Shown here one piece after another: positions 1-64,000 of a stretch of DNA of 64,000 nt (within the stretch, counting starts at the first letter, position 1; the number at the start of each line of letters is the position of its first letter). The position numbers and the translations under genes were made by a program. Source of the DNA: Flectobacillus major DSM 103 (GTDB taxonomy: Bacteria > Bacteroidota > Bacteroidia > Cytophagales > Spirosomataceae); NCBI RefSeq assembly GCF_000427405.1, contig NZ_KE386491.1:3207001-3271000 (forward strand), read 5' to 3'. The notes under the pieces are model-generated. The model was not told where the DNA came from and ran no database searches. It was given only the letters and a program-made list of their open reading frames with translations.

Positions 1-453
1 TACAACTTCCAAAGACTTTGATTTCTCACGAACACCAATTAACTGTCCTGGCTTTAAAGAATATGATGGGATATTTACAATTTCGCCGTCAACGATAATG
101 TGTTTGTGAATAACCAATTGGCGTGCAGCACGACGAGTTGGAGCAATTCCTAAACGGTAAACTGTATTGTCAAGACGAGCTTCACATAATTTCAAAAGGT
201 TTTCACCTTTAATACCTTCTCTTACAGCAGCTTTGTGGAAAAGATTCTCGAATTGTTTTTCAAGAATACCGTACGTGTATTTCACTTTTTGCTTTTCTTT
301 CAACTGCAATGCGTATTCAGATTGCTTAGTGCGTTTACCTTTTCCGTGTTGACCTGGGCCGTAATTTTTGCGTGATAACGCTTTACTTGGACCTAAGATT
401 GGCTCACCAAAACGACGAGCAATTTTTGATTTTGGACCTGTGTATCTTGCCAT
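1..453 (-). CDS. rpsD: 30S ribosomal protein S4 (partial, C-terminus outside window)
   Basis: S4 binds the 5' domain of 16S rRNA and nucleates small-subunit assembly; in E. coli it also represses its own operon. The frame opens at ATG 453 with the typical N-terminus [18 protein letters not shown] and stays open to base 1, giving 151 of roughly 200 residues. The S4 RNA-binding domain is visible near the left edge ([20 protein letters not shown]). It is the last ribosomal gene in the window, downstream of rpsK after a 143-base spacer holding two hairpins. In other Bacteroidota rpoA and rplQ follow; they would lie outside the window. Confidence 0.97.
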
Positions 454-524
454 TATTTGTATGAAATTGAGTCAATGAGCATCTTTTGCTCAATGAAGTA
501 ATTAAGTTATGAGAAACATGAAAA

Positions 525-554
525 CGAAGGGTAATAATTACTAATTACCCTTCG
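525..554. repeat. Intercistronic hairpin, rpsK-rpsD spacer
   Basis: An exact 11 bp inverted repeat (CGAAGGGTAAT at 525-535, ATTACCCTTCG at 544-554) with an 8 nt loop. No strong T tract follows in the direction of transcription, so it is better read as an RNA-processing or pausing hairpin than as a terminator. A weaker one (TGAGC/GCTCA) lies near 466-495. Confidence 0.7.
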
Positions 555-596
555 CAATACCTTTACATGATTATTGCCAAAGCAACAACCCTAGAA

Positions 597-992
597 TTAT
601 ACCCTACGACGTTTTGGAGGACGACATCCGTTGTGTGGAAGTGGAGTAATATCTTTGATAGAAGTTACTTCAATACCAGCATTTGCAATAGTTCTGATAG
701 CCGATTCACGGCCAGCACCAGGACCCTTTACAAATACTTCAGCTTTTTTCATCCCAGCTTCTACAGCCACGGCAGCACAGTTTGTGGCAGCAGTTTGAGC
801 AGCATAAGGAGTGTTTTTCTTAGAGCCTTTGAAGCCCATTTTACCAGCTGAAGCCCAAGATATAACTTGTCCTTGGCTATTAGTAATAGAGATAATAATA
901 TTATTAAAAGAAGCCTTGATGTGTACTTGACCAACCTGTTCAACTACAACAACTCTCTTTTTTGCTTTATCTTTTCTTTTAGCTTGTGCCAT
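597..992 (-). CDS. rpsK: 30S ribosomal protein S11
   Basis: S11 lies in the platform of the small subunit and contacts the Shine-Dalgarno helix region and S18. The 131-residue product has the usual length and the conserved core [10 protein letters not shown] followed by [15 protein letters not shown], and it ends in the basic tail [12 protein letters not shown]. The first ten residues are lysine/arginine-rich. It sits between rpsM (85-base spacer upstream) and rpsD, the standard alpha-operon order. Confidence 0.97.
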
Positions 993-1077
993 TTTAAGAG
1001 TTTTGTTTAATGTGCTATACCGAGTTTTTCGAAGTTAATCGAATCTTTGGTACAATAACGCTACATTACTTTAATGA

Positions 1078-1455
1078 TTACTTAGTAGCTTTTTTCTTGT
1101 TAGCAACTGTCTTACGTTTACCCTTACGAGTACGAGAGTTGTTTTTAGTTCTTTGACCACGCAAAGGAAGACCTTTACGGTGACGAAGACCACGGTAGCA
1201 ACCAATGTCCATCAAACGCTTGATGTTCAACTGAATTTCAGAACGCAATTGTCCTTCAGTTTTAAATTCACCAGCAATAATGTTACGAATGGCACTAGCT
1301 TCCTCATCGTTCCACTCACCAGCTTTCTTATCTAAAGAAATACCAGCCTGTGTCAAAATTTTCTGAGCAGTGCTACGACCTATACCGAAGATATAGGTCA
1401 AAGCGATTTCGCCTCTTTTTTTATCGGGAATATCAACCCCTGCAATACGAGCCAT
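1078..1455 (-). CDS. rpsM: 30S ribosomal protein S13
   Basis: S13 forms inter-subunit bridges in the head of the 30S subunit and touches P-site tRNA through its basic C-terminal tail. The 125-residue protein begins [20 protein letters not shown], contains the helix-hairpin-helix segment [14 protein letters not shown] and the conserved [15 protein letters not shown], and ends in a lysine-rich tail. It is downstream of rpmJ (77-base spacer) and upstream of rpsK. Confidence 0.97.
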
Positions 1456-1532
1456 ATTGTTCTAAAGCTTTTTAGTTTATTTAGGTATTCAAGATTAGTA
1501 ATTTCTCAACTACCGATTCTTAAATTTTCTAA

Positions 1533-1649
1533 TTAACCCTGTCTTTGTTTAAACTTTGGATTTTTTTTGTTAATAACATAAAGTTTGCCGTTACGACGGA
1601 TTACTTTACATTCAGCACTACGCTTTTTGATAGACGCTTTAACTTTCAT
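1533..1649 (-). CDS. rpmJ: 50S ribosomal protein L36 (zinc-independent form)
   Basis: A 38-residue protein read from ATG 1649 to TAA 1533, starting [19 protein letters not shown] and ending KFKQRQG, which is diagnostic for L36. Of the four zinc ligands of the canonical C+ form (three Cys and one His) only Cys14 remains; the positions equivalent to Cys11, Cys27 and His33 are Ser, Asn and Phe. It is therefore a C-minus protein that should fold without zinc. It lies between infA and rpsM, the usual place. Confidence 0.95.
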
Positions 1650-1666
1650 TGTAGTATTGTCTTAAA

Positions 1667-1735
1667 AGTTGTCAATTAATTGCGACAGGGCTAAAAGCAT
1701 TAGCCTTTGCTTACTGCCTACTGCTAATTGCCAAC
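1667..1735. repeat. Intercistronic inverted repeat, infA-rpmJ spacer
   Basis: The arm AGTTGTCAATTAATTGC (1667-1683) is mirrored by CTGCTAATTGCCAACT (1721-1735) with few mismatches, and an inner GGCTA/TAGCC pair (1689-1705) can close the loop. The right arm is itself made of degenerate units (ACTGCCTACTGCTAATTGCC). It fills most of the spacer. Confidence 0.6.
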
Positions 1736-1742
1736 TGTCATT

Positions 1743-1961
1743 TTATTTGTAACGATACACGATTCTTGCTTTTGTCAAGTCATAAGGTGACATTTCTAGT
1801 TTCACCTTATCTCCTGGTAAAATTTTGATGTAATTCATTCTCATTTTACCAGAAATATGGGCAATCACTTGATGAGTATTCTCTAGCTCTACTCTGAACA
1901 TAGCGTTAGAAAGTGCCTCTACGATGGTACCATCAACTTCAATGGATGATTGTTTTGCCAT
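1743..1961 (-). CDS. infA: Translation initiation factor IF-1
   Basis: IF-1 occupies the A site of the 30S subunit during initiation. The 72-residue product has exactly the standard length and the S1/OB-fold pattern, beginning [20 protein letters not shown] and carrying [26 protein letters not shown] before a basic end (RIVYRYK). Its place between map and rpmJ is the normal bacterial arrangement. Confidence 0.97.
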
Positions 1962-1976
1962 AAAATTGTATTATTT

Positions 1977-2025
1977 GTTAGTCGTAATTCGTGAAATATT
2001 AAGAATAAACGAGTAAACGATTAAC
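1977..2025. repeat. Intercistronic inverted repeat, map-infA spacer
   Basis: GTTAGTCGTAATTCGT (1977-1992) is an imperfect mirror of ACGAGTAAACGATTAAC (2009-2025). Both arms consist of a degenerate unit resembling GTTARTCGT, the same unit family seen in the rpmC-rplP spacer at 9719-9782. Confidence 0.55.
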
Positions 2026-2044
2026 AGCTACCTTTAAAAGAGTT

Positions 2045-2851
2045 TCAAATTTCAACGATGTACTCCGAAGATTGAATAGCAGCTTCTATAAATTCAAAGG
2101 TTGTTAAAACATCAACTTTATCCTTACAAACTGCCACTGTGTGTTCAAAATGAGCTGATGGTTTACGATCCTGAGTTCTGATTGTCCAGTGGTCGTTTTC
2201 CTGATGGATAGCTCTTTTGCCTAGATTAATCATAGGCTCGATAGCAATCACCATACCTTCTTTCAATTTTGCCCCATCTCCTCTTTTTCCGTAATTAGCT
2301 ACTTCTGGGCCTTCATGAAGTGATTTACCTACACCATGCCCAACAAGCTCTCGTACAACTGTAAATCCTGCTTTCTCGCAATATGACTGAATAGCAAATC
2401 CAATATCTCCAATTCTTTTACCAGCTACTGCTTGGGCTATACCTAAGTAAAGCGACTCTTTAGTGGTACGTAAAAGACGAAGGGTTTCTTCTTTGACATT
2501 GCCGACCGCATAAGTATATGCACTGTCTGCGTGAAAGCCATTTTTATAAACTCCGCAATCAATCGAAATAATATCACCATCTTTCAATTGATAATTATTG
2601 GGAATTCCATGCACAACTACATCGTTCACAGAGATACATAATGAAGCGGGGTACTTATGCCCTCCTACATTATAGTTCAGAAAAGATGGATGAGCTCCAT
2701 TATCTTTTATAAACTCATAAGCCACTTGGTCTAACTCTTTTGTAGTTATACCGGGCTTAATAATCTTTGCAACTTCGGCATGTGTTTTTCCTAAAATAAC
2801 ACCGTTTGCTCGGATGATTTCTAACTCGGAAGATGTTTTTAAATAAATCAT
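2045..2851 (-). CDS. map: Methionine aminopeptidase, type I
   Basis: Removes the initiator methionine from nascent proteins in the cytosol. The 268-residue protein carries all five metal ligands of the pita-bread fold: Asp98 (SIDCG), Asp109 (HADSAY), His172 (GHGVGKS), Glu205 (AIEPMI) and Glu236 (FEHTVAV). His81 (VVHGIP) matches the conserved substrate-contact histidine. The gene begins 6 bases after secY, so the two are surely cotranscribed; infA follows. Confidence 0.96.
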   Translation of the reverse strand: MIYLKTSSELEIIRANGVILGKTHAEVAKIIKPGITTKELDQVAYEFIKDNGAHPSFLNYNVGGHKYPASLCISVNDVVVHGIPNNYQLKDGDIISIDCGVYKNGFHADSAYTYAVGNVKEETLRLLRTTKESLYLGIAQAVAGKRIGDIGFAIQSYCEKAGFTVVRELVGHGVGKSLHEGPEVANYGKRGDGAKLKEGMVIAIEPMINLGKRAIHQENDHWTIRTQDRKPSAHFEHTVAVCKDKVDVLTTFEFIEAAIQSSEYIVEI

Positions 2852-2857
2852 CTGTTA

Positions 2858-4177
2858 TTACTGAGCGATTGCTTCAGTTCTACCTTTTACTCTACCAGAC
2901 TGCATCAAACCTTCATATTTACGCATCAAAAGATAACTTTCAATTTGTTGTAGAGTATCTAAAACAACACCTACTAAAATAAGAAGAGAAGTTCCTCCGA
3001 AGAAAGATGCAAAACCACGAGTGATTCCAAATACACTAGCTACTGCAGGTAAAATTGCAATGATAGCCAACATAAATGCACCTGGTAAGGTAATTCTATC
3101 TAAGATATCTGCAATAAAGTTTGAAGTAGCTTCGCCAGGTTTTACGCCTGGTACAAATCCACCGCCACGCTTCATATCGTCAGAAATCTGAGTTGGATTG
3201 ATAGAAATAGCTGTGTAAAAAAATGTAAATACTATAATAAGTACTGCAAACAATAAATTGTATTGCCAAGTTGTAAAATCGCCAAACGCTTGAGCTACCG
3301 ACTGAGCAAACTCACTTTTGTCTGCAAATGATTGAGCTAACAAACCTGGAACAAACATTAATGCTTGAGCAAAAATAATTGGCATAACACCTGCAGCGTT
3401 CAACTTCAAAGGAATATATTGACGTTCGCCACTTAATGAAACTCTATTACCTACCACTTGCTTAGCATACTGAACTGGAATTCGGCGAACCGCCTGTGTT
3501 ACCATTACAGCACCCATGACCACGAAGAACAAAGCAACAACTTCAATAATGAATAAAAGTGCACCAGACATTCCTCTTGATTGAGCTTCACCCAACAAAG
3601 AAGCAGGGAAACGAGACACAATACCAATCATAATTAGCATTGAGATACCATTACCAATTCCTTTATCTGTGATTTTCTCGCCAAGCCACATACAGAACAT
3701 TGTACCAGCAACCAAAATGATTACAGAATACAAACGAAACGACCATGGTGAAACAAGAATAGCCTCAGCAGGAATTGTTACTTGCAAATATGTAAAAGCC
3801 TGTGCAGCCGTCACAAAAATCGTTAGAACACGAGTGATTTGGTTTAACTTTTTGCGACCTGACTCCCCATCCTTCTGCATCTTTTGGAAATATGGTAATG
3901 CAATCGTCAATAATTGGATTGCAATAGAAGCAGAAATATATGGCATGATGCCTAAGGCAAAGATAGAAGCATTATTAAACGCTCCACCTGAGAACATATT
4001 CAACAAACCTAATAAACCGCCGTCACCCTTCTGCGCTAACTTAGTGGCATCTACACCTGGTAAAACTACGTAAGATCCAAGGCGAAAAAAGGTGATAAAC
4101 AACAGGGTATTAAGAATTCGACCTCTTAATTCCTCTATTGAGAAAATGTTTTTGATAGTGCTAATAAACTTGTTCAT
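2858..4177 (-). CDS. secY: Preprotein translocase subunit SecY
   Basis: Channel-forming subunit of the SecYEG translocon in the inner membrane. The 439-residue sequence has about ten hydrophobic segments, the first after an amphipathic N-terminus (IEELRGRILNTLLFITFFRLGSY), the plug-region stretch GLLGLLNMFSGGAFNNASIFALGIMPYI, and the cytoplasmic loop RRIPVQYAKQVVGNR that contacts ribosomes and SecA. The length is typical. It follows rplO, as in most spc operons, with a 134-base spacer. Confidence 0.97.
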   Translation of the reverse strand: MNKFISTIKNIFSIEELRGRILNTLLFITFFRLGSYVVLPGVDATKLAQKGDGGLLGLLNMFSGGAFNNASIFALGIMPYISASIAIQLLTIALPYFQKMQKDGESGRKKLNQITRVLTIFVTAAQAFTYLQVTIPAEAILVSPWSFRLYSVIILVAGTMFCMWLGEKITDKGIGNGISMLIMIGIVSRFPASLLGEAQSRGMSGALLFIIEVVALFFVVMGAVMVTQAVRRIPVQYAKQVVGNRVSLSGERQYIPLKLNAAGVMPIIFAQALMFVPGLLAQSFADKSEFAQSVAQAFGDFTTWQYNLLFAVLIIVFTFFYTAISINPTQISDDMKRGGGFVPGVKPGEATSNFIADILDRITLPGAFMLAIIAILPAVASVFGITRGFASFFGGTSLLILVGVVLDTLQQIESYLLMRKYEGLMQSGRVKGRTEAIAQ

Positions 4178-4311
4178 GCTATCTGTTTAAGTAATCGTTA
4201 TAGAATATAACTCGAAAGATGTTCAACTTTTTTGTGAATTACAAATCTGTTGTACAATTTTACAATGATTACCTAATAATTTCTGTTGTCTATCGATTTT
4301 CAAATTGAAAA

Positions 4312-4758
4312 CTAAGCTACCACTGCTTTACCACCTGCAGCTTCAATAGCAGCTTTAGCAGAAGCAGAGAAACCTTTTACTTGTATCTCTACAGCAGTTT
4401 TGATTTCACCACGTGACAAGATTTTCACCAAGTCATTTTTAGAAACCAAACCATTTTGATACAATACATCGTGCGTAATAACAGTAACACCTGTTTCTTC
4501 AATCAAAGCTTGAATTGTATCAAGGTTGATAGCTTTATATTCTACACGGTTGATATTTTTGAAACCAAACTTCGGAACACGACGTTGGATTGGCATCTGA
4601 CCACCTTCAAAACCACTCTTACGAGAGTAACCTGAACGAGACTGAGCACCTTTGTGACCACGAGCAGAAGTTCCACCTAAACCAGAACCTGCACCACGAC
4701 CAACTCTTTTTCTTACCTTAGTAGAGCCCTGAGCGGGCTTTAATGACGATAAATTCAT
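4312..4758 (-). CDS. rplO: 50S ribosomal protein L15
   Basis: Late-assembly large-subunit protein. The 148 residues show the glycine/arginine-rich extended N-terminus (GSTKVRKRVGRGAGSGLGGTSARGHKG) that threads into 23S rRNA and the globular C-terminal domain ending KAAIEAAGGKAVVA. The order rpmD-rplO-secY is canonical. The upstream spacer contains a short palindrome TACTTCACCGTGAAGTA around 4791-4807. Confidence 0.97.
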   Translation of the reverse strand: MNLSSLKPAQGSTKVRKRVGRGAGSGLGGTSARGHKGAQSRSGYSRKSGFEGGQMPIQRRVPKFGFKNINRVEYKAINLDTIQALIEETGVTVITHDVLYQNGLVSKNDLVKILSRGEIKTAVEIQVKGFSASAKAAIEAAGGKAVVA

Positions 4759-4848
4759 TGTTGTAATAAGTTAATTAATTGCTAAACGCTACTTCACCGT
4801 GAAGTAACTCGCTCAATTGACCTCTTTTTATGAAAGAAAGAAGTACAA

Positions 4849-5028
4849 TTAGATTTTTTCGACTACAATCAAATGCTGTACAGCACGAATCATACCTTCA
4901 ATAGCAGGATTCAATTCTTTTTCTACGCTTTTGTTCAATTTACCTAATCCAAGAGCTTGAATAGTGCGTTTTTGAACTTCAGGGCGTTTGATTGTACTCT
5001 TAACTTGAGTGATTTTTACCTTTGACAT
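4849..5028 (-). CDS. rpmD: 50S ribosomal protein L30
   Basis: A 59-residue L30 read from ATG 5028 to TAA 4849, beginning MSKVKITQVKSTIKRPEVQK and containing RTIQALGLGKLNKSVE, the family signature (single ferredoxin-like domain binding 23S rRNA). It lies between rpsE and rplO exactly as expected. Its length and start match other bacterial L30 proteins. Confidence 0.95.
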   Translation of the reverse strand: MSKVKITQVKSTIKRPEVQKRTIQALGLGKLNKSVEKELNPAIEGMIRAVQHLIVVEKI

Positions 5029-5051
5029 GGTTTTATATTTTTGAGTTTCAA

Positions 5052-5086
5052 GAATTGAGCTTGTAGTAATACTGCAAGCTCAATTC
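5052..5086. repeat. Strong intercistronic hairpin, rpsE-rpmD spacer
   Basis: GAATTGAGCTTG (5052-5063) pairs perfectly with CAAGCTCAATTC (5075-5086), and TAG/CTG adds three more pairs including one wobble, leaving a 5 nt loop. No T tract follows on the transcribed strand, so it is not a standard intrinsic terminator. Confidence 0.7.
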
Positions 5087-5102
5087 AATCAACTAAAATA
5101 AA

Positions 5103-5621
5103 CTATCCGTTAAATACTTTTGCTAAAGATACACTTCTTTGGAAAGCTACTGTATGAGGATTTCTCATTTTAACAAGAGCATCTACAGTTGCTTTTACCA
5201 CGTTGTGAGGGTTTGAAGAACCTTTTGATTTAGCCAATACATCATGAACACCAGCAGCTTCAAGAACAGCACGCATTGCACCACCCGCAATTACTCCAGT
5301 ACCCGGAGCAGCAGGCTTCAACAATACGAAACCACCTGAGAACTTACCAATTTGTTCGTGAGGTACAGTTGCTTTCAAAAGAGCAACTTGGAATAAGTTT
5401 TTCTTAGCGTCTTCTATACCTTTAGAGATAGCGTCAGTAACTTCGTTTGCTTTACCCAAACCGAACCCTACTACGCCTTTGCCATCACCAACAACAACGA
5501 TTGCAGAGAAGCTGAAACGACGTCCACCTTTCACTACTTTCGCTACGCGATTGATAGCTACAACTCTTTCTTTTAATTCGCCTTCGTTAACCTTGATAGG
5601 TTTTGATATTAATTGCGACAT
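5103..5621 (-). CDS. rpsE: 30S ribosomal protein S5
   Basis: S5 shapes the decoding region and the mRNA entry channel with S3 and S4. The 172-residue protein has the N-terminal double-stranded RNA-binding domain ([33 protein letters not shown]) and the C-terminal domain beginning [20 protein letters not shown]. Length and order (rplR-rpsE-rpmD) are standard. Confidence 0.97.
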
Positions 5622-5627
5622 TTTTTT

Positions 5628-5733
5628 CTAATTTGAAAATTGTTGAATTTGAAAATTTGAAATCTGTGCTTTAACATCAAAAACTTTCATTTTTAGAAGG
5701 GCGGCGAACCGCGTTGCACAATTTCAAATTGAC
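5628..5733. repeat. Degenerate repeat/inverted repeat, rplR-rpsE spacer
   Basis: Near 5628-5663 the spacer repeats a unit like TTGAAAATTTGAA several times, and near 5717-5733 the mirror CACAATTTCAAATTGACTAATT appears. The two ends can fold onto each other. Between them is a G+C-rich block GGGCGGCGAACCGCG. Function unknown. Confidence 0.45.
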
Positions 5734-5736
5734 TAA

Positions 5737-6084
5737 TTAAAATTTAAGACCTCCTTCTCTTGCACCTTCTGCCACTGCCTTAACACGACCATGGTACAAG
5801 TAACCGTTACGGTCAAAAACAACTGTTGAAATTCCTGCAGTTAAAGCTTTTTCAGCGATTTTAGCACCTACTTGCTTTGCACTTTCAACATTACCGCTTT
5901 TTAACCCTAATTCCTTAGATGAAGCAGCAGCTAAAGTTTGTCCTTTCACATCATCAATAAGCTGTGCATAAATTGCAGTATTTGAACGGAAAACAGACAA
6001 TCTTGGCTTTTCAGCTGTACCAGAAACTTTCGCTCTGATAGAAAGCTTAATACGTAATCTTCTTAAATCTTTTTGCGTAGCCAT
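5737..6084 (-). CDS. rplR: 50S ribosomal protein L18
   Basis: L18 binds 5S rRNA together with L5 and attaches it to the large subunit. The 115-residue protein has the arginine/lysine-rich start ([28 protein letters not shown]) and the conserved end [28 protein letters not shown]. It lies between rplF and rpsE. Confidence 0.97.
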
Positions 6085-6129
6085 TTGTATTAGATATTTT
6101 GTGGATTACCGACCCACGATGATTAAATG

Positions 6130-6684
6130 CTATTTCTTACCACCAGCTTTACCAGCTTTTCTACGGATTTGCTCACCCACGAAGCGAATACCTTTACCTT
6201 TGTAAGGTTCAACTTTACGAAGAGAACGAATCTTTGCTGCAACTTGGCCTATTAATTCCTTATCGATACCTTCCAAAACAACTTTAGGGTTTTGACCTTT
6301 TTCCATTGCTGTTGTAACTTTCAACTCAGAAGGGATTTGCATAAAAATGGCGTGTGAGTAACCCAATGCCAATTCAAGAATATTTCCTTGATTAGAAGCT
6401 TTGTAACCAACCCCTACGATTTCCATTTCTTTTTTGAAACCGTCGCTAACACCAACAACCATGTTGTTAATCAATGCACGGTACAATCCGTGTAGAGCCT
6501 TATGACGCTTTTGTTCAGTAGGGCGTTTTACACGCAACTCGTTACCCTCAACTTCTACTGTAATATCTGAATCGATAGTACGAACAAGGGTTCCTTTTGC
6601 TCCTTTTACAGTCACTGTATTTTTATCAACGGCTACAGTAACACCAGCAGGAAGTGTGATAAGTTTATTACCAACTCTTGACAT
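6130..6684 (-). CDS. rplF: 50S ribosomal protein L6
   Basis: L6 sits near the GTPase-associated centre beneath the stalk. The 184-residue sequence starts MSRVGNKLITLPAGVTV and contains two copies of the RNA-binding fold; the second includes the signature PYKGKGIRF near residue 159, followed by a basic tail. It is preceded by rpsH and followed after 45 bases by rplR. Confidence 0.97.
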   Translation of the reverse strand: MSRVGNKLITLPAGVTVAVDKNTVTVKGAKGTLVRTIDSDITVEVEGNELRVKRPTEQKRHKALHGLYRALINNMVVGVSDGFKKEMEIVGVGYKASNQGNILELALGYSHAIFMQIPSELKVTTAMEKGQNPKVVLEGIDKELIGQVAAKIRSLRKVEPYKGKGIRFVGEQIRRKAGKAGGKK

Positions 6685-6790
6685 GACTTTTTTGTTTTTG
6701 CTTAGATGGAGGCCATTATACCTCTTTCAGCGTTATTTGAAAATAAGTTAGGGAACAAACCTTTACTAGACTTATTCCCCATTGTTAAGA

Positions 6791-7186
6791 TTAATATACG
6801 AAACAAAGAACTTCACCACCTACATTGAGTACACGGGCTTCTTTGTCTGTAATTACACCTTTTGATGTTGAAAGGATAGCTACACCTAAACCATTCAATA
6901 CACGTGGTAACTCTCCAGCACCTTTGTATTTACGTAAACCTGGCTTAGATACTCTCTCCAACTTCACGATAGCAGGCTGTTTTGTAACTGGGTTGTATTT
7001 CAAAGCGATTTTGATTGTACCCTGAACAGTTGTATCGTCGAACTTGTAGTTTTGAATATATCCTTTATCAAAAAGCACTTTTGTGATTTCCTTTTTGATG
7101 TTAGAAGCAGGAATTTCAACGATTCTGTGACGTGCCTTGATGGCATTTCTCAATCGTGTTAAGTAATCTGCTATTGGATCTGTCAT
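6791..7186 (-). CDS. rpsH: 30S ribosomal protein S8
   Basis: S8 binds the central domain of 16S rRNA and in E. coli feeds back on the spc operon. The 131 residues begin [20 protein letters not shown] and end with [22 protein letters not shown], both diagnostic. An internal Bacteroidota-type promoter lies just upstream at 7231-7261, so this gene may begin a secondary transcript carrying the distal half of the cluster. Confidence 0.97.
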
Positions 7187-7230
7187 TGTTTTCGATATTT
7201 GAAACGATCTTTTCTCTAGGAAAAGGCTCG

Positions 7231-7261
7231 CAAAATTACGGAATTGAATTTAAAAAAACAA
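7231..7261 (-). promoter_or_regulatory. Internal Bacteroidota-type promoter before rpsH
   Basis: Read on the minus strand: TTG (-33 element, bases 7259-7261), 20 bases, then TAATTTTG (-7 element, bases 7231-7238), a full match to TAnnTTTG. The start would be near 7225, about 40 bases before the rpsH ATG. The hairpin at 7288-7308 lies just upstream. Confidence 0.65.
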
Positions 7262-7287
7262 CCATAACTGGCTGATTTTAATAAAGC

Positions 7288-7308
7288 TTACGATAAATTT
7301 TATCGTAA
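7288..7308. repeat. Perfect short hairpin, rpsN-rpsH spacer
   Basis: TTACGATAA (7288-7296) and TTATCGTAA (7300-7308) form a 9 bp stem with a 3 nt loop, right after the rpsN stop codon. It could stop or slow transcripts from rpsN before the internal rpsH promoter takes over. Confidence 0.55.
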
Positions 7309-7314
7309 AGGAAA

Positions 7315-7584
7315 TTACCAGCTTGATTTAGTTACGCCTGGAATCAATCCTGCTGAAGCCATTTCACGGAAAGTCACACGGTTAATGCCGAATTTACGCA
7401 TATAACCTCTTGGACGACCTGTTAGCTTACAACGATTGTGCAAACGTACTGGTGAAGCATTTTTAGGTAATTTGTCTAAACCTAAGTAATCGCCAGCAGC
7501 TTTAAGAGCTGCACGCTTTGCAGCGTATTTAGCAACGGTTGCTTCTTTTTTTCTTTCTCTTGCTTTGATTGATTCTTTTGCCAT
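7315..7584 (-). CDS. rpsN: 30S ribosomal protein S14 (zinc-independent form)
   Basis: The 89-residue S14 of the small-subunit head. It is the longer C-minus type: the paired CxxC zinc knuckles of the 61-residue form are absent and only one cysteine remains ([21 protein letters not shown]). It begins [20 protein letters not shown] and ends [10 protein letters not shown], typical of the family. Neighbours are rplE upstream and rpsH downstream. Confidence 0.96.
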
Positions 7585-7613
7585 TGTGCTTGAATCTTTT
7601 TTATCTGTTGTCG

Positions 7614-7671
7614 GTTATCCGTTACCCGAAAAAGAACGTATTCCTAAAGCGGATAACGAATAACGGATAAC
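7614..7671. repeat. Inverted repeat, rplE-rpsN spacer
   Basis: GTTATCCGTTA (7614-7624) is mirrored exactly by TAACGGATAAC (7661-7671). The right half also holds a direct repeat of the unit: GCGGATAACGAATAACGGATAACG. The whole spacer is thus built from degenerate copies of CGGATAACG in opposing orientation. Confidence 0.65.
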
Positions 7672-7680
7672 GTAGTTAAA

Positions 7681-8238
7681 TTACTTCTTCAAATTAGCGA
7701 AAGGCATACCCATTTGCTGTAACAAGGCATACGCTTCAGCATCAGTATTAGCTGTGGTCACGAATGTAATATCCATACCAGAGATTTTGCTTACTTTGTC
7801 AATAGAAATCTCAGGGAAGATAATTTGTTCTTTAACACCTAATGTATAGTTACCACGGCCATCAAATCCTTTGTCAGAAACCCCTTTGAAGTCACGTACA
7901 CGAGGAAGAGCTACTGCAGTTAAACGGTCAAGAAATTCGTACATCTTTTCACCTCTCAATGTTACTTTCACACCGATAGGCATGTTTTCACGCAATTTGA
8001 AGTTAGAGATTGCCTTTTTAGACATAGTAGCCACAGCTTTCTGACCAGCAATAAGTGTTAATTCTTCAAGACCAGTATCAATCAATTTTTTATCAGCCAC
8101 TGCAGCTCCGATACCTTTGTTGATTACGATTTTAGTAATCTTTGGAACCTGCATGATTGATTTGTACTGAAATTTTTCCTTCAACGCAGGAACAACTTCA
8201 CTTTGGTATTTGTCTCTTAATCTTGTTGTAGTTGTCAT
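7681..8238 (-). CDS. rplE: 50S ribosomal protein L5
   Basis: L5 binds 5S rRNA and contacts the P-site tRNA elbow. The 185 residues include the early KYKSEV-like start ([17 protein letters not shown]), [29 protein letters not shown] and [16 protein letters not shown], all conserved. It is between rplX and rpsN as usual. Confidence 0.97.
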
Positions 8239-8328
8239 TGTTATGAAACTTTATGTGGATTTCCGACCCACTTTTCCACTGGCTGTTATTCAAGAATGAA
8301 AAGTAGCACAGTGTTCATTGATTATTGA

Positions 8329-8661
8329 TTAAATAAAATTACCAGTTGCTTTTGAGAATCTCTGCAACTTGCCTTTTTCGTTCAATTTACGACCTGTACG
8401 AACGGCTTTGCCATTTTCAGAAACCGCAAGGTTTGAAATATGGATTGTACCTTCTGTTTTTACGATGCCACCTTGAGGGTTGCTAGCAGTAGGTTTTACG
8501 TGTTTTGTGATAAGGTTTACACCTTCTACAATAGCACGTTGTTTTTCAACTAATACTTTTGTAATTACGCCTGTTTGACCTTTAGCGTTACCAGCGATAA
8601 CCACAACAGTATCACCAGTTTTGATGTGCAGTTTTGGCTGCTTATTAAACTTTCTTTCCAT
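8329..8661 (-). CDS. rplX: 50S ribosomal protein L24
   Basis: L24 is an early-assembly protein at the exit of the nascent-chain tunnel. The 110-residue protein carries a KOW motif (HIKTGDTVVVIAGNAKGQTGVI) near residue 13 and the conserved GVNLITKHVKPT that follows. It begins 18 bases after rplN. Confidence 0.96.
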   Translation of the reverse strand: MERKFNKQPKLHIKTGDTVVVIAGNAKGQTGVITKVLVEKQRAIVEGVNLITKHVKPTASNPQGGIVKTEGTIHISNLAVSENGKAVRTGRKLNEKGKLQRFSKATGNFI

Positions 8662-8679
8662 GATGATTACAAATTATGA

Positions 8680-9048
8680 TTAAAGTACCTCTGGAGCTAA
8701 CGAAACAATTTTCATAAACCCTGCTTCACGTAATTCACGTGCAACTGGCCCGAAAATACGAGTACCACGTGGCTCGTCATTGTTATTTAAAAGAACTGCT
8801 GCATTGTCTTCAAAGCGGATATATGAACCATCTTTGCGACGAATTTCTTTTTTAGTTCTTACTACTACGGCTTTAGAAACCGTACCTTTCTTCATGCTAG
8901 ATGACGATAACGCAGACTTCACAGTTACTACGATTTTGTCACCAACAGAAGCATATCTTTTTCCTGTACCGCCCAGCACACGAATAACCAGTACTTCTTT
9001 TGCACCTGAGTTATCAGCAACGCCGAGTCTTGATTCTTGCTGTACCAT
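8680..9048 (-). CDS. rplN: 50S ribosomal protein L14
   Basis: L14 is at the subunit interface, beside L19. The 122-residue protein has the diagnostic start [19 protein letters not shown] and the segment [26 protein letters not shown], ending in [13 protein letters not shown]. Length is exactly that of E. coli L14 within one residue. Confidence 0.97.
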
Positions 9049-9161
9049 TGTTTGCTTGGTATATTAAAGATTGCGAAAAAATTAAATCATTGTTAATTAT
9101 ACACTAGCCCAAGAAAAGCTTGTAGATAGTGCTTAACGCTGGATGAAACTGGAGTAGTGAA

Positions 9162-9416
9162 TTATTTCGCTTTCTCGATAATTTCAACTAATCTCCAACG
9201 CTTGTTCTTTGACAAAGGACGGGTCTCCATAACCTTAACTGTGTCGCCGATTCCACATTCGTTTTTCTCATCATGAGCCATCACTTTTGAAGTTTTTTGC
9301 ATAAACTTACCATAAAGTGGGTGCTTAACTTTTCTTTCTACGGCGACGGTGATAGACTTGTCCATCTTGTTGCTCACCACACGCCCAATCCTTACTTTTC
9401 TTAGATTTCTTTCCAT
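9162..9416 (-). CDS. rpsQ: 30S ribosomal protein S17
   Basis: S17 is an OB-fold protein bound to the 5' domain of 16S rRNA. I chose ATG 9416 ([20 protein letters not shown]), giving the family's usual 84 residues; the frame is open upstream to 9482 but that extension has no family similarity. The signature [16 protein letters not shown] is present near residue 27. It lies between rpmC and rplN. Confidence 0.95.
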
Positions 9417-9519
9417 CGTTGGATTTGGTTGTTTTCGATTGACCTCAAGCGGTATGTTGATGAGGTCTGTTAAAAAAATCATTTACTATGTAACACTTAG
9501 GAGAAAGCCCCCCCGAGCA

Positions 9520-9711
9520 TTATTTTTTGGCTGCTGCTGTAATAGCAGTTTCCAAGCGAGCAATCACTTTACGAGCTTCACGCAAACGCAAAGGGTTCTC
9601 AATTGGAGAAATAGCGTGAGCAAACTTCAAACGTGCCAAAGCATCTTTTTCTGAAGCCAAAGTGTTTTTCAACTCTTCTAAGCTCAATTTTTGGATTTCT
9701 GCGTTTTTCAT
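9520..9711 (-). CDS. rpmC: 50S ribosomal protein L29
   Basis: A 63-residue two-helix protein near the tunnel exit, where it helps dock trigger factor and SRP. It has the typical pattern QKLSLEELKNTLASEKDALARLKFAHA and ends with the basic helix REARKVIARLETAITAAAKK. It lies between rplP and rpsQ. Confidence 0.95.
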   Translation of the reverse strand: MKNAEIQKLSLEELKNTLASEKDALARLKFAHAISPIENPLRLREARKVIARLETAITAAAKK

Positions 9712-9718
9712 TGTTCTA

Positions 9719-9782
9719 TTAGTCGTTGAGTCGTTGGACGTTGATCATGTGTCGGTACGACAAATGACTAACGACTAACGAC
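9719..9782. repeat. Opposed repeat arrays, rplP-rpmC spacer
   Basis: TTAGTCGTTGAGTCGTTGG (9719-9737) is two to three copies of AGTCGTT, and AATGACTAACGACTAACGAC (9763-9782) is the same unit in reverse orientation. The two arrays can pair over about 16 bases and nearly fill the 79-base spacer. Confidence 0.65.
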
Positions 9783-9790
9783 AAAAAATA

Positions 9791-10213
9791 CTATTCTTCT
9801 TGATAATCTCTACGAACTACGAATTTTGTACGAAGTGGTAATTTCTGAGCTGCCAAACGAAGTGACTCCTGAGCCAATTCTAAAGGTACGCCAGATGATT
9901 CGAACAAAATTGTGCCTGGTTTGATATTGGCTACCCAATATTCAGGAGCACCTTTACCTTTACCCATACGTACCTCTGCAGGTTTCTTAGTGATAGGTTT
10001 ATCAGGGAAGATACGAATCCAAACCTGACCTTCACGTTTCATTGCACGAGTTACTGAGATACGAGCTGCTTCGATTTGACGAGCAGTTATACGTCCTGGC
10101 TCCAGAGCTTTGATAGCGAATGTACCGAAGTCAATTTCATGACCTCGAGTTGCCAATCCTTTCACTCTACCTTTCTGTTGCTTACGGAACTTGGTTCTTC
10201 TTGGTTGTAACAT
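9791..10213 (-). CDS. rplP: 50S ribosomal protein L16
   Basis: L16 helps position A-site tRNA near the peptidyl transferase centre. The 140 residues begin [16 protein letters not shown] and contain [24 protein letters not shown] and the conserved [14 protein letters not shown]. An arginine at the family's hydroxylation site (region following KGKGAP) is present. It lies between rpsC and rpmC. Confidence 0.97.
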
Positions 10214-10220
10214 TGTCTTA

Positions 10221-10306
10221 TGAAGTCTTTAAGTCATAAGTCGTAAGTCATAAAGGGTTACTTTTGAGTAGTACAAATGCAATCTTTAAGACTTGCGACT
10301 TTAAAC
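10221..10306. repeat. Opposed repeat arrays, rpsC-rplP spacer
   Basis: Bases 10221-10256 carry four degenerate copies of AAGTCNTA. Bases 10283-10306 (TCTTTAAGACTTGCGACTTT...) carry the same unit in the opposite orientation, so the spacer can fold into a long imperfect stem. Confidence 0.55.
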
Positions 10307-10320
10307 TAAGATTTTAAAAA

Positions 10321-11175
10321 TTATCTCTTTCCGCCTCCTTTGTTGTTAGGATTTCCTCCTTTTCCGCGGTTGTTGTTATTGTTGTTACGACGTTGGTTGT
10401 CATTACCACCACGACCACCACCACGATTGTCGCGTCCGCCACGGCGTCCACCATCATCGTCACGGCCGCCACGTTGGTTGTTACCACCACGAGAGTCGCC
10501 ACCACCTGCTTGTTGAGCAGCCATTCCAGCGTTTGGAGAAAGATCACGTTTGCCGTACACTTCGCCTTTGAACACCCACACTTTGATACCGATTTTACCA
10601 TAAACCGTCAAAGCTTCAGAGATAGCGTAGTCAATATCGGCACGCAAAGTATGAAGAGGAATACGTCCTTCTTTGTATCCTTCTGAGCGAGCCATTTCGG
10701 CACCACCCAAACGGCCAGAAAGCTTCAATTTGATACCTTGAGCACCTACTCTCATCGCAGAAGCAATTGCTTGCTTCATAGCACGACGGAAAGAAATACG
10801 TGCTTCTAATTGCTGAGCGATAGTTTCGCCAATCAATTTAGCATCAATCTCAGGACGTTTAATTTCAAAGATGTTGATTTGAACATCTTTGCCTGTGATT
10901 TTCTTTAATTCTTCTTTGATTTTATCAACTTCTTGACCACCTTTACCAATTACAACGCCAGGGCGAGCTGTATTGATAGTCAAGGTAATACGCTTCAAAG
11001 TACGCTCGATGATTACCTTAGAGATTGCACCCTTTGGAATACGAGCAGCAACGTACTTACGGATTTTCTCATCCTCAACTAACTTGTCGGCAAAGTTTTT
11101 ACCGCCGTACCAGTTAGAATCCCAACCTCTGACGATACCAAGTCTAAGACCAACGGGGTTTACTTTCTGTCCCAT
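10321..11175 (-). CDS. rpsC: 30S ribosomal protein S3 with a Gly/Arg/Asn-rich tail
   Basis: S3 lines the mRNA entry channel and takes part in helicase activity. Residues 1-220 are a standard S3: start [22 protein letters not shown] domain with [14 protein letters not shown] and the C-terminal domain with [20 protein letters not shown]. Residues 221-284 form a low-complexity tail of Gly, Arg, Asn and Asp with several RGG triplets, making the protein about 50 residues longer than E. coli S3. rplV lies 27 bases upstream. Confidence 0.96.
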
Positions 11176-11202
11176 TTTGTGATATTTAGATGTTTTCTCT
11201 AA

Positions 11203-11574
11203 TTATTCTTCTATTGTTACGATTGATGGAGCACTTGCTGAAGCAACCACGATAGTAATGTGGTTTGAACGCTTCAAGATTCTGTATCCACGACCTTGTG
11301 GAGCTGGACGCAAACGCTTCAATGAGCTACCGCCATCTACTGTAACGGTTTTAACGTACAAGTCGGCATCTTCCAACTTAACGTCTTCGTGCTTGTTTTG
11401 CCAATTGGCAATCGCCGAGAGTAACAATTTCTCAACGTATCTAGCACCAACTTTAGGTTCAAATTTCAAGATACCCAAAGCCTTGTTGACTTTCTGACCT
11501 CTAATCATGTCAACCACGATTCTCATTTTCTGAGGAGAAGTCGGAACATTGTTTAATTTAGCTACTGCTTCCAT
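11203..11574 (-). CDS. rplV: 50S ribosomal protein L22
   Basis: L22 lines the nascent peptide tunnel through a long beta hairpin. The 123-residue protein shows the start [21 protein letters not shown] and the hairpin signature [22 protein letters not shown]. It is slightly longer than E. coli L22 (110) because of a C-terminal extension ending [10 protein letters not shown]. Neighbours are rpsS and rpsC. Confidence 0.96.
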
Positions 11575-11580
11575 TTCTAT

Positions 11581-11672
11581 GATTTCGGATTTCGGATTTG
11601 GGATTTTGGATTATTTGGATTGTTAGAACTTTTCCTTCAACCCGCAATCCACCGTCCACTATCCCCTATTAC
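11581..11672. repeat. Degenerate repeat array, rpsS-rplV spacer
   Basis: Bases 11581-11622 hold about five copies of a GGATTTNGGATT-like unit. Bases 11641-11672 (CCCGCAATCCACCGTCCACTATCCCC) resemble the reverse complement of the same unit. Pairing would be imperfect but long. Confidence 0.5.
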
Positions 11673-11947
11673 CTTTTGCCTTTATCTTTTTTTGCGATGT
11701 GACCTCGGAAATTGCGAGTTGGAGCAAATTCACCAAGTTTATGTCCAACCATGTTTTCTGTAACATATACTGGGATAAACTTGTTGCCGTTATGCACTGC
11801 GAAAGTGTGTCCAACGAAGTCAGGAGAAATCATTGAACGTCTTGACCAAGTTTTGATAACTGACTTTTTGCCTGAATCATTCATAGCAACCACCTTGTTG
11901 TCAAGGCGATAGTCAATATAAGGTCCTTTTTTTAATGAACGTGCCAT
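11669..11947 (-). CDS. rpsS: 30S ribosomal protein S19
   Basis: S19 is a small-subunit head protein that contacts S13 and 23S rRNA bridges. The 92-residue product starts [19 protein letters not shown] and contains [30 protein letters not shown], diagnostic of the family. It starts 4 bases after the rplB stop, so translation is probably coupled. Confidence 0.97.
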
Positions 11948-11951
11948 CTAT

Positions 11952-12776
11952 CTATTTTTTCTTTCTACTGATGATTAGACGATTTGAATCCTTTTTCTTG
12001 TCGCGAGTTTTCTTACCTTTCGCTAACAAGCCTGTGCGTGAGCGTGGGTGACCACCAGAAGAACGGCCTTCACCACCACCCATTGGGTGATCTACTGGGT
12101 TCATTACTACACCACGAACTCTTGGACGGCGGCCTAACCAACGGTGACGACCAGCTTTACCCAAGTTTGTGTTCATGTGATCTGCATTTGATACAGAACC
12201 TACCGTTGCCAAACAGTTTGCTAAAACCATACGCATTTCACCTGAAGGCAATTTCAATGTAGCATATTTGCTATCACGAGCCAACAACTGAGCGTAAGTA
12301 CCAGCAGAACGAGCTAACTCAGCACCACCACGAGGGCGAAGCTCAATAGCGTGTACAATTGTACCTACTGGAATACTCGACAAAGGCATTGTATTTCCCA
12401 CTTCTGGAGCTGCACTTGCACTTGATATCACAGATTGACCTACTTTCAAACCTGTAGGAGCAATGATATAAGATTTTTCTCCGTCAGCATACTCGATCAG
12501 AGCAATACGTGCTGTACGGTTTGGATCGTATTCAATTGTCAAAACTGTAGCTTCAACATCGAATTTGTCACGATAGAAGTCGATCAAACGGTAACGACGT
12601 TTGTGACCACCACCGATGTAACGCATAGCACGATGTCCTAAGTTGTTACGACCACCTGTTCTTTTAATTGGAGCCAACAACGGTTTATACGGTTTCGAAG
12701 TAGTAATCTCTTCGAAAGTTGGAGCGATACGTTGACGTTGACCCGGAGATGTTGGTTTTAATTTTCTAACTGCCAT
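11952..12776 (-). CDS. rplB: 50S ribosomal protein L2
   Basis: L2 is one of the oldest ribosomal proteins and is needed for subunit joining and peptidyl transfer. The 274 residues contain the OB and SH3-like domains and the invariant [20 protein letters not shown] with the histidine near the active site. The C-terminal tail is strongly basic ([15 protein letters not shown]). rplW is upstream, rpsS directly downstream. Confidence 0.98.
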
Positions 12777-12815
12777 TTCTCTTTTTGTTCAAATTATCGG
12801 GGTGAACACCCATAA

Positions 12816-12892
12816 ATGTTAATTTGAAAATCTGAATGATTGAATTGTTGATTATGTATCAAACAATCCGAATTAATCTATCTTCAAATTGG
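12816..12892. repeat. Inverted repeat, rplW-rplB spacer
   Basis: AATTTGAA near 12821 is mirrored by TTCAAATT near 12884, and ATTGTT near 12845 by AACAAT near 12863. Between these anchors the arms (repeats of a GAATGATTGAATT-like unit) pair imperfectly. The arrangement is the same as in neighbouring spacers but the unit is different. Confidence 0.5.
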
Positions 12893-12894
12893 TT

Positions 12895-13182
12895 TTAGAT
12901 TCCTTCATAGAAATCGATTACTTCGCCTTTAGCTACTGTAACGATTGCTTTCTTGAATGTTGAAGTATAACCAGATGTAATCTTAGTTTTTGTACTTCTT
13001 GATTTTTTCTTACCGAACTGACGAAGAGTATTTACAGATGTTACGTCAACTCCGTACATTTTCTTGATTTCTTTAGCGATTTCAATCTTGTTTGATTTTC
13101 CCGCTACTTCAAAAACGTACTGACCGCCCTTCTGCAAATCCTGAGTTTTCTCAGTAAGAATTGGTCTTTTGATAATGCTCAT
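12895..13182 (-). CDS. rplW: 50S ribosomal protein L23
   Basis: L23 surrounds the tunnel exit and docks trigger factor and SRP. The 95-residue protein begins MSIIKRPILTEKTQDLQKGG with the family signature RPILTEKT and contains KIEIAKEIKKMYGVDVTSVNTL. It is between rplD (42 bases upstream) and rplB. Confidence 0.96.
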   Translation of the reverse strand: MSIIKRPILTEKTQDLQKGGQYVFEVAGKSNKIEIAKEIKKMYGVDVTSVNTLRQFGKKKSRSTKTKITSGYTSTFKKAIVTVAKGEVIDFYEGI

Positions 13183-13224
13183 TTCTTTATGACGTTAATT
13201 GTTCTCAGTTTTATCTACTGCTAA

Positions 13225-13854
13225 CTATTTACTGAAAGATGATTCGATTTTTGCAACAGCACCTTCTGCAATGATAAGACGAGTTGCATTTACTAAGTCA
13301 TAAGTATTTACTTGGCCAGCAGATACAACTTTTGTTTTTGGCAAATTGCGACCTGACAAATAAATGTTTTGGTTTTCTTCTGACAAAATCAACAATGTTT
13401 TTGTATCTACCAATGACAATGCGTTCAAGATTGACAAGAATGCTTTTGTTTTTGGTGCCTCGAATGAGAAATCTTCCAAAACAGAAACCTCTCCTGCTTG
13501 TGCTTTTGCAGCAAATGCCGACTGACGAGCTAAAGATTTTACTTTCTTGTTCAATTTGAATGAGTAGTCACGAGGAACTGGACCGAATACACGTCCACCA
13601 CCCTTAAACAAAGGTGATTTCATTGAACCTGCACGAGCTCCACCCGTTCCTTTTTGACGCTTCAGCTTGCGTGTTGAACGCGAAACCTCTGCTCTTTCTT
13701 TTGCTTTGTGAGTTCCTTGACGTTTGTTAGCCAAGAATTGCTTCACATCTAACCAAACAACGTGCTCGTTTGGCTCGATTCCAAAGATTTCGTCAGAAAG
13801 CGTTACTTTCTTACCTGTCTCTTTGCCTTGTATATTTAATACTGATAATTCCAT
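13225..13854 (-). CDS. rplD: 50S ribosomal protein L4
   Basis: L4 reaches into the peptide tunnel with an extended loop; in E. coli it represses the S10 operon. The 209 residues show the loop signature KLKRQKGTGGARAGSMKSPLFKGGG followed by GPVPRDYSFKLNKKVKSLARQSA. It lies between rplC and rplW. Confidence 0.97.
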   Translation of the reverse strand: MELSVLNIQGKETGKKVTLSDEIFGIEPNEHVVWLDVKQFLANKRQGTHKAKERAEVSRSTRKLKRQKGTGGARAGSMKSPLFKGGGRVFGPVPRDYSFKLNKKVKSLARQSAFAAKAQAGEVSVLEDFSFEAPKTKAFLSILNALSLVDTKTLLILSEENQNIYLSGRNLPKTKVVSAGQVNTYDLVNATRLIIAEGAVAKIESSFSK

Positions 13855-13860
13855 TTTCTT

Positions 13861-13936
13861 TAATGTGAAGATTTAAAAATTGAAGATTTGAAAAGTTGAC
13901 TTTTAAAGCCCTAAGAGATATTCCAATCTTTCAACC
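13861..13936. repeat. Degenerate repeat array, rplC-rplD spacer
   Basis: TGAAGATTTAAAAATTGAAGATTTGAAAAG (around 13865-13894) is a unit like TTGAAGATT repeated three times; CCAATCTTTCAACCTAAATCT (13921-13941) is its rough reverse complement. The pairing is weak compared with other spacers. Confidence 0.4.
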
Positions 13937-13941
13937 TAAAT

Positions 13942-14559
13942 CTATTTTTCAAGGATAACGTATGAATTTTTCGCTCCTGGTACTGAACCTGACACTACGA
14001 TAAGGTTTTTGTCAGCATAAACTTTCAATACTTGCAAGTTTTGAACTTTTACGCGATTACCACCTGTACGACCTGCCATGCGAAGACCTTTGAATACACG
14101 AGATGGGAATGAACAAGCACCAATTGAACCTGGGTGGCGACCGCGGTTGTGCTGTCCGTGAGTTTGACCTCCTACACCACTAAATCCGTGACGCTTAACA
14201 ACACCTTGGAAACCTTTACCTTTTGATGTTCCGATTGCATCGATGAAGTCACCTTCTGCAAATAACTCTGCCGATACGGTTTCTCCTAAAGCTAATGGGC
14301 TTTCAAAAGATTTGAATTCTACAAGCTTCTTTTTGGGAGTTGTGCCTGCTTTTTTGAAGTGACCTAATAATGGCCTAGAAGTGTGTTTTTCCTTCTTCTC
14401 ACCATAGCCTAACTGAATAGCACTATAGCCTTCTTTTTCTACTGTTTTTACTTGCGTTACTACACAAGGACCGGCTTCAATCAGCGTACAAGGGATGGCA
14501 GCACCATCAGCATTGTAGAGGCTGGTCATACCGATTTTCTTTCCGATAATTCCAGACAT
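13942..14559 (-). CDS. rplC: 50S ribosomal protein L3
   Basis: L3 is an assembly initiator of the large subunit. The 205-residue protein starts [20 protein letters not shown] and carries the loop [26 protein letters not shown] with the conserved glutamine region that is methylated in some bacteria, then [16 protein letters not shown]. It is the first gene of this cluster: rpsJ, which usually precedes it, is not here. A Bacteroidota-type promoter lies about 95 bases upstream. Confidence 0.97.
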
Positions 14560-14652
14560 TTTATTATTGAATAAAACGTTAAAAGATAAAATAATTAACT
14601 TATTTACAACGAGTTACGTATTCACCTAATAGATTCGACGTAAAACGGACTG

Positions 14653-14683
14653 CAAAGGTCGGAATTTTATTTGGCACTAACAA
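14653..14683 (-). promoter_or_regulatory. Promoter of the ribosomal protein cluster
   Basis: Minus strand: TTG (14681-14683), 20 bases, then GACCTTTG (14653-14660), which matches TAnnTTTG except for the first base. Transcription should start near 14647, leaving an 87-base leader before rplC. The ten bases TTTGCAGTCC at the -7 element recur exactly in the promoter at 14999-15028. Confidence 0.6.
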
Positions 14684-14693
14684 AAAAGTACAC

Positions 14694-14718
14694 AAAAAAA
14701 TTCTCAAAACTATTTGAG
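14694..14718 (-). terminator. Intrinsic terminator of the candidate RNA
   Basis: On the minus strand CTCAAA, a 4 nt loop and TTTGAG are followed by AA and seven T. It lies just upstream of the -33 element of the rplC promoter, so it separates two transcription units. Confidence 0.65.
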
Positions 14719-14993
14719 CGACAGAAAATTGAGGGATAAAGCGACAAGAAATGTGCGGACGGGCTTATACCCGTGAGACGAGTCCTGTGCAGCTTAATAC
14801 TCAACTTTGCAAACTGGGCATTCAGTAAAGCAAGCCAGTATCAGTTCTGACACTATTTGCGACAAACTTGATTAGGCAATAACCTTGTGTTGTCTTTTCC
14901 TATGCTAGCACTCCAAATATTTCAACTTACTTAATTTCTTGCCGAGTTCTGCCAACCCTTTGCAAGACCATGTGAATTGGGGTGCCTTAATGG
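14694..14993 (-). ncRNA. Candidate small RNA, about 300 nt, unassigned
   Basis: The unit runs on the minus strand from a full-match promoter (14999-15028) to an intrinsic terminator (14694-14718) with no convincing reading frame between. Near its 5' end GCACCCCAA (14976-14968 on the transcript) can pair with TTGGAGTGC further on, one mismatch, enclosing the first 80 bases; near its 3' end ACGGG/CCCGT (14759-14774) forms a 5 bp hairpin with a 6 nt loop. I see none of the marker motifs of SRP RNA, tmRNA or RNase P RNA. 6S RNA or a lineage-specific RNA are possible; a terminated leader of the ribosomal cluster is the main alternative. Confidence 0.5.
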
Positions 14994-14998
14994 GACTG

Positions 14999-15028
14999 CA
15001 AAATTAGAGAATAGTTTTTGAAATACAA
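14999..15028 (-). promoter_or_regulatory. Bacteroidota-type promoter of the candidate RNA
   Basis: Minus strand: TTG (15026-15028), 19 bases, TAATTTTG (14999-15006). Both elements match the phylum consensus exactly. The predicted start is near 14993. Confidence 0.7.
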
Positions 15029-15150
15029 TGAGTTATGAAAAATATTTTAAAAAAATATTAAAAAAAAACCACTACCATCGTTAGGCTTATACGATTGTAT
15101 TTTTTATTGAAGGATTTCACTGAATTGCTACTTTATTACCTTTCATTTTA

Positions 15151-15558
15151 TTACCAACGCTGTAGCCTATCTGGGCTTGTTGAAATATAAAATGATGAAC
15201 TGTTATGTGTGCTGTGATTCAAATATCTACTTTTCCCCTTGGTTTCAATATTGATATATTGACGTTCTGATGCACCAATCGTTTTGAGTACATAAATAAC
15301 ATTGTTGTATTTGCTCAAATCTATTTTTTTCGATGTTACAAATCTCTTTAAGACCTATTAAGATACTCATTTCTAGGACATTGATATTATACTGTACACT
15401 TCTCTATTTCTTGATTCTATCAAAATACTAAGCATAGCAATAGCTGTGTAGGCACTGTCTACAGATTTTGGTTGTGCCATAGAGGTTATACGAATCGTTT
15501 GAATTTGTTTGTAAGCTGAAGTGTCTTGGATTAATACGTTGATACTTGAGCGTTTCGG
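15151..15558 (-). pseudogene. Possible decayed coding sequence, unknown family
   Basis: One minus-strand frame reads like protein on both sides of a cluster of four stop codons around 15353-15375. The upstream part includes INVLIQDTSAYKQIQTIRIT and DSAYTAIAMLSILIESRN; the downstream part includes DLSKYNNVIYVLKTIGASE and ends DRLQRW before TAA 15151. No start codon or family is recognisable. It could be a degraded gene or a chance open frame. Confidence 0.25.
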
Positions 15559-15684
15559 CTATTGTAATTTGGGATTGTCCGTCAAGTCTAAAATAGGTCT
15601 ATTGTTTGTATTGTAATTTTACTATTAGCTAGCAAATGGATTCGCTAGCTAATAGTAAAACAGTTATGCCGTAACCTAAAGGCT

Positions 15685-17385
15685 TTATAAATTGCCTTTT
15701 TTTAATTCTTTCACAGCAAAATCTACAGCTCTGGCCGACAAAGCCATATAAGTTAACGACGGGTTAACGTTTGAAGACGAGGTCATACATGCTCCATCGG
15801 TTACAAATACATTAGGACATCCCCAAACTTGGCTATGAGCATTCAGTACAGAAGTTTTGGGGTCTCGTCCCATTCGAGCCGTTCCCATTTCGTGAATACT
15901 TAGACCAAACCCTGGCTGGTTGTCGTAGGTTTCGATATTTTTAAAACCTGCTGCTTCTAACATTTCGGCAGCATCGTTTTTAATATCTACTCGCATTTTA
16001 CGTTCGTTTTCGCCAAACTCGGCCGACATTTTTAAAAGAGGTTGTCCCCATTTATCTTTTTGCTCGTCGGTCAATGTTACCCTATTGGTATAAACAGGCA
16101 ACGTTTCAGCAAAACCCATAATATCTAAGCCCCAATTGCCTGTTGGATGGGTATATTTGTCTTTAAAATCAGCACCAAACTCGTCATCAGACTCGCCACG
16201 AGCTTTCCAGCTACCTCCTTCATAGCCAAAACCACGTAAATAGTCACGTTTGTCGTTACCAACATTACGATAACGAGGAATATAGATAGCATTAGGACGA
16301 CGACCATAATAATACTGATTATTAAAGCCATCATGTTCGCCACGGGCTCCGATACCAAAATGGTGGTCCATTAAGTAGTGGCCTAAAGCTCCGCTATCAT
16401 TACCCAATCCATTTGGAAAACGTCGTGACTTAGAATTCATCAAAATATAAGTAGAACCTAAAGCAGAAGCATTCAAGAATATAATTTTTGCATGAAAATC
16501 TACCCATTCATGGGTATTTTCATCAATTACCCTCACGCCTGTTGCCTTACCTTTTGTGTCATCATAAATGATAGAATTAACAATAGAGTGAGGGCGAATA
16601 GTAAGATTACCCGTTTTACGAGCAGCAGGAAATGTAGCTGATTGCGAGCTAAAATACGCTCCAAATGGACATCCACGCATACACATATCTCTTAGCTGGC
16701 ATTTAGCTCGTCCTAAAGCAAGCTGCTCTGGAGTAGGGTCGGTTAAGTTAGCCGTACGTGAGTGAATCACATGGCGGTCGGGGTATTTGGTTTTTAGGGC
16801 TTTTCCAAGATGGTCTTCTACACAAGTCATTGGAATAGGTGGCTGAAAAACACCATCGGGCAAATGAGGAATACCATCTTTTTTGCCTGCAATACCCACA
16901 AATTTTTCGACATAAGCATACCAAGGAGCTAAGTCTTTGTAACGAATAGGCCAATCAATACCAATACCTTCTTTGGCATTGGCCTCAAAGTCGAGGTCGC
17001 TCATTCGCAAAGATACCCTTCCCCAAGTAAGCGACTTGCCTCCCACTTGCCAGCTTCTGATCCAATCAAACCGTTTTTCTTCTATGTAAGGAAAATCTAT
17101 ATCTTTTGTAAAATGATGCTTGGTAGACTCTGTAATGGTAAAACCTGTTCGCTGATGAATAGGATAATTTTTCATTTCCTCTAAGGGGACTTGCCCTCCA
17201 TGCGGAAAATCCCAGGGGTCGGTCATGGCTGTATGATAGTCTTTCACATGCTCAATCATTCGCCCACGTTCCAACACTAATACCTTCAGTCCTTTCTCTG
17301 CTAATTCTTTTGCCGACCACCCTCCACTGACACCAGAACCTACCACAATGGCATCGTAAGTTCGTTTTTCCTTCATTGCTTCCAT
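15685..17385 (-). CDS. GMC-family FAD-dependent oxidoreductase
   Basis: A 566-residue flavoprotein of the glucose-methanol-choline family, probably oxidising a sugar or alcohol. The N-terminus has the FAD-binding Rossmann motif GSGVSG (residues 16-21) and an acidic strand end LVLERG. The C-terminal half has HEMGTARMG and the active-site end SSNVNPSLTYMALSARA. A Cys-rich segment KCQLRDMCMRGCPFGA lies near residue 220, as in gluconate-dehydrogenase-like members. No signal peptide is seen. In relatives a small gluconate dehydrogenase subunit 3 gene is adjacent; here upstream sequence contains only a decayed fragment. Substrate unknown. Confidence 0.88.
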   Translation of the reverse strand: MEAMKEKRTYDAIVVGSGVSGGWSAKELAEKGLKVLVLERGRMIEHVKDYHTAMTDPWDFPHGGQVPLEEMKNYPIHQRTGFTITESTKHHFTKDIDFPYIEEKRFDWIRSWQVGGKSLTWGRVSLRMSDLDFEANAKEGIGIDWPIRYKDLAPWYAYVEKFVGIAGKKDGIPHLPDGVFQPPIPMTCVEDHLGKALKTKYPDRHVIHSRTANLTDPTPEQLALGRAKCQLRDMCMRGCPFGAYFSSQSATFPAARKTGNLTIRPHSIVNSIIYDDTKGKATGVRVIDENTHEWVDFHAKIIFLNASALGSTYILMNSKSRRFPNGLGNDSGALGHYLMDHHFGIGARGEHDGFNNQYYYGRRPNAIYIPRYRNVGNDKRDYLRGFGYEGGSWKARGESDDEFGADFKDKYTHPTGNWGLDIMGFAETLPVYTNRVTLTDEQKDKWGQPLLKMSAEFGENERKMRVDIKNDAAEMLEAAGFKNIETYDNQPGFGLSIHEMGTARMGRDPKTSVLNAHSQVWGCPNVFVTDGACMTSSSNVNPSLTYMALSARAVDFAVKELKKGNL

Positions 17386-17880
17386 TTATATCATAGTTAG
17401 AAAAATTGTACTGACTAAAATTAAGCAATAATTGTATGAAATCTAAAACGAACCCTTATGTTTTTCTGTAGGGTAGTTGGAGTATCGAGCAAATTAGCAC
17501 GCATGATTTATTGGTTTAAGCTTTCTTAATTTTCCTATGAGAGTATCCATTGATAGGTTTTCTACTAAAACAGGGGTTTTAATGCCTAACTGACGATAGG
17601 TTATCGACCAGACATAAGTTTCAGCACCTTTGTTTTCCTGCTCTAACCATAATACTTAATAACTCTGTTTTTAACGACCACTTTGTTGGGTATTCGTTAG
17701 CACAATAGCTTCAAAAAAGCCTATTTCACCAAGCTGACAAAGGTTTAGTAAGCTTTTATTCCTTACATACTTGTAGCACTTTGTTTTTAACATATTTTAA
17801 CATCAAATAAACAGTTGATGTGGTAAACGTTTTGGTGGTTAGTCTTGTCTAATCAGATATAACTTAAACATCATAAGACC
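17386..17880. other. 495-base intergenic region
   Basis: Separates the divergent GMC gene and the DUF4136 lipoprotein gene. It holds one protein-like but interrupted minus-strand frame (17494-17793, listed separately). I see no clear promoter match for either flanking gene. Confidence 0.5.
17494..17793 (-). pseudogene. Decayed 99-codon gene with two in-frame stops
   Basis: Starting at ATG 17793 the minus strand reads about 40 residues (MLKTKCYKYVRNKSLLNLCQ and then GEIGFFEAIVL), meets stops at 17671-17673 and 17656-17658, and continues in the same frame for 53 residues (including GAETYVWSITYRQLGIKTPV and LIGKLRKLK) to TAA 17494. Staying in frame across two stops with ordinary amino-acid composition suggests a recently inactivated small gene. 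I do not recognise the family. Confidence 0.4.
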
Positions 17881-18420
17881 ATGAAAAAGCTATTGTTTTT
17901 TGCTTTCCTTGTTATAGGATTCAGCAGTTGTACTTCGGTAAAGGTCGAACAAAACCGATTGTCCGACATACATAGTTTTCGTCGTTATGCTTGGACGAAA
18001 GCTCAGGTAATTGCCAATCAAAATCCATTATATAAAAGCGATATTACTTATCAGAATATCAAGGCTGAAGTAGATAAGCAAATGGCTCAAAAAGGGTATG
18101 TTTTAGATGAGCAAAATCCTGAGTTTTTGATAACCTATCGTGAGTTTATCGAACCTCAAACCCGAATGGTGTCTAATAATTATGCCTATCCATTTTATGG
18201 AATGTACGGTGGTTTTAGAGGATTTTACCCGATGTATGCTTGGGGAGGTGGTGGCTATTATCCACAACGATATATCAACGGAACATTTGTCATTGATTGT
18301 ATTGCGGCCAGTGATAAGCGTTTGTTGTGGCGAGGTTCGATGGATAGCCCAGTCAACAATCCTGCAAAATTGAGTTCTGAACTACCCAAACAAGCCAAAA
18401 AGATTCTAGCTAGGCTTTAG
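17881..18420 (+). CDS. DUF4136-family lipoprotein
   Basis: A 179-residue predicted lipoprotein: signal peptide with lipobox FSSC, acylated Cys17. The mature part has the DUF4136 pattern, a strand like FRRYAWTKAQ followed by a helix DITYQNIKAEVDKQMAQKGYVL and a later segment FVIDCIAASDKRLLWRGSMD. A Tyr/Gly-rich insert (residues about 99-140) separates the two halves. It is likely held at the outer membrane facing the periplasm. Molecular function of the family is unknown. It is followed after about 100 bases by another envelope lipoprotein gene. Confidence 0.8.
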   Translation: MKKLLFFAFLVIGFSSCTSVKVEQNRLSDIHSFRRYAWTKAQVIANQNPLYKSDITYQNIKAEVDKQMAQKGYVLDEQNPEFLITYREFIEPQTRMVSNNYAYPFYGMYGGFRGFYPMYAWGGGGYYPQRYINGTFVIDCIAASDKRLLWRGSMDSPVNNPAKLSSELPKQAKKILARL

Positions 18421-18522
18421 CAAATCAAGATAGTGCAATTTGATAGTAATGCAGTTATAGCTTTTTAGGATATAACATGCTTCTTGAATAAGGTTTATAA
18501 TAGTGTTTAACATACAAAACAC

Positions 18523-19371
18523 ATGAAAACAATCCAATTTGGCATCTTGTTATTCTGTTTGGTAGCGGTTGCCGCTTGTACAACACAACGAAGCTATTTT
18601 GATGATTCCAGTATTTCGTTGGCTGGTAGTCCCAACCTCAAAGAGGTAGCTATTGATACCACTTATAACCCTGGCGATACCACCAAGGTAAGTTATGAGT
18701 TATTTCATGAAGAATTAGGCAAATATGGCAGCTGGGTAAATGACCCTAAATATGGCAATGTTTGGGTTCCTGGAGTAGATAGCACTTTTCAGCCATACTC
18801 AACCAATGGCTACTGGGATTATACCAATTATGGCTGGACTTGGCAATCAAGTTATGCTTGGGGATGGGCACCCTTCCATTATGGTCGTTGGTTTTATGAT
18901 TCGCCCTATGGCTGGGCATGGGTACCCGGTTATCAGTGGTCGCCAGCATGGGTAACTTGGGGCAGTACAGCCGATGCCTTTGGCTGGGCACCAATGTTTC
19001 CAAACGGTTATACATGGGGATTGGGTTTTGGTATCCAGTTTGGTGGCAATTATTACCCCCCAAGCTCATATTGGTCATTTGTACCACGACATAAACTTGT
19101 AGAGCGAAACTTAGGTAATTATATCGTTAACCGCTCATACAATAACCATTTTATGCCACAAACAAATATTCTTCGGAATAATACAGGCCGTACTTTTTAT
19201 TCGGCAGGGCCATCGGTACACGACCTATCTGGTTTTAATGGAAATAATGCTCAAAGAAGCTATAACACTTATCGCTCACAGAGTAATACCAACTGGGGTA
19301 GTACCCGAAGTTATAACTATGGCTCATTTGGAAACAGAGGGGGAGGCTTTAGAGGTGGACGAGGCCGATAA
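18523..19371 (+). CDS. W/Y-rich lipoprotein, DUF6600-like
   Basis: A 282-residue lipoprotein (lipobox ending at Cys19). Residues about 65-190 are exceptionally rich in Trp, Tyr, Gly and Pro with repeated blocks such as YGSWVNDPKYGNVWVPG, GYWDYTNYGWTWQSSYAWGW and APFHYGRWFYD, the pattern of the DUF6600 family. The last 70 residues are Asn/Arg/Gly-rich and end in GNRGGGFRGGRGR. A surface or envelope structural role is plausible but not shown. Confidence 0.75.
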   Translation: MKTIQFGILLFCLVAVAACTTQRSYFDDSSISLAGSPNLKEVAIDTTYNPGDTTKVSYELFHEELGKYGSWVNDPKYGNVWVPGVDSTFQPYSTNGYWDYTNYGWTWQSSYAWGWAPFHYGRWFYDSPYGWAWVPGYQWSPAWVTWGSTADAFGWAPMFPNGYTWGLGFGIQFGGNYYPPSSYWSFVPRHKLVERNLGNYIVNRSYNNHFMPQTNILRNNTGRTFYSAGPSVHDLSGFNGNNAQRSYNTYRSQSNTNWGSTRSYNYGSFGNRGGGFRGGRGR

Positions 19372-19407
19372 GTAAAATACACCAACCGAGTTTCTTAGTT
19401 ATACCAA

Positions 19408-19662
19408 ACATGAGTCATCCCTAATTTAGTAAATTGTGATTGAGCAAATGAGTGATTATTGTTGAATATGATTTTCACCAGTAGAGATTCAATGCTTTGT
19501 ATCTTAAAGATGAGTCATCTCGCCTTTTTTGATTAATAGTCAATAAAAGCCTCCCTTTTGTGTACTTTGGGAAGAAGGTACAATGGTCTACTTCATAAAT
19601 CCCAACAAGCACAAATAGGAGGTCTCTTTTAATATTACCTAAAATTGGGAGATGACTCATGT
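19408..19662. mobile_element. MITE-like element with ATGAGTCATC inverted repeats
   Basis: The ends ACATGAGTCATC (19408-19419) and GATGACTCATGT (19651-19662) are perfect 12 bp inverted repeats; similarity continues inward imperfectly (CCTAATTTAG versus CTAAAATTGGG reversed). A third, near-palindromic copy GATGAGTCATC lies inside at 19509-19519. A minus-strand frame (19475-19660, 61 residues, starting MSHLPILGNIKRDLLF) opens inside the right end and could be a transposase remnant, but I recognise no family. No clear target-site duplication is visible. Confidence 0.4.
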
Positions 19663-19745
19663 TTTACTTGTCCATCACTACACGCCTATCAGAATATTTC
19701 GAGGGCAATCCTAGGTTTTTAGCAGATTAAACCACAGTAGTTATG

Positions 19746-19753
19746 TATCTTTG
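19746..19753 (+). promoter_or_regulatory. Probable -7 promoter element (TATCTTTG)
   Basis: Full match to TAnnTTTG, 24 bases before the glycosyltransferase ATG. No TTG is found 19-20 bases upstream, so only half of the promoter is supported. Confidence 0.35.
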
Positions 19754-19776
19754 CCGCAATAAATAGATGCCCTCCC

Positions 19777-20520
19777 ATGAAAATCTCAATCATTACCGTT
19801 TCTTTCAACAGCGAGAAAACCATTAAACAAACCATAGAGAGTGTTTTGGCACAAGACTACCCTTGGGTTGAATACATTGTTGTTGATGGTGCTTCAAAAG
19901 ATAGCACAGTAGAAATTCTTCAATCGTTTGGTAATAAAATCAAATATATTTCAGAGCCTGATAAAGGTATTTATGATGCCCTCAATAAGGGTGTTAAAAT
20001 GGCTACTGGTGATATTGTAGGAACAATTGGCTCGGACGACTTCTACCCTAACAATCATGTATTGAGCCATGTAGCAGAGGCATTTCAGCAACATGGCACA
20101 GATGTAATTTATGGCGATAAGCAATATGTGAACCCTGACAATATGCACAAAATTGTACGATATTGGAAATCGGGTGAGTATAATCGTGAAAATTGGCTTA
20201 AAGGCTGGATGCCCCCGCATTTGTCATTCTATATAAAACGAGCAGCATTTGAACAATATGGTTATTATATCACCGATTTTACTTGTTCGGGCGACTACGA
20301 GCTAATGCTAAGAATGATGTACAAACATGGCTTATCGGCAGCCTATTTGCCTGAAGTTGTTATGACTATGCGTAATGGCGGTACAAGTACGGCTTCGTGG
20401 AAACATCGCTATCGTGCCAATATGGAAGACCGAAGAGCGTGGCAAATCAATCAACTAAACCCTAGGTGGTACACTCTTTGGATGAAGCCTATCTCTAAAA
20501 TCAGCCAACTATTTACCTAA
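19777..20520 (+). CDS. Family 2 glycosyltransferase
   Basis: A 247-residue GT-A enzyme transferring a sugar from a nucleotide donor, likely for a surface glycan. It begins MKISIITVSFNSEKTIKQTI, has VEYIVVDGASKDSTVEIL, and a metal-binding GTIGSDDFY at about residue 84. The late segment TCSGDYELMLRMMYKHG corresponds to the acceptor/catalytic region of WcaA-like enzymes. No membrane segments. The deacetylase gene follows by about 43 bases, suggesting an operon. Acceptor and sugar are unknown. Confidence 0.9.
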   Translation: MKISIITVSFNSEKTIKQTIESVLAQDYPWVEYIVVDGASKDSTVEILQSFGNKIKYISEPDKGIYDALNKGVKMATGDIVGTIGSDDFYPNNHVLSHVAEAFQQHGTDVIYGDKQYVNPDNMHKIVRYWKSGEYNRENWLKGWMPPHLSFYIKRAAFEQYGYYITDFTCSGDYELMLRMMYKHGLSAAYLPEVVMTMRNGGTSTASWKHRYRANMEDRRAWQINQLNPRWYTLWMKPISKISQLFT

Positions 20521-20563
20521 AATTTCATTTAGTACAAAAGTTTTGTACCGAAATAACTACAAT

Positions 20564-21412
20564 ATGAATATTCTAACTTTTGATATAGAAGAGTGGTTTC
20601 ACCTCTTGGATAATGCCTCTACTAAGACCGAGGACGATTGGGCCAAATACCCTAGCCGTATCCATCAAAATATGGACAAAATTTTTGACCTATTAGAAAA
20701 AAACCAGCAGCAGGCTACCTTTTTTTGCTTGGGCTGGGTAGCTCGTAAACATCCCGATATTATCAAGGCTATATCCAATAAAGGATATGAAATTGCAACG
20801 CATTCTGACTTGCACCAGTTGGCTTATGAACAAAACCGTAAAGAGTTCAAAGAAGATTTATCGACTTCTATCAAGGCACTAGAAGATGCCACTGGCAAAA
20901 AAGTAAGAGCTTATCGTGCCCCAGGTTTTTCTATCAAGCAAGAAAACAAATGGGCATTTGAGGTACTTATTGAAAATGGAATAGAAATAGACTGCTCGGT
21001 ATTTCCTGCCAAGAGGTCGCATGGAGGGTTTGAACAGTTTGGTACAGCCGAACCTTGCTGGATTGATATTGATGGGCATAAACTCAAGGAGTTCCCTATC
21101 AATATTCATAATATGATGGGAACGTCCTTGATTTTTTCGGGAGGTGGCTATTTTAGGTTATTCCCCTACCCTCTTATTAAACAGCTTACCAAACAAGCCA
21201 ACTATGTGATGACATACTTTCATCCTAGAGACTTTGACCCCGACCAACCCATGATTCCAGAGTTGAGTATGATTCGTAAATTCAAATCATATTATGGTTT
21301 GGGGGGATGTATGAATAAACTCAATTGGCTGATTCAGGATGTCCCATTTATGGATTTGGCTACTGCCGAAAAATCGGTAGATTGGAACAGCGTTCGTACC
21401 GTAAAAATTTAG
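20564..21412 (+). CDS. Polysaccharide deacetylase (NodB domain, DUF3473-type)
   Basis: A 282-residue carbohydrate esterase family 4-like protein. I chose ATG 20564 (MNILTFDIEEWFHLLD); a TTG at 20543 is possible. The catalytic motifs are FDIEEWFH (metal Asp), ATHSDLHQ (HxxxH metal ligands) and RAPGFS. The C-terminal part, with YFHPRDFDPDQP, fits the DUF3473 extension of the XrtA/PEP-CTERM-associated deacetylases. No signal peptide, so it probably acts on a lipid-linked or cytoplasmic precursor. Its 3' end overlaps the convergent YciI gene by 4 bases. Confidence 0.88.
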   Translation: MNILTFDIEEWFHLLDNASTKTEDDWAKYPSRIHQNMDKIFDLLEKNQQQATFFCLGWVARKHPDIIKAISNKGYEIATHSDLHQLAYEQNRKEFKEDLSTSIKALEDATGKKVRAYRAPGFSIKQENKWAFEVLIENGIEIDCSVFPAKRSHGGFEQFGTAEPCWIDIDGHKLKEFPINIHNMMGTSLIFSGGGYFRLFPYPLIKQLTKQANYVMTYFHPRDFDPDQPMIPELSMIRKFKSYYGLGGCMNKLNWLIQDVPFMDLATAEKSVDWNSVRTVKI

Positions 21413-21699
21413 ATATTGGCAACTCGAAAAGGATGAACCTCAATTTTTTGCCAGACATTCATGGTTATATAGGGGTCGGTAGAAAACCAAGCATCAAAAG
21501 CCTCCTTGGTTTCAAACTGAACAATCATGGTAGAGCCAACCATTTTGCCTGTTTCGTCCAGCATAGCTCCACCAACAATAAAGTTATGATTTGCCTTTAG
21601 CTGAGTAGCTACGTCAAGGTGTAGTGATCTAGCGGCCATACGGCGAGCCAATGCTTCTTCGTCTGTGCCATCAAAGGCATAAATTACATATTGGTTCAT
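21409..21699 (-). CDS. YciI-like (YCII domain) protein
   Basis: A 96-residue single-domain protein of the YCII/ferredoxin-like fold: start MNQYVIYAFDGTDEEALARR, internal VGGAMLDETGKMVGSTMIVQF and end DPYITMNVWQKIEVHPFRVA. A conserved histidine (RSLHLDV) and aspartate (STDPY) match putative active-site residues. Reactions vary in this family and this one is unknown. It overlaps the deacetylase end by 4 bases. A TACTTTTG -7-like element sits at 21729-21736 on its strand. Confidence 0.85.
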   Translation of the reverse strand: MNQYVIYAFDGTDEEALARRMAARSLHLDVATQLKANHNFIVGGAMLDETGKMVGSTMIVQFETKEAFDAWFSTDPYITMNVWQKIEVHPFRVANI

Positions 21700-21851
21700 C
21701 TATATCAATGGTTTGTTTATTTTTGTAACAAAAGTATCGGTTTTTCTAACTCAAATTACCTTTTGTTATCCTATACCCTTCTATGTACAACATAGTGGAT
21801 TAAGCTTTTTAATTAACACGTTGAAGACATAGCACTTAAATACAGTATTTT

Positions 21852-22424
21852 ATGAAACCAAGCATGATTAATTTTGTGAAAAGCTTTGTAAACTTCACAC
21901 CTGAGGAAATAGAAGCCGCTCATTGTTTATTTGAAGAACGCACTATCAAAAAAGGGGAATATTTTATAAAAGCTGGAGAATATAACGCTGCTATTGGCTT
22001 TATTAATAAAGGATTGACTCGCTCTTTTTTTGTTCAAAACAATCAAGAAACCACTTTTCAAATCTCGTTCGAAAACCAATTTGTGACGAGTATGACCTGC
22101 TATGTCCTCAATCAACCTAGTAACGACTACATTCAGGCCATTGAAGACACCGATTTATGTGTAATTTCAAAAGAAACCCTTGAGAATCTCTGCAACCAAT
22201 ACCATAATTGGGACAAATTTGGCCGCCTAACATATCAGCAAGTGGCTTTGGAACAAGAAATCAGGTTACGTTCGTTTATTTCGGAAACAGCACAAGAACG
22301 CTACGAACGAATTTCAAAAGAGCAACCAGCTTTGATTAATCGTGTACCTCAGCTTTATCTTTCCAATTTTTTGGGCATTACGCCACAGTCGCTCAGTCGT
22401 TTACGAAGAAATATCAGAGGCTAG
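21852..22424 (+). CDS. Crp/Fnr-family transcription regulator
   Basis: A 190-residue regulator. Residues about 20-120 form the cyclic-nucleotide-binding-like beta roll (ERTIKKGEYFIKAGEYNAAI, GLTRSFFVQNNQETTFQISF). After a dimerisation helix comes a short winged helix (RVPQLYLSNFLGITPQSLSRL). There are no cysteine clusters and the cAMP phosphate-binding arginine motif is not evident, so the ligand is unknown. The convergent VanX-type gene ends 1 base downstream of its stop. Confidence 0.85.
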   Translation: MKPSMINFVKSFVNFTPEEIEAAHCLFEERTIKKGEYFIKAGEYNAAIGFINKGLTRSFFVQNNQETTFQISFENQFVTSMTCYVLNQPSNDYIQAIEDTDLCVISKETLENLCNQYHNWDKFGRLTYQQVALEQEIRLRSFISETAQERYERISKEQPALINRVPQLYLSNFLGITPQSLSRLRRNIRG

Positions 22425-22425
22425 C

Positions 22426-23130
22426 TTACTCGATAATCTTGTACATAGCTTTGGCTTGGCTACGAGAAACGGCATTAAAATGCCACCATTCATATTTGAT
22501 AGGCATAAAACCTGCGGCTTGCATTACGTCTCGCAACAAGCGTCGATTAGCTACTTGTTGAGCAGTTAGTTTTCCCTTTTTCAAGAAATAGTCCTCATGT
22601 GTAGGATAAGCCAATTGGCCAAAAAAATCAAACTTTGTACCCATATCCAAAGCCTCTCCTTTATCGGTAGCAATCGTTAAATCAACTGCACTTCCATAAT
22701 TATGGATAGACTTTTGAACAGGATTGGCCACATAGGTTTCTCTCTGGTGAGGCGGATATTGCGAAAGAGCATTCCAGAGTATTTTCTGAATGGCCAGTGG
22801 GCGGCCTCCATCATATACCAATAAGCGATAACGAGGTTGTTTTTGCTGAAGTATAGCACTAGCTTTAGCTAACATCTGAGCGGGTTTTGCTTGCATAAAG
22901 CAATTGGTTATGCAGCCATAAACATCTTTTCCGACAAAATTATCGGTTGTCGAATATTTGAGTTCGACCAAAATAGAGGGGTCTATGGTTTGGATATTCA
23001 CTAAACCTTGATTGGCCATTTTTTCTTCATAAATACATTTTATGGCTTTGTTCGTGTTTTTTTGAGCCATAAGTCGAGTCTTTCCACAGAAAATAAGACA
23101 CAGAACAACCCAAAAGAAATGCTTTTTCAT
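22426..23130 (-). CDS. D-alanyl-D-alanine dipeptidase, VanX/DdpX type
   Basis: A zinc peptidase (M15D) that cleaves D-Ala-D-Ala in the periplasm. I chose ATG 23130, which gives a clear signal peptide (MKKHFFWVVLCLIF...MAQ) and 234 residues; the frame extends upstream to 23238 without sense. The metal motif SIHNYGSAVDLTI (SxHxxGxAxD) and the catalytic EWWHF are both present. Housekeeping members recycle peptidoglycan or use D-Ala-D-Ala as nutrient; no vancomycin-resistance partner genes are nearby, so resistance is not implied. Confidence 0.9.
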   Translation of the reverse strand: MKKHFFWVVLCLIFCGKTRLMAQKNTNKAIKCIYEEKMANQGLVNIQTIDPSILVELKYSTTDNFVGKDVYGCITNCFMQAKPAQMLAKASAILQQKQPRYRLLVYDGGRPLAIQKILWNALSQYPPHQRETYVANPVQKSIHNYGSAVDLTIATDKGEALDMGTKFDFFGQLAYPTHEDYFLKKGKLTAQQVANRRLLRDVMQAAGFMPIKYEWWHFNAVSRSQAKAMYKIIE

Positions 23131-23243
23131 AGAATAGAGTACTTTGGTAAGGAATAAAAACTTAAATTTAGTTTTCAATTGATAGTAAATAAAGAAATTA
23201 TATAGAATTAAATTCACCCAAACCCTTATCTCTCCCATTTAAT

Positions 23244-24479
23244 ATGGCATTAAATTACCTTTGGATAGCCTTTTTTGTAATTGCATTTGTTGTGGCTCTT
23301 ATCAAACTTATTTTATTTGGAGACACCGAAATATTCAAACTAATAATAGATGGCATGTTTGATTCGGCCGAAACCTCTGTTATGAAGATTGCCCTTCCGT
23401 TGGCTGGTGTAATGACTTTCTTTATGGGTTTACTTAATATTGGTGAAAAAGCTGGTGCTATTAATTTCCTTGCCCGAATTGTGGGGCCATTTTTCAATAG
23501 GCTTTTTCCTGAAGTTCCTAAAAATCACCCCGCAGGAGGCCAAATGATTATGAACTTTTCGGCCAATATGCTAGGACTCGACAATGCGGCTACACCTTTT
23601 GGACTTAAAGCTATGCAAAGTTTGCAGGAACTCAACCCTAGCAAAGATGTAGCATCGAATGCCCAAATTATGTTTTTGGTATTGCATAGTGCAGGCCCAG
23701 TACTAATTCCGCTTAGTATAATGGCTCAGCGGGCCATTTACGGAGCTGCCGATGCTTCTGACATTTTTATTCCTTGTCTGATTGCTACTTATGTAGCTAC
23801 TGTAACGGGTTTATTATTTGTGGCCATTCGTCAAAAAATCAATCTTTTCGATAAAGTAACCTTGACTTGGCTCGGAGGTATTACCGCTCTGATAGGCCTA
23901 TTACTTTGGTATTTTGCGAGTATTCCCAAAGAGCAAATAGAAATTATCTCGAAAGTAGCCAGTAATATGATTCTATTTGTTCTGATAATATCGTTTTTAT
24001 TAGGAGCTTTACGCAAAAAAGTAGATGTATTTGATGCCTTTATCGATGGAGCAAAAGGGGGTTTTGAAACATCCGTAAGAATTATTCCTTATTTGGTAGC
24101 CATGTTGGTAGCCATTGGGGCACTTCGCAATTCAGGAGCATTGACATGGGTTGTAGACGGTATGAAATACCTTTTTGCCCTTACCAATATCAACACCGAT
24201 TTTACCGATGCCTTACCAACGGCACTCATGCACCCCCTAAGTGGTGGTGGCTCAAGAGCCATGATGATAGATACCATGAAAACCTTTGGCCCTGATTCAT
24301 TTGCAGGACGCTTGTCGTGTGTATTTCAGGGGTCGGCCGATACCATTTTCTATGTTATAGCCCTATATTTTGGTTCAGTCAATATCAAGCAAACTCGCTA
24401 TACACTTTGGGCTGGCCTCACAGCAGACTTGGCAGGTATCATAACGGCTATTCTGGTAAGTTACTTATTCTTTCATTAG
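23244..24479 (+). CDS. Fused SpmA/SpmB-like nucleoside-recognition (Gate) membrane protein
   Basis: A 411-residue polytopic protein with two Gate-type domains. The first (residues about 1-200) has VMKIALPLAGVMTFFMGLLNIGEKAG and the SpmA-like NFSANMLGLDNAATPFGLKAMQ. The second (about 225-411) has AKGGFETSVRIIPYLVAMLVAIGALRNSG and LSGGGSRAMMIDTM, the SpmB part. In Firmicutes these are separate spore-maturation proteins; Bacteroidota do not sporulate and carry the fusion with unknown function, possibly transport. Confidence 0.85.
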   Translation: MALNYLWIAFFVIAFVVALIKLILFGDTEIFKLIIDGMFDSAETSVMKIALPLAGVMTFFMGLLNIGEKAGAINFLARIVGPFFNRLFPEVPKNHPAGGQMIMNFSANMLGLDNAATPFGLKAMQSLQELNPSKDVASNAQIMFLVLHSAGPVLIPLSIMAQRAIYGAADASDIFIPCLIATYVATVTGLLFVAIRQKINLFDKVTLTWLGGITALIGLLLWYFASIPKEQIEIISKVASNMILFVLIISFLLGALRKKVDVFDAFIDGAKGGFETSVRIIPYLVAMLVAIGALRNSGALTWVVDGMKYLFALTNINTDFTDALPTALMHPLSGGGSRAMMIDTMKTFGPDSFAGRLSCVFQGSADTIFYVIALYFGSVNIKQTRYTLWAGLTADLAGIITAILVSYLFFH

Positions 24480-24526
24480 AAATTGCCATTAGATAAATTA
24501 AGTATGGTTGGATTATTTTTTTTGGC

Positions 24527-24534
24527 TAACTTTG
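24527..24534 (+). promoter_or_regulatory. Possible -7 element before the polysaccharide locus
   Basis: TAACTTTG matches TAnnTTTG and is 86 bases before the first gene of the locus. A TTG at 24508-24510 is only 16 bases away, short of the usual spacing. Confidence 0.3.
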
Positions 24535-24620
24535 AGGGCGTATTTCTTTTTAGAAGCTATCTATTGCCAATTACCTAACCAATCAATAGCTGCATTTTAC
24601 AAAAATATTATCTCAAAGTT

Positions 24621-25883
24621 TTGGACTTAAATCATATAAAAATAGCAATAATTGGCCTTGGCTACGTAGGATTACCCTTGGCTGTAGAGTTCGGTAAAAA
24701 ATTCTCGGTCATTGGTTTTGATATTAACCAAGGACGAATCCACGAGCTGGCTTCGGGCTACGACCGTACCCAAGAGGTAGATACCGACAACTTACAATCG
24801 TCGGTGAATCTCAGCTTTTCGGCCAATATCGATGATTTAGTAACCTGTAATGTTTTTATTGTTACAGTACCAACCCCTATCGACCGATTCAAAAAACCAG
24901 ACCTTACCCCTCTGATTGCAGCCAGCAAAACGGTTGGTAAAGCCCTAAGAAATGGTGATATAGTGATTTATGAATCAACAGTGTACCCGGGCTGTACAGA
25001 AGAAGACTGCGTACCAATTTTGGAAAAAGAAAGCGGGCTTGTCTTCAATCAAGATTTTTTTTGTGGCTACTCGCCAGAAAGAATTAACCCTGGCGATAAA
25101 GTAAATACCTTAACAAAAATCAAAAAGGTAACCTCGGGTTCAACACCTGCTATAGCCCAATTTGTAGATAAACTTTATGGAGCTATTATTACAGCAGGAA
25201 CACATTTAGCCCCCTCTATTAAAGTAGCCGAAGCCTCAAAGGCTATTGAAAATGCTCAGCGTGATGTCAATATTTCATTTGTCAATGAATTAGCTTTAAT
25301 TTTTGACAAAATGGGTATCGACACCACCGAAGTACTAGAAGCGGCTGGCACCAAATGGAACTTCCTAAAATTTAAACCAGGCTTAGTTGGTGGCCATTGT
25401 ATTGGTGTCGACCCCTATTATTTGCTCCATAAATCTGAAAGCTTAGGCTATTATCCTCAAGTAATTCTATCTGGTAGAAGAGTCAACGATAATATGGGTG
25501 TTTTTGTAGCCAATAAATTGGTAAAACTTTTGATTAAAAAAGGGCATAAAATTGATGGCTGTAAGGTTTTAATTCTTGGTGTTACATTCAAAGAAAATTG
25601 CCCCGATATTCGTAACTCAAGGGTTATCGATGTATATAATGAGTTAAAAGAATTTGGGATCGATGTAGAGGTATACGACCCTTGGGCCGATAAAAAAGAG
25701 GTTGCCGAAGAATATGGAATTCAATTATTAGAAAATTTAGGTACACAATACAAAGGTATTTTACTTTCGGTAGCACACGAAGAATTTAACCATATTGATA
25801 TAAACTCGCTAAAAGGAAGCGATGCTGTCATTTATGACATCAAATCATTCTGGGATAAATCACAATCAGATGCCCGTTTGTAG
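24621..25883 (+). CDS. UDP-sugar 6-dehydrogenase (WecC/TviB/WbpA-like)
   Basis: A 420-residue NAD-dependent enzyme oxidising C6 of a UDP-HexNAc (or UDP-Glc) to the uronic acid. It has the Rossmann motif GLGYVG (residues 12-17), the catalytic Cys260 in GGHCIGVDPYYL, the TGTTxP-like STVYPGCTEEDC and the C-terminal VLILGVTFKENCPDIRNSR. The length and motif pattern fit the UDP-N-acetyl-hexosaminuronate group better than plain Ugd. It starts with TTG (24621); no ATG fits. It opens the polysaccharide locus, 58 bases before the Wzi gene. Confidence 0.9.
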   Translation: MDLNHIKIAIIGLGYVGLPLAVEFGKKFSVIGFDINQGRIHELASGYDRTQEVDTDNLQSSVNLSFSANIDDLVTCNVFIVTVPTPIDRFKKPDLTPLIAASKTVGKALRNGDIVIYESTVYPGCTEEDCVPILEKESGLVFNQDFFCGYSPERINPGDKVNTLTKIKKVTSGSTPAIAQFVDKLYGAIITAGTHLAPSIKVAEASKAIENAQRDVNISFVNELALIFDKMGIDTTEVLEAAGTKWNFLKFKPGLVGGHCIGVDPYYLLHKSESLGYYPQVILSGRRVNDNMGVFVANKLVKLLIKKGHKIDGCKVLILGVTFKENCPDIRNSRVIDVYNELKEFGIDVEVYDPWADKKEVAEEYGIQLLENLGTQYKGILLSVAHEEFNHIDINSLKGSDAVIYDIKSFWDKSQSDARL

Positions 25884-25941
25884 ATACGCCCAAAACGTTT
25901 TATCATCTTAATACATCTGCTTACATTTTTAAATTGATACT

Positions 25942-27405
25942 TTGAAGAAATTTATATTCATATTAGTTCTAAGTTGTTTTCTTCCCAAAGTACTAGCACA
26001 AGATACGCTATTACTCAGAAGAATAACCTATTCTTCTGAACTAGGAACATTTCTTTCAAGTAATGGTAATACCCCATTTTGGGTCAAATCTAACCAATAC
26101 GGAATAGCACCAAGGCAATCTGCAGCCTCATTACAAGCTGGAGTAGTATCGGGTTATCGAGAAGACCGCAAAAAAGATTGGGGATTTGGAGCTTCACTTG
26201 TTGGAAATATTGGCGAAAACAAAGCCTTTCTCATTCCTGAGCTATATATAAAAGGTAAAATTGGCCATTGGGAGGCCTATATTGGCCGACGTAAAGAAGT
26301 AGTTGGGTTAGTCGATAGCACATTATCGTCGGGTTCTTATATTTGGTCGGGCAATGCCCTTCCAATGCCCAAGATACAAATCTCTATTCCAAACTATATG
26401 CCTATAGGTTTTACCAAAGGGCTTATTTCAATCAAAGGCTCGCTAGCACATGGCTGGTTTGAAAACAGTCGCTCGGATGTAAAGAATTTTTACCTTCACC
26501 AAAAAACTTTCTACCTTCGTATAGGAAAGCCCAATTGGAAAATGAAGTTTTATGGAGGCTTCAATCACCAAGTTCAGTGGGGAGGCGAGCTCAAATATCC
26601 TGATCCCGACAATTATTATTCAAAAAATGGCAAACTTCCATCTAGCTTCAAAGATTTTCTTTCGGCAGTTACAGGACAAAGCTTAGCTGTAGAAAGCGAT
26701 ACCACCAAGTTTGGATTTGTAGACGCAGGCAATCGGGCGGGCAACCATCTTGGGACAGTCGATTTAGGCTTCGAAATCAATACTCAAAGAGCTAGCATAT
26801 TAGTTTATCGTCAAAATATTTATGAAGACGGATCGCTATTTTACCTCATCAATATTACTGATGGATTAAATGGTATTAGTATTACCACAAAAAATCAGTT
26901 TTCAGCTTTGATAAACATCAAAAAAATTGTTTTCGAGTTTTTAAACACCTACAGTCAGGGAGGTAGTACTGGTGCCGAAAATACCAATTCTAATTTACGA
27001 GGGCTAGATAACTACCTAAACCATGGACAATACCGTGATGGCTGGTCGTACGATCAATTTGGCATAGGCACACCATTTGTAGTGGCTAGTCGAGACATTC
27101 GGAATCTACCTAGTTTTCCAACCAATTTTTTTAGTAATAACAGAGTCCAAGCCTTTTATTTAGGATTACAAACATCTATTTATCAAAGAACCTCCTTAAA
27201 TTTGCGTCTTTCCTACAGTCGGAATATTGGTACTTACGATGCACCTTACGCTACAAGTATAGGACAGTTTTCGGGAGGAATAAAAATGATAACTCCCTTA
27301 AATATTCTACCTAACTGTGAGCTGAGCACTGCGATAGGATATGACAACAATGGGATTTATCAAGCCAATTTTGGCGGATATGTTGGTATACGGAAGGTTT
27401 GGTAG
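25942..27405 (+). CDS. Capsule assembly protein, Wzi family
   Basis: A 487-residue outer-membrane protein predicted to be a beta barrel (about 18 strands in Wzi) that holds capsule at the cell surface. It starts at TTG 25942 with a signal peptide (MKKFIFILVLSCFLPKVLAQ). Features typical of the family are NTPFWVKSNQYG near the N-terminus, GHWEAYIGRRKEVVG and GQYRDGWSYDQFGIGTP towards the C-terminus. The sequence alternates polar and aromatic residues as in barrels. It lies between the sugar dehydrogenase and the flippase genes. Confidence 0.87.
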   Translation: MKKFIFILVLSCFLPKVLAQDTLLLRRITYSSELGTFLSSNGNTPFWVKSNQYGIAPRQSAASLQAGVVSGYREDRKKDWGFGASLVGNIGENKAFLIPELYIKGKIGHWEAYIGRRKEVVGLVDSTLSSGSYIWSGNALPMPKIQISIPNYMPIGFTKGLISIKGSLAHGWFENSRSDVKNFYLHQKTFYLRIGKPNWKMKFYGGFNHQVQWGGELKYPDPDNYYSKNGKLPSSFKDFLSAVTGQSLAVESDTTKFGFVDAGNRAGNHLGTVDLGFEINTQRASILVYRQNIYEDGSLFYLINITDGLNGISITTKNQFSALINIKKIVFEFLNTYSQGGSTGAENTNSNLRGLDNYLNHGQYRDGWSYDQFGIGTPFVVASRDIRNLPSFPTNFFSNNRVQAFYLGLQTSIYQRTSLNLRLSYSRNIGTYDAPYATSIGQFSGGIKMITPLNILPNCELSTAIGYDNNGIYQANFGGYVGIRKVW

Positions 27406-27433
27406 AGATGCCATTACGTTAACAGATGATTAG

Positions 27434-28714
27434 ATGTTACCAGAAAAGTACAAAGAGTACAGTCGAATATCGAAAAACTTTCTTTCCTTAGTGTTATTAC
27501 AAGGTACTAATTTTGTAATACCAATATTAATTATCCCTTATCTTATCAAAACCTTAGGTGTTGACAAATATGGGATTGTAGCATTGGCACAAACAACCAT
27601 GCTCTACTTTTTTATTATTGTAGATTATGGATTTAGTTTATCGGCGGTAAAAGAAATATCGTTAAATAAAAACAATATTGACAAACTAAGTAGAATCTTC
27701 AGCGAAGTATTAATAACCAAACTTGTCCTTGCCATACTGGCCTTTTGTATTCTTGTTGTTTGTATTCAATTACACCCAAAATTTCGAGAAAATTGGGTTT
27801 TATTTCTATTAAGTTATTTAATGGTAATAGGCCAAATAGCTATGCCTACTTGGTTTTTTCAGGGAATGGATACCATGAAATATACGACATACACTAATTT
27901 GATTGCCAAGGTACTATTTACGGGATTAATATTTTTTTCGATAAAAAAAGTTGATGATGCTCAGTGGGTCAATCCATTATTAGGATTAGGTAATATTATA
28001 GCAGGAATCATTAGTACATTATTTCTCATTCGAAGATTTGGTATTTACTTCATTACGAAAGGCTTATGGAAAAGTGTTCAATATCAGTTAAAGAGCGGTT
28101 TCTATTATTTTATATCTAACTTTTCGGTTAGTATTTATGTCAACAGTAACATTGTAATCTTAGGCTTATTTGCCAATGATCACGTATTAGGGCTTTATAG
28201 TATTGCCGAAAAAATAGCCATGTTAACGAGACAATTATTGGTTGTTTTCTCACAGGCAGTTTACACACATATTTGTGTTATTGTTACCGAGGCCAAAGAA
28301 AGAATGCACGCATTTTTAAAGAAAATTTTCTTGCCTTTTTTTATCTTAGTAACTTTAGGATGCGGAATACTATTTATTTTTGCACAGCTTATTCCTCAAT
28401 ACTTTGGATTAAATAGCATCGATAGTACTTCCTTAGTTACTCTAATTAGGCTTATCAGCTTTATTCCAGCTATTGTATGCTTAAACATACCCTTCTATCA
28501 GGTTTTGTTAATTCATGACAATGCAAAAAGAGGTAGTAAAATCCTAGTAATAGGAGCTGTTATTTGTATACTATCCAACTTTATTTTAACACCCTATTTA
28601 AGTTCAATAGGTACAGGTATTTCAATGATTATCACAGAGTTATTTATCACGGCCTCTGTAATATTACTTGTTGAGAAATCTACAGATTTGGCAATTATTA
28701 GATATGAAAAATAA
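27434..28714 (+). CDS. wzx: Polysaccharide flippase, Wzx family
   Basis: A 426-residue MATE/MVF-superfamily protein with about 12 membrane helices that flips lipid-linked repeat units across the inner membrane. The N-terminus FLSLVLLQGTNFVIPILIIP then YLIKTLGVDKYGIVALAQTT is characteristic of Wzx/RfbX. The gene overlaps the next glycosyltransferase by 11 bases, indicating coupled translation. The substrate cannot be inferred from sequence. Confidence 0.9.
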   Translation: MLPEKYKEYSRISKNFLSLVLLQGTNFVIPILIIPYLIKTLGVDKYGIVALAQTTMLYFFIIVDYGFSLSAVKEISLNKNNIDKLSRIFSEVLITKLVLAILAFCILVVCIQLHPKFRENWVLFLLSYLMVIGQIAMPTWFFQGMDTMKYTTYTNLIAKVLFTGLIFFSIKKVDDAQWVNPLLGLGNIIAGIISTLFLIRRFGIYFITKGLWKSVQYQLKSGFYYFISNFSVSIYVNSNIVILGLFANDHVLGLYSIAEKIAMLTRQLLVVFSQAVYTHICVIVTEAKERMHAFLKKIFLPFFILVTLGCGILFIFAQLIPQYFGLNSIDSTSLVTLIRLISFIPAIVCLNIPFYQVLLIHDNAKRGSKILVIGAVICILSNFILTPYLSSIGTGISMIITELFITASVILLVEKSTDLAIIRYEK

Positions 28715-29576
28715 TATTGAGACCATCATTAGTAATATATCAATTATTATGGTGCTCTACAACAGAAAACCAGATAAAAGTGAAGCCTTTATATCATTAC
28801 ATGAATCGGCTAAGAATCTTAATACTATCTTCCATATAATTTTAGTAGATAATAGTCCTTTGCCATTATTTACGAAGAGTGAGCTACGAGAATTCAAGCA
28901 TTTTACTATAGAGTATTTACATAATTCTGACAATCCAGGAGTAAGTAAAGCTTATAATCAAGGAGTGCGTATTGCAAAAGAAAATAAAAAACAGTGGGTT
29001 CTGTTATCTGATCAAGATACAACATTTCCTATTGATGCACTTAAACAATATATAAATGCTATAATAGAAGATAGCACCGAAAAAGTATTTGTACCATTAC
29101 TACATTTTACACAAGGTATTTTCTCCCCTGTAAAATATTCGATGGGTCGAGGATGGATGTTATCAACTATCAGAAGAGGCAAACATTCATTCAAAAAATA
29201 TTCAGTAGTAAATAGTGGTATTCTCATATTCATAGAAACATTCGTTAATGCAGGAGGTTACAAAGAATCTGTAAAACTTGATTTTAGTGATTTTGTATTT
29301 ATAGAGCGAGTAAAAAAAGTACATACCACTTTTACCTTACTAAATCTAGACTGCACACAAGAAGCCTCATTTGATGTGAATACTACACTAGAGAGTGCCT
29401 TGATACGTTTTCAATATTACTGTGAGGGAGCAAGGAATATGGAGTATAGTCATTTTAGCGATCGATTGTGTAAGTTCTTTGTGTTACTAAGAGGTATTAA
29501 ATTAGCAATACATTATAATAGTAGTCAATTTATATTTCGCTCTTTTACATCATTAAATTTACGTCTAAAACTATGA
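28704..29576 (+). CDS. Family 2 glycosyltransferase (rhamnosyltransferase-like)
   Basis: A 290-residue cytoplasmic GT-A enzyme. I chose ATG 28704 (MKNNIETIISN); the open frame to 28668 overlaps wzx more deeply. Motifs: SIIMVLYNRKPDK, ILVDNSPLPLF, HNSDNPGVSKAYNQGVRIAK and the metal-binding LLSDQDTTFP, which resemble WbbL/RfbN-like rhamnosyltransferases. Its 3' end overlaps the Wzy candidate by the 4 bases ATGA. Confidence 0.87.
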   Translation: MKNNIETIISNISIIMVLYNRKPDKSEAFISLHESAKNLNTIFHIILVDNSPLPLFTKSELREFKHFTIEYLHNSDNPGVSKAYNQGVRIAKENKKQWVLLSDQDTTFPIDALKQYINAIIEDSTEKVFVPLLHFTQGIFSPVKYSMGRGWMLSTIRRGKHSFKKYSVVNSGILIFIETFVNAGGYKESVKLDFSDFVFIERVKKVHTTFTLLNLDCTQEASFDVNTTLESALIRFQYYCEGARNMEYSHFSDRLCKFFVLLRGIKLAIHYNSSQFIFRSFTSLNLRLKL

Positions 29577-30643
29577 GAGTTAAGGTAGCAGATATAATAA
29601 TTATCACATACATAACAATCAGCACATTATTTTTCTTTTCTTTTGCAAAAACAGATATTGAACTAGCTACAGATACAGATCAAACCATCAAAGGATATAG
29701 ATTATATGCAGATCATCCAACGTATGTAAATGCTTATAGAGATGTAGATAATATAGTTCAACTACTACTACTAAAACCAAACTATTTAGGACCTACTCTT
29801 ATTCTAGGTATTTTTGGTGAAAATCTGAATATTATATACTTCTTAAATATTTCACTCTTAATTATATGTTTTATTTTAATCAAAAAATATTTGAGTATCG
29901 ACAAGCTCAAATTAGTAGTACTTCTATTAATCAATCCTGTTCTATTTTTTAGCTTATTTTCGATTAACAAAGAAATCATTTCGCTACTAGCTATTATACT
30001 ATTTTGTATTTATTTAGAATATAGAAAATTCATTATTCTTTTCATTTCAATAGTTATAGCCTTATTAGCTAGAAAAGAATTATCATTACTATTTATAATT
30101 CTTTTTTTGATTTTTAGATTTATTCCCTTTTGGGATATAAAAAATAAATTAGTTCTTCTCGCTATCATTATCATTATAACCATTGCCAATAATCTAATTA
30201 TAAATAATTTCCAGTCAATATCGGAGTACCTATTAGAAAGTGATGCAAGTGTTAATAGTGACGGCACAAAAGGTACAATTACTATGCTAAATGAGATCCA
30301 AAATAAATACGGATACGTTTTTGTAGTCATCCCTAAAATTATGTTGAATCTATTCGGAAGTTTAATTAGACTCGATTCCTTATTTAACTTTGATGATGTT
30401 TATAATAATTTTGTTATTTGGGTTCAATCGTTACTATTCTTCGTACTGATTCCTATTGCACTATTTAATACTAGAAATAGTCAAGATTTATTTCTAGCTA
30501 AAGTACTATTTACATTCAATATTCTTTGTATACTATTTGCCTTTATTCCCATTAGTCAAAACAGGTATTATTTTCCATGTTACTTTCTAATTATATTATT
30601 AATATGTAATAAAAACACTTCTAAACATATTAAACCCGAATGA
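29573..30643 (+). CDS. Candidate polysaccharide polymerase, Wzy/EpsG-like
   Basis: A 356-residue protein with roughly ten hydrophobic segments, a large periplasmic loop near residues 30-75 (YRLYADHPTYVNAYRDVDN) and the segment LLINPVLFFSLFSINKEIISLLAI typical of EpsG-like polymerases. Wzy proteins have little sequence conservation, so the call rests on topology and on position among wzx and glycosyltransferase genes. It would join repeat units at the periplasmic face. It overlaps both neighbours by 4 bases and is very A+T-rich. Confidence 0.7.
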   Translation: MRVKVADIIIITYITISTLFFFSFAKTDIELATDTDQTIKGYRLYADHPTYVNAYRDVDNIVQLLLLKPNYLGPTLILGIFGENLNIIYFLNISLLIICFILIKKYLSIDKLKLVVLLLINPVLFFSLFSINKEIISLLAIILFCIYLEYRKFIILFISIVIALLARKELSLLFIILFLIFRFIPFWDIKNKLVLLAIIIIITIANNLIINNFQSISEYLLESDASVNSDGTKGTITMLNEIQNKYGYVFVVIPKIMLNLFGSLIRLDSLFNFDDVYNNFVIWVQSLLFFVLIPIALFNTRNSQDLFLAKVLFTFNILCILFAFIPISQNRYYFPCYFLIILLICNKNTSKHIKPE

Positions 30644-31347
30644 AAATATCAGTCTGCATAGCCACCTTTAACGGAGAAAGATATATTAAAGAACAGCTTA
30701 ACTCTATACTTGTACAACTCGGTGAAAATGATGAAATCATTATTTCAGATGATTCATCTACTGATGGTACTGTTGATATCATTAAAAGTTTTGCAGATTC
30801 TAGGATTAAAATATTTGAAAACCAACACTTTCATAATGTCATATTTAATATAGAACATTCCCTGAAACAAGCTACGGGAAAGTATATATTTTTAGCAGAT
30901 CAAGATGATGTCTGGCTACCTCAGAAAGTATCAGAAACCCTTGAATATCTTACTCTCTATGACTTAGTTATTTCAGACTTGCAGGTTGTGGATGGCGATT
31001 TAGTACCAATGAATGAACAATCGACAAAAATACCTAATCTTAACCCTCTAAAGGTTATTATTAAAAATCCTTATATTGGGTGTTGTATGGCATTTAATAG
31101 AAATGTACTCAATAATACATTGCCCTTTCCTAAATATATCCCTATGCATGATATGTGGATTGGAGTTATAGCCTCTTTGTACTTTAAACCATACTTTCTC
31201 AATAAGAAACTTATTTATTATAGGCGACATGGAAGTAATCTATCTTATACAGGAGAAACAAGCCAATATCCTTTTATTAAAAAAATATCATTCAGACTGA
31301 ATTTATTAAAAGCAATAGTGTATGCCCATTTCAAAAAAAGAGTATGA
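30640..31347 (+). CDS. Family 2 glycosyltransferase
   Basis: A 235-residue GT-A enzyme: start MKISVCIATFNGERYIKEQL, IIISDDSSTDGTVDII, metal-binding LADQDDVWLPQKV and the later PMHDMWIGVIASL with a Trp/Asp pair common in rhamnosyl- and galactosyltransferases of this subgroup. It overlaps the Wzy candidate by 4 bases and the next gene by 26, so it belongs to the same transcript. Confidence 0.88.
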   Translation: MKISVCIATFNGERYIKEQLNSILVQLGENDEIIISDDSSTDGTVDIIKSFADSRIKIFENQHFHNVIFNIEHSLKQATGKYIFLADQDDVWLPQKVSETLEYLTLYDLVISDLQVVDGDLVPMNEQSTKIPNLNPLKVIIKNPYIGCCMAFNRNVLNNTLPFPKYIPMHDMWIGVIASLYFKPYFLNKKLIYYRRHGSNLSYTGETSQYPFIKKISFRLNLLKAIVYAHFKKRV

Positions 31348-32161
31348 TGTAACCTGCTCACTAGTGACTTATCAAAATACATTTGATGATATCAAACAAG
31401 CTATTGATAGTTTTTTAAATACTGACTTAAAAATTAAACTATTCGTTATAGATAACTCCCCAACTGATACATTAAAAGTATTCGGTGATTATAACAAAAA
31501 TATTGAATATATTTTCAATAATAAGAACGTAGGCTTTGGAGCAGGACACAATATCGCTATCCGTAAGTCAATTGAATTATCTAAATGTCACCTGATACTA
31601 AACCCTGATATAGAATATAAAAAAGGTAACCTAGAGAAATTATTCAATCATATCGTCGAAAATAAAGATATTGGCCTTATAGCTCCTAAAGTTTACTACC
31701 AAGATGGCTCTATTCAGTATTTGTGTAGAAAACTGCCTACTCCATTTGACTTTTTCGCTAAAAGATTGATTCCTAAATTATTATTACCTTTATTTCAGCA
31801 ACAATTGGATGAATATGAGTTTAAGCATTTTAACTATGACAAAACTATCGAAATACCATTTATTTCTGGTTGCTTCATGCTAATTAGAACGGATGTATTC
31901 TCAAAAGTGGGACTCTTTGATGAAAATATTTTTATGTATACTGAAGACATAGATATTTCAAGAAGAATTGGAAAAGATTATAAAACCATTTTCTTCCCTG
32001 AGGCAGAAGTGTTTCATGGGTATGCCAGAGAATCAGCTAAAAATTGGAAGCTATTTATTATTTCTATAAAAAGTGCTATCTATTATTTTAACAAATGGGG
32101 GTGGTTTTGGGATAAAAATAGAGCAATCATTAATAATAAGGCTTTAAATCAGTTAAAATGA
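31322..32161 (+). CDS. Family 2 glycosyltransferase (WbbL-like)
   Basis: A 279-residue glycosyltransferase of the rhamnosyltransferase type, with VIDNSPTDTLKVF, the conserved NNKNVGFGAGHNIAIRKSI, the LNPDIEY acidic motif and the C-terminal FLISGCFMLIR-like segment followed by FDENIFMYTEDIDISRRI. ATG 31322 lies inside the end of the previous gene. It overlaps the next gene by 4 bases. The sugar is inferred only from similarity and is uncertain. Confidence 0.88.
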   Translation: MPISKKEYDVTCSLVTYQNTFDDIKQAIDSFLNTDLKIKLFVIDNSPTDTLKVFGDYNKNIEYIFNNKNVGFGAGHNIAIRKSIELSKCHLILNPDIEYKKGNLEKLFNHIVENKDIGLIAPKVYYQDGSIQYLCRKLPTPFDFFAKRLIPKLLLPLFQQQLDEYEFKHFNYDKTIEIPFISGCFMLIRTDVFSKVGLFDENIFMYTEDIDISRRIGKDYKTIFFPEAEVFHGYARESAKNWKLFIISIKSAIYYFNKWGWFWDKNRAIINNKALNQLK

Positions 32162-33060
32162 AATCACTCCATATTACAGGAACAACAGGGTTTGTAGGCT
32201 CTAATCTTATTGAATTCCTAAAAGATTATCCTATTAATCGTATCAATCTTCGTGAAGCACTGATTACTGATTTGACGGTTGATGATGGCGATGTCTATAT
32301 CCATTTGGCAGGAAAAGCCCATGATTTGAAGAATGTTGATAATGCCGATGAATATTATGAAGTTAATTTTCAGAAAACAGTGTCTTTGTATAATGCTTTT
32401 TTGAAGTCTAAAGCTAGTAAATTTATTTTTATTAGCTCGGTTAAGGCTGTGGCAGACCAAGTCGAAGGTTTTTTGACTGAACAAATGAAGGCTAATCCAG
32501 CTACTCATTATGGCAAATCAAAGCTTATGGCCGAAGAATATATACAAAAACAGCCTCTACCTACTGATAAGGCCTATTATATTCTGAGGCCTTGTATGAT
32601 TCATGGCCCTGGCAATAAAGGAAATCTTAATTTGCTATATCAGGTTGTAAAAAATAATATCCCTTATCCTTTGGCTAAATTTACCAATCAGAGGTCTTTC
32701 CTTAGCATTGATAACCTATGCTTTGTTATAGGTGAGCTTATTGTACGAAACGATATTCCATCGGGTATATATAACCTTGCCGATGATGAGCCTATTTCGA
32801 CTAATCGACTCATCGAATTAATTAGTGAATCACTCGGTAAAAAGCCTAAACTGTGGAATATCAATCGCTCTGTAATTATCAAAATGGCTCAAATTGGCTC
32901 AATCTTGAAGTTGCCACTAACCACCGAACGGCTACAGAAACTTACAGAAAATTATTTGGTGAGTAATCAGAAAATCAAGAATGCTATTAACAAACCTCTG
33001 CCGATTACATCGCAAGAGGGAATTATAATGACTGTCCAATCTTTTCAAAAAACTAAATAA
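32158..33060 (+). CDS. NAD-dependent sugar epimerase/reductase, WbpV-like SDR
   Basis: A 300-residue extended SDR acting on a UDP-sugar. NAD motif GTTGFVG (residues 8-14), Ser93/Ser94, and active-site Tyr118/Lys122 in HYGKSK are present. Together with the next two genes it forms the order wbpV-wbpL-wbpM known from Pseudomonas O-antigen loci, where WbpV-type enzymes reduce the 4-keto sugar made by WbpM to UDP-QuiNAc or UDP-FucNAc. The specific product cannot be decided from sequence. Confidence 0.85.
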   Translation: MKSLHITGTTGFVGSNLIEFLKDYPINRINLREALITDLTVDDGDVYIHLAGKAHDLKNVDNADEYYEVNFQKTVSLYNAFLKSKASKFIFISSVKAVADQVEGFLTEQMKANPATHYGKSKLMAEEYIQKQPLPTDKAYYILRPCMIHGPGNKGNLNLLYQVVKNNIPYPLAKFTNQRSFLSIDNLCFVIGELIVRNDIPSGIYNLADDEPISTNRLIELISESLGKKPKLWNINRSVIIKMAQIGSILKLPLTTERLQKLTENYLVSNQKIKNAINKPLPITSQEGIIMTVQSFQKTK

Positions 33061-33092
33061 CCTAAACAGTTCCAAGTTTTATCTCAATACTA

Positions 33093-34058
33093 ATGCCCAA
33101 TTTTACATTCCTTGTCCTTAGTTTTCTGTTTTTATTTTTAATTGAACTTCTTTATTTAAAAATAGCAGACCATTACAATATTATTGACAAACCCAACCAA
33201 AGAAGCTCGCACTCTCAAATAACGATTCGTGGTGGTGGTATCATTTTTTTTGTGGCAGCCTTAGTATATTGGGGGTATGCTATGCAGTACACCTATTTCT
33301 TTATAGGTTTGACCCTTGTGGCGTTGGTAAGCTTTATTGATGATATTATGACACTCCCCAATCGTTATAGGCTTCCATTTCAGTTTTTAGTCATCGTTTT
33401 AGCACTCATTCAGCTAGAAGTACCTCTAAATAATATCTTTGTTTGGGTAGGGCTTACTATTATAGGAGTTGGTTTTATTAATGCCTATAACTTTATGGAT
33501 GGCATTAATGGTATTACAGGAGGTTACAGTCTTATAACCTTATTAACGCTTTGGTATATCAATATTTCGCAGACCCAATTCATTGAAAATGAGTTTCTTC
33601 TTTGTATTATTGCTAGCTTATTGGTATTCAACATTTTCAACTTCAGAAAAAAGGCATTATGCTTTGCTGGCGATATTGGAAGTATTTCGATAGCCTGTAT
33701 TATTTTTTTCTTACTAATTAAATTAATTTTGATTCATCAAAACCCTTTATATATCCTACTTTTGTCTGTCTATGGTATCGACAGTGTTTTCACTATTATT
33801 CATAGACTTATATTACGGCAAAATATATTTGAAGCGCATCGCTTACATTTGTATCAAATTTTAGTCAATAACCTAAAAATACCTCATTTAGTCACTAGTA
33901 TTATCTATATTGCTATTCAGGCGATTATCAATATTTTTGTTATTGCAACACAATCTGTAATAACCATATCGCCTTGGGTGTCTATTGGGGGTGTACTTAC
34001 CATATTGGGAACAATTTATGTTATGATAAAAACCAAACTACTGAAAATCAGACCGTAA
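33093..34058 (+). CDS. Initiating sugar-phosphate transferase, WbpL/WecA-like (MraY superfamily)
   Basis: A 321-residue inner-membrane enzyme with about ten helices that transfers a HexNAc-1-phosphate to undecaprenyl phosphate and so starts each repeat unit. The Mg-binding pair Asp83-Asp84 (FIDDIMTLPNRYR), the NAYNFMDGINGI signature (residues 130-141) and GDIGSIS are all conserved. It sits between the WbpV- and WbpM-like genes that would supply its substrate. Confidence 0.9.
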   Translation: MPNFTFLVLSFLFLFLIELLYLKIADHYNIIDKPNQRSSHSQITIRGGGIIFFVAALVYWGYAMQYTYFFIGLTLVALVSFIDDIMTLPNRYRLPFQFLVIVLALIQLEVPLNNIFVWVGLTIIGVGFINAYNFMDGINGITGGYSLITLLTLWYINISQTQFIENEFLLCIIASLLVFNIFNFRKKALCFAGDIGSISIACIIFFLLIKLILIHQNPLYILLLSVYGIDSVFTIIHRLILRQNIFEAHRLHLYQILVNNLKIPHLVTSIIYIAIQAIINIFVIATQSVITISPWVSIGGVLTILGTIYVMIKTKLLKIRP

Positions 34059-34161
34059 AATAAATATGATTTTATATTATTAGAAGAATTATTAACTTCG
34101 TGCATGGTAAATTAATTCATCACCTGAAAAAAAACAATCCATAGCCTATACTCTTTAATAT

Positions 34162-36075
34162 ATGTCAAAACCTTTACTCAGCAAATATTCCAATAAGTTT
34201 GTATCAAGATGGCTTATACTAGGAATAGACATTTGTATAACGCTTATATCCTTTGTTCTTGCCTATTTATTAAGGCATAACTTTAATGTATTAGCTATCA
34301 ATTGGACATTAGCACAATATCATTTTTTATTTTTATTATATATCCGTCTAGGCAGTTTTTTCTTTTTCCGCTCATACACAGGCATTATTCGATACACTAG
34401 TATTGAGGATGCCATGACCATATTTAAAGTCATAACCTTGAGCACTGGTATTGCAGGGGGTATGTCTTTATTGGTTAGATATTGGGGCGATATAGATACT
34501 CCTTTTTATGTTCCCCTGTCTATTTTGGTGATTGAGTATTTCATTTGTATTTTCTTATTAATAACCTCACGATTTCTTGTTAAATCAGTGTATGACACAC
34601 TAGTTGCAGATATAAACCCTCATATTGATGTTATCATTTATGGAGCAGGAACAACGGGGTTAATTACTAAAAATGTTTTGATGAACGATAAAACCAAAAA
34701 TTATAACATTCTTGGTTTTATTGATGATAATGAGGCAAAATCCAATAAAACAATCGAGGGAGTAAGAGTATACACTCCTAACCATGCTCTCAACAAGCTT
34801 ATTGATAATCAATCAAACACTGATGTAATTGTGGCTATCAATAACCTTTCTAACACTAAAAAAAGACAAATTAGTGACCTATTTTTAGAAAAAGGGATTA
34901 TTGTAAAAACCTTACCTCCTGTCGATAAATGGGTTGGAGGTGAATTTGCGGTTAATCAATTACATAATATCAACATTGAGGATTTACTAAGTAGAGACCC
35001 CATTCAGATAGATAATCTTCAAATCAGCAAAGAAATTAATAGTAAGGTAATTCTCGTAACGGGAGCAGCAGGTTCTATTGGAAGTGAGATTATCCGACAA
35101 TTACTGTCTTTTTTCCCTGCAAAAATCATTTTAGTAGATCAAGCAGAATCAGCATTATATGATCTAGAATTTGAAATTCGTAAGAAAATTCCTAACAATA
35201 CACAAGTACAAGTTGTCATTGCTGATGTATCGGATAGCAACCGAATGAGACGAATATTCCATAGTGCCAAGCCTCATATTGTGTTTCATGCAGCAGCCTA
35301 TAAGCATGTTCCTTTGATGGAAAACAACCCATACGAGGCCATACGCGTGAATGTACTAGGAACAAGAGTTATTGCAGACCTCTCTGCCGAATACCATGTT
35401 GATAAATTTATTATGGTATCGACAGACAAAGCTGTTAATCCAACAAATGTAATGGGGGCATCAAAGCGTTTAGCAGAAATGTATACCCAAAGTATGAATC
35501 ATGTGTCGGGTATTCAAACCAAATTTATTGCCACAAGGTTTGGTAATGTACTAGGTTCAAATGGTTCAGTAATTCCACTTTTTAAAAAACAAATAGAAAG
35601 TGGTGGTCCTATAACGGTAACACACCCCGAAATTACTCGCTACTTTATGACAATCCCAGAGGCTTGTCAACTAGTTTTAGAAGCCGCTGCGATGGGTAAT
35701 GGAGGAGAAGTTTTTGTATTTGATATGGGCGATTCAGTTAAGATTGTAGATTTAGCCAAGAAGATGATAGTACTTTCTGGTCTCAGGATTGACTACGATA
35801 TTAAAATTGAATATTCAGGATTAAGACCTGGCGAAAAGCTATACGAAGAACTCCTTAATAATAATGAGAATACCCTACCAACTCATCATTCTAAAATAAT
35901 GATAGCAAAGGTAGTAACACCGAGCTATACTCAGATGGAAATAGCCCTCGATGATTTAGCGTCTTCATTATACGAATGTTCTAGTAAAACGCTAGTTACC
36001 AAAATAAAGCATATTGTACCCGAATACATTAGTAATAACTCCATTTATGAAGAGTTAGACCGCAAAAAAATATAA
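34162..36075 (+). CDS. UDP-HexNAc 4,6-dehydratase, WbpM/CapD-like
   Basis: A 637-residue membrane-anchored enzyme converting UDP-GlcNAc to the 4-keto-6-deoxy sugar. Residues 1-145 carry four membrane helices; residues 155-280 are a first Rossmann-like domain (YGAGTTG); residues 296-600 are the catalytic SDR domain with GAAGSIG (301-307). The triad is Ser420, Met431, Lys435 (MVSTDKAVNPTNVMGASKR), the Ser-Met-Lys version known from large WbpM-type enzymes instead of Ser-Tyr-Lys. It ends the biosynthetic part of the locus. Confidence 0.93.
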   Translation: MSKPLLSKYSNKFVSRWLILGIDICITLISFVLAYLLRHNFNVLAINWTLAQYHFLFLLYIRLGSFFFFRSYTGIIRYTSIEDAMTIFKVITLSTGIAGGMSLLVRYWGDIDTPFYVPLSILVIEYFICIFLLITSRFLVKSVYDTLVADINPHIDVIIYGAGTTGLITKNVLMNDKTKNYNILGFIDDNEAKSNKTIEGVRVYTPNHALNKLIDNQSNTDVIVAINNLSNTKKRQISDLFLEKGIIVKTLPPVDKWVGGEFAVNQLHNINIEDLLSRDPIQIDNLQISKEINSKVILVTGAAGSIGSEIIRQLLSFFPAKIILVDQAESALYDLEFEIRKKIPNNTQVQVVIADVSDSNRMRRIFHSAKPHIVFHAAAYKHVPLMENNPYEAIRVNVLGTRVIADLSAEYHVDKFIMVSTDKAVNPTNVMGASKRLAEMYTQSMNHVSGIQTKFIATRFGNVLGSNGSVIPLFKKQIESGGPITVTHPEITRYFMTIPEACQLVLEAAAMGNGGEVFVFDMGDSVKIVDLAKKMIVLSGLRIDYDIKIEYSGLRPGEKLYEELLNNNENTLPTHHSKIMIAKVVTPSYTQMEIALDDLASSLYECSSKTLVTKIKHIVPEYISNNSIYEELDRKKI

Positions 36076-36111
36076 TAAAAACTCTAATAAAATTCTAAAA
36101 TCAACACGAAC

Positions 36112-37536
36112 ATGAAAATACGTCTATTATTATCTGCAAGTTTATTAATAGGCTGTGCTATGAATCTTTCGGCACAGACCATTACAGCACCGACAGGTCA
36201 AAGCCTTATTATCGCCAACCCTGTAAATATTACAGGAGGTAGTGTCAATATCAAAGCCGATAGTGCTTATAAAATTGGAGGGAAAACAATATTAAGTATT
36301 AAAGGTTTTCAAAATATCTTTTTAGGTGATAGCTCAGGAGTTATCAATTCTGGTACTAATAATACATTTGTAGGCAAAAATGCTGGTGCAAAGAATACAT
36401 CAGGAGCAAGCAATATGTTTCTAGGCTCATTTGCAGGATACAGAAATATATCAGGAGCAGCTAATACTTTTATCGGTGTAAGTGCTGGAGAGGGTAATAC
36501 AACAGGAGGAAATAACCTATTCATGGGTACTGCTGCTGGAGCTGCAAATGGAGGAGGGAATCTTAATACATTCATTGGTGTTAATGCAGGACGATTTAAT
36601 CAAAATGCCGATGGTAATGCATTTATTGGATTGTCTGCTGGATACAATAATACATCAGGGTACTACAATACAAGTATTGGAACCTATGCCGGTCAAGGTA
36701 ACACATCTGGCTTCTTTAATACTTTTATTGGAGCAGGCTCAGGGAATAATATTACAACAGGAAGTTCTAATATATTTATAGGTTTTCAAGCAGGCACAAC
36801 AGCTGGAACTGGAAATATTACCAACGCTGTTGCCATTGGTTCTAATGCTGTTGTAGGTGTTTCTAACGCCATCGTTTTAGGCAACAACGCAAGTGTTGGT
36901 ATTGGTACAAGCGACCCTATTACCAACGGTGCTAAATTAGTGGTGGTAGGTGCTGGTAGTGGTGCAAATGTACTACAGTTAAGAAACCTTCCTAATAAAA
37001 CTGTTACTACAGGGTTAAAACAATTATTTGCTGATGCAAGTGGCAATATCGTAACATTTAGCTCAACTACGTCACAATCAACTAATGCTGTGTCTGAAGG
37101 AACTAGTGTAATATCGTCTGATAACTGGCTACTAACTAAAAATGGTTTTTTGAAAAACAATAACCCTAAAGGAATTATCATTGGTGAAGGTATCGAAAGC
37201 CTTCCTAGTGGCTATAACTTATATGTTACAGAAGGTGTCTTAACAGAAAAAGTTAAAGTAGCTCTTAAAAACTCCGATGAATGGGCAGATTATGTCTTTG
37301 ACAAAAAATATAACCGTATGACGTTGAGTCAAGTTGAGAAGTATATTCAACAAAACAAACACTTACCTAATGTTCCATCTGCTGCTGAAATGGTTGAAAA
37401 CGGTAATGATTTGCATAAAACCGATATTAAATTATTGGAGAAAATAGAAGAATTAACACTTTATATGATTGAATTGAAAAAAGAAAACCAACAAATGAAA
37501 AAAGCTATCAAAGCTCTTACTAAACGTAAACGTTAG
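36112..37536 (+). CDS. Secreted beta-roll fibre protein with ten 17-residue repeats
   Basis: A 474-residue protein with signal peptide (ending NLSAQ at residue 22). Residues 68-236 are ten tandem repeats, first 16 and then 17 residues, consensus NxFIGxxAGxxNTxGxx. Next comes a YadA-head-like segment NAVAIGSNAVVGVSNAIVLG. The C-terminal 110 residues hold the common Bacteroidota end module (DEWADYVFDKKYNRMTLSQ, HLPNVPSA) and a coiled coil of about 40 residues, suggesting a trimer. No outer-membrane anchor is seen. It starts 36 bases after the WbpM-like gene. Confidence 0.78.
   Translation: MKIRLLLSASLLIGCAMNLSAQTITAPTGQSLIIANPVNITGGSVNIKADSAYKIGGKTILSIKGFQNIFLGDSSGVINSGTNNTFVGKNAGAKNTSGASNMFLGSFAGYRNISGAANTFIGVSAGEGNTTGGNNLFMGTAAGAANGGGNLNTFIGVNAGRFNQNADGNAFIGLSAGYNNTSGYYNTSIGTYAGQGNTSGFFNTFIGAGSGNNITTGSSNIFIGFQAGTTAGTGNITNAVAIGSNAVVGVSNAIVLGNNASVGIGTSDPITNGAKLVVVGAGSGANVLQLRNLPNKTVTTGLKQLFADASGNIVTFSSTTSQSTNAVSEGTSVISSDNWLLTKNGFLKNNNPKGIIIGEGIESLPSGYNLYVTEGVLTEKVKVALKNSDEWADYVFDKKYNRMTLSQVEKYIQQNKHLPNVPSAAEMVENGNDLHKTDIKLLEKIEELTLYMIELKKENQQMKKAIKALTKRKR
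36313..36819 (+). repeat. Tandem 51-bp coding repeats
   Basis: Repeat units start at codons for Asn68, 84, 101, 118, 135, 152, 169, 186, 203 and 220. Spacing is 51 bp except for the first (48 bp). DNA identity between units is only moderate, so the array is old rather than a recent slippage product. Confidence 0.8.
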
Positions 37537-37586
37537 TCCTTTGTGATGCTTGGCCCATTTATTTTTCAATCTAAATCATCAAGAAA

Positions 37587-38135
37587 ATGAAAAAAATCAT
37601 TCGTTTACTTATCCTGTCGATTGTCACTATTCCTAGTGGGTACGTGATGGGACAAGAACAGAGTGTTGAACTAAAAGATGCTATATCTTACGGTAGCACC
37701 CAGCACATTCAAGCTGTCGAAAAAATACGAGCTAGTAATTTAGTCGAATCTAAGTCGAAAGTGCACTATGAGGCAGGGCAATCGGTAACAATGTTACCAG
37801 GTTTTTCAACTGAAAAAGGAACGGCATTTAAAGCTAGTATAGGAAAAGTAACACCCTCCGCTAATGCAGAATCTTTAGCTGTTAGTCTTAATGCTAGTCC
37901 AAATCCTTTTGCTGAAAGTACTGAAATCCAATTTTATCTTCCTCAAGCAGGTAAGGTTTCCTTATCGGTGAGTAATATCACGGGGATTGAGGTAACTCGC
38001 CTTATCGACGATGAATATAAAGAGGCAGGAATGCATAAAGTCAAATTTGAAGGAAATAATAAGGTATCGGGGGTTTATCTTTATACCTTGAAAACAGAAC
38101 GATCTGTAATATCTAATAAAATGTCGAAATTTTAG
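37587..38135 (+). CDS. Small type IX secretion cargo protein (coat-hanger module plus type A sorting domain)
   Basis: A 182-residue protein with signal peptide (to about residue 22, ending VMGQ). Residues about 45-85 match the three-strand stack module often preceding sorting domains (KVHYEAGQSVTMLPGFSTEK, TAFKASI). Residues about 100-182 are the type A C-terminal sorting domain: NASPNPFAESTEIQFYLPQA, GKVSLSVSNI, SGVYLYTLKTERSVISNKMSKF. There is almost no separate passenger. It would be exported by T9SS and fixed to the surface. It follows the fibre gene by 50 bases. Confidence 0.82.
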   Translation: MKKIIRLLILSIVTIPSGYVMGQEQSVELKDAISYGSTQHIQAVEKIRASNLVESKSKVHYEAGQSVTMLPGFSTEKGTAFKASIGKVTPSANAESLAVSLNASPNPFAESTEIQFYLPQAGKVSLSVSNITGIEVTRLIDDEYKEAGMHKVKFEGNNKVSGVYLYTLKTERSVISNKMSKF

Positions 38136-38177
38136 ATAAAATAAAAGCCCTTCATTTAGAAGGGCTTTTATTTTATC
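38135..38177. terminator. Bidirectional terminator, 19 bp perfect stem
   Basis: GATAAAATAAAAGCCCTTC and its exact complement (38159-38177) with loop ATTTA; A-rich before and T-rich after on both strands. It ends the polysaccharide/fibre transcript and the convergent AsmA gene, whose stop codon lies inside the right arm. Confidence 0.9.
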
Positions 38178-41100
38178 TAGTAGAATCTTTTTTTACTGGC
38201 TTAGGCTTTTTGAAAAGCCCATCCAACACTCCTTTCTTTTGCTCTTCTAACAGTTTTCTAGCTCGTTCCATAGCCTGTTTTTTTAGGCTATCGGCCGTTG
38301 TTTTAGCTCGTGCTTGAATATTATCTTGCTCGGTTTTTAACTTATCTTGTGCATTTTGTAATAATTTATCTTTCTCGGCCTTTAGTTTATCTTCTGCTTC
38401 TTGTTTTAGTTTATCAAGTTGTTCGGTTGCCTGAGCTCTTACGGCATCTATTTGAGTCTTGGCTTCTGTAGCCACGGCATCTTTCAAACTCTGTGCAGTA
38501 CTACTTCCATTAAACTTTACAACAGGTATTTTGAGTGTTCCTCCTAATCCCAAATCAAACTTGATTCGGGGCGTATTTTGTAGAATTTTTCCTGTCCACT
38601 GGGTAAACACGTTGCTGAATGTTTCTCCAGCTTTTCCACTAGGTATATCAAATCCCAGCTTATAGTTCATCGACCCAGTAATACCATGTTGACCTTCTAC
38701 CTTCAGGTTATAATCATTCCATTTTATCGTAAATGGTTTTATACTAAGTGTACCTTGATTAATCTGAATTTGCATCAATAGATTACTCAATTGTAAATCT
38801 TTTAACTGAGTTAGTTTTGTATTTTCAACTAGTTTTTCAATCAATGGATTATTGTTGATAGTAGCTTTTAATAGTTTTATTAATCCTGCCCCATTGATTG
38901 TTTGCATATTAGGCATCATATCTTGTCCAAGCTCACCATCCAACTTAAACTGGGTTGATACTTCGCCTAGCATATACTGAGCCACAGGCATTAGTGCCTT
39001 TACTACATTAAGGTTTTGATAGGCTTCGGTTAAATTGATTTTTTCTAAATTTAGACCAAAATCAAATTTGGGATGAGCAATATCTACAGGATTGTATGTC
39101 CCTGTGGTTACAAAATGTCCTCCTAAGGCATCAAATGACGTATTTTGTAATTTAACCATACCATTTTCTATTTTCAGGATACCTTTTGCTGACTTCATAT
39201 TCATTTTGTCATACACAATCTGAGAAGCTTGAGCATTCACTGTAATATCCAGGTTTTGAGGAACTTCAACAACACTAAGGTTGGCTGGTTTTGCTTCCGA
39301 AGGTTGTTTGGCTTTTGGTTGGTCGCTCATCCATTCGTTGACTAAAAAGTTTTGAGAACTAATCTGTATATTCCCTTTGAGCTTATCGTTGCCTAAAGCA
39401 TAACCAAGATAATTAGAGAAGCTACCTGTTGCTTGAAAATCGCTACTTCCTAAATAGCCGTTAGATTCTACCACCTGAATCGTACTTGGCGTAAAATTCA
39501 TTTTAGCATGATTCACCTTGATTCCTTGTGGGTATTCTTTGGAAACATATTCAAACTGACTTAACTGAGCCCTACCCGATGTGGGTAAATTGCCATATCG
39601 CTTTGCTGTAACATCCGACATCTTACCTTTGGTATGAATATCTGCATCAACAATACCTTTTATAGTCATGCCTTTAAGCGGATATATTTTTGTAATTTTG
39701 GTTAAATCAACCTTACCTTTTGCTGCTATATCCCACGAATAGTTGTTGAAATCGTTGATAATTCCTTTGGCTACAAAAGGCTCATTTTCTAGTACAAAGT
39801 TGGCCTGATTAATATTGAGCAATGTAGAAGACAAAGCTCCATCTGTATTATTGAGTACGGCGCTCAGGTTGATTTGTTCTATGGGTTCTGGAAATTTACT
39901 TGATTTGATATAACCATTCCTCAACAATAATGCAGCCTTTGTAATAGGAAATTGCTTGGTTGATGAATCATAAGTACCCTTTGACTGCAAGTCAACACTA
40001 AAAGCTCCTTTCATATTGAGACCATCCATCGGGAAGAGCTGCGACAGCTCTTGCAAATCAAACTTTGCTTGTAATTCGGCTTCAACTTTTGCTGTTTTAA
40101 TACCCTGAATCGATGCTTTTGCTTTGATTGGATTTTTGCCAAATATTAAATCAAATCTTTTTAAATTAATATTAGTATTTTCGAGCTGAGCGGTACCATT
40201 ATTGATATTCAAATCAAGGTTTACATTTTTTACGCCTGCTGGCAAATTAGGATATTGGAATGCTCCTTGGTTGACTTGCAAATTCAAATTGAATGCTGGG
40301 TATGTTGTAGCACTGTATAAACCTTTGACATGGCCATCAAACTGGATATTCCCATTTGCCTCTAAGGTATTAAACTGATTTTGGTACAAACTTGGAATCA
40401 ATGAAATAAGGTTTTTGAAGGCATTTTCAGGAGCTCCAAAGGTTAGTTCAATCCGATAGTCCTGATTAACTTGTGCGATAGTCCCTGCAAGGGTTAATAA
40501 AAAATCATTGATTCCTAATTTTGTATCCTGAAAGGTATAGCTCTTACGAGCCTGATTTACACCAATAAGCGACTGTAAGGTGATTTTTCTATTATTGAGA
40601 TACTCTTTTCCTTGAAAGTACACATTTGCTTTCGTGATTTCGGTATTTGTTTCAAGGTCAAATAGCTCATTGGCTATTTCCCCGTGCCCATTATGATTGA
40701 TAGCCGATAATTCTATCAAAGAATTATCTTGTAAATTGATATATTGCAAAGCTCCCTCCTGAATCTGCCAGCCTTTTATTTTTACTTCCATCTGCTGTTC
40801 AGATGCTTTTGAGGGTGTTGATGGTTGCTCTTCCTTCACCAAAATATCGTAATTCGCTTGTCCATTTTTAAGAACTTTTACAAAGATTTTGGGAGATACC
40901 AAATTGATATACTGAATTGTTGGCGTACTTTTCAACACACTTGAAAGGTCTATCGACATATCTAATGACTTTGCTTGTATCAGAGTATCTTGGGCAAAAG
41001 GAGCTTTACCAACAACACCAAAGTTGGTCAATGAAAGGGTTAGTGAAGGAAAACTTCTAAAAAAAGACAAGCCTAGGTCTTGATAATATACTTTGGCCTT

Positions 41101-41226
41101 AACCTTCTGAGCAATAGCACGATTGAGTTGTTGCTGAATAGTATCTTTAAAGAAAATAGGTACAGCCAAAGCAATAATGGCCAGTCCTAAAACAAAGACG
41201 ATAATATAGAGGATTAACTTTTTCAT
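38173..41226 (-). CDS. AsmA-family envelope protein
   Basis: A 1017-residue protein. I chose ATG 41226, which places a membrane anchor right at the N-terminus (KKLILYIIVFVLGLAIIALAV). The long middle part is the AsmA/DUF748-type beta-rich groove; AsmA relatives transport phospholipid between membranes or affect outer-membrane assembly. Residues about 930-1000 form a charged coiled coil (QATEQLDKLKQEAEDKLKAE). It is transcribed after gmhA but separated by a terminator. Confidence 0.85.
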   Translation of the reverse strand: MKKLILYIIVFVLGLAIIALAVPIFFKDTIQQQLNRAIAQKVKAKVYYQDLGLSFFRSFPSLTLSLTNFGVVGKAPFAQDTLIQAKSLDMSIDLSSVLKSTPTIQYINLVSPKIFVKVLKNGQANYDILVKEEQPSTPSKASEQQMEVKIKGWQIQEGALQYINLQDNSLIELSAINHNGHGEIANELFDLETNTEITKANVYFQGKEYLNNRKITLQSLIGVNQARKSYTFQDTKLGINDFLLTLAGTIAQVNQDYRIELTFGAPENAFKNLISLIPSLYQNQFNTLEANGNIQFDGHVKGLYSATTYPAFNLNLQVNQGAFQYPNLPAGVKNVNLDLNINNGTAQLENTNINLKRFDLIFGKNPIKAKASIQGIKTAKVEAELQAKFDLQELSQLFPMDGLNMKGAFSVDLQSKGTYDSSTKQFPITKAALLLRNGYIKSSKFPEPIEQINLSAVLNNTDGALSSTLLNINQANFVLENEPFVAKGIINDFNNYSWDIAAKGKVDLTKITKIYPLKGMTIKGIVDADIHTKGKMSDVTAKRYGNLPTSGRAQLSQFEYVSKEYPQGIKVNHAKMNFTPSTIQVVESNGYLGSSDFQATGSFSNYLGYALGNDKLKGNIQISSQNFLVNEWMSDQPKAKQPSEAKPANLSVVEVPQNLDITVNAQASQIVYDKMNMKSAKGILKIENGMVKLQNTSFDALGGHFVTTGTYNPVDIAHPKFDFGLNLEKINLTEAYQNLNVVKALMPVAQYMLGEVSTQFKLDGELGQDMMPNMQTINGAGLIKLLKATINNNPLIEKLVENTKLTQLKDLQLSNLLMQIQINQGTLSIKPFTIKWNDYNLKVEGQHGITGSMNYKLGFDIPSGKAGETFSNVFTQWTGKILQNTPRIKFDLGLGGTLKIPVVKFNGSSTAQSLKDAVATEAKTQIDAVRAQATEQLDKLKQEAEDKLKAEKDKLLQNAQDKLKTEQDNIQARAKTTADSLKKQAMERARKLLEEQKKGVLDGLFKKPKPVKKDSTR

Positions 41227-41239
41227 AGAGAAATAAAAA

Positions 41240-41265
41240 AAGCATGTACTGAAATGCACATGCTT
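41240..41265 (-). terminator. Intrinsic terminator after gmhA
   Basis: On the minus strand AAGCATGT, a 10 nt loop, ACATGCTT, then a T run (TTTTTTAT). It lies 14 bases upstream of the AsmA start codon, so the AsmA gene needs its own promoter or readthrough; a TATATTTG -7-like element overlaps at 41267-41274. Confidence 0.7.
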
Positions 41266-41297
41266 ACAAATATATCAACGAAAAGTAGTTTAAGAAA

Positions 41298-41876
41298 TTA
41301 TCCGATTACCATCTTCTCGATTAAAAGTATAAAGATGTGGATAATTTTGATATGTACTTCCTGAATACGGTCGGCATAGCCAAAATGCGGTACTATGATT
41401 TCAACATCGGCCGTTCCTGCCAGTTTACCCCCATTTTTTCCTGATAATATTACCACCTTCATTCCTTTGGCCTTAGCAGCTTCTACAGCTCGAATAATAT
41501 TGGCCGAATTACCACTTGTAGAAATACCCAACAGAACATCGCCTTCATTACCAAGCCCCTCTACAAAGCGAGAGAAAATATATTCAAAACCGTAATCATT
41601 ACTTACACAAGAAATATGCGATACATCCGAAATAGCAATAGCTGGTAATGAACGGCGTTCGTTACGATAACGCCCCGATAATTCTTCTGCAAAGTGCATG
41701 GCATCGCAATGCGAGCCTCCATTTCCACAAGAAATAATTTTATGATTAGCTTTAATAGCATCTGCCATCAACGTTGCAGCAGCTTCTATCTGCTGAATGT
41801 TCTGTTCATCTGACAAAAAATTTTGTAGGACTAGCTGAGCCTCGTTGAGCTCTTGAGCAATGATATTTTTCAACAC
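41298..41876 (-). CDS. gmhA: Phosphoheptose isomerase GmhA
   Basis: Converts sedoheptulose 7-phosphate to glycero-manno-heptose 7-phosphate, first step of the LPS core heptose pathway. With GTG 41876 as start the protein is 192 residues, the same as E. coli GmhA, and aligns from its first residue ([14 protein letters not shown]). SIS-domain motifs [30 protein letters not shown] and [20 protein letters not shown] are intact. The promoter at 41929-41960 lies inside the upstream open frame, which excludes the longer start. Confidence 0.95.
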
Positions 41877-41928
41877 AGATTTTCTAATATTTAATGAATA
41901 ATAATCTTGTTTTTGAATAAACAATCGA

Positions 41929-41960
41929 CAAAGGTACAAAAAGACCTTGAAAGAAATCAA
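41929..41960 (-). promoter_or_regulatory. Promoter of gmhA
   Basis: Minus strand: TTG (41958-41960), 21 bases, TACCTTTG (41929-41936). The predicted start near 41922 leaves a 46-base leader. Confidence 0.65.
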
Positions 41961-42113
41961 CAAGATACCACAAGTCTTAATACTGTGGGTTGATTAGGGG
42001 TACTTCAACCAATGTGTGAATTATAAAACTTATTCTCAGAATTATGTAACACATTACTCCTTGATAACAAGCACCTTTGTAATACTTCAATTATTATAAA
42101 TATACAAAATACG

Positions 42114-42557
42114 ATGAATACGATAAGACACAATACTATTACAAAAAAACTTCTTGTTTACAGTTTGATTCTATTTTCTACAATAGCATTTAGTGCTTGT
42201 AGCAAGAAAATTACTTTTTTGACATCGGCGGTTGTTCCTGCTGCTCGTGGCGACATTAAGGTTACTAGAGATGGTAACAAAAATTATGTTATCCATATCA
42301 ATATTGACGATTTAGCGGAAGTAAGTCGCCTAACACCTCCTAAACAGACTTATGTGGTTTGGATGGTAACCGACCAAAATTACACCAAAAACTTGGGGCA
42401 GGTAAACAGCAATTCCAAAATGCTATCATCACAGCTCAAAGCCTCTTTTGAAACCGTTTCTTCGTTTAAACCTATCAAAATATTTATTACTGCCGAAGAT
42501 AATGCCAGTATTCAGTACCCTGGAAATGTCATTGTTCTGAGCACCGATAATTTCTAA
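42114..42557 (+). CDS. Hypothetical lipoprotein
   Basis: A 147-residue lipoprotein (lipobox ending at Cys29). The mature domain is about 115 residues of alternating strands: AARGDIKVTRDGNKNYVIHI, PPKQTYVVWMVTDQNYTKNL and PIKIFITAEDN. The middle resembles the C-terminal half of anti-sigma-K-type domains, a loose resemblance only. No neighbour suggests a role. Confidence 0.7.
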   Translation: MNTIRHNTITKKLLVYSLILFSTIAFSACSKKITFLTSAVVPAARGDIKVTRDGNKNYVIHINIDDLAEVSRLTPPKQTYVVWMVTDQNYTKNLGQVNSNSKMLSSQLKASFETVSSFKPIKIFITAEDNASIQYPGNVIVLSTDNF

Positions 42558-42597
42558 AAAATCTATAGTCCTTACTTTTGATATATAAAGAATGCTT

Positions 42598-42638
42598 CAA
42601 AATTACACGAGAAGGAAGGTTCTTCTCGTGTAATTTTG
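42598..42638. terminator. Bidirectional terminator, 17 bp perfect stem
   Basis: CAAAATTACACGAGAAG (42598-42614) and its exact complement (42622-42638), 7 nt loop. It lies between the convergent lipoprotein and TPM genes. Confidence 0.85.
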
Positions 42639-42674
42639 CTAAAAGATATTATGAACAATGTTTAGCTTTTTTTC

Positions 42675-43436
42675 TTAGTAATCACCACCAGCACCACCGC
42701 CACCAAAGTCGCCACCACCAAAGCCGCCAAAGTCAAAACCTCCGCCCCCTCCACCAGATGAATTACCTCCACCATGCGAAATGATAATTGGGGGATACCA
42801 ACCGCCACCGCCACGATAACCTCCAGAACCACCGCCACCACCTCGGCGTGATGCAAAGTATGAAATAACGATGATTATCAATACTAAAGCAATAATAACA
42901 CCAATACCAGAACCATCTTCTTCCTGAGCATCAGCATCGAACTCGCCATTTGCCCTTTTAATCATTTCGGTAGTAGCTTCATCTAAACCCTGAAACCACA
43001 AACCTTCTTTGAAATTAGGAATGATAATAGTATTGATAATACGTTTACAAATTGCATCGGGAAGAGCCCCTTCAATACCACGGCCAGTTACAATGCGAAT
43101 CTTACGGGTTTCGGTTGCCCATAATAGTACCACGCCATTATTTTTGTCTTTCGCCCCTACTCCCCACATTTTAGCAATTTTCATAGCATAATCGTAGGGG
43201 TCAGATTCGCCTGTGTTTTTAACAATAACAATGGCAATTTCGGTAGAAGTAGAATCACGATAGCCTCGAAGTTTTTGTTCTAAAGTACTCAATTCATTAG
43301 GTTTGAGTTTCATCACAAAATCATTGACCATTCGTGGCGGATTGGGCTGTGCTGGAATTTCCTGTGCCAAGCTCCTTGTAGCTATTGACACCAAGAAGAA
43401 TACCAAAGCAATATATTGTTGGAACTTTCTCGACAT
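42675..43436 (-). CDS. TPM-domain (YgcG-like) membrane protein
   Basis: A 253-residue protein: start ATG 43436 with signal peptide (MSRKFQQYIALVFFLV...LAQ), a TPM domain at about residues 40-170 (VNDFVMKLKPNELSTLEQKL, STEIAIVIVKNTGESDPYDY, GVVLLWATETRKIRIVTGRG), a membrane helix near 185-205 and a glycine-rich cytoplasmic tail. It follows a soluble TPM gene and lemA, the usual LemA-TPM grouping, thought to act in membrane protein quality control (plant homologues act in photosystem II repair). Confidence 0.88.
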   Translation of the reverse strand: MSRKFQQYIALVFFLVSIATRSLAQEIPAQPNPPRMVNDFVMKLKPNELSTLEQKLRGYRDSTSTEIAIVIVKNTGESDPYDYAMKIAKMWGVGAKDKNNGVVLLWATETRKIRIVTGRGIEGALPDAICKRIINTIIIPNFKEGLWFQGLDEATTEMIKRANGEFDADAQEEDGSGIGVIIALVLIIIVISYFASRRGGGGGSGGYRGGGGWYPPIIISHGGGNSSGGGGGGFDFGGFGGGDFGGGGAGGDY

Positions 43437-43498
43437 GAGCAGATTAATAAAGACGTGATTAGATAAAGCCGATTGCAAACAACAAAAGCCTCTAAGGG

Positions 43499-43921
43499 TT
43501 ATCCAAATGATATTTCATCGGATATTTCGTTGATATCGTCAGACTGATAAGGAAAATATTTTTTCAGAACATCGCCTGCTTTTTCTATGCCTGAGGCAAA
43601 CCCTGCGGCATATTCACTCATAATAAAGTGCGACTGCATGATGTTACGAGTAGATACCCAAAAGTCGGGAGGTACAACATCATTGATACCTTTATCGCCT
43701 AAAATAGCAAATTTTCTATCGGTATAAGCCAAATAGAAAAGTACACCGTTGCGTTGTTGGGTTTTATGTAATTCTAATTGAGCAAAAACGGCTTTGGCCC
43801 TTTCAAGTGCATCACCAGCACAAAATTGCTCGATATGCACTTTTATTTCGCCCGAAGTTTGCTTTTCGGCAGCCCTGATTGCATCAACAATAATAGATTG
43901 TTGTTCTTCTGAAAGTAACAT
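43499..43921 (-). CDS. TPM-domain protein, soluble short form
   Basis: A 140-residue protein consisting almost only of a TPM domain: EQQSIIVDAIRAAEKQTSGE, HIEQFCAGDALERAKAVF, GVLFYLAYTDRKFAILGDKG. ATG 43921 is preferred; the upstream open frame to 43984 runs through the inverted repeat and has no family similarity. It lies between lemA and the membrane TPM gene. Confidence 0.86.
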   Translation of the reverse strand: MLLSEEQQSIIVDAIRAAEKQTSGEIKVHIEQFCAGDALERAKAVFAQLELHKTQQRNGVLFYLAYTDRKFAILGDKGINDVVPPDFWVSTRNIMQSHFIMSEYAAGFASGIEKAGDVLKKYFPYQSDDINEISDEISFG

Positions 43922-43937
43922 AACTTGAATGATAAAA

Positions 43938-44002
43938 GAAAAGACAGCTAGATGTAGTGAAAATAATCGAGGAGACTTTCTCACTATAACTAGCTGTCTT
44001 TT
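43938..44002 (-). terminator. Intercistronic hairpin between lemA and the TPM genes (attenuator candidate)
   Basis: AAGACAGCTAG (43941-43951) is mirrored by CTAGCTGTCTT (43990-44000), and TAGTGA/TCACTA pair inside (43955-43960 with 43980-43985). On the minus strand the outer stem is followed by TTTCTTTT. It overlaps the lemA stop region, so it could end part of the lemA transcripts before the TPM genes. Confidence 0.6.
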
Positions 44003-44008
44003 ACTATT

Positions 44009-44596
44009 TTATTTAGAAAAATCTACCGATGGAGCTTTTTGTGCTGAAGCATCAGCTTCAAAATAACCCTTCTTCGAAAATCCAGAGAAGCTGGCAATCA
44101 AACTGTTTGGAAAAGTTACGATTTTGTTGTTGTATCCTTTCACAGTTCCATTAAAGCGGTCACGTTCTTCTTTGATTCTGTTTTCTGTACCTTCAAGTTG
44201 AGCTTGTAATTCAGAGAAATTTTCGGTTGCTCTTAATGTTGGATAGTTTTCGGCAACAGCCATCAAGCGCGACAATGCACCGCTCAATTGGCTTTGGGCT
44301 GCTTGAAACTTAGCCATATTTTCAGGAGTAAGGTCGCTTGCATCTAATTTGATTTGTGTAGCACTTGCACGAGCATTGATTACATCCGACAGTGTACTTT
44401 TTTCAAAATTGGCAACTCCTTGTACAGTTTTCACGAGGTTTGGAATCAGGTCTGCACGACGTTGGTAAGCTGTTTGTACATTCGCCCAAGAGGCTTCTAC
44501 ATCTTGCTCGCTAGTAGCCATTCCGTTTCTAACACCGATACCCCAGAAAATTAATAACGCTGCAACAACTAATGCAATGATTGTTCCTTTTGACAT
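44009..44596 (-). CDS. lemA: LemA-family protein
   Basis: A 195-residue protein with an N-terminal membrane helix (TIIALVVAALLIFWGIGV) and a helical bundle: ASWANVQTAYQRRADLIPNL, VKTVQGVANFEKSTL, AENYPTLRATENFSELQAQL, all typical of LemA. Topology places most of the protein outside the cytoplasm. The role is unknown, but it is regularly next to TPM proteins, as here. Confidence 0.92.
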   Translation of the reverse strand: MSKGTIIALVVAALLIFWGIGVRNGMATSEQDVEASWANVQTAYQRRADLIPNLVKTVQGVANFEKSTLSDVINARASATQIKLDASDLTPENMAKFQAAQSQLSGALSRLMAVAENYPTLRATENFSELQAQLEGTENRIKEERDRFNGTVKGYNNKIVTFPNSLIASFSGFSKKGYFEADASAQKAPSVDFSK

Positions 44597-44687
44597 AGTT
44601 TTGGTAAATTTAAGTTAACTAGGCAACTCAATATAATGGTTAAAGCATAAGAGCGGTTGCCTATCGCTCTGTATATGTGGTCTTTTG

Positions 44688-44715
44688 CAAAGCTACGTAT
44701 TATTTGACTCTTCAA
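44688..44715 (-). promoter_or_regulatory. Promoter of lemA
   Basis: Minus strand: TTG (44713-44715), 17 bases, TAGCTTTG (44688-44695). Spacing is at the short end of the accepted range. The start would be near 44682, 86 bases before lemA. Confidence 0.5.
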
Positions 44716-44834
44716 GGTAAACTATTACTAAAGCTTTGCCAAATGTAATACCGTTTTTGGGGGCTTCTATCAAATACTTGGTGAATAAGCTTTTTCCTAT
44801 TTGAATGGTTAGTTTTATCTGTGAGTTTGAAAAG

Positions 44835-46247
44835 CTATTTCTTTCGCCACTTATTGGCATCTACCAATGCCTTCGGAAAATCTACACCAATCTGTATCTG
44901 ATAGCTTTGTTGTTCTTTTGCCGACAATACCGATACCCAATGTACTTTTTCGCTAGGTATATTTTTTAGTGCTGGTAGCCAAAACTTAACATATTCGCCT
45001 TGTGGGTCGTAGCGTTCGGCTTGAATAGCAATATTAAAATACCGATTTTCGCGTGGGTCGTTGCCTACACCCGCTACATAGTTCCAGTTGCCCCAATTTG
45101 AGCAAACATCGTAGTCTAGCAATTGGCTCTCAAACCAGCTAGCTCCCCATGTCCAGTCTATTTGTAAATCTTTTACCAAGAAACTTGCTACATTTTGCCT
45201 CCCTCGGTTCGACATAAAGCCTGTGTCCAACAATTCTTTCATATTGGCATCTATGAGTGGAATACCCGTTTCGCCTTGTTGCCATAACTCAAATACTCGC
45301 TTATTTTGGTGCTGTCTGAGCTGGCGATGCTGTTTGATACCCAATGGCGAAAATAGCTTATTTCCGTATTTTAACGCAACAAACCTAAAATAGTCTCGCC
45401 AGATAAGTTCAAAAATCAACCAATAAGTAGATTCATTTTTGGTGCGTTCATATTCATACGCTATTATTTGTTGGTAAATGTACCTTGGCGAAATACAACC
45501 AAGGCCAAGCCAAACCGAAAATTTTGAAGAATAGTCTAACCCGAGCATCCCATTTCGGGTTTCTTTGTATACTTTTAGTAAATCTTTTTCCCAAAAATAA
45601 GCTTGTAATCGAGCCTTCCCAGCATCTTCGCCTCCTTGGTATAACGTATTTTGGGGCGGAGTCATTGCCAATAAATCCGATAAATTTGGCATATCACCTA
45701 TTTCTAAAAATGAAATAGTAGGCAATCTTATCGGAGTAGGAAAACACCCCCTAACAGTACTCATCTTTTCTACCTTGTGCCTAAACTGCGTAAAAACATC
45801 TGGAAGTTTGTCTATCTCAAAGGGCAGGTCGTCGATATGATAAAGCGTTGATGTCCAGAAAAATAACAACTTTTTATCTAAACTTTGTAATCTCTCTTCC
45901 AGAATTGTATCGATGGTAATTTCTTCAGAAGTAGCCTCCTCCGAGCAGTACACACTCGTTGCACTTAATGCTATAGCAAGCTGTGGAATAATTTCTTCGG
46001 GCTTACCGATTCGTATCAAAAGATTTGAGCCTATTTTTTGTAAATTATCACGCAAATTTTGAACAGATTCTATCAAAAACTGTATCCTAAATTTTCCTGT
46101 TTTTGAAAATCCTAAAGGAAGTTCTTCAAACTGACGTGGGTCAAATATATAGACTGGATATACTGGCTGTTGTTCTTGTGATGCCTTCCACAAGGGTTCG
46201 TGGTCGTGTACTCTTAGGTCGTTTCTGTACCAAACAATAATGCTCAT
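44835..46247 (-). CDS. Cryptochrome DASH / photolyase-family protein
   Basis: A 470-residue flavoprotein. The N-terminal alpha/beta domain (MSIIVWYRNDLRVHDHEPL) binds an antenna chromophore and the C-terminal helical domain binds FAD: TGIPLIDANMKELLDTGFMSNRGRQNVASF, then LLDYDVCSNWGNWNYVAGVGNDPRENRYFNI, which closely follows the DASH class (GNDPRE.RYF). DASH proteins repair cyclobutane dimers mainly in single-stranded DNA or act as blue-light sensors. The adjacent genes do not indicate which applies. Confidence 0.92.
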   Translation of the reverse strand: MSIIVWYRNDLRVHDHEPLWKASQEQQPVYPVYIFDPRQFEELPLGFSKTGKFRIQFLIESVQNLRDNLQKIGSNLLIRIGKPEEIIPQLAIALSATSVYCSEEATSEEITIDTILEERLQSLDKKLLFFWTSTLYHIDDLPFEIDKLPDVFTQFRHKVEKMSTVRGCFPTPIRLPTISFLEIGDMPNLSDLLAMTPPQNTLYQGGEDAGKARLQAYFWEKDLLKVYKETRNGMLGLDYSSKFSVWLGLGCISPRYIYQQIIAYEYERTKNESTYWLIFELIWRDYFRFVALKYGNKLFSPLGIKQHRQLRQHQNKRVFELWQQGETGIPLIDANMKELLDTGFMSNRGRQNVASFLVKDLQIDWTWGASWFESQLLDYDVCSNWGNWNYVAGVGNDPRENRYFNIAIQAERYDPQGEYVKFWLPALKNIPSEKVHWVSVLSAKEQQSYQIQIGVDFPKALVDANKWRKK

Positions 46248-46297
46248 TTTATGCTAGTTTTTTTAGGTATAACTAGCACCTGCCCACAAAGTTTGAG

Positions 46298-47056
46298 TTA
46301 TTGATTAAGATTCCAGTTGTAATCTAAATAGCTCGGCTTGGTATCCAGATTCATTTTGGTAATAGCATATTGATTGATATAACTCTGTAGGGGCATTTTT
46401 TGGGTAAAATCGCTACCATACCATAAAAATATACTCGACAAACTAGCCCTATTAGTAGTGATAACATTTTTTTTGGGGTCATTGATAAAACGATAGGCTT
46501 GGTCATTAAGCTGTTTGTCCAATAATTCGGCCGTATAGGCTTCATTGCGTAATTGAGGACAAGAAACTGCTGCACAAACTAGTGCAAAATGAATACGAGG
46601 CTCGTCAAATTTCTTTCTAATAATACCATGTTCTATATCGTTGAGGTCAAATTTCTTTCCCGAAATAGTAATAAATTTAATATCCCACGGCGAATTCACG
46701 AATGGAATATTGAGCTTCACTATATCTTTGATACTCTTTAAGGGATAATATCGCAACACGAGTTGAATCGTAAAAGCATTATAAGCATTGAGCCAATAAG
46801 CAAGCTGTTCGGTATGTGTCCATGTTTTTTCATTTGGAGCATTCTTCGATAACATTTCTACATACTTGCTTAGGCCGACAGTGTCTTTTGCCCAAGCCTT
46901 GTAGTTAACTTGTCCATACGTATTGACGTATTTTTTGAGTAACATATTCCAAGCCTCATGACTTACAGGCGAAGCTGAAGACGTTGGTGCATTGGTATTG
47001 AAACAACCCGAAATCAATACAAACAATGATATTAATAGAAAGTGCATAACTCGCAT
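46298..47056 (-). CDS. DUF547 lipoprotein
   Basis: A 252-residue lipoprotein (lipobox LISGC, Cys18). The DUF547 domain has the marker YWLNAYNAFTIQLVLRYYPL around residue 90 and the later IHFALVCAAVSCPQLRNEAY. The cysteine in this last motif, flanked by His and conserved aromatic residues, suggests a papain/transglutaminase-like fold, an inference for the whole family. It lies 18 bases after the ORF of the methyltransferase and is probably cotranscribed with it. Confidence 0.85.
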   Translation of the reverse strand: MRVMHFLLISLFVLISGCFNTNAPTSSASPVSHEAWNMLLKKYVNTYGQVNYKAWAKDTVGLSKYVEMLSKNAPNEKTWTHTEQLAYWLNAYNAFTIQLVLRYYPLKSIKDIVKLNIPFVNSPWDIKFITISGKKFDLNDIEHGIIRKKFDEPRIHFALVCAAVSCPQLRNEAYTAELLDKQLNDQAYRFINDPKKNVITTNRASLSSIFLWYGSDFTQKMPLQSYINQYAITKMNLDTKPSYLDYNWNLNQ

Positions 47057-47074
47057 TCGTTTTAGAATAAAAGA

Positions 47075-47785
47075 TTATTGACAATATAAAACAACTTCCC
47101 AACGAAAAGCCCACCGCCATCTGATAGAAAATTTTTGAAAACCCGCTTTACGAACTACCTTTTCAAGGTCATTTTTTCTAAATGCCCGCCAGACAGACAA
47201 TTTTGCATCGTTTTTTACCAAATATGACCTCAAAAATAGTTTTGTAATCCAAGCTATAGCATAATAAGCCAGCCAATGCCGGTGTATATCGTTGATAACC
47301 AAGGCGTATTTGGTTTGTGTTTTTAATTGTGAAAAAAGCTGAATCAGTTGTTCATCGGTAAAATGATGACAAAACAATGTCATGGTGACAATATCAAAAT
47401 GATGTTTTTGAAAAGATTCAGAAAAGATATTCTCGTGCAGATAAGAGATATTGTAAAAATCTTGGGTACGTTTTTGGGCAAAATCTATCATAAAATCGTT
47501 GGCATCAATCCCAATAAAATCGGCATTTACTTGCTTTTTTTTGAACCACCGAGCCATTACCTTGAGCATATCGCCACCACCACACCCAATATCACCTACT
47601 TGCAGAGGCTGCCGTATCGACACCGTATTCAGTACTTGACTTAGGCCACTCACCGTAACTTGGTTTCCGCCCAAATAAGTATTAATCAGAGCTAGCTCTT
47701 CCAGATTCTGACGTAAGGCATCATTTTCCAATGTAAAATCATCTATTAACTCTTTTTCATAGCTGCGGTAAGACAAATCAGGCAT
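47075..47785 (-). CDS. Class I SAM-dependent methyltransferase
   Basis: A 236-residue methyltransferase. I chose ATG 47785 (MPDLSYRSYEKELIDDFTLE). Motif I is VGDIGCGGGDMLKVMARWF near residue 75, the acidic strand end is FIGIDAND, and a post-motif DIVTMTLFCHHF follows. The late region with RWRWAFRWEVVLY is basic and aromatic. Similar proteins occur beside polyketide or DUF547 genes in this phylum; the substrate is unknown. Confidence 0.85.
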   Translation of the reverse strand: MPDLSYRSYEKELIDDFTLENDALRQNLEELALINTYLGGNQVTVSGLSQVLNTVSIRQPLQVGDIGCGGGDMLKVMARWFKKKQVNADFIGIDANDFMIDFAQKRTQDFYNISYLHENIFSESFQKHHFDIVTMTLFCHHFTDEQLIQLFSQLKTQTKYALVINDIHRHWLAYYAIAWITKLFLRSYLVKNDAKLSVWRAFRKNDLEKVVRKAGFQKFSIRWRWAFRWEVVLYCQ

Positions 47786-47896
47786 ATTGAGGTAGCTTGG
47801 GGTTTTGTAAAAATGATTTTGCTTGTTACCCTTTAACAACCTAACTTGTTGGAGGAAAGTTTACAACAACCTTAATAGTTATTCAAATATATCCAC

Positions 47897-48685
47897 ATGA
47901 ATTTAGATTTAACGCATAAAAATGCCATTGTTTGTGGCAGTACACAAGGACTAGGCAAGGCTTCGGCTGTAGAATTGGCTCTATTAGGAGCTAACATAAC
48001 ATTGGTAGCTCGTAACGAAACATCTTTGCAAAATACGCTTTTGGATTTGGATACCAGCAAAGGCCAACAACACCAATATTTTGTAGCAGATTTTGCAAAA
48101 CCCGACGAGCTAAAAGCAGCAGTAGAAGCTTATTTGGCACAAAACCCTACAGTTCATATTCTTGTTAATAATACAGGGGGGCCTGCTGGAGGTGCTATTT
48201 TAGATGCCAAACTGGAAGAGTTTACTCAGGCATTTTCTAATCATTTATTGTGTAATCATATTTTGGTTCAGGCTTGTGTACCTAGTATGAAAGCCAATGG
48301 TTTTGGTAGAATTATCAATATTATTTCAACATCTGTCAAACAGCCTATCAATGGGCTTGGGGTATCTAATACAACACGTGGAGCGGTAGCGTCGTGGGCC
48401 AAAACATTAGCCAATGAGGTGGGAGCATTTGGTATTACAGTCAACAATGTATTGCCTGGTTATACCAAAACAGCCCGTTTAGATTTTGTGGTAAAGGCTA
48501 GGGCAAAAATGGCAGAAACAAGCACCGAACAAATGGAAAAAATATTCCAATCCGATATTCCAGCGGGGCGTTTTGGCGAAGCTGAAGAATTTGGAGCTGC
48601 CGTGGCGTTTTTGTGTTCACCTGCGGCGGCTTATATCAATGGGGTTAATTTACCCGTGGATGGTGGCAGATTATCTTGTTTATAA
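47897..48685 (+). CDS. SDR-family protein lacking the canonical Tyr/Lys
   Basis: A 262-residue short-chain dehydrogenase-like protein. The NAD(P) motif GSTQGLG (residues 14-20) and NNTGG (91-95) are intact, and Ser144 is at the expected place. The usual YxxxK is replaced by Ser157 and Arg161 (GVSNTTRGAVASWAKTLANE). The remaining C-terminal signature FGITVNNVLPGYTKTARLDF is normal. This variant recurs in a subfamily annotated as 3-oxoacyl-ACP reductases, but catalysis is doubtful or different. It diverges from the methyltransferase gene. Confidence 0.85.
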   Translation: MNLDLTHKNAIVCGSTQGLGKASAVELALLGANITLVARNETSLQNTLLDLDTSKGQQHQYFVADFAKPDELKAAVEAYLAQNPTVHILVNNTGGPAGGAILDAKLEEFTQAFSNHLLCNHILVQACVPSMKANGFGRIINIISTSVKQPINGLGVSNTTRGAVASWAKTLANEVGAFGITVNNVLPGYTKTARLDFVVKARAKMAETSTEQMEKIFQSDIPAGRFGEAEEFGAAVAFLCSPAAAYINGVNLPVDGGRLSCL

Positions 48686-48716
48686 ACTACTGATGGCTTT
48701 TGCCAGTTTATTCTTT

Positions 48717-48754
48717 GTTCTCTTAGCCCCCCCCCTTTTACCTGCTAAGAGAAC
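48717..48754. terminator. Hairpin with a nine-C loop between convergent genes
   Basis: GTTCTCTTAGC (48717-48727) and GCTAAGAGAAC (48744-48754) form a perfect 11 bp stem. The loop starts with a run of C (nine in a row, 48727-48735). It lies between the convergent SDR and NUDIX genes; no strong T tract follows, so termination efficiency is uncertain. Confidence 0.55.
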
Positions 48755-48780
48755 AACTACCTAGCAATCAGTTTTACATC

Positions 48781-49218
48781 CTAGTGCCATTTTTGATTAA
48801 TCTGTCCAATGTATTGTCCTGCCTGTTGTTGAGCTATTATTTTTTGCAAAGTTGCACCTACGTTTGGATACATTTCCACAGTATCTAGCTGATCTACCGA
48901 TAGCCATTCTATTGCCAAGGCACTTGTTTCGGCAGGATTTAATACAGGAATACCCTTCATGATATGAGCAGCAAATACACAATGCAATACATCTGTTTTT
49001 TGTTGAGGCAAAATCACTTCTCCCGATAGAAGCATTGGCCCTAGTTCTATGGTTATGCCTAGTTCTTCGATCAGTTCTCGCTTGAGGGTCTGGCTGAGGG
49101 TTTCGCCAGGGTCAACATTCCCTCCAGGAAGATTAAATACCCTTTCACCACCATATTCATAACGCATCAATAACACTTGATTATTTTCAATAATTGCAAC
49201 GCTTGGCCGTACTTTCAT
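48781..49218 (-). CDS. NUDIX hydrolase
   Basis: A 145-residue single-domain pyrophosphohydrolase. The Nudix box is complete: GGNVDPGETLSQTLKRELIEELGI (GX5EX7REUXEEXG) near residue 31. It begins MKVRPSVAIIENNQVLLMRY. The substrate (nucleotide, sugar nucleotide or other diphosphate) cannot be told from the box. It is alone on its strand. Confidence 0.9.
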   Translation of the reverse strand: MKVRPSVAIIENNQVLLMRYEYGGERVFNLPGGNVDPGETLSQTLKRELIEELGITIELGPMLLSGEVILPQQKTDVLHCVFAAHIMKGIPVLNPAETSALAIEWLSVDQLDTVEMYPNVGATLQKIIAQQQAGQYIGQINQKWH

Positions 49219-49407
49219 AAGGTTCTAATAATTAGTTTGATAGCTTTTAGAAAAGAGATTGTAAGGAATTTTTTTCCACCAAAATGCTAAAAATAAAAGA
49301 TTTTGGTAGGGGGAAAATAACATTGAATTGTCATTATCCCAACAAAGACCTAAAAAACTTCTCAATCAATCAAGCATTTTTATACGACATAACCTCTTTC
49401 AACTATT

Positions 49408-50127
49408 ATGAATACTTTCCTAAAAACTATTGTTTCTAGCATTTTTCTAGGAATTCTGCTACTCTTTTCTAGCTGTTCTATCCATATCGACGAAGTAAAC
49501 CCAAGTGGTTATGAAGTAGAACGAGATATTTTGGTACGTAATTTTGAAAGTATCAATATGGGTAATGCTTTTAAAGTACGTATTCGTGCTGGAAATGGCT
49601 TTAGTGTTATTGCTCGTGGCGATGAACGTGATTTAGACGAACTTGATGTTTATGTTCGGAATGGTACACTTTACGCCAAATATAACAATTACCGCAGCCG
49701 CCGATATTTGGTTACGTTCGATATCGTAATGCCCGACTTACGCTATGTCGACTTTTCGGGAGCAAGCACTTCCCAAATTACAGGCTTTGATCTACGCAAC
49801 CTCGACATTAACCTTTCGGGGGCATCCAAATGTGATATAGATGCCGACGCACAGTTTTTTAATTTTGATTTATCAGGAGCATCTACCCTTAATATGATTG
49901 GGGATTCGCAAAAAATATCGGGAGAAATATCGGGTGCGTCAACCTTCAATGCTTTCCCATTCAGAAGCGAGGAAATGCTATTGTATATCTCTGGAGCAAG
50001 CAAAGCCCGTGTTATGGTTTCTAAATTCTTGAAAGTAGAGGCTTCGGGGGCAAGTGGTGTCTATTTTAGAGGCAATCCTGTAATCGAAAAACGCATATCG
50101 GGTGGTAGCTTCGTTGAGCGTGATTAA
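49408..50127 (+). CDS. Head-GIN domain (DUF2807) lipoprotein
   Basis: A 239-residue lipoprotein (lipobox FSSC, Cys23) with a beta-helical DUF2807 domain. Six turns each contain SGAS (for example VDFSGASTSQITGFD, LSGASKCDIDADA, ISGASTFNAF), spaced about 18-22 residues. The N-terminal marker is RNFESINMGNAFKVRIRAGN. It is probably exposed in the periplasm or at the surface. Function unknown. Confidence 0.85.
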   Translation: MNTFLKTIVSSIFLGILLLFSSCSIHIDEVNPSGYEVERDILVRNFESINMGNAFKVRIRAGNGFSVIARGDERDLDELDVYVRNGTLYAKYNNYRSRRYLVTFDIVMPDLRYVDFSGASTSQITGFDLRNLDINLSGASKCDIDADAQFFNFDLSGASTLNMIGDSQKISGEISGASTFNAFPFRSEEMLLYISGASKARVMVSKFLKVEASGASGVYFRGNPVIEKRISGGSFVERD

Positions 50128-50226
50128 ATAGTACCCGTAAACCCAATACAAGACATTTGCCCTCATTTTATAGGGCTTTACAACTTTATAATTCCTTCAT
50201 TTGACAGTATAAATTTGTGACGATTG

Positions 50227-50259
50227 AAAAGAGGTGAGATTTTCTTGCCTCTTTTTTTG
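50227..50259 (+). terminator. Intrinsic terminator after the head-GIN gene
   Basis: AAAAGAGGTGAG (50227-50238) pairs with CTTGCCTCTTTT (50244-50255), two wobble pairs, followed by more T. A smaller GCCCT/AGGGC hairpin lies upstream near 50159-50176. Confidence 0.7.
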
Positions 50260-50327
50260 TATCAATCAATTGCTCGTCCTGATGAAATTATAGAAATTTG
50301 ACCTCATTTTTACCATTTTCCCATACA

Positions 50328-51425
50328 ATGACTACGATAAAAGAGATAACTCAATATATGGAGCAGCTAGCTCCTTTGTCTTTACAAGAAAACTACGACA
50401 ATGCCGGCCTAATAGTAGGTAATCCTCATGAGCCTGTTAAAGGTATTTTGTGTACATTAGACTGCACCGAGGCAGTTGTAGCCGAAGCAGAAGCACAAGG
50501 CTGTAACTTGATTATTGCTCATCACCCTATTGTATTTAAGGGTTTGAAAAAGCTTAACGGAAAAAACTATGTAGAACGTGTGGTGATTGAGGCTATCAAA
50601 AACGATATTGCTATTTATGCTTCACATACCAACCTCGACCACGTTCGGGGCGGAGTCAATGACAAAATTGCGGCAATGCTAGGCTTAGAAAAGGTTAAAA
50701 TCCTTTCCCCTAAAAAAAATATATTGAAAAAATTAGTCACTTTCGTGCCTATTGAACACGCCCAAGCTGTACTTATGGCCTTACATGAAGCTGGAGCAGG
50801 ACAAATTGGCGACTACAAAAATTGTAGTTTTCGTACAGAAGGTATCGGTACATTCCGCCCAACAGCCCAAGCCAACCCTTTTATTGGAACACTTAACCAA
50901 GACGAAGAAGTACGAGAATTTCGGATAGAAGTAATTTTACAAGATTATCAAGAGCCTCAGATTTTGGCGGCCCTAAAAAAAGCTCATCCTTATGAAGAGG
51001 TTGCTTATTATTTGTCTATCTTAGAGAATGAAATAGCACAAGTTGGGGCAGGTGCAATTGGTAGATTAGGTGAAGAAATGGATGAAATCGCCTTTTTGAA
51101 TTATCTCAAAGAAGCAATGTCTCTCCAAATAATTCGTCATACCCCCCTTTTAGGAAAAAAAATTAAAACAATTGCTGTTTGTGGTGGTGCAGGAAGTTTT
51201 CTTTTACAAGATGCTATTAGGCAAGGTGCAGACGTTTTTGTGACAGCCGATTACAAATATCATGAGTTTTTTGATGCCGAAAATAAGATTATTATCTGCG
51301 ACATTGGACATTATGAGTCAGAAGTTTACACAAAGGAATTAATTATTAGTTATTTATCTGAAAAATTTAGTAATTTTGCGATTCTCAAAAGTCAGGTAAA
51401 TACTAATCCTGTATCCTATTTTTGA
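50328..51425 (+). CDS. Nif3-like dinuclear metal-centre protein
   Basis: A 365-residue member of the NIF3/GTP cyclohydrolase I type 2-like family (formerly YqfO/YbgI). ATG 50328 (MTTIKEITQYMEQLAPLSLQ) is preferred to TTG 50298. Metal-site motifs are IIAHHPIVFKGLKKL, ASHTNLDHVRGGVNDK and, near the C-terminus, ADYKYHEFF with GHYESE. The central insert of about 100 residues (PII-like) occurs in the long form. Its reaction is not established. The zinc-ribbon gene follows by 81 bases; the same pair is adjacent in many Bacteroidota. Confidence 0.92.
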   Translation: MTTIKEITQYMEQLAPLSLQENYDNAGLIVGNPHEPVKGILCTLDCTEAVVAEAEAQGCNLIIAHHPIVFKGLKKLNGKNYVERVVIEAIKNDIAIYASHTNLDHVRGGVNDKIAAMLGLEKVKILSPKKNILKKLVTFVPIEHAQAVLMALHEAGAGQIGDYKNCSFRTEGIGTFRPTAQANPFIGTLNQDEEVREFRIEVILQDYQEPQILAALKKAHPYEEVAYYLSILENEIAQVGAGAIGRLGEEMDEIAFLNYLKEAMSLQIIRHTPLLGKKIKTIAVCGGAGSFLLQDAIRQGADVFVTADYKYHEFFDAENKIIICDIGHYESEVYTKELIISYLSEKFSNFAILKSQVNTNPVSYF

Positions 51426-51467
51426 ACTGACGTTAGGAGTCGAGAGTTATATCAATATATACTTAAC

Positions 51468-51506
51468 AAATAACGTTTAACGCATAACGAATAACGTATA
51501 ACGAAA
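51468..51506 (+). repeat. Degenerate TAACG repeat before the zinc-ribbon gene
   Basis: Five successive units of the kind ATAACGTTTA/ACGCATAACGAATAACG end directly at the ATG at 51507. It resembles the units in the ribosomal spacers at 7614-7671. A partly complementary segment (GACGTTAGGAGTCGAGAGTTAT) lies at 51429-51450. Confidence 0.5.
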
Positions 51507-52265
51507 ATGGCAGTAGTAGCAACCGAATCAACCATTGCTCAGAAATTAGAAGGACTTCTGAAACTTCAAACCATAGATTCATCCTTAGACACAATCAAAA
51601 AGATGCGTGGCGATTTGCCAGAGGAGGTTCGTGATTTGGAAGACGAAATCATAGGAATTGAAACTCGTATTGGCAAGTTCAACCGCGAGATTGCTTCTTT
51701 GGAAGAGGAAATTACCAAAAACCGAAATGCTAAGAAAGAGGCTGAAAAGCTTGTAAACAAATACAAAGAGCAGCAAATGAACGTGCGTAACAACCGTGAG
51801 TACGATGCTATCTCTAAAGAAATTGAATTACAACAGCTTGAAATGGAATTGGCAGACAAGCGTATGCGTGAATTCGAATTCAAGATTTTGAACAAGCGTG
51901 ACGAAGTTTCGGAAACAGAAACTCGTTTGTTCCACCGCCAAAAAGACCTTGAAGCAAAACGTAAAGAATTGGACGTATTAATTGCTGAAAGCGAAGACGA
52001 CGAACAAAAGTTGCTGAAAGAGCGTGAAAAAGCCGTGAAATTTGTAGAGGAACGTTTGTTGCGTCCTTACGACAAATTGAGAGGTAACTATGCCAATGGT
52101 TTGGCCGTTGTTTTGGTAAAACGTGGTGCTTGTGGTGGTTGTTTTAATGTTGTGCCTCCTCAACGTCAGGCCGATATTAAAGACCACAAAAGAATCATCG
52201 TTTGCGAACACTGTGGCCGTGTATTGGCTGGTGTTGAAGACGTTATTACAGCTTCAAAACGCTAA
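51507..52265 (+). CDS. Coiled-coil protein with C4-type zinc ribbon
   Basis: A 252-residue protein: residues about 30-190 form a long antiparallel coiled coil (charged heptads such as FNREIASLEEEITKNRNAKK), and residues about 205-240 hold the C4 zinc ribbon RGACGGCFNVVPPQRQ...VCEHCGRVLAG. The CxxGC-like knuckles are intact. Family members bind nucleic acid or act as secretion/flagellar chaperone-like factors in some bacteria; the role here is unknown. Confidence 0.9.
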   Translation: MAVVATESTIAQKLEGLLKLQTIDSSLDTIKKMRGDLPEEVRDLEDEIIGIETRIGKFNREIASLEEEITKNRNAKKEAEKLVNKYKEQQMNVRNNREYDAISKEIELQQLEMELADKRMREFEFKILNKRDEVSETETRLFHRQKDLEAKRKELDVLIAESEDDEQKLLKEREKAVKFVEERLLRPYDKLRGNYANGLAVVLVKRGACGGCFNVVPPQRQADIKDHKRIIVCEHCGRVLAGVEDVITASKR

Positions 52266-52284
52266 TTCTTCTGAATGAAATTAT

Positions 52285-52320
52285 AAAAGCCCATGACTTT
52301 CTTGAAGTTATGGGCTTTTT
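52285..52320 (+). terminator. Intrinsic terminator after the zinc-ribbon gene
   Basis: AAAAGCCCATGACTT (52285-52299) pairs with AAGTTATGGGCTTTT (52305-52319), one wobble, followed by T. It covers the upstream part of the next open frame, which supports the later start for that gene. Confidence 0.85.
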
Positions 52321-52357
52321 GATTGGTATCTCTACTTACTTTATGCTATCTCAGTCT

Positions 52358-53842
52358 ATGAAAAATTTACTGGTTGTTTGGCTGTTTTTGTGGTTATGCT
52401 GGCCTACAATGGCCAACGATTTTGAGTGGAATAGCAGTATGCAAAAAGCCTATAGCCAAATCCTCAAAATGAAACTCTCTAGCGGACGGGCTATTTTAGA
52501 TACCGATAAAAACAATAATGGCATAAAATACTATCTCCAAAGCTATGCCGACTTAGTACAATTATTGGTTACAGAAAATAAAGGTCTTTATCATGATTTT
52601 TTGACCGCCCAAGAAACAAGGCTAGAGGCCATCGACGCTCTCGACAAAAAATCGCCGTATCGGAAATTCTTACAAGCCGAAATCAAATTGCACTCGGCAT
52701 TTGTCAAGCTCAAGTTTGGCCACGAAGTAAAAGGAAGCTGGGATATTATTAAGGCTTACAAACTGTTGGAAAGTAACCAAAAAGCATTTCCCAACTTTTT
52801 GCCTCAGCAAAAATCGTTAGGGCTTTTACATATTCTAATTGGATCGACCCCCGAAAGTTATCTTTGGGTAACTAATCTACTTGGTTTGCGAGGCAATATA
52901 AGCCAAGGGATTCATGAACTAAATAGTGCTACCAAAGATCCTATTTTCAAAGATGAATCGCTATTGATCCAGTATTTGGTCCATGCCTATATACTTACTT
53001 TTAATACCAATCAACTTTCTAGCTTTGAGGATTTTATCAGTAATCATCCCGACAACCTTCTTTTCTATTTTTTGGGCGTTACTACTTTTATGAAAGAAGG
53101 AAAAAGCGAAAATGCCAGTCAATTATTAAATCAGTGTGAAACACTAACCCAAAATACCGAATACATAGCCTTTCCTTTTCTGGATTACTTACAAGCTGAA
53201 ATAGCCCTTCAAAAAGGCTTATATCCTACTGCAATTAAAGCATATCAGGTTTTTTTGCAACAATACAAGGGTTTTAACTTTGTGAAAGATAGCTATTACA
53301 AACTATTTTTGTGCTACTGGCTCTTGGGCGACGACAGCAAAGCCCGCCCCTACCTTGAAAAGGTACGCAATAATAGTACAGCTATTGTAGAGGCTGATAA
53401 ATACGCTGGCCGTTTTGCAGAAAATTTTCTAGCTAATGACCCTAAAAAACCTATTTCACAAAAGGTTCTGATGAAAGCTCGTCTGGCTTTTGATGGAGGA
53501 TTTTACGAAAAAGCTGACAATATCTTAGAGAAATACACCGAAAATAGCTTTGACCAACTCAGCGATAAAGCAGAGTTCAATTACCGTAAAGCACGGATTT
53601 TACAAAAAATTCATGAAGAAAATCAAGCGATTATATTTTTTGAAAGAGCCATTTCTCTTTCTGAAGATACTACTATTTCGTTTGGAGCCACTTCAAGCCT
53701 ACAGTTAGGCTATATTTGGCTAGAAAAAGGTAACAAACTCAAGGCGAAGAAATATTTTGAGAAAGCCCTTTCTTATAAAAAGCATGAATACAAAAATTCG
53801 ATAGATAACAAAGCCAAAGCAGCCTTGAACGAAAACTTCTAA
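52358..53842 (+). CDS. Secreted TPR-repeat protein
   Basis: A 494-residue protein. ATG 52358 gives a signal peptide (MKNLLVVWLFLWLCWPTMAND); starts further upstream fall in a terminator. The rest is helical with TPR-like pairs, clearest at residues about 285-330 (AFPFLDYLQAEIALQKGLYP, AIKAYQVFLQQYKGF) and 430-485 (EENQAIIFFERAISLSEDTT, LEKGNKLKAKKYFEKALSYK). It belongs to the periplasmic or outer-membrane side. No partner is evident. Confidence 0.8.
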   Translation: MKNLLVVWLFLWLCWPTMANDFEWNSSMQKAYSQILKMKLSSGRAILDTDKNNNGIKYYLQSYADLVQLLVTENKGLYHDFLTAQETRLEAIDALDKKSPYRKFLQAEIKLHSAFVKLKFGHEVKGSWDIIKAYKLLESNQKAFPNFLPQQKSLGLLHILIGSTPESYLWVTNLLGLRGNISQGIHELNSATKDPIFKDESLLIQYLVHAYILTFNTNQLSSFEDFISNHPDNLLFYFLGVTTFMKEGKSENASQLLNQCETLTQNTEYIAFPFLDYLQAEIALQKGLYPTAIKAYQVFLQQYKGFNFVKDSYYKLFLCYWLLGDDSKARPYLEKVRNNSTAIVEADKYAGRFAENFLANDPKKPISQKVLMKARLAFDGGFYEKADNILEKYTENSFDQLSDKAEFNYRKARILQKIHEENQAIIFFERAISLSEDTTISFGATSSLQLGYIWLEKGNKLKAKKYFEKALSYKKHEYKNSIDNKAKAALNENF

Positions 53843-53845
53843 AAA

Positions 53846-53884
53846 AATCGGCTGTGAAAACCCATTTCAGTTTCACAGCCGATT
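53846..53884. terminator. Bidirectional terminator between TPR gene and accD
   Basis: AATCGGCTGTGAAA (53846-53859) and TTTCACAGCCGATT (53871-53884) form a perfect 14 bp stem with an 11 nt loop; A-rich on the left. Confidence 0.85.
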
Positions 53885-53897
53885 CATAAGTCAAGCA

Positions 53898-54740
53898 TTA
53901 TTTCAACATATTGAATAATGCTGTCAATTTATCTTTCAAATCTTTTCTATCTACAATAAAATCAAGGAATCCATGTTCAAGTACAAACTCGGCACTTTGA
54001 AAACCCTTTGGTAAATCCTTACCGATTGTTTCACGAATAACCCTAGGGCCAGCAAAACCAATCAAAGCACCGGGCTCAGAAATATTAAAATCGCCCAACA
54101 TTGCATACGATGCCGTTACACCACCTGTAGTAGGGTCGGTAAGCAACGAAACGTAAGGAATTTTGGCCTCGGCCAACTGAGCAAGTTTGGCTGAAGTTTT
54201 GGCCATTTGCATCAATGAAAAGCCAGCCTCCATCATACGAGCACCACCCGATTTTGAAATCATCAAAAATGGTACTTTATTTTTCAAAGCATAATCAATA
54301 GCTCTAGCAATTTTTTCGCCTACAACCGAACCCATCGACCCACCAATAAACGAAAAGTCCATAGCTGCAATAACTACCTCTACGTCGTTCATTTTGCCAT
54401 GAGCCGTTCTTACGGCATCTTTCAGGCCTGTTTTCTTTTCAGTAGCCTTGATTCTGTCTGGGTAGCGTTTGGTATCTTCAAAGTTGAGTGGGTCACCCGA
54501 AGACATATAAGCATCCATTTCTGTATAGCGAGACTGGTCGAATAGGAGTTCAAAGTACTCTTGCGAGCCAATCTTGTCATGATAATTACATGCTGAGCAA
54601 GTCCAAGCAAATAAGCGGTGCTCACGTGTGTGCATTACTTTTTTACATGACGGACATTGATACCAAAGCCCATCTGGGGCTTCACGTTTAGCTTCGGTTG
54701 GGGTAAGAATCCCCTTATCTTTTCTGGTAAACCAAGACAT
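53898..54740 (-). CDS. accD: Acetyl-CoA carboxylase carboxyltransferase subunit beta
   Basis: Transfers the carboxyl group from carboxybiotin to acetyl-CoA in fatty acid synthesis, as a complex with AccA. The 280 residues include the N-terminal zinc ribbon with Cys29, Cys32, Cys48 and Cys51 ([14 protein letters not shown]...WTCSACNYH), and the crotonase-like core with [37 protein letters not shown] and [12 protein letters not shown]. The length is standard. Confidence 0.96.
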
Positions 54741-54824
54741 ATTCTATGTTCAATTATCGGTTTTGTAGCTATTTTTAATAATTATTGGAGCTACCAAACA
54801 CCTGTTTTTAGTGATAATGAATCG

Positions 54825-54858
54825 CAAAGATAAAACTTCCTTAATCCAGATGTTACAA
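54825..54858 (-). promoter_or_regulatory. Possible promoter of accD
   Basis: Minus strand: TTG (54856-54858), 23 bases, TATCTTTG (54825-54832). The -7 element is a full match; the spacing is long. Confidence 0.45.
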
Positions 54859-54978
54859 AAATCTCAAATTTATATGATTATTTCTTCAAAACAACATCAA
54901 GATTACTGTACTTTTTGGCTATATTAGAGTGAAGTAAACCCTTAATTATCATCACACAAACCTTTTTTATCATCAATA

Positions 54979-56304
54979 ATGAAAAAAATTGTACTTTCGG
55001 TAGCATTGCTATCGTGCACATGGTTGGCTTCTGCCCAAAATGTGGCTCTCAAAACCAAAGTTAGCCAAAAAGCTGAATCATTGGAGTCGAAGGTTGTTAC
55101 TTGGCGACGTGATTTCCACCAAAACCCTGAATTGGGCAATAGAGAATTCAAAACGGCCGAAAAAATAGCTACTCATCTTCGTTCTTTAGGAATAGAAGTA
55201 CAAACAGGCGTTGCCAAAACAGGTGTTGTAGGTATTTTGAAAGGGAGCAAGCCTGGCCCAGTAGTAGCCCTACGAGCCGATATGGATGCTTTACCTGTAA
55301 AAGAACGTGTCAATATTCCTTTTGCCTCTAAAGCTACAGGCGAATACAATGGCCAGCCCGTAAGTGTTATGCACGCTTGTGGACATGATTCGCACGTGGC
55401 TATTTTGATGGGAACTGCCGAAATTTTGGCTTCTATCAAAAACGATTTGAAAGGTACGGTAAAGTTTATTTTTCAACCTGCCGAAGAAGGTGCCCCTGAG
55501 GGCGAAGAAGGCGGAGCGGCTTTAATGGTAAAAGAAGGCGTACTCGAAAACCCTAAAGTAGATGCCATCTTTGGCTTACATATTAGTGCTCAGGCCGAAG
55601 TAGGCAAAATCCGCTATCGTCCTAAAGGTACAATGGCGGCTTCTGACTGGTTCAAAATCAAAGTGAAAGGTAAACAAGCTCATGGTGCTAGTCCTTGGCA
55701 AGGAATCGACCCTATCGTAACGGCTTCGCAAATTGTAATGGGCTTACAAACTATCGTTAGCCGTAACTCACCATTGAATGAGTCGGCGGCTGTAATTACA
55801 GTTGGACAAATTAATGCTGGGGTAAGAAGCAATATTATTCCTGAAGAATTAAATATGAATGGTACCATTCGAACTTTAGACACTCAGGTTCAGGATATGA
55901 TTCATGAGCGTATGAAAGTTGTAGCAACCAATATTGCTGAAAGTGCTGGTGCTACAGCCGAAATCAGTATTACCAAAATGTGTCCTGTTACTTATAACGA
56001 CCCATCGCTGACCGAGAAAATGCTACCTACACTAGAATCGGTAGCTGGAAAAAACAATGTAGCCTTAACTGCTGCAGCTACAGGTGCCGAAGATTTTTCT
56101 TTTTATCAGGAAAAAGTACCAGGCTTATTTTTCTTCTTGGGTGGAGCACCAAAGGGTAAAAAAGAATCTGAAACAGCTTCGCACCATACCCCAGATTTTT
56201 ATATCGACGAAGGTGGATTTGTATTGGGAATGAAAGTTATGACCAATTTGACTCTTGACTATATGGAAATGAGTACTGCCAAAGCTAATAATACAGGTAA
56301 GTAA
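54979..56304 (+). CDS. Exported M20-family amidohydrolase
   Basis: A 441-residue zinc peptidase/N-acyl amino acid amidohydrolase (HipO/AbgB-like) with a signal peptide (MKKIVLSVALLSCTWLASAQ). Metal and catalytic motifs: ALRADMDALPV, HACGHDSHVAILMGTAE, FQPAEEGAPEGEEGGA, and the late GAEDFSFYQEKVPGLFFFLG. The dimerisation domain lies at residues about 225-340. It probably releases amino acids from N-acylated or peptide substrates in the periplasm; the exact substrate is unknown. Confidence 0.92.
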   Translation: MKKIVLSVALLSCTWLASAQNVALKTKVSQKAESLESKVVTWRRDFHQNPELGNREFKTAEKIATHLRSLGIEVQTGVAKTGVVGILKGSKPGPVVALRADMDALPVKERVNIPFASKATGEYNGQPVSVMHACGHDSHVAILMGTAEILASIKNDLKGTVKFIFQPAEEGAPEGEEGGAALMVKEGVLENPKVDAIFGLHISAQAEVGKIRYRPKGTMAASDWFKIKVKGKQAHGASPWQGIDPIVTASQIVMGLQTIVSRNSPLNESAAVITVGQINAGVRSNIIPEELNMNGTIRTLDTQVQDMIHERMKVVATNIAESAGATAEISITKMCPVTYNDPSLTEKMLPTLESVAGKNNVALTAAATGAEDFSFYQEKVPGLFFFLGGAPKGKKESETASHHTPDFYIDEGGFVLGMKVMTNLTLDYMEMSTAKANNTGK

Positions 56305-56329
56305 GTACAACTAGCCGTTGGACAGACAT

Positions 56330-56378
56330 AAAATGGCCTAAAAATTTGAGCAAGAAACGCTTATTTTTAGGCCATTTT
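56330..56378. terminator. Bidirectional terminator, 16 bp perfect stem
   Basis: AAAATGGCCTAAAAAT (56330-56345) and ATTTTTAGGCCATTTT (56363-56378), 17 nt loop, between the convergent amidohydrolase and SDR genes. Confidence 0.85.
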
Positions 56379-56382
56379 ACTA

Positions 56383-57183
56383 TTAAGCATTTACTTTTCT
56401 GACTATTCTATAAACCAAAGCTGGCCAAAATCTTTTGAGATATACCCCCAATACCTCAAACCACCCACCAATATATACTTCATTTTTTTGGGCTACAATC
56501 GCTTTTACAATACTTTTGGCACACTCTTCTGCCGACAAACCCTTTGCCTGATTATCGTCCATTTGTCCATGTTTAGAGCCATCGCCCGATAGGGCATTCA
56601 ACGAAATAGCGGTTTTGATATAACCCGGGCAAATAACCGTTACCAAGATATTGTCCCGAAAAATTTCGGCTCGTAGCGAATCACAAAATGCTATTACAGC
56701 ATGTTTGGTAGGGCCGTAGCCACTTCTTAGGGGTGTACCAATTTTGCCTGCAATACTACTAATAGCCACAAAATGCCCTTGTCGACGCTGTGTAAAATGA
56801 GGCAATAGTGCTTTGGTAAGAGCTACAATACTAAAGTAGTTGAGTTCCATTAAATCACGATATACGCTCAGTTGGGTATCTTTAATAAGCGAACGCTGCG
56901 ATACTCCTGCATTTTGCACTACTATATCTATTTGCCCAAAATGATTAATCGCTGCTTGAACCTTGACAGCTAGCTGGTCTATCTCAAGCATATCCATTGG
57001 TAATACCAAGATATTTTCTGGTAATAACCCACACCGATTGGCCACTCGCTGTAATTCATTTTCGCGGCGAGCCGATAAAATAAGTTTGACATCGCTTTGG
57101 GCAAATTGATAAGCCAGAGCCTCGCCTATTCCAGACGAAGCTCCTGTTATCCAAATAACTTTATGTTGAAGATAGCCTGACAT
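56383..57183 (-). CDS. Short-chain dehydrogenase/reductase (DHRS7-like)
   Basis: A 266-residue classical SDR. NAD(P) motif GASSGIG near residue 14, NAGVSQRSL near 92, Ser in ISSIAGK and the active-site YGPTK (residues about 159-163) are intact. The C-terminal part (SAEECAKSIVKAIVAQKNEV, YIGGWFEVLGVYLKRFWPAL) resembles the membrane-associated DHRS7/DltE-like group. Substrate unknown. The oligopeptidase gene lies 69 bases upstream on the same strand. Confidence 0.9.
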   Translation of the reverse strand: MSGYLQHKVIWITGASSGIGEALAYQFAQSDVKLILSARRENELQRVANRCGLLPENILVLPMDMLEIDQLAVKVQAAINHFGQIDIVVQNAGVSQRSLIKDTQLSVYRDLMELNYFSIVALTKALLPHFTQRRQGHFVAISSIAGKIGTPLRSGYGPTKHAVIAFCDSLRAEIFRDNILVTVICPGYIKTAISLNALSGDGSKHGQMDDNQAKGLSAEECAKSIVKAIVAQKNEVYIGGWFEVLGVYLKRFWPALVYRIVRKVNA

Positions 57184-57252
57184 CTTGGTTTTGTCTAAAA
57201 TAAAACAAATAGATTATTACAATAACGTTATTACCTATTTGTATGAACTTAT

Positions 57253-59322
57253 TTAAGCCGTAATACCTACCAAATCTAGCATAAAAGCATATTCACGAGC
57301 TATTTCCTTAAAACGTTGGAAACGTCCAGATGCCCCGCCATGCCCTGTTGTCATATCGCAGTGAAGCAATAGGATATTATTATCTGTTTTCAAGGCTCGT
57401 AGCTTGGCAACCCACTTGGCTGGTTCCCAGTATTGTACTTGCGAGTCGTGCAAACCCGTTGTAACCAACATATTAGGATATGCTTTTGCCTCAATGTTGT
57501 CGTAAGGCGAATACGATTTCATGTATTCATAATACACTTGCTCTTGTGGGTTTCCCCACTCTTCCCATTCGCCTGTTGTTAATGGAATAGTTTCGTCGAG
57601 CATCGTTGTTACAACATCAACAAATGGCACACCAGCCAAAACACCTCGGTATAAATCTGGACGCATATTGGTTACAACACCCATCAATAATCCTCCTGCT
57701 GACCCACCATTGGCAAATAGTTTGTCGCTAGAAGTCCATTTCTCTTGAATAAGAAACTCTGATACATCGACAAAGTCGTTGAACGTATTCTGTTTTTTCA
57801 ACATTTTTCCATCTTCATACCATTGGCGACCCATTTCTTGGCCTCCTCTGATATGTGCAATAGCAAAAGCAAATCCTCGATTGAGAAGACTTAAACGAGC
57901 TGCCGAGAAATAGGGGTCTATCGAATAGCCATACGAACCATAGGCATATTGCAACAAAGGCTGTGAACCGTCTTTTTGAAAACCTTTTTTGTACACAATC
58001 GACACAGGTACTTTTACACCGTCTCGGGCTGTTACAAAAAGTCTTTCTGTGGTATAATCTTCTTTATTGAATTCGCCTAAAACAGCCTGTTCTTTTTTGA
58101 GTGTTTTTTCCTGCGAATCCATATTATAATCAAAAACCGAGCTTGGGGTAGTTAATGAAGTATAATGAAAACGCAAGATATTAGTTTCAAAATCAGGATT
58201 ATAGCCTGCTCCAGCCTCATAGGCAGGTTCGCCAAAATTGATATAGTGTTCTTGCTGAGTACTTTGGTTGATAATACGTATCTGCATCAAAGCATTGTTA
58301 CGCTCGGTAAGCACCAAATGGTTTTTAAAGACATCCATACCGTCCAAATAAGTATCTTCACGGTGTGGAATAATTTCTTGCCAATTGGCTCTATCAGTTG
58401 TTTTTCCTTCTTCTACCTGCATCAATTTAAAATTGGTAGCTTCATCGGCGTTGGTTTTAATAAAAAACTTATCACCAAAATGCTCGATATAGTACTGAAG
58501 GCCATGTTCACGAGGGTAAAATACCTCGAATATTCCTGTAGGATTAGTAGCATTCAGCAAACGGTACTCAGAAGAAACGCCATTATGGTCGGACACCGAA
58601 ATAAGGTATTTTTTAGATTTCATACGCCCTAGACCCATATAAAACTGCGGGTCGTTTTCGGTATATACCAGCACATCTTCGCTAATAGGCGTACCTAATG
58701 TATGACGATATACCTTTGAGGCCAACAACGTTTGTTGGTCACGGAGCAGATAAAAAATGGTTTGATTGTCGGCAGCCCAAGCATAAGCACCTCCTTCTGT
58801 ATTCGGAATCTCGTCGGAATAGATTTCGCCTGTTGTTAGGTTTTTGAAATAAAGGGTATAATTTCTTCGGCTTACAGTATCAACGCCAAAAGCCATAATG
58901 GTTTCATTATCTGAGATTTCGTAACCACCAATATTAAAATACTCATGCCCTTTGGCCAAAGCGTTGCCATCTATCAGAACCTCTTCGGGGCTATCCATAG
59001 AACCACAACGACGACAATACAAGGGGTATTCGCCACCTTCTATATAACGGCTATAATAGTAATAGTTACCATCTTTATAAGGCACCGACTCGTCTTGTTC
59101 TTTCATTCGCCCTTTCATTTCTTGAAAAAGACTTTCCTGAAATACTTTTGTAGAAGCCATTACAGCCTCGGTATAGGCATTTTCGGCTTCGAGGTATTGT
59201 ATTACTTCTGGGTTTTCACGATTGTTGAGCCAATAATAATTATCAATACGGGTGTCGCCGTGTAGCGTCATAATATGTGGCTTGATAGCCGCCACTGGAG
59301 TTTTTAAACTATCTAATTTCAT
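57253..59322 (-). CDS. Oligopeptidase B-like S9A serine peptidase
   Basis: A 689-residue prolyl-oligopeptidase-family enzyme without signal peptide. Residues about 70-400 form the beta-propeller lid; residues 1-65 and 410-689 the alpha/beta hydrolase. The catalytic triad is Ser541 (GGSAGG), Asp626 (GLHDSQV) and His661 (TTGHGG). The surrounding signature AYGSYGYSIDPYFS and AHIRGGQEMGRQWYEDGK fits oligopeptidase B (PtrB), which cleaves short peptides after basic residues. A TATCTTTG -7 element lies at 59357-59364 on its strand. Confidence 0.93.
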   Translation of the reverse strand: MKLDSLKTPVAAIKPHIMTLHGDTRIDNYYWLNNRENPEVIQYLEAENAYTEAVMASTKVFQESLFQEMKGRMKEQDESVPYKDGNYYYYSRYIEGGEYPLYCRRCGSMDSPEEVLIDGNALAKGHEYFNIGGYEISDNETIMAFGVDTVSRRNYTLYFKNLTTGEIYSDEIPNTEGGAYAWAADNQTIFYLLRDQQTLLASKVYRHTLGTPISEDVLVYTENDPQFYMGLGRMKSKKYLISVSDHNGVSSEYRLLNATNPTGIFEVFYPREHGLQYYIEHFGDKFFIKTNADEATNFKLMQVEEGKTTDRANWQEIIPHREDTYLDGMDVFKNHLVLTERNNALMQIRIINQSTQQEHYINFGEPAYEAGAGYNPDFETNILRFHYTSLTTPSSVFDYNMDSQEKTLKKEQAVLGEFNKEDYTTERLFVTARDGVKVPVSIVYKKGFQKDGSQPLLQYAYGSYGYSIDPYFSAARLSLLNRGFAFAIAHIRGGQEMGRQWYEDGKMLKKQNTFNDFVDVSEFLIQEKWTSSDKLFANGGSAGGLLMGVVTNMRPDLYRGVLAGVPFVDVVTTMLDETIPLTTGEWEEWGNPQEQVYYEYMKSYSPYDNIEAKAYPNMLVTTGLHDSQVQYWEPAKWVAKLRALKTDNNILLLHCDMTTGHGGASGRFQRFKEIAREYAFMLDLVGITA

Positions 59323-59674
59323 TGGGATTGCTTTTTATACACCTAACTCTTCTATCCAAAGATAAATATTTCATTTGGGAAAAGTACTTTTAGACATCTA
59401 TGTATTTATCAAGAAAAAGGGATTTGCCTAGGCTGAATGATTTTTGAGTTTTTGGCCTAATCATTGGCTAACCGCTTGGGATATGGCTATGATTTGTACC
59501 AAAATAATATCTATATTGACACTATTGAATACCGCAAGCAAACAGTTTTGCCCTATCAATCAAATGGTTTATACAACAGCAAAACAATGTTTTTCAATAC
59601 CATTGCTCCTGAGTTGTATAAACCAGTCAATATTATTTTTGTCAAAAATCCTCTACAAAAGAAGCTTTCTTATA
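59323..59674. other. 352-base intergenic region
   Basis: Contains the -7 element of the oligopeptidase gene (59357-59364, minus strand) and most of the protein-like plus-strand frame 59464-59697. Nothing else is recognised. Confidence 0.45.
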
Positions 59675-59697
59675 TCAAAGCCCTTCCAAACGCTTGA
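59464..59697 (+). pseudogene. Orphan 77-codon frame, possibly a gene fragment
   Basis: From TTG 59464 the frame reads 77 residues of ordinary composition (LANRLGYGYDLYQNNIYIDT, YRKQTVLPYQSNGLYNSK, LYKPVNIIFVKNPLQKKL) to TGA, overlapping the 3' end of the convergent lipoprotein gene by 23 bases. There is no ATG, no ribosome-binding context and no known family. It may be the C-terminal remnant of a lost gene, or chance. Confidence 0.3.
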
Positions 59698-60634
59698 GAA
59701 ATTCCTCTTTGGTTGTTTTTTCTAGTTTGACGGCCACCTTCTGTCCTTCGGCTACTGTCAAATCTTGAAAATAACTATATACCTCTTTGCCTTCTGTTAT
59801 GGCAAAGCAAACTACCTTGGCGTGTTCACCCACAGGTACTTCCAGCGATTTTCCATCATATACCTCTATAACTGATTTGATTCTATCAAAATACAGAAAA
59901 ATATAAACCGCATCCAAGGAAGGCTCCTCGGAGGTAAATGTTATGTGTGTTCTAGGGGCTTTATCATTCAAAAACCTATCACAATTAATCCAGCCTATTT
60001 GAGTTGGAAAAACGATATAACTGCTTTTATCAATCACCAAACCGGTAGTCAAAGAATCGCGTCTTCCAATAAATGATTCACGAACCCTAATACTGTCAGC
60101 CAAAAGCCAGTTCACTGTTCCGTTAGCTTGTTGGTTGCCATAAAAAACGCTCATTTGCATGTCAGGGTTAGTAGCTGGCACCTGAATACTAAATTGGCTA
60201 CTAGCATTCAGTTTGAGAGGTTTGCCATCTTTTGTGGCGATAATATTTACCTCTCCTCCTGTTACTAGCATCTTCCCGTTCGATACCGTAGGTTTGCGGT
60301 TCAGTATCATATCTTTGGGTGTATATAATTCCTGTATTTCTAGTTCGATAGGGTAATTAACCCATTGCCCATCAAGCAAGCTAAAATCATACACGCTTCC
60401 CCTAACCACTGTACCTTTGGCTGCCTGAAAATCGATATCGTAATTATTAATCGTTTTTTTGGTGGTAGTTGGGCTTACAAACTCAGGGATTTTTTCGGAT
60501 GAAGCAATAAATTTTTGTTTTTCCACCACAGGAATTATGTCGTCTTTAGTCAAAACGTCATAACGCTCTTTTGAGCATCCCAATAAGGCAAGGCTTACAA
60601 AAATTGAAGTTATAGGAAGTAAATACTTTTTCAT
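59675..60634 (-). CDS. Uncharacterised lipoprotein
   Basis: A 319-residue lipoprotein (lipobox LLGC, Cys20). The mature part is beta-rich with no catalytic motif I recognise; segments include RGSVYDFSLLDGQWVNYPIE, GKMLVTGGEVNIIATKDGKP and SYIVFPTQIGWINCDRFL. This last WINCDRF-type motif recurs in Bacteroidota lipoproteins of unknown role. The barrel-like protein gene is 15 bases upstream on the same strand, so the two probably form an operon. Confidence 0.72.
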   Translation of the reverse strand: MKKYLLPITSIFVSLALLGCSKERYDVLTKDDIIPVVEKQKFIASSEKIPEFVSPTTTKKTINNYDIDFQAAKGTVVRGSVYDFSLLDGQWVNYPIELEIQELYTPKDMILNRKPTVSNGKMLVTGGEVNIIATKDGKPLKLNASSQFSIQVPATNPDMQMSVFYGNQQANGTVNWLLADSIRVRESFIGRRDSLTTGLVIDKSSYIVFPTQIGWINCDRFLNDKAPRTHITFTSEEPSLDAVYIFLYFDRIKSVIEVYDGKSLEVPVGEHAKVVCFAITEGKEVYSYFQDLTVAEGQKVAVKLEKTTKEEFLKRLEGL

Positions 60635-60649
60635 CTGGATAAGTGTTTA

Positions 60650-61222
60650 TTAAAAATTCGGGCAACGTGTATTTTTATTTTTTTTTATATAGGCAGGACA
60701 AAACAACAGCCCTACTTCGCCATAACTTTCTTGCCAAAGAATATTATATTTTACTTCGGCAAAAAGCCTGACAGGATAATTACCAATAGCAGCTCCAATA
60801 CCTACTTCGGGTAATATATTGTTTTGTTTTGAGTTGGCCTGTCGGGTTTCTACATAGTTGATCCAACGGTTGTACTCTGCCCCTGCTGCCAAATATACAG
60901 TAGGCTTTTCGGGTTCACCCCCCCTTTTAAAGCCTCCAAAACGTTGGTTTCCTTCAATAAGTAAAAAATGGACGTTTATCCCCCCATAAAACTCATGAAT
61001 CGTATTGAAAGCGGGTGCGTATTTGAGCTGAGGTACCACGTACCAACGTGGAGCAATAGGCACTTGAGCCCTTAATCCAAACCCTAAACTATTGAGAGGA
61101 AAATTGTACATTCCCGAAATACCGAAGGCGATGCGGTCTTGAGAAAAAGCATTAAAACTAGAAAGAAATACAAGGAAAATTCCTGCAAAACACCAGAGGG
61201 ATTTACTAGATGAAGAATACAT
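60650..61222 (-). CDS. Outer-membrane beta-barrel-like protein
   Basis: A 190-residue protein with an N-terminal signal peptide (SLWCFAGIFLVFLSSFNAFS). The mature part alternates polar and hydrophobic residues, as in small eight-stranded barrels: RIAFGISGMYNFPLNSLGFG, PRWYVVPQLKYAPAFNTI, AAGAEYNRWINYVE and VRLFAEVKYNILWQESYGEV. It is directly upstream of the lipoprotein gene. Precise function unknown. Confidence 0.7.
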   Translation of the reverse strand: MYSSSSKSLWCFAGIFLVFLSSFNAFSQDRIAFGISGMYNFPLNSLGFGLRAQVPIAPRWYVVPQLKYAPAFNTIHEFYGGINVHFLLIEGNQRFGGFKRGGEPEKPTVYLAAGAEYNRWINYVETRQANSKQNNILPEVGIGAAIGNYPVRLFAEVKYNILWQESYGEVGLLFCPAYIKKNKNTRCPNF

Positions 61223-61470
61223 TTAAAGTTGAATGGGTCAATTAATGCGATTGTATATAAGCTGTTTTAAAAAACAAAATTAACGATTTTCTACAATAAA
61301 ACTAGATTAACTACACTTTTAACAATTTAGCCTATTCTTTACTACAAAAACCTAATTAACTGCTTTATTTGTTTGAATATCCATTCATTTTTCTCAACCA
61401 AACCCATAATATTAATTACAAACTCCCTGTATTAAGTAGTCTTTAACATTACCAAACACCTCTGTGTATT

Positions 61471-63405
61471 ATGAAAAAACTATTAGTATTACAACTTGTT
61501 CTATTCTTTTTTTGTACAAAACCTCTATTGTCACAAAATATCGAATCTTATCAATTTATGGCTTTTGGGGCTTTGCCTACGTGGTCGGCTGTGGCAGTAG
61601 ACTGGCAAACCAAGCCCAAACTGTACGTTTACGACCCCAAAGAAACCCGAGGCCATGCCGAGTTTGTCAACAAAAAACTTGGTCGCCTCATTACCTTCAA
61701 GCAGTTTAAGGAACTCGCTAGCACCTCGGCCCAAAGACAGTACCTGCCATTTTTTATTTATGATTTAAAGGACAAGCCCCTGATGGTTCAAGGCAAATCC
61801 TATACGTACGCAGTTCGTTTGGAAGACTACGAGTTTGACGATACCCCAAAAGCAATGGCCAATGAAGTAGAAAAACTTATGAAACTAATGCCAACACTTG
61901 CCAAACGATTCGGTAACGATGGGCTTGTTGTTATCAACTTACGCCCCAACGATGCTCTCAATATCAATGCCATTGGCTCTTTCCTAAAAGCAAAAAAGCT
62001 CGAAATGGTTAGTACTACCACACTAATCAAGCATATTGGCGGTACAAAATTCAAGATTCTGCATGAAGTTCCAGCCGTTGGTAAGCTAGTTTTGGTAAAA
62101 AGTGAAGCCGATGCTAACCAACTTACCGCACACGATATTGCAATTTTTCAATTCATGCCTAAGCGAATCCCTACTTTGGCAGGCATTATTACGCTCGAAG
62201 CCCAAACACCACTTTCGCATATCAATCTGTTGGCAATCAATCGTAATACCTTTAATATGTATTTGACCGATTGGAGTGTTTTGCCCGAACTAAAAAACAA
62301 CTTGAACAAACTTGTTGAAATCAATCCAAAATTCCAGAAACTTACTATAAAGCCCGTTACACAAGAATATGCAACTAAGTTTTGGACAAAAAATAAACCT
62401 CCTCAACTCACTATACCAACCCCCAAGGCTACATTCGAGTCGGTAGTACCACTCAGTAAAACTTTCAAACAATATCAGCAAGTAGAGCTTATTGGGGCAA
62501 AAGCCAATAACTATGCTTTACTATATGAGTTGCTGGGCGACAAAATGGTACATCCAGCCTATGCTATTGGTTTTAAACCCTATCTGGATTTACTGGAACA
62601 AGGAGCAAATAAAGAAATTAATTTTTTCCTTAGTAAAAGAAAAACGCTCAGCACAGCCGAACGCCAACAGGCTTTAGCCAGAATTAGAGCTGTTATCGAA
62701 AAAAGTATTCCTAGTGCTACTACGATAGCCTCTTTACGCAATATCCTAAATACGCATTTTACAAATGGTCGTGTCAAGCTACGAAGCTCGACCAACTGCG
62801 AAGATTTGCCTCAGTTTAATGGTGCGGGTTTATACGAATCAAAAGGGTTTAATACCAAAGATAACGATGCCTTATTGGCCAAAAAAATCACGAAAGTGTA
62901 CGCCTCGCTGTGGAACGATGTAGCTTTTGAAGAGAGAGAATACTTTGGTATCGACCACAAAAAAGTAGCAATGGCAATACTTATTAGCCCAGCGTTTATC
63001 GATGAATTTGCCAATGGCGTTATATTAGCAACAACTACGCCTAAAAGTGCCAATTTGTCGATATTAGTTAATGCACAAGTTGGTGAAAATGAAGTAACAA
63101 ACCCTAAAAAGGGAGATATTCCAGAAGCGTTTGCGGTAGGAAAAACAACAATAGAAAAAGTACTAACGCCGTCGAATTTAGGTAAGGTATTTATTGGTAA
63201 TACCGCTACACAAGCTTTGTTGAAATTATTGAGAGAAAGTACCGAAAAAATCCATAAGGCGTTGTCTCAACGCCAAATTAATCAAGGGGATAACCAAAAG
63301 TATAGTACCGATATTGAATTTAAGCTAGTCAAAGATACCAATAATCAGTATGGACTTTATTTCAAACAAGCCCGACTGTTAAGAAGCAATATTTTACCTG
63401 AATAA
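61471..63405 (+). CDS. Exported glucan-water-dikinase-like protein (phosphohistidine plus PEP/pyruvate-type ATP-grasp domain)
   Basis: A 644-residue protein with a signal peptide (MKKLLVLQLVLFFFCTKPLL, cleavage after LSQ). Residues 23-210 are not recognised. His250 lies in TLEAQTPLSHINLLA, resembling the phosphohistidine loop of dikinases. Residues about 340-640 are the nucleotide-binding domain: IGAKANN (341-347), KLRSSTNCEDLPQFNGAGLY (436-455), NAQVGENEVTNP later. The order histidine domain then nucleotide domain is that of plant GWD/PWD, not of PPDK or PEP synthase. No PEP-binding TIM barrel is present. An export signal on an ATP-using enzyme is unusual. Confidence 0.72.
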   Translation: MKKLLVLQLVLFFFCTKPLLSQNIESYQFMAFGALPTWSAVAVDWQTKPKLYVYDPKETRGHAEFVNKKLGRLITFKQFKELASTSAQRQYLPFFIYDLKDKPLMVQGKSYTYAVRLEDYEFDDTPKAMANEVEKLMKLMPTLAKRFGNDGLVVINLRPNDALNINAIGSFLKAKKLEMVSTTTLIKHIGGTKFKILHEVPAVGKLVLVKSEADANQLTAHDIAIFQFMPKRIPTLAGIITLEAQTPLSHINLLAINRNTFNMYLTDWSVLPELKNNLNKLVEINPKFQKLTIKPVTQEYATKFWTKNKPPQLTIPTPKATFESVVPLSKTFKQYQQVELIGAKANNYALLYELLGDKMVHPAYAIGFKPYLDLLEQGANKEINFFLSKRKTLSTAERQQALARIRAVIEKSIPSATTIASLRNILNTHFTNGRVKLRSSTNCEDLPQFNGAGLYESKGFNTKDNDALLAKKITKVYASLWNDVAFEEREYFGIDHKKVAMAILISPAFIDEFANGVILATTTPKSANLSILVNAQVGENEVTNPKKGDIPEAFAVGKTTIEKVLTPSNLGKVFIGNTATQALLKLLRESTEKIHKALSQRQINQGDNQKYSTDIEFKLVKDTNNQYGLYFKQARLLRSNILPE

Positions 63406-63408
63406 AGC

Positions 63409-63441
63409 ATAGCTAGCCGTTGCAAGGCAACGGCTAGCTAT
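63409..63441. terminator. Bidirectional terminator, 15 bp perfect stem
   Basis: ATAGCTAGCCGTTGC (63409-63423) and its exact complement (63427-63441), 3 nt loop, between the dikinase-like gene and aspS. No long T tract follows on the plus strand. Confidence 0.75.
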
Positions 63442-63450
63442 TCAAGAGTT

Positions 63451-64000
63451 TTATAATACCGTTTTTATTTTCAATTCATCCATTTGTTTCTGGTCGATTG
63501 TTGATGGCGAATCTATCATTACATCTCTTCCTGAATTATTTTTAGGGAAAGCGATAAAGTCACGGATAGAATCTGAACCTCCAAACAACGAGCACAAACG
63601 GTCAAAGCCAAATGCCAAACCGCCATGTGGTGGAGCTCCATATTCAAAGGCATCCATCAAGAAACCAAACTGATGTTTTGCCTCTTCGTCTGAGAAGCCC
63701 AACACCTCAAACATTTTGGCTTGTAAATCTTTTTGGAAAATACGAATAGACCCCCCCCCTACTTCTACACCATTGATTACCATATCATAAGCATTTGCAC
63801 GGATTTTGCCGTAATCGCCAGCTTCTAGGAATGGAATATCTTCTGGTTTTGGAGCTGTAAATGGGTGGTGCATCGCAAACCAGCGGTTATCTTCTTCGCC
63901 ATATTCCAACAACGGGAAGTCAACTACCCAGTGTACCGAATACACCTCTGGGTTACGTAAGCCCAAACGGTTACCGATTTCTAAACGTAGTTCGTTAAGT
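63451..64000 (-). CDS. aspS: Aspartyl-tRNA synthetase (partial, N-terminus outside window)
   Basis: The C-terminal 182 residues of a class II synthetase that charges tRNA-Asp. Visible signatures are [32 protein letters not shown], the motif [17 protein letters not shown] and motif 3 [27 protein letters not shown]. The frame stays open to base 64000. The three consecutive glycines are encoded by a run of nine G (C in the plus strand, 63751-63759). Confidence 0.96.

Follow-up and report, generated by a model that had tools for sequence, protein, structure and literature searches.

A conserved structured RNA upstream of rplC in Flectobacillus and related genera, and its possible role as a leader of the ribosomal protein operon

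Directly upstream of rplC, the gene for ribosomal protein L3, Flectobacillus major carries a conserved structured RNA, hereafter termed type A, at 14695–14998 on the minus strand of the window (the whole stretch of 64,000 nucleotides that was analysed), as judged from conservation within the genus and the recurrence of its motifs in 10 genera. The reading preferred here, to which an even chance of being correct is assigned, is that this putatively transcribed RNA constitutes a lineage-specific, cis-acting leader or attenuator of the rplC operon. Read on the minus strand from high to low coordinates, the locus is composed of a promoter, approximately 300 nt of RNA sequence, a terminator-like hairpin, a second promoter-like element, and the rplC open reading frame (13942–14559, minus strand), the constant downstream neighbour of type A; the length of about 300 nt applies only if the RNA ends at the weak terminator described below. 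The original prediction of a free-standing RNA gene is partly confirmed in its observations and partly supported in its interpretation. For instance, the claimed stretch of about 300 nt without a convincing reading frame is borne out by the open reading frame list of the window, and the proposal of an RNA of unknown family tied to ribosome synthesis is supported by conservation, covariation, and the constant position before rplC. The term free-standing suits the RNA as far as its own promoter, recognized in the sequence, is concerned, but not with regard to a conserved terminator of its own, since the one present is weak and confined to the genus, and the constant linkage to rplC favours a leader instead.

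The fold of the single RNA sequence is not striking (z of −1.40, with 6 of 100 shuffles equally good), and the evidence is therefore comparative. Similarly, 3 copies of the exact pattern of the RNA promoter are present in the 64 kb window, as compared with 1.9 on average in 20 block-shuffled versions, which makes it weak evidence when taken alone; because this pattern is not rare, the terminator-like hairpin is weak, and the fold is unremarkable, the case rests on the relatives. Flectobacillus, which belongs to the Spirosomataceae in GTDB, is placed in the Flectobacillaceae in the NCBI taxonomy. The RNA stretch is matched in 5/5 Flectobacillus genomes, its own included; among the four others, three show a full-length match at 79–80% identity and the fourth a match in two pieces. 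Beyond these close strains, where the original prediction had advised looking for conservation ahead of rplC, type A is present in 10 of the 36 sampled genera of the family (g1, g5, g9, g10, g12, g20, g28, g30, g33, and g36), a call that leaves aside one genus (g25) whose rplC sits at a contig end. When 84,980 species were scanned with a strict pattern, 52 contigs were recovered, with titles naming Flectobacillus, Arcicella, Pseudarcicella, Aquirufa, Siphonobacter, Sandaracinomonas, or uncultured relatives, among which one Cellulophaga title and several Spirosoma fluviale titles look misnamed; all 52 score 63.6–94.1 bits with R1, a model of the 3′ domain core. When the own locus and one more are added, rplC lies on the same strand in 52 of the 54 loci, with 155–238 nt from the end of the core to the ATG, while in the remaining two the stretch ends before enough recognizable rplC is reached. 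The gene on the other side is less faithful: among 31 loci, the GMC gene precedes the RNA only within Flectobacillus, so that the upstream neighbour changes and rplC stays. Searches of whole genomes with R1 gave hits in 9/291 and 6/395 genomes, and matches outside the family (22–26 bits) were taken as chance. These searches scored only 12–17 candidates per genome and thus give a weak negative, for which reason surveys of the rplC-upstream DNA were used instead; within that limit, no convincing copy of type A was seen away from rplC, and a search of the plasmid collection returned no match.

Compensatory changes, which the original prediction had proposed to seek in alignments of relatives, are found in both the 5′ and the 3′ domain. 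The core of the 3′ domain (14783–14853, minus strand), as described by model R1, comprises helices P2 (GUGUCAG/CUGCAC), P3 (GAUACU/AGUAUU), P4 (CUUGC/GCAAAG), and P5 (CUG-AAUGCC-CAG). Across 27 sequences chosen for diversity, P2–P5 reach a covariation score of 0.387 versus 0.151 for shuffled alignments and at most 0.140 for slid controls, whereas the counts of changed pairs and of pair types exceed the shuffles less clearly, being reached by 8/500 and 33/500 of them, respectively. P3 is paired in 100% of cells and has two pairs changed on both sides; P4 is paired in 89.5% of cells and has all five of its pairs so changed; P5, paired in 81.5% of cells, closes an invariant AAUGCC loop. In P2, no pair changed on both sides among the same 27 sequences. 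RNAalifold predicts P3–P5 unaided and finds neither P2 nor P6, and the 3′ domain in the form of P3–P5 with its invariant loop is supported by the covariation of the aligned sequences. In the 5′ domain (14907–14986, minus strand), the outer stem P0 joins 14986–14977 with 14916–14907. These arms correspond to the pairing GCACCCCAA/TTGGAGTGC that had been proposed to run from end to end; the arms do pair, but they close only the 5′ domain (14986–14907) rather than the whole RNA. When the arms of P0 were swapped with those of other genera, the fraction of swaps at least as good was no more than 0.11 in 22 of 29 sequences and 0.18–0.64 in the other seven (30 sequences had been selected, one of them incomplete). 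Inside P0 lies the P1 hairpin (14937–14967, minus strand), in which UCUUGC/GCAAGA is followed by GGGUU-GGCAG-AACUC with a nearly invariant loop, and which carries the near-invariant GGUUGGCAGAACU. Its closing pair is seen as GC, AU, UA, UG, CG, and GU and is standard in 42/42 sequences, a count that omits 3 of the 45 distinct sequences (two incomplete ones and L124, with a variant loop). The outer and flanking part of P1 pairs clearly better with its own arms than with swapped ones in Flectobacillus and Siphonobacter, and not in Aquirufa. Pair variation and arm swaps in the sequences thus support the 5′ domain, with P0, P1, and loop GGCAG, by covariation.

The strand AAGCUGCACAGGA and its possible partner UCUUGUCGCUU would form helix P6 (14739–14795, minus strand) around hairpin P7 (14774–14759). 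The latter is the ACGGG/CCCGT hairpin of the original prediction, and it recurs in relatives in the compensatory versions ACGAG/CUCGU and ACAGG/CCUGU. P6 was considered as a covarying terminator stem and rejected, as by column counts it is paired in 79.9% of cells, the same as in shuffles, and it is consequently left without covariation support. P2 and P6 also draw on one common strand, and hence the full formation of both together is impossible. The intrinsic terminator with seven T that had been claimed is present as the hairpin CUCAAA-UAGU-UUUGAG followed by seven T (14694–14718, minus strand); its stem is a weak, A/U-rich one of −5.3 kcal/mol, however, and it occurs in this genus only.

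The full-match promoter TTG-N19-TAATTTTG that had been reported ahead of the RNA is confirmed at 15028–14999 on the minus strand, with TTG at 15028–15026 and TAATTTTG at 15006–14999, and the folded type A RNA begins right after it. In a survey of 30 representatives, of which 29 could be read upstream of the RNA, the RNA is preceded in 23/29 by TAnnTTTG without mismatch and a TTG at a spacing of 19 or 20, in 5/29 (Siphonobacter) by a version with one mismatch, and in L089 by none. A probable promoter for rplC, TTG-N20-GACCTTTG with one mismatch to TAnnTTTG, then GCAGTCCG, lies behind the RNA at 14653–14683 (minus strand). Between the RNA and rplC, GACCTTTG or GAACTTTG, each with one mismatch, is found with TTG at the proper spacing in 4/4 Flectobacillus, g10, g28, Pseudarcicella, and 6/7 Arcicella, GACCTTTG is found without TTG in g9 and L094, and TACTTTTG is found without TTG in 6/6 Siphonobacter. 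As a result of these sequence matches, a separate rplC promoter behind the RNA is considered probable in Flectobacillus, Pseudarcicella, Arcicella, and Siphonobacter. None of the nine Aquirufa and Sandaracinomonas representatives has, between the RNA and the ATG, a TAnnTTTG (no more than one mismatch allowed) that is preceded at 18–21 nt by a TTG, and all nine (9/9) carry TTG-N19-TACCTTTG before the RNA. In these nine, only one-mismatch strings without TTG occur between the RNA and rplC, in Aquirufa mostly TAGCCTTG, inside a hairpin that precedes the ATG, and Aquirufa may therefore have an unusual rplC promoter there. Both promoters of the window run into GCAGTCC right after TTTG (15006–14993 and 14660–14647, minus strand), TTTGCA followed by much the same letters is a repeated feature of rplC promoters across the order, and exact matches of 17–20 nt to this start region are seen elsewhere in family genomes, which suggests a start-region element common to both promoters and others.

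The identity of the RNA was sought among known families. The scan that the original prediction had called for, with the covariance models of Rfam 15 (4227 families), gave no match in the window at gathering scores, and the type A RNA matches no known family; no SRP RNA, tmRNA, or RNase P RNA was matched either, in agreement with the absence of their marker motifs noted before. In a 900-nt region, five sub-threshold Rfam matches appeared, all to families of eukaryotes or enterobacteria by name. The suggestion of a 6S-like RNA is not supported. A divergent 6S-type RNA that binds RNA polymerase would fill a vacancy, in that the own genome gave no Rfam 6S match at E up to 10 (the control was matched in 8/14 genomes) and its only 6S-Flavo match is a below-threshold one of 20 bits located elsewhere. 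However, type A shares with 6S-Flavo (RF01685) and 6S RNA (RF00013) its non-coding nature and differs from both in sequence, structure match, and fold. It matches neither family at E up to 5 and is seen in 10 genera only, and in place of the single rod with an open bubble that is the shape of 6S RNA, it has two domains with invariant hairpin loops, so that this identity is very improbable. Equally little credence is given to a guide or chaperone RNA that would pair with 23S rRNA, near helix 97, through the three invariant loops. Such a role is suggested by AACUGAUAC, UUGGCAGAAC, and AAUGCCC, which exactly complement three neighbouring segments of the 23S rRNA of the own genome, and by one RNA position that tracks the rRNA, by eye, in some genera (Pseudarcicella and Aquirufa). 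Against it, the best single matches between RNA and 23S rRNA are at chance level (p of 0.24 and 0.55), the target differs from one type A carrier to another (GUCCUGCCAA in G003 and GUUCCGCCAG in Siphonobacter, the latter having lost most of the pairing) whereas the loops remain constant, and an antisense function at this site was rejected on these grounds. Mimicry of rRNA gave no signal either, local alignment to the own 23S rRNA, over the 3′ part that could be read, being at chance level. Lastly, conserved promoter or operator DNA, or a small protein gene, could account for the DNA-level conservation within Flectobacillus, and AUGCCC in the P5 loop might start a very short frame; this reading is disfavoured by the compensatory base changes in P1, P3, P4, P5, and P7, and in view of such covariation in the sequences it is scarcely credible.

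The main choice is between a leader and an RNA that acts in trans. A leader is favoured by the constant linkage to rplC, the weak and genus-only terminator, and the lack of a promoter-like pair before rplC in Aquirufa and Sandaracinomonas, and type A is, like the r-leaders, a structured, covarying RNA upstream of a ribosomal-protein gene. The alternative, which appears possible though doubtful, is a free-standing small RNA that ends before the rplC promoter and is co-regulated with ribosome synthesis, its proximity to rplC being inherited or serving joint expression. It would agree with the own promoter of type A, with the probable separate rplC promoter in Flectobacillus, Pseudarcicella, Arcicella, and Siphonobacter, with the terminator-like hairpin at the end of the RNA in Flectobacillus, and with the type B RNAs described below, which end in a strong terminator that is followed by a new promoter; invariant loops, to judge from their sequence, would suit the binding of a partner. 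For most type A genera, Flectobacillus among them, a probable rplC promoter lies behind the RNA, so that transcription of rplC does not depend on the RNA there, a point against the leader. Nevertheless, the weak genome-wide search found no convincing copy away from rplC, the upstream neighbour of the RNA changes, and both the terminator and the situation in Aquirufa speak against a transcript that must end before rplC. The two roles could both hold if some transcripts stop and others read through.

As a cis-acting leader, type A would be transcribed from its own promoter towards rplC, and transcription attenuation within it would set how much transcript continues into rplC and the later genes. 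The invariant loops GGCAG, CAGAACU, and AAUGCC may be the binding sites of a ligand, for which analogy points to one of the ribosomal proteins encoded in the operon, for example L3 or L4; the S10 leader of E. coli is bound by L4. The switching strand may be AAGCUACACAAGA, which would pair with either GUGUCAG (in P2) or UCUUGUCGCUU (in P6), and in Aquirufa its partner may instead be the 3′ arm of a hairpin, terminator-like in form, that immediately precedes rplC. Aquirufa and Sandaracinomonas have a conserved, clade-specific hairpin, CUUACAA..UUGUAAG, before the rplC ATG, with a U-rich tail in most Aquirufa and not in Sandaracinomonas, and in the form CUUACAAC..UUGUAAG (L049, L054, L067, and other Aquirufa) it shows a compensatory change from U-A to C-G in L067 and L086. 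In 5 of the 6 sequences listed (L047, L049, L057, L054, and L067, but not L055), no other downstream segment pairs with the switching strand as well as the 3′ arm of this hairpin does, although L067 alone shows a pairing superior to that of every swapped control. Flectobacillus, Arcicella, and Siphonobacter would have kept or gained a further promoter downstream of the RNA, so that in these genera only part of rplC expression would pass through the RNA.

The slot before rplC is occupied differently in other members of the family. Of the 99 family genomes in which rplC was matched, 33, usually a single one for each genus, were sampled for the DNA upstream of it, and the slot holds type A in 6, a second type (B) in 20, and a third (C) in 7, one type B locus also fitting the loose type C pattern; the type B and C loci are L101–L123, L125, L126, L130, and L131. 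Type B has the layout GGUGAAGGUCC-hairpin-GGAAACCACAUCUGA followed further on by GGUCAGRUGU and a terminator, and its exact pattern is found in 0/18 type A genomes, 6/6 type B genomes, and 0/4 type C genomes. Type C carries GAAGUCG-hairpin-GAAACC and contains several conserved blocks, with no obvious terminator by eye. Type B resembles type A in its position, in a promoter-like sequence before it in many loci, and in strands with alternative partners that suggest attenuation; unlike type A, it has the GGUGAAGGUCC-hairpin-GGAAACCACAUCUGA core and a strong terminator, and types B and C are treated here as types separate from type A. The type B terminator covaries (0.318 versus 0.229, a score that 0/500 shuffles reach), and its 5′ arm UCAGRUGU, nearly frozen over the 20 loci, is complementary to the upstream ACAUCUGA. 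The resulting alternative helix is paired in 95.6% of cells versus 95.4% in shuffles, with one compensatory change (L104), and it shows no excess, the two strands being almost invariant; in its extension, own arms are little better than swapped ones (−2.74 versus −2.33 kcal/mol). In its sequence, a terminator whose 5′ arm can also pair upstream is an attenuator layout. In 15 of the 20 type B loci, rpsJ lies upstream, and the RNA stands between rpsJ and rplC. In an Rfam comparison of 20 loci with types A, B, and C, nothing reached the gathering score; when six type B and C loci, three of them type B, were compared at E up to 1, three sub-threshold matches appeared, none of them to an r-leader or to another family credible for these RNAs.

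None of the three types was found in 40 loci (L134–L173) from 20 other families of the order, in which the best R1 score was 12.7 bits. In those families, rpsJ, where adjacent, is usually followed, by eye, by a hairpin with a T-run and then an rplC promoter, and many of the loci have a TTTGCA-type rplC promoter even with rpsJ adjacent; with an rplC promoter of its own, the rplC side looks like a transcription unit separate from the rpsJ side. A broader and rather unlikely proposition would be that, within one family, the rplC slot has been filled by three different structured RNAs (A, B, and C), often with their own promoter, through a regulator that was replaced or rebuilt in place more than once. 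These RNAs would then be either leaders equipped with a switch that links the rpsJ side of the ribosomal operons to the rplC side or small RNAs of ribosome synthesis that are unknown elsewhere.

Structurally unrelated leaders for one ribosomal protein have been described in different lineages for S4 and L13, with Bacteroidia and Flavobacteria included, in the r-leader compilation of PMC7247131. In its r-leader table passage, the sole entry that names rplC is an L4 candidate of Archaeoglobi, and no rplC leader is given for Bacteroidota. Like the r-leaders represented by E. coli S10 and by the S4 (Bacteroidia/Flavobacteria) and L13 (Bacteroidetes) candidates of that compilation, type A is structured, covarying, lineage-specific, and situated upstream of a ribosomal-protein operon. 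It also shares with them the lack of an obvious resemblance to rRNA, as is often the case for ribosomal leaders according to PMC2864571, which lists Bacteroidetes motifs including 6S-Flavo. Type A differs from r-leaders in its own promoter and, in several genera, a probable second promoter before the first gene, features known here from sequence alone. An S10 leader candidate has been reported in Peptostreptococcaceae in PMC11109978, the main text of which contains no occurrence of rplC, Bacteroid, Spirosoma, or Cytophag, and among the matches listed in a full-text literature search for Flectobacillus or Spirosoma rplC leaders, no title concerns the type A RNA. Type A is a concrete RNA with defined loops and helices in the cultivated genera Flectobacillus, Arcicella, Aquirufa, and Siphonobacter, and, judging by where it lies, it may have a part in adjusting the production of ribosomes. 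Types A, B, and C, together with the families of the order that have none of them, provide a natural comparison set for how ribosomal regulators arise and get replaced.

A minor observation concerns the P5 loop, where AAUGCC plus the following C contains AUGCCC (14821–14819, minus strand), either a possible minimal upstream frame or a coincidence. This frame reads MPSLQS in the window and ends, by eye, within a few codons in relatives.
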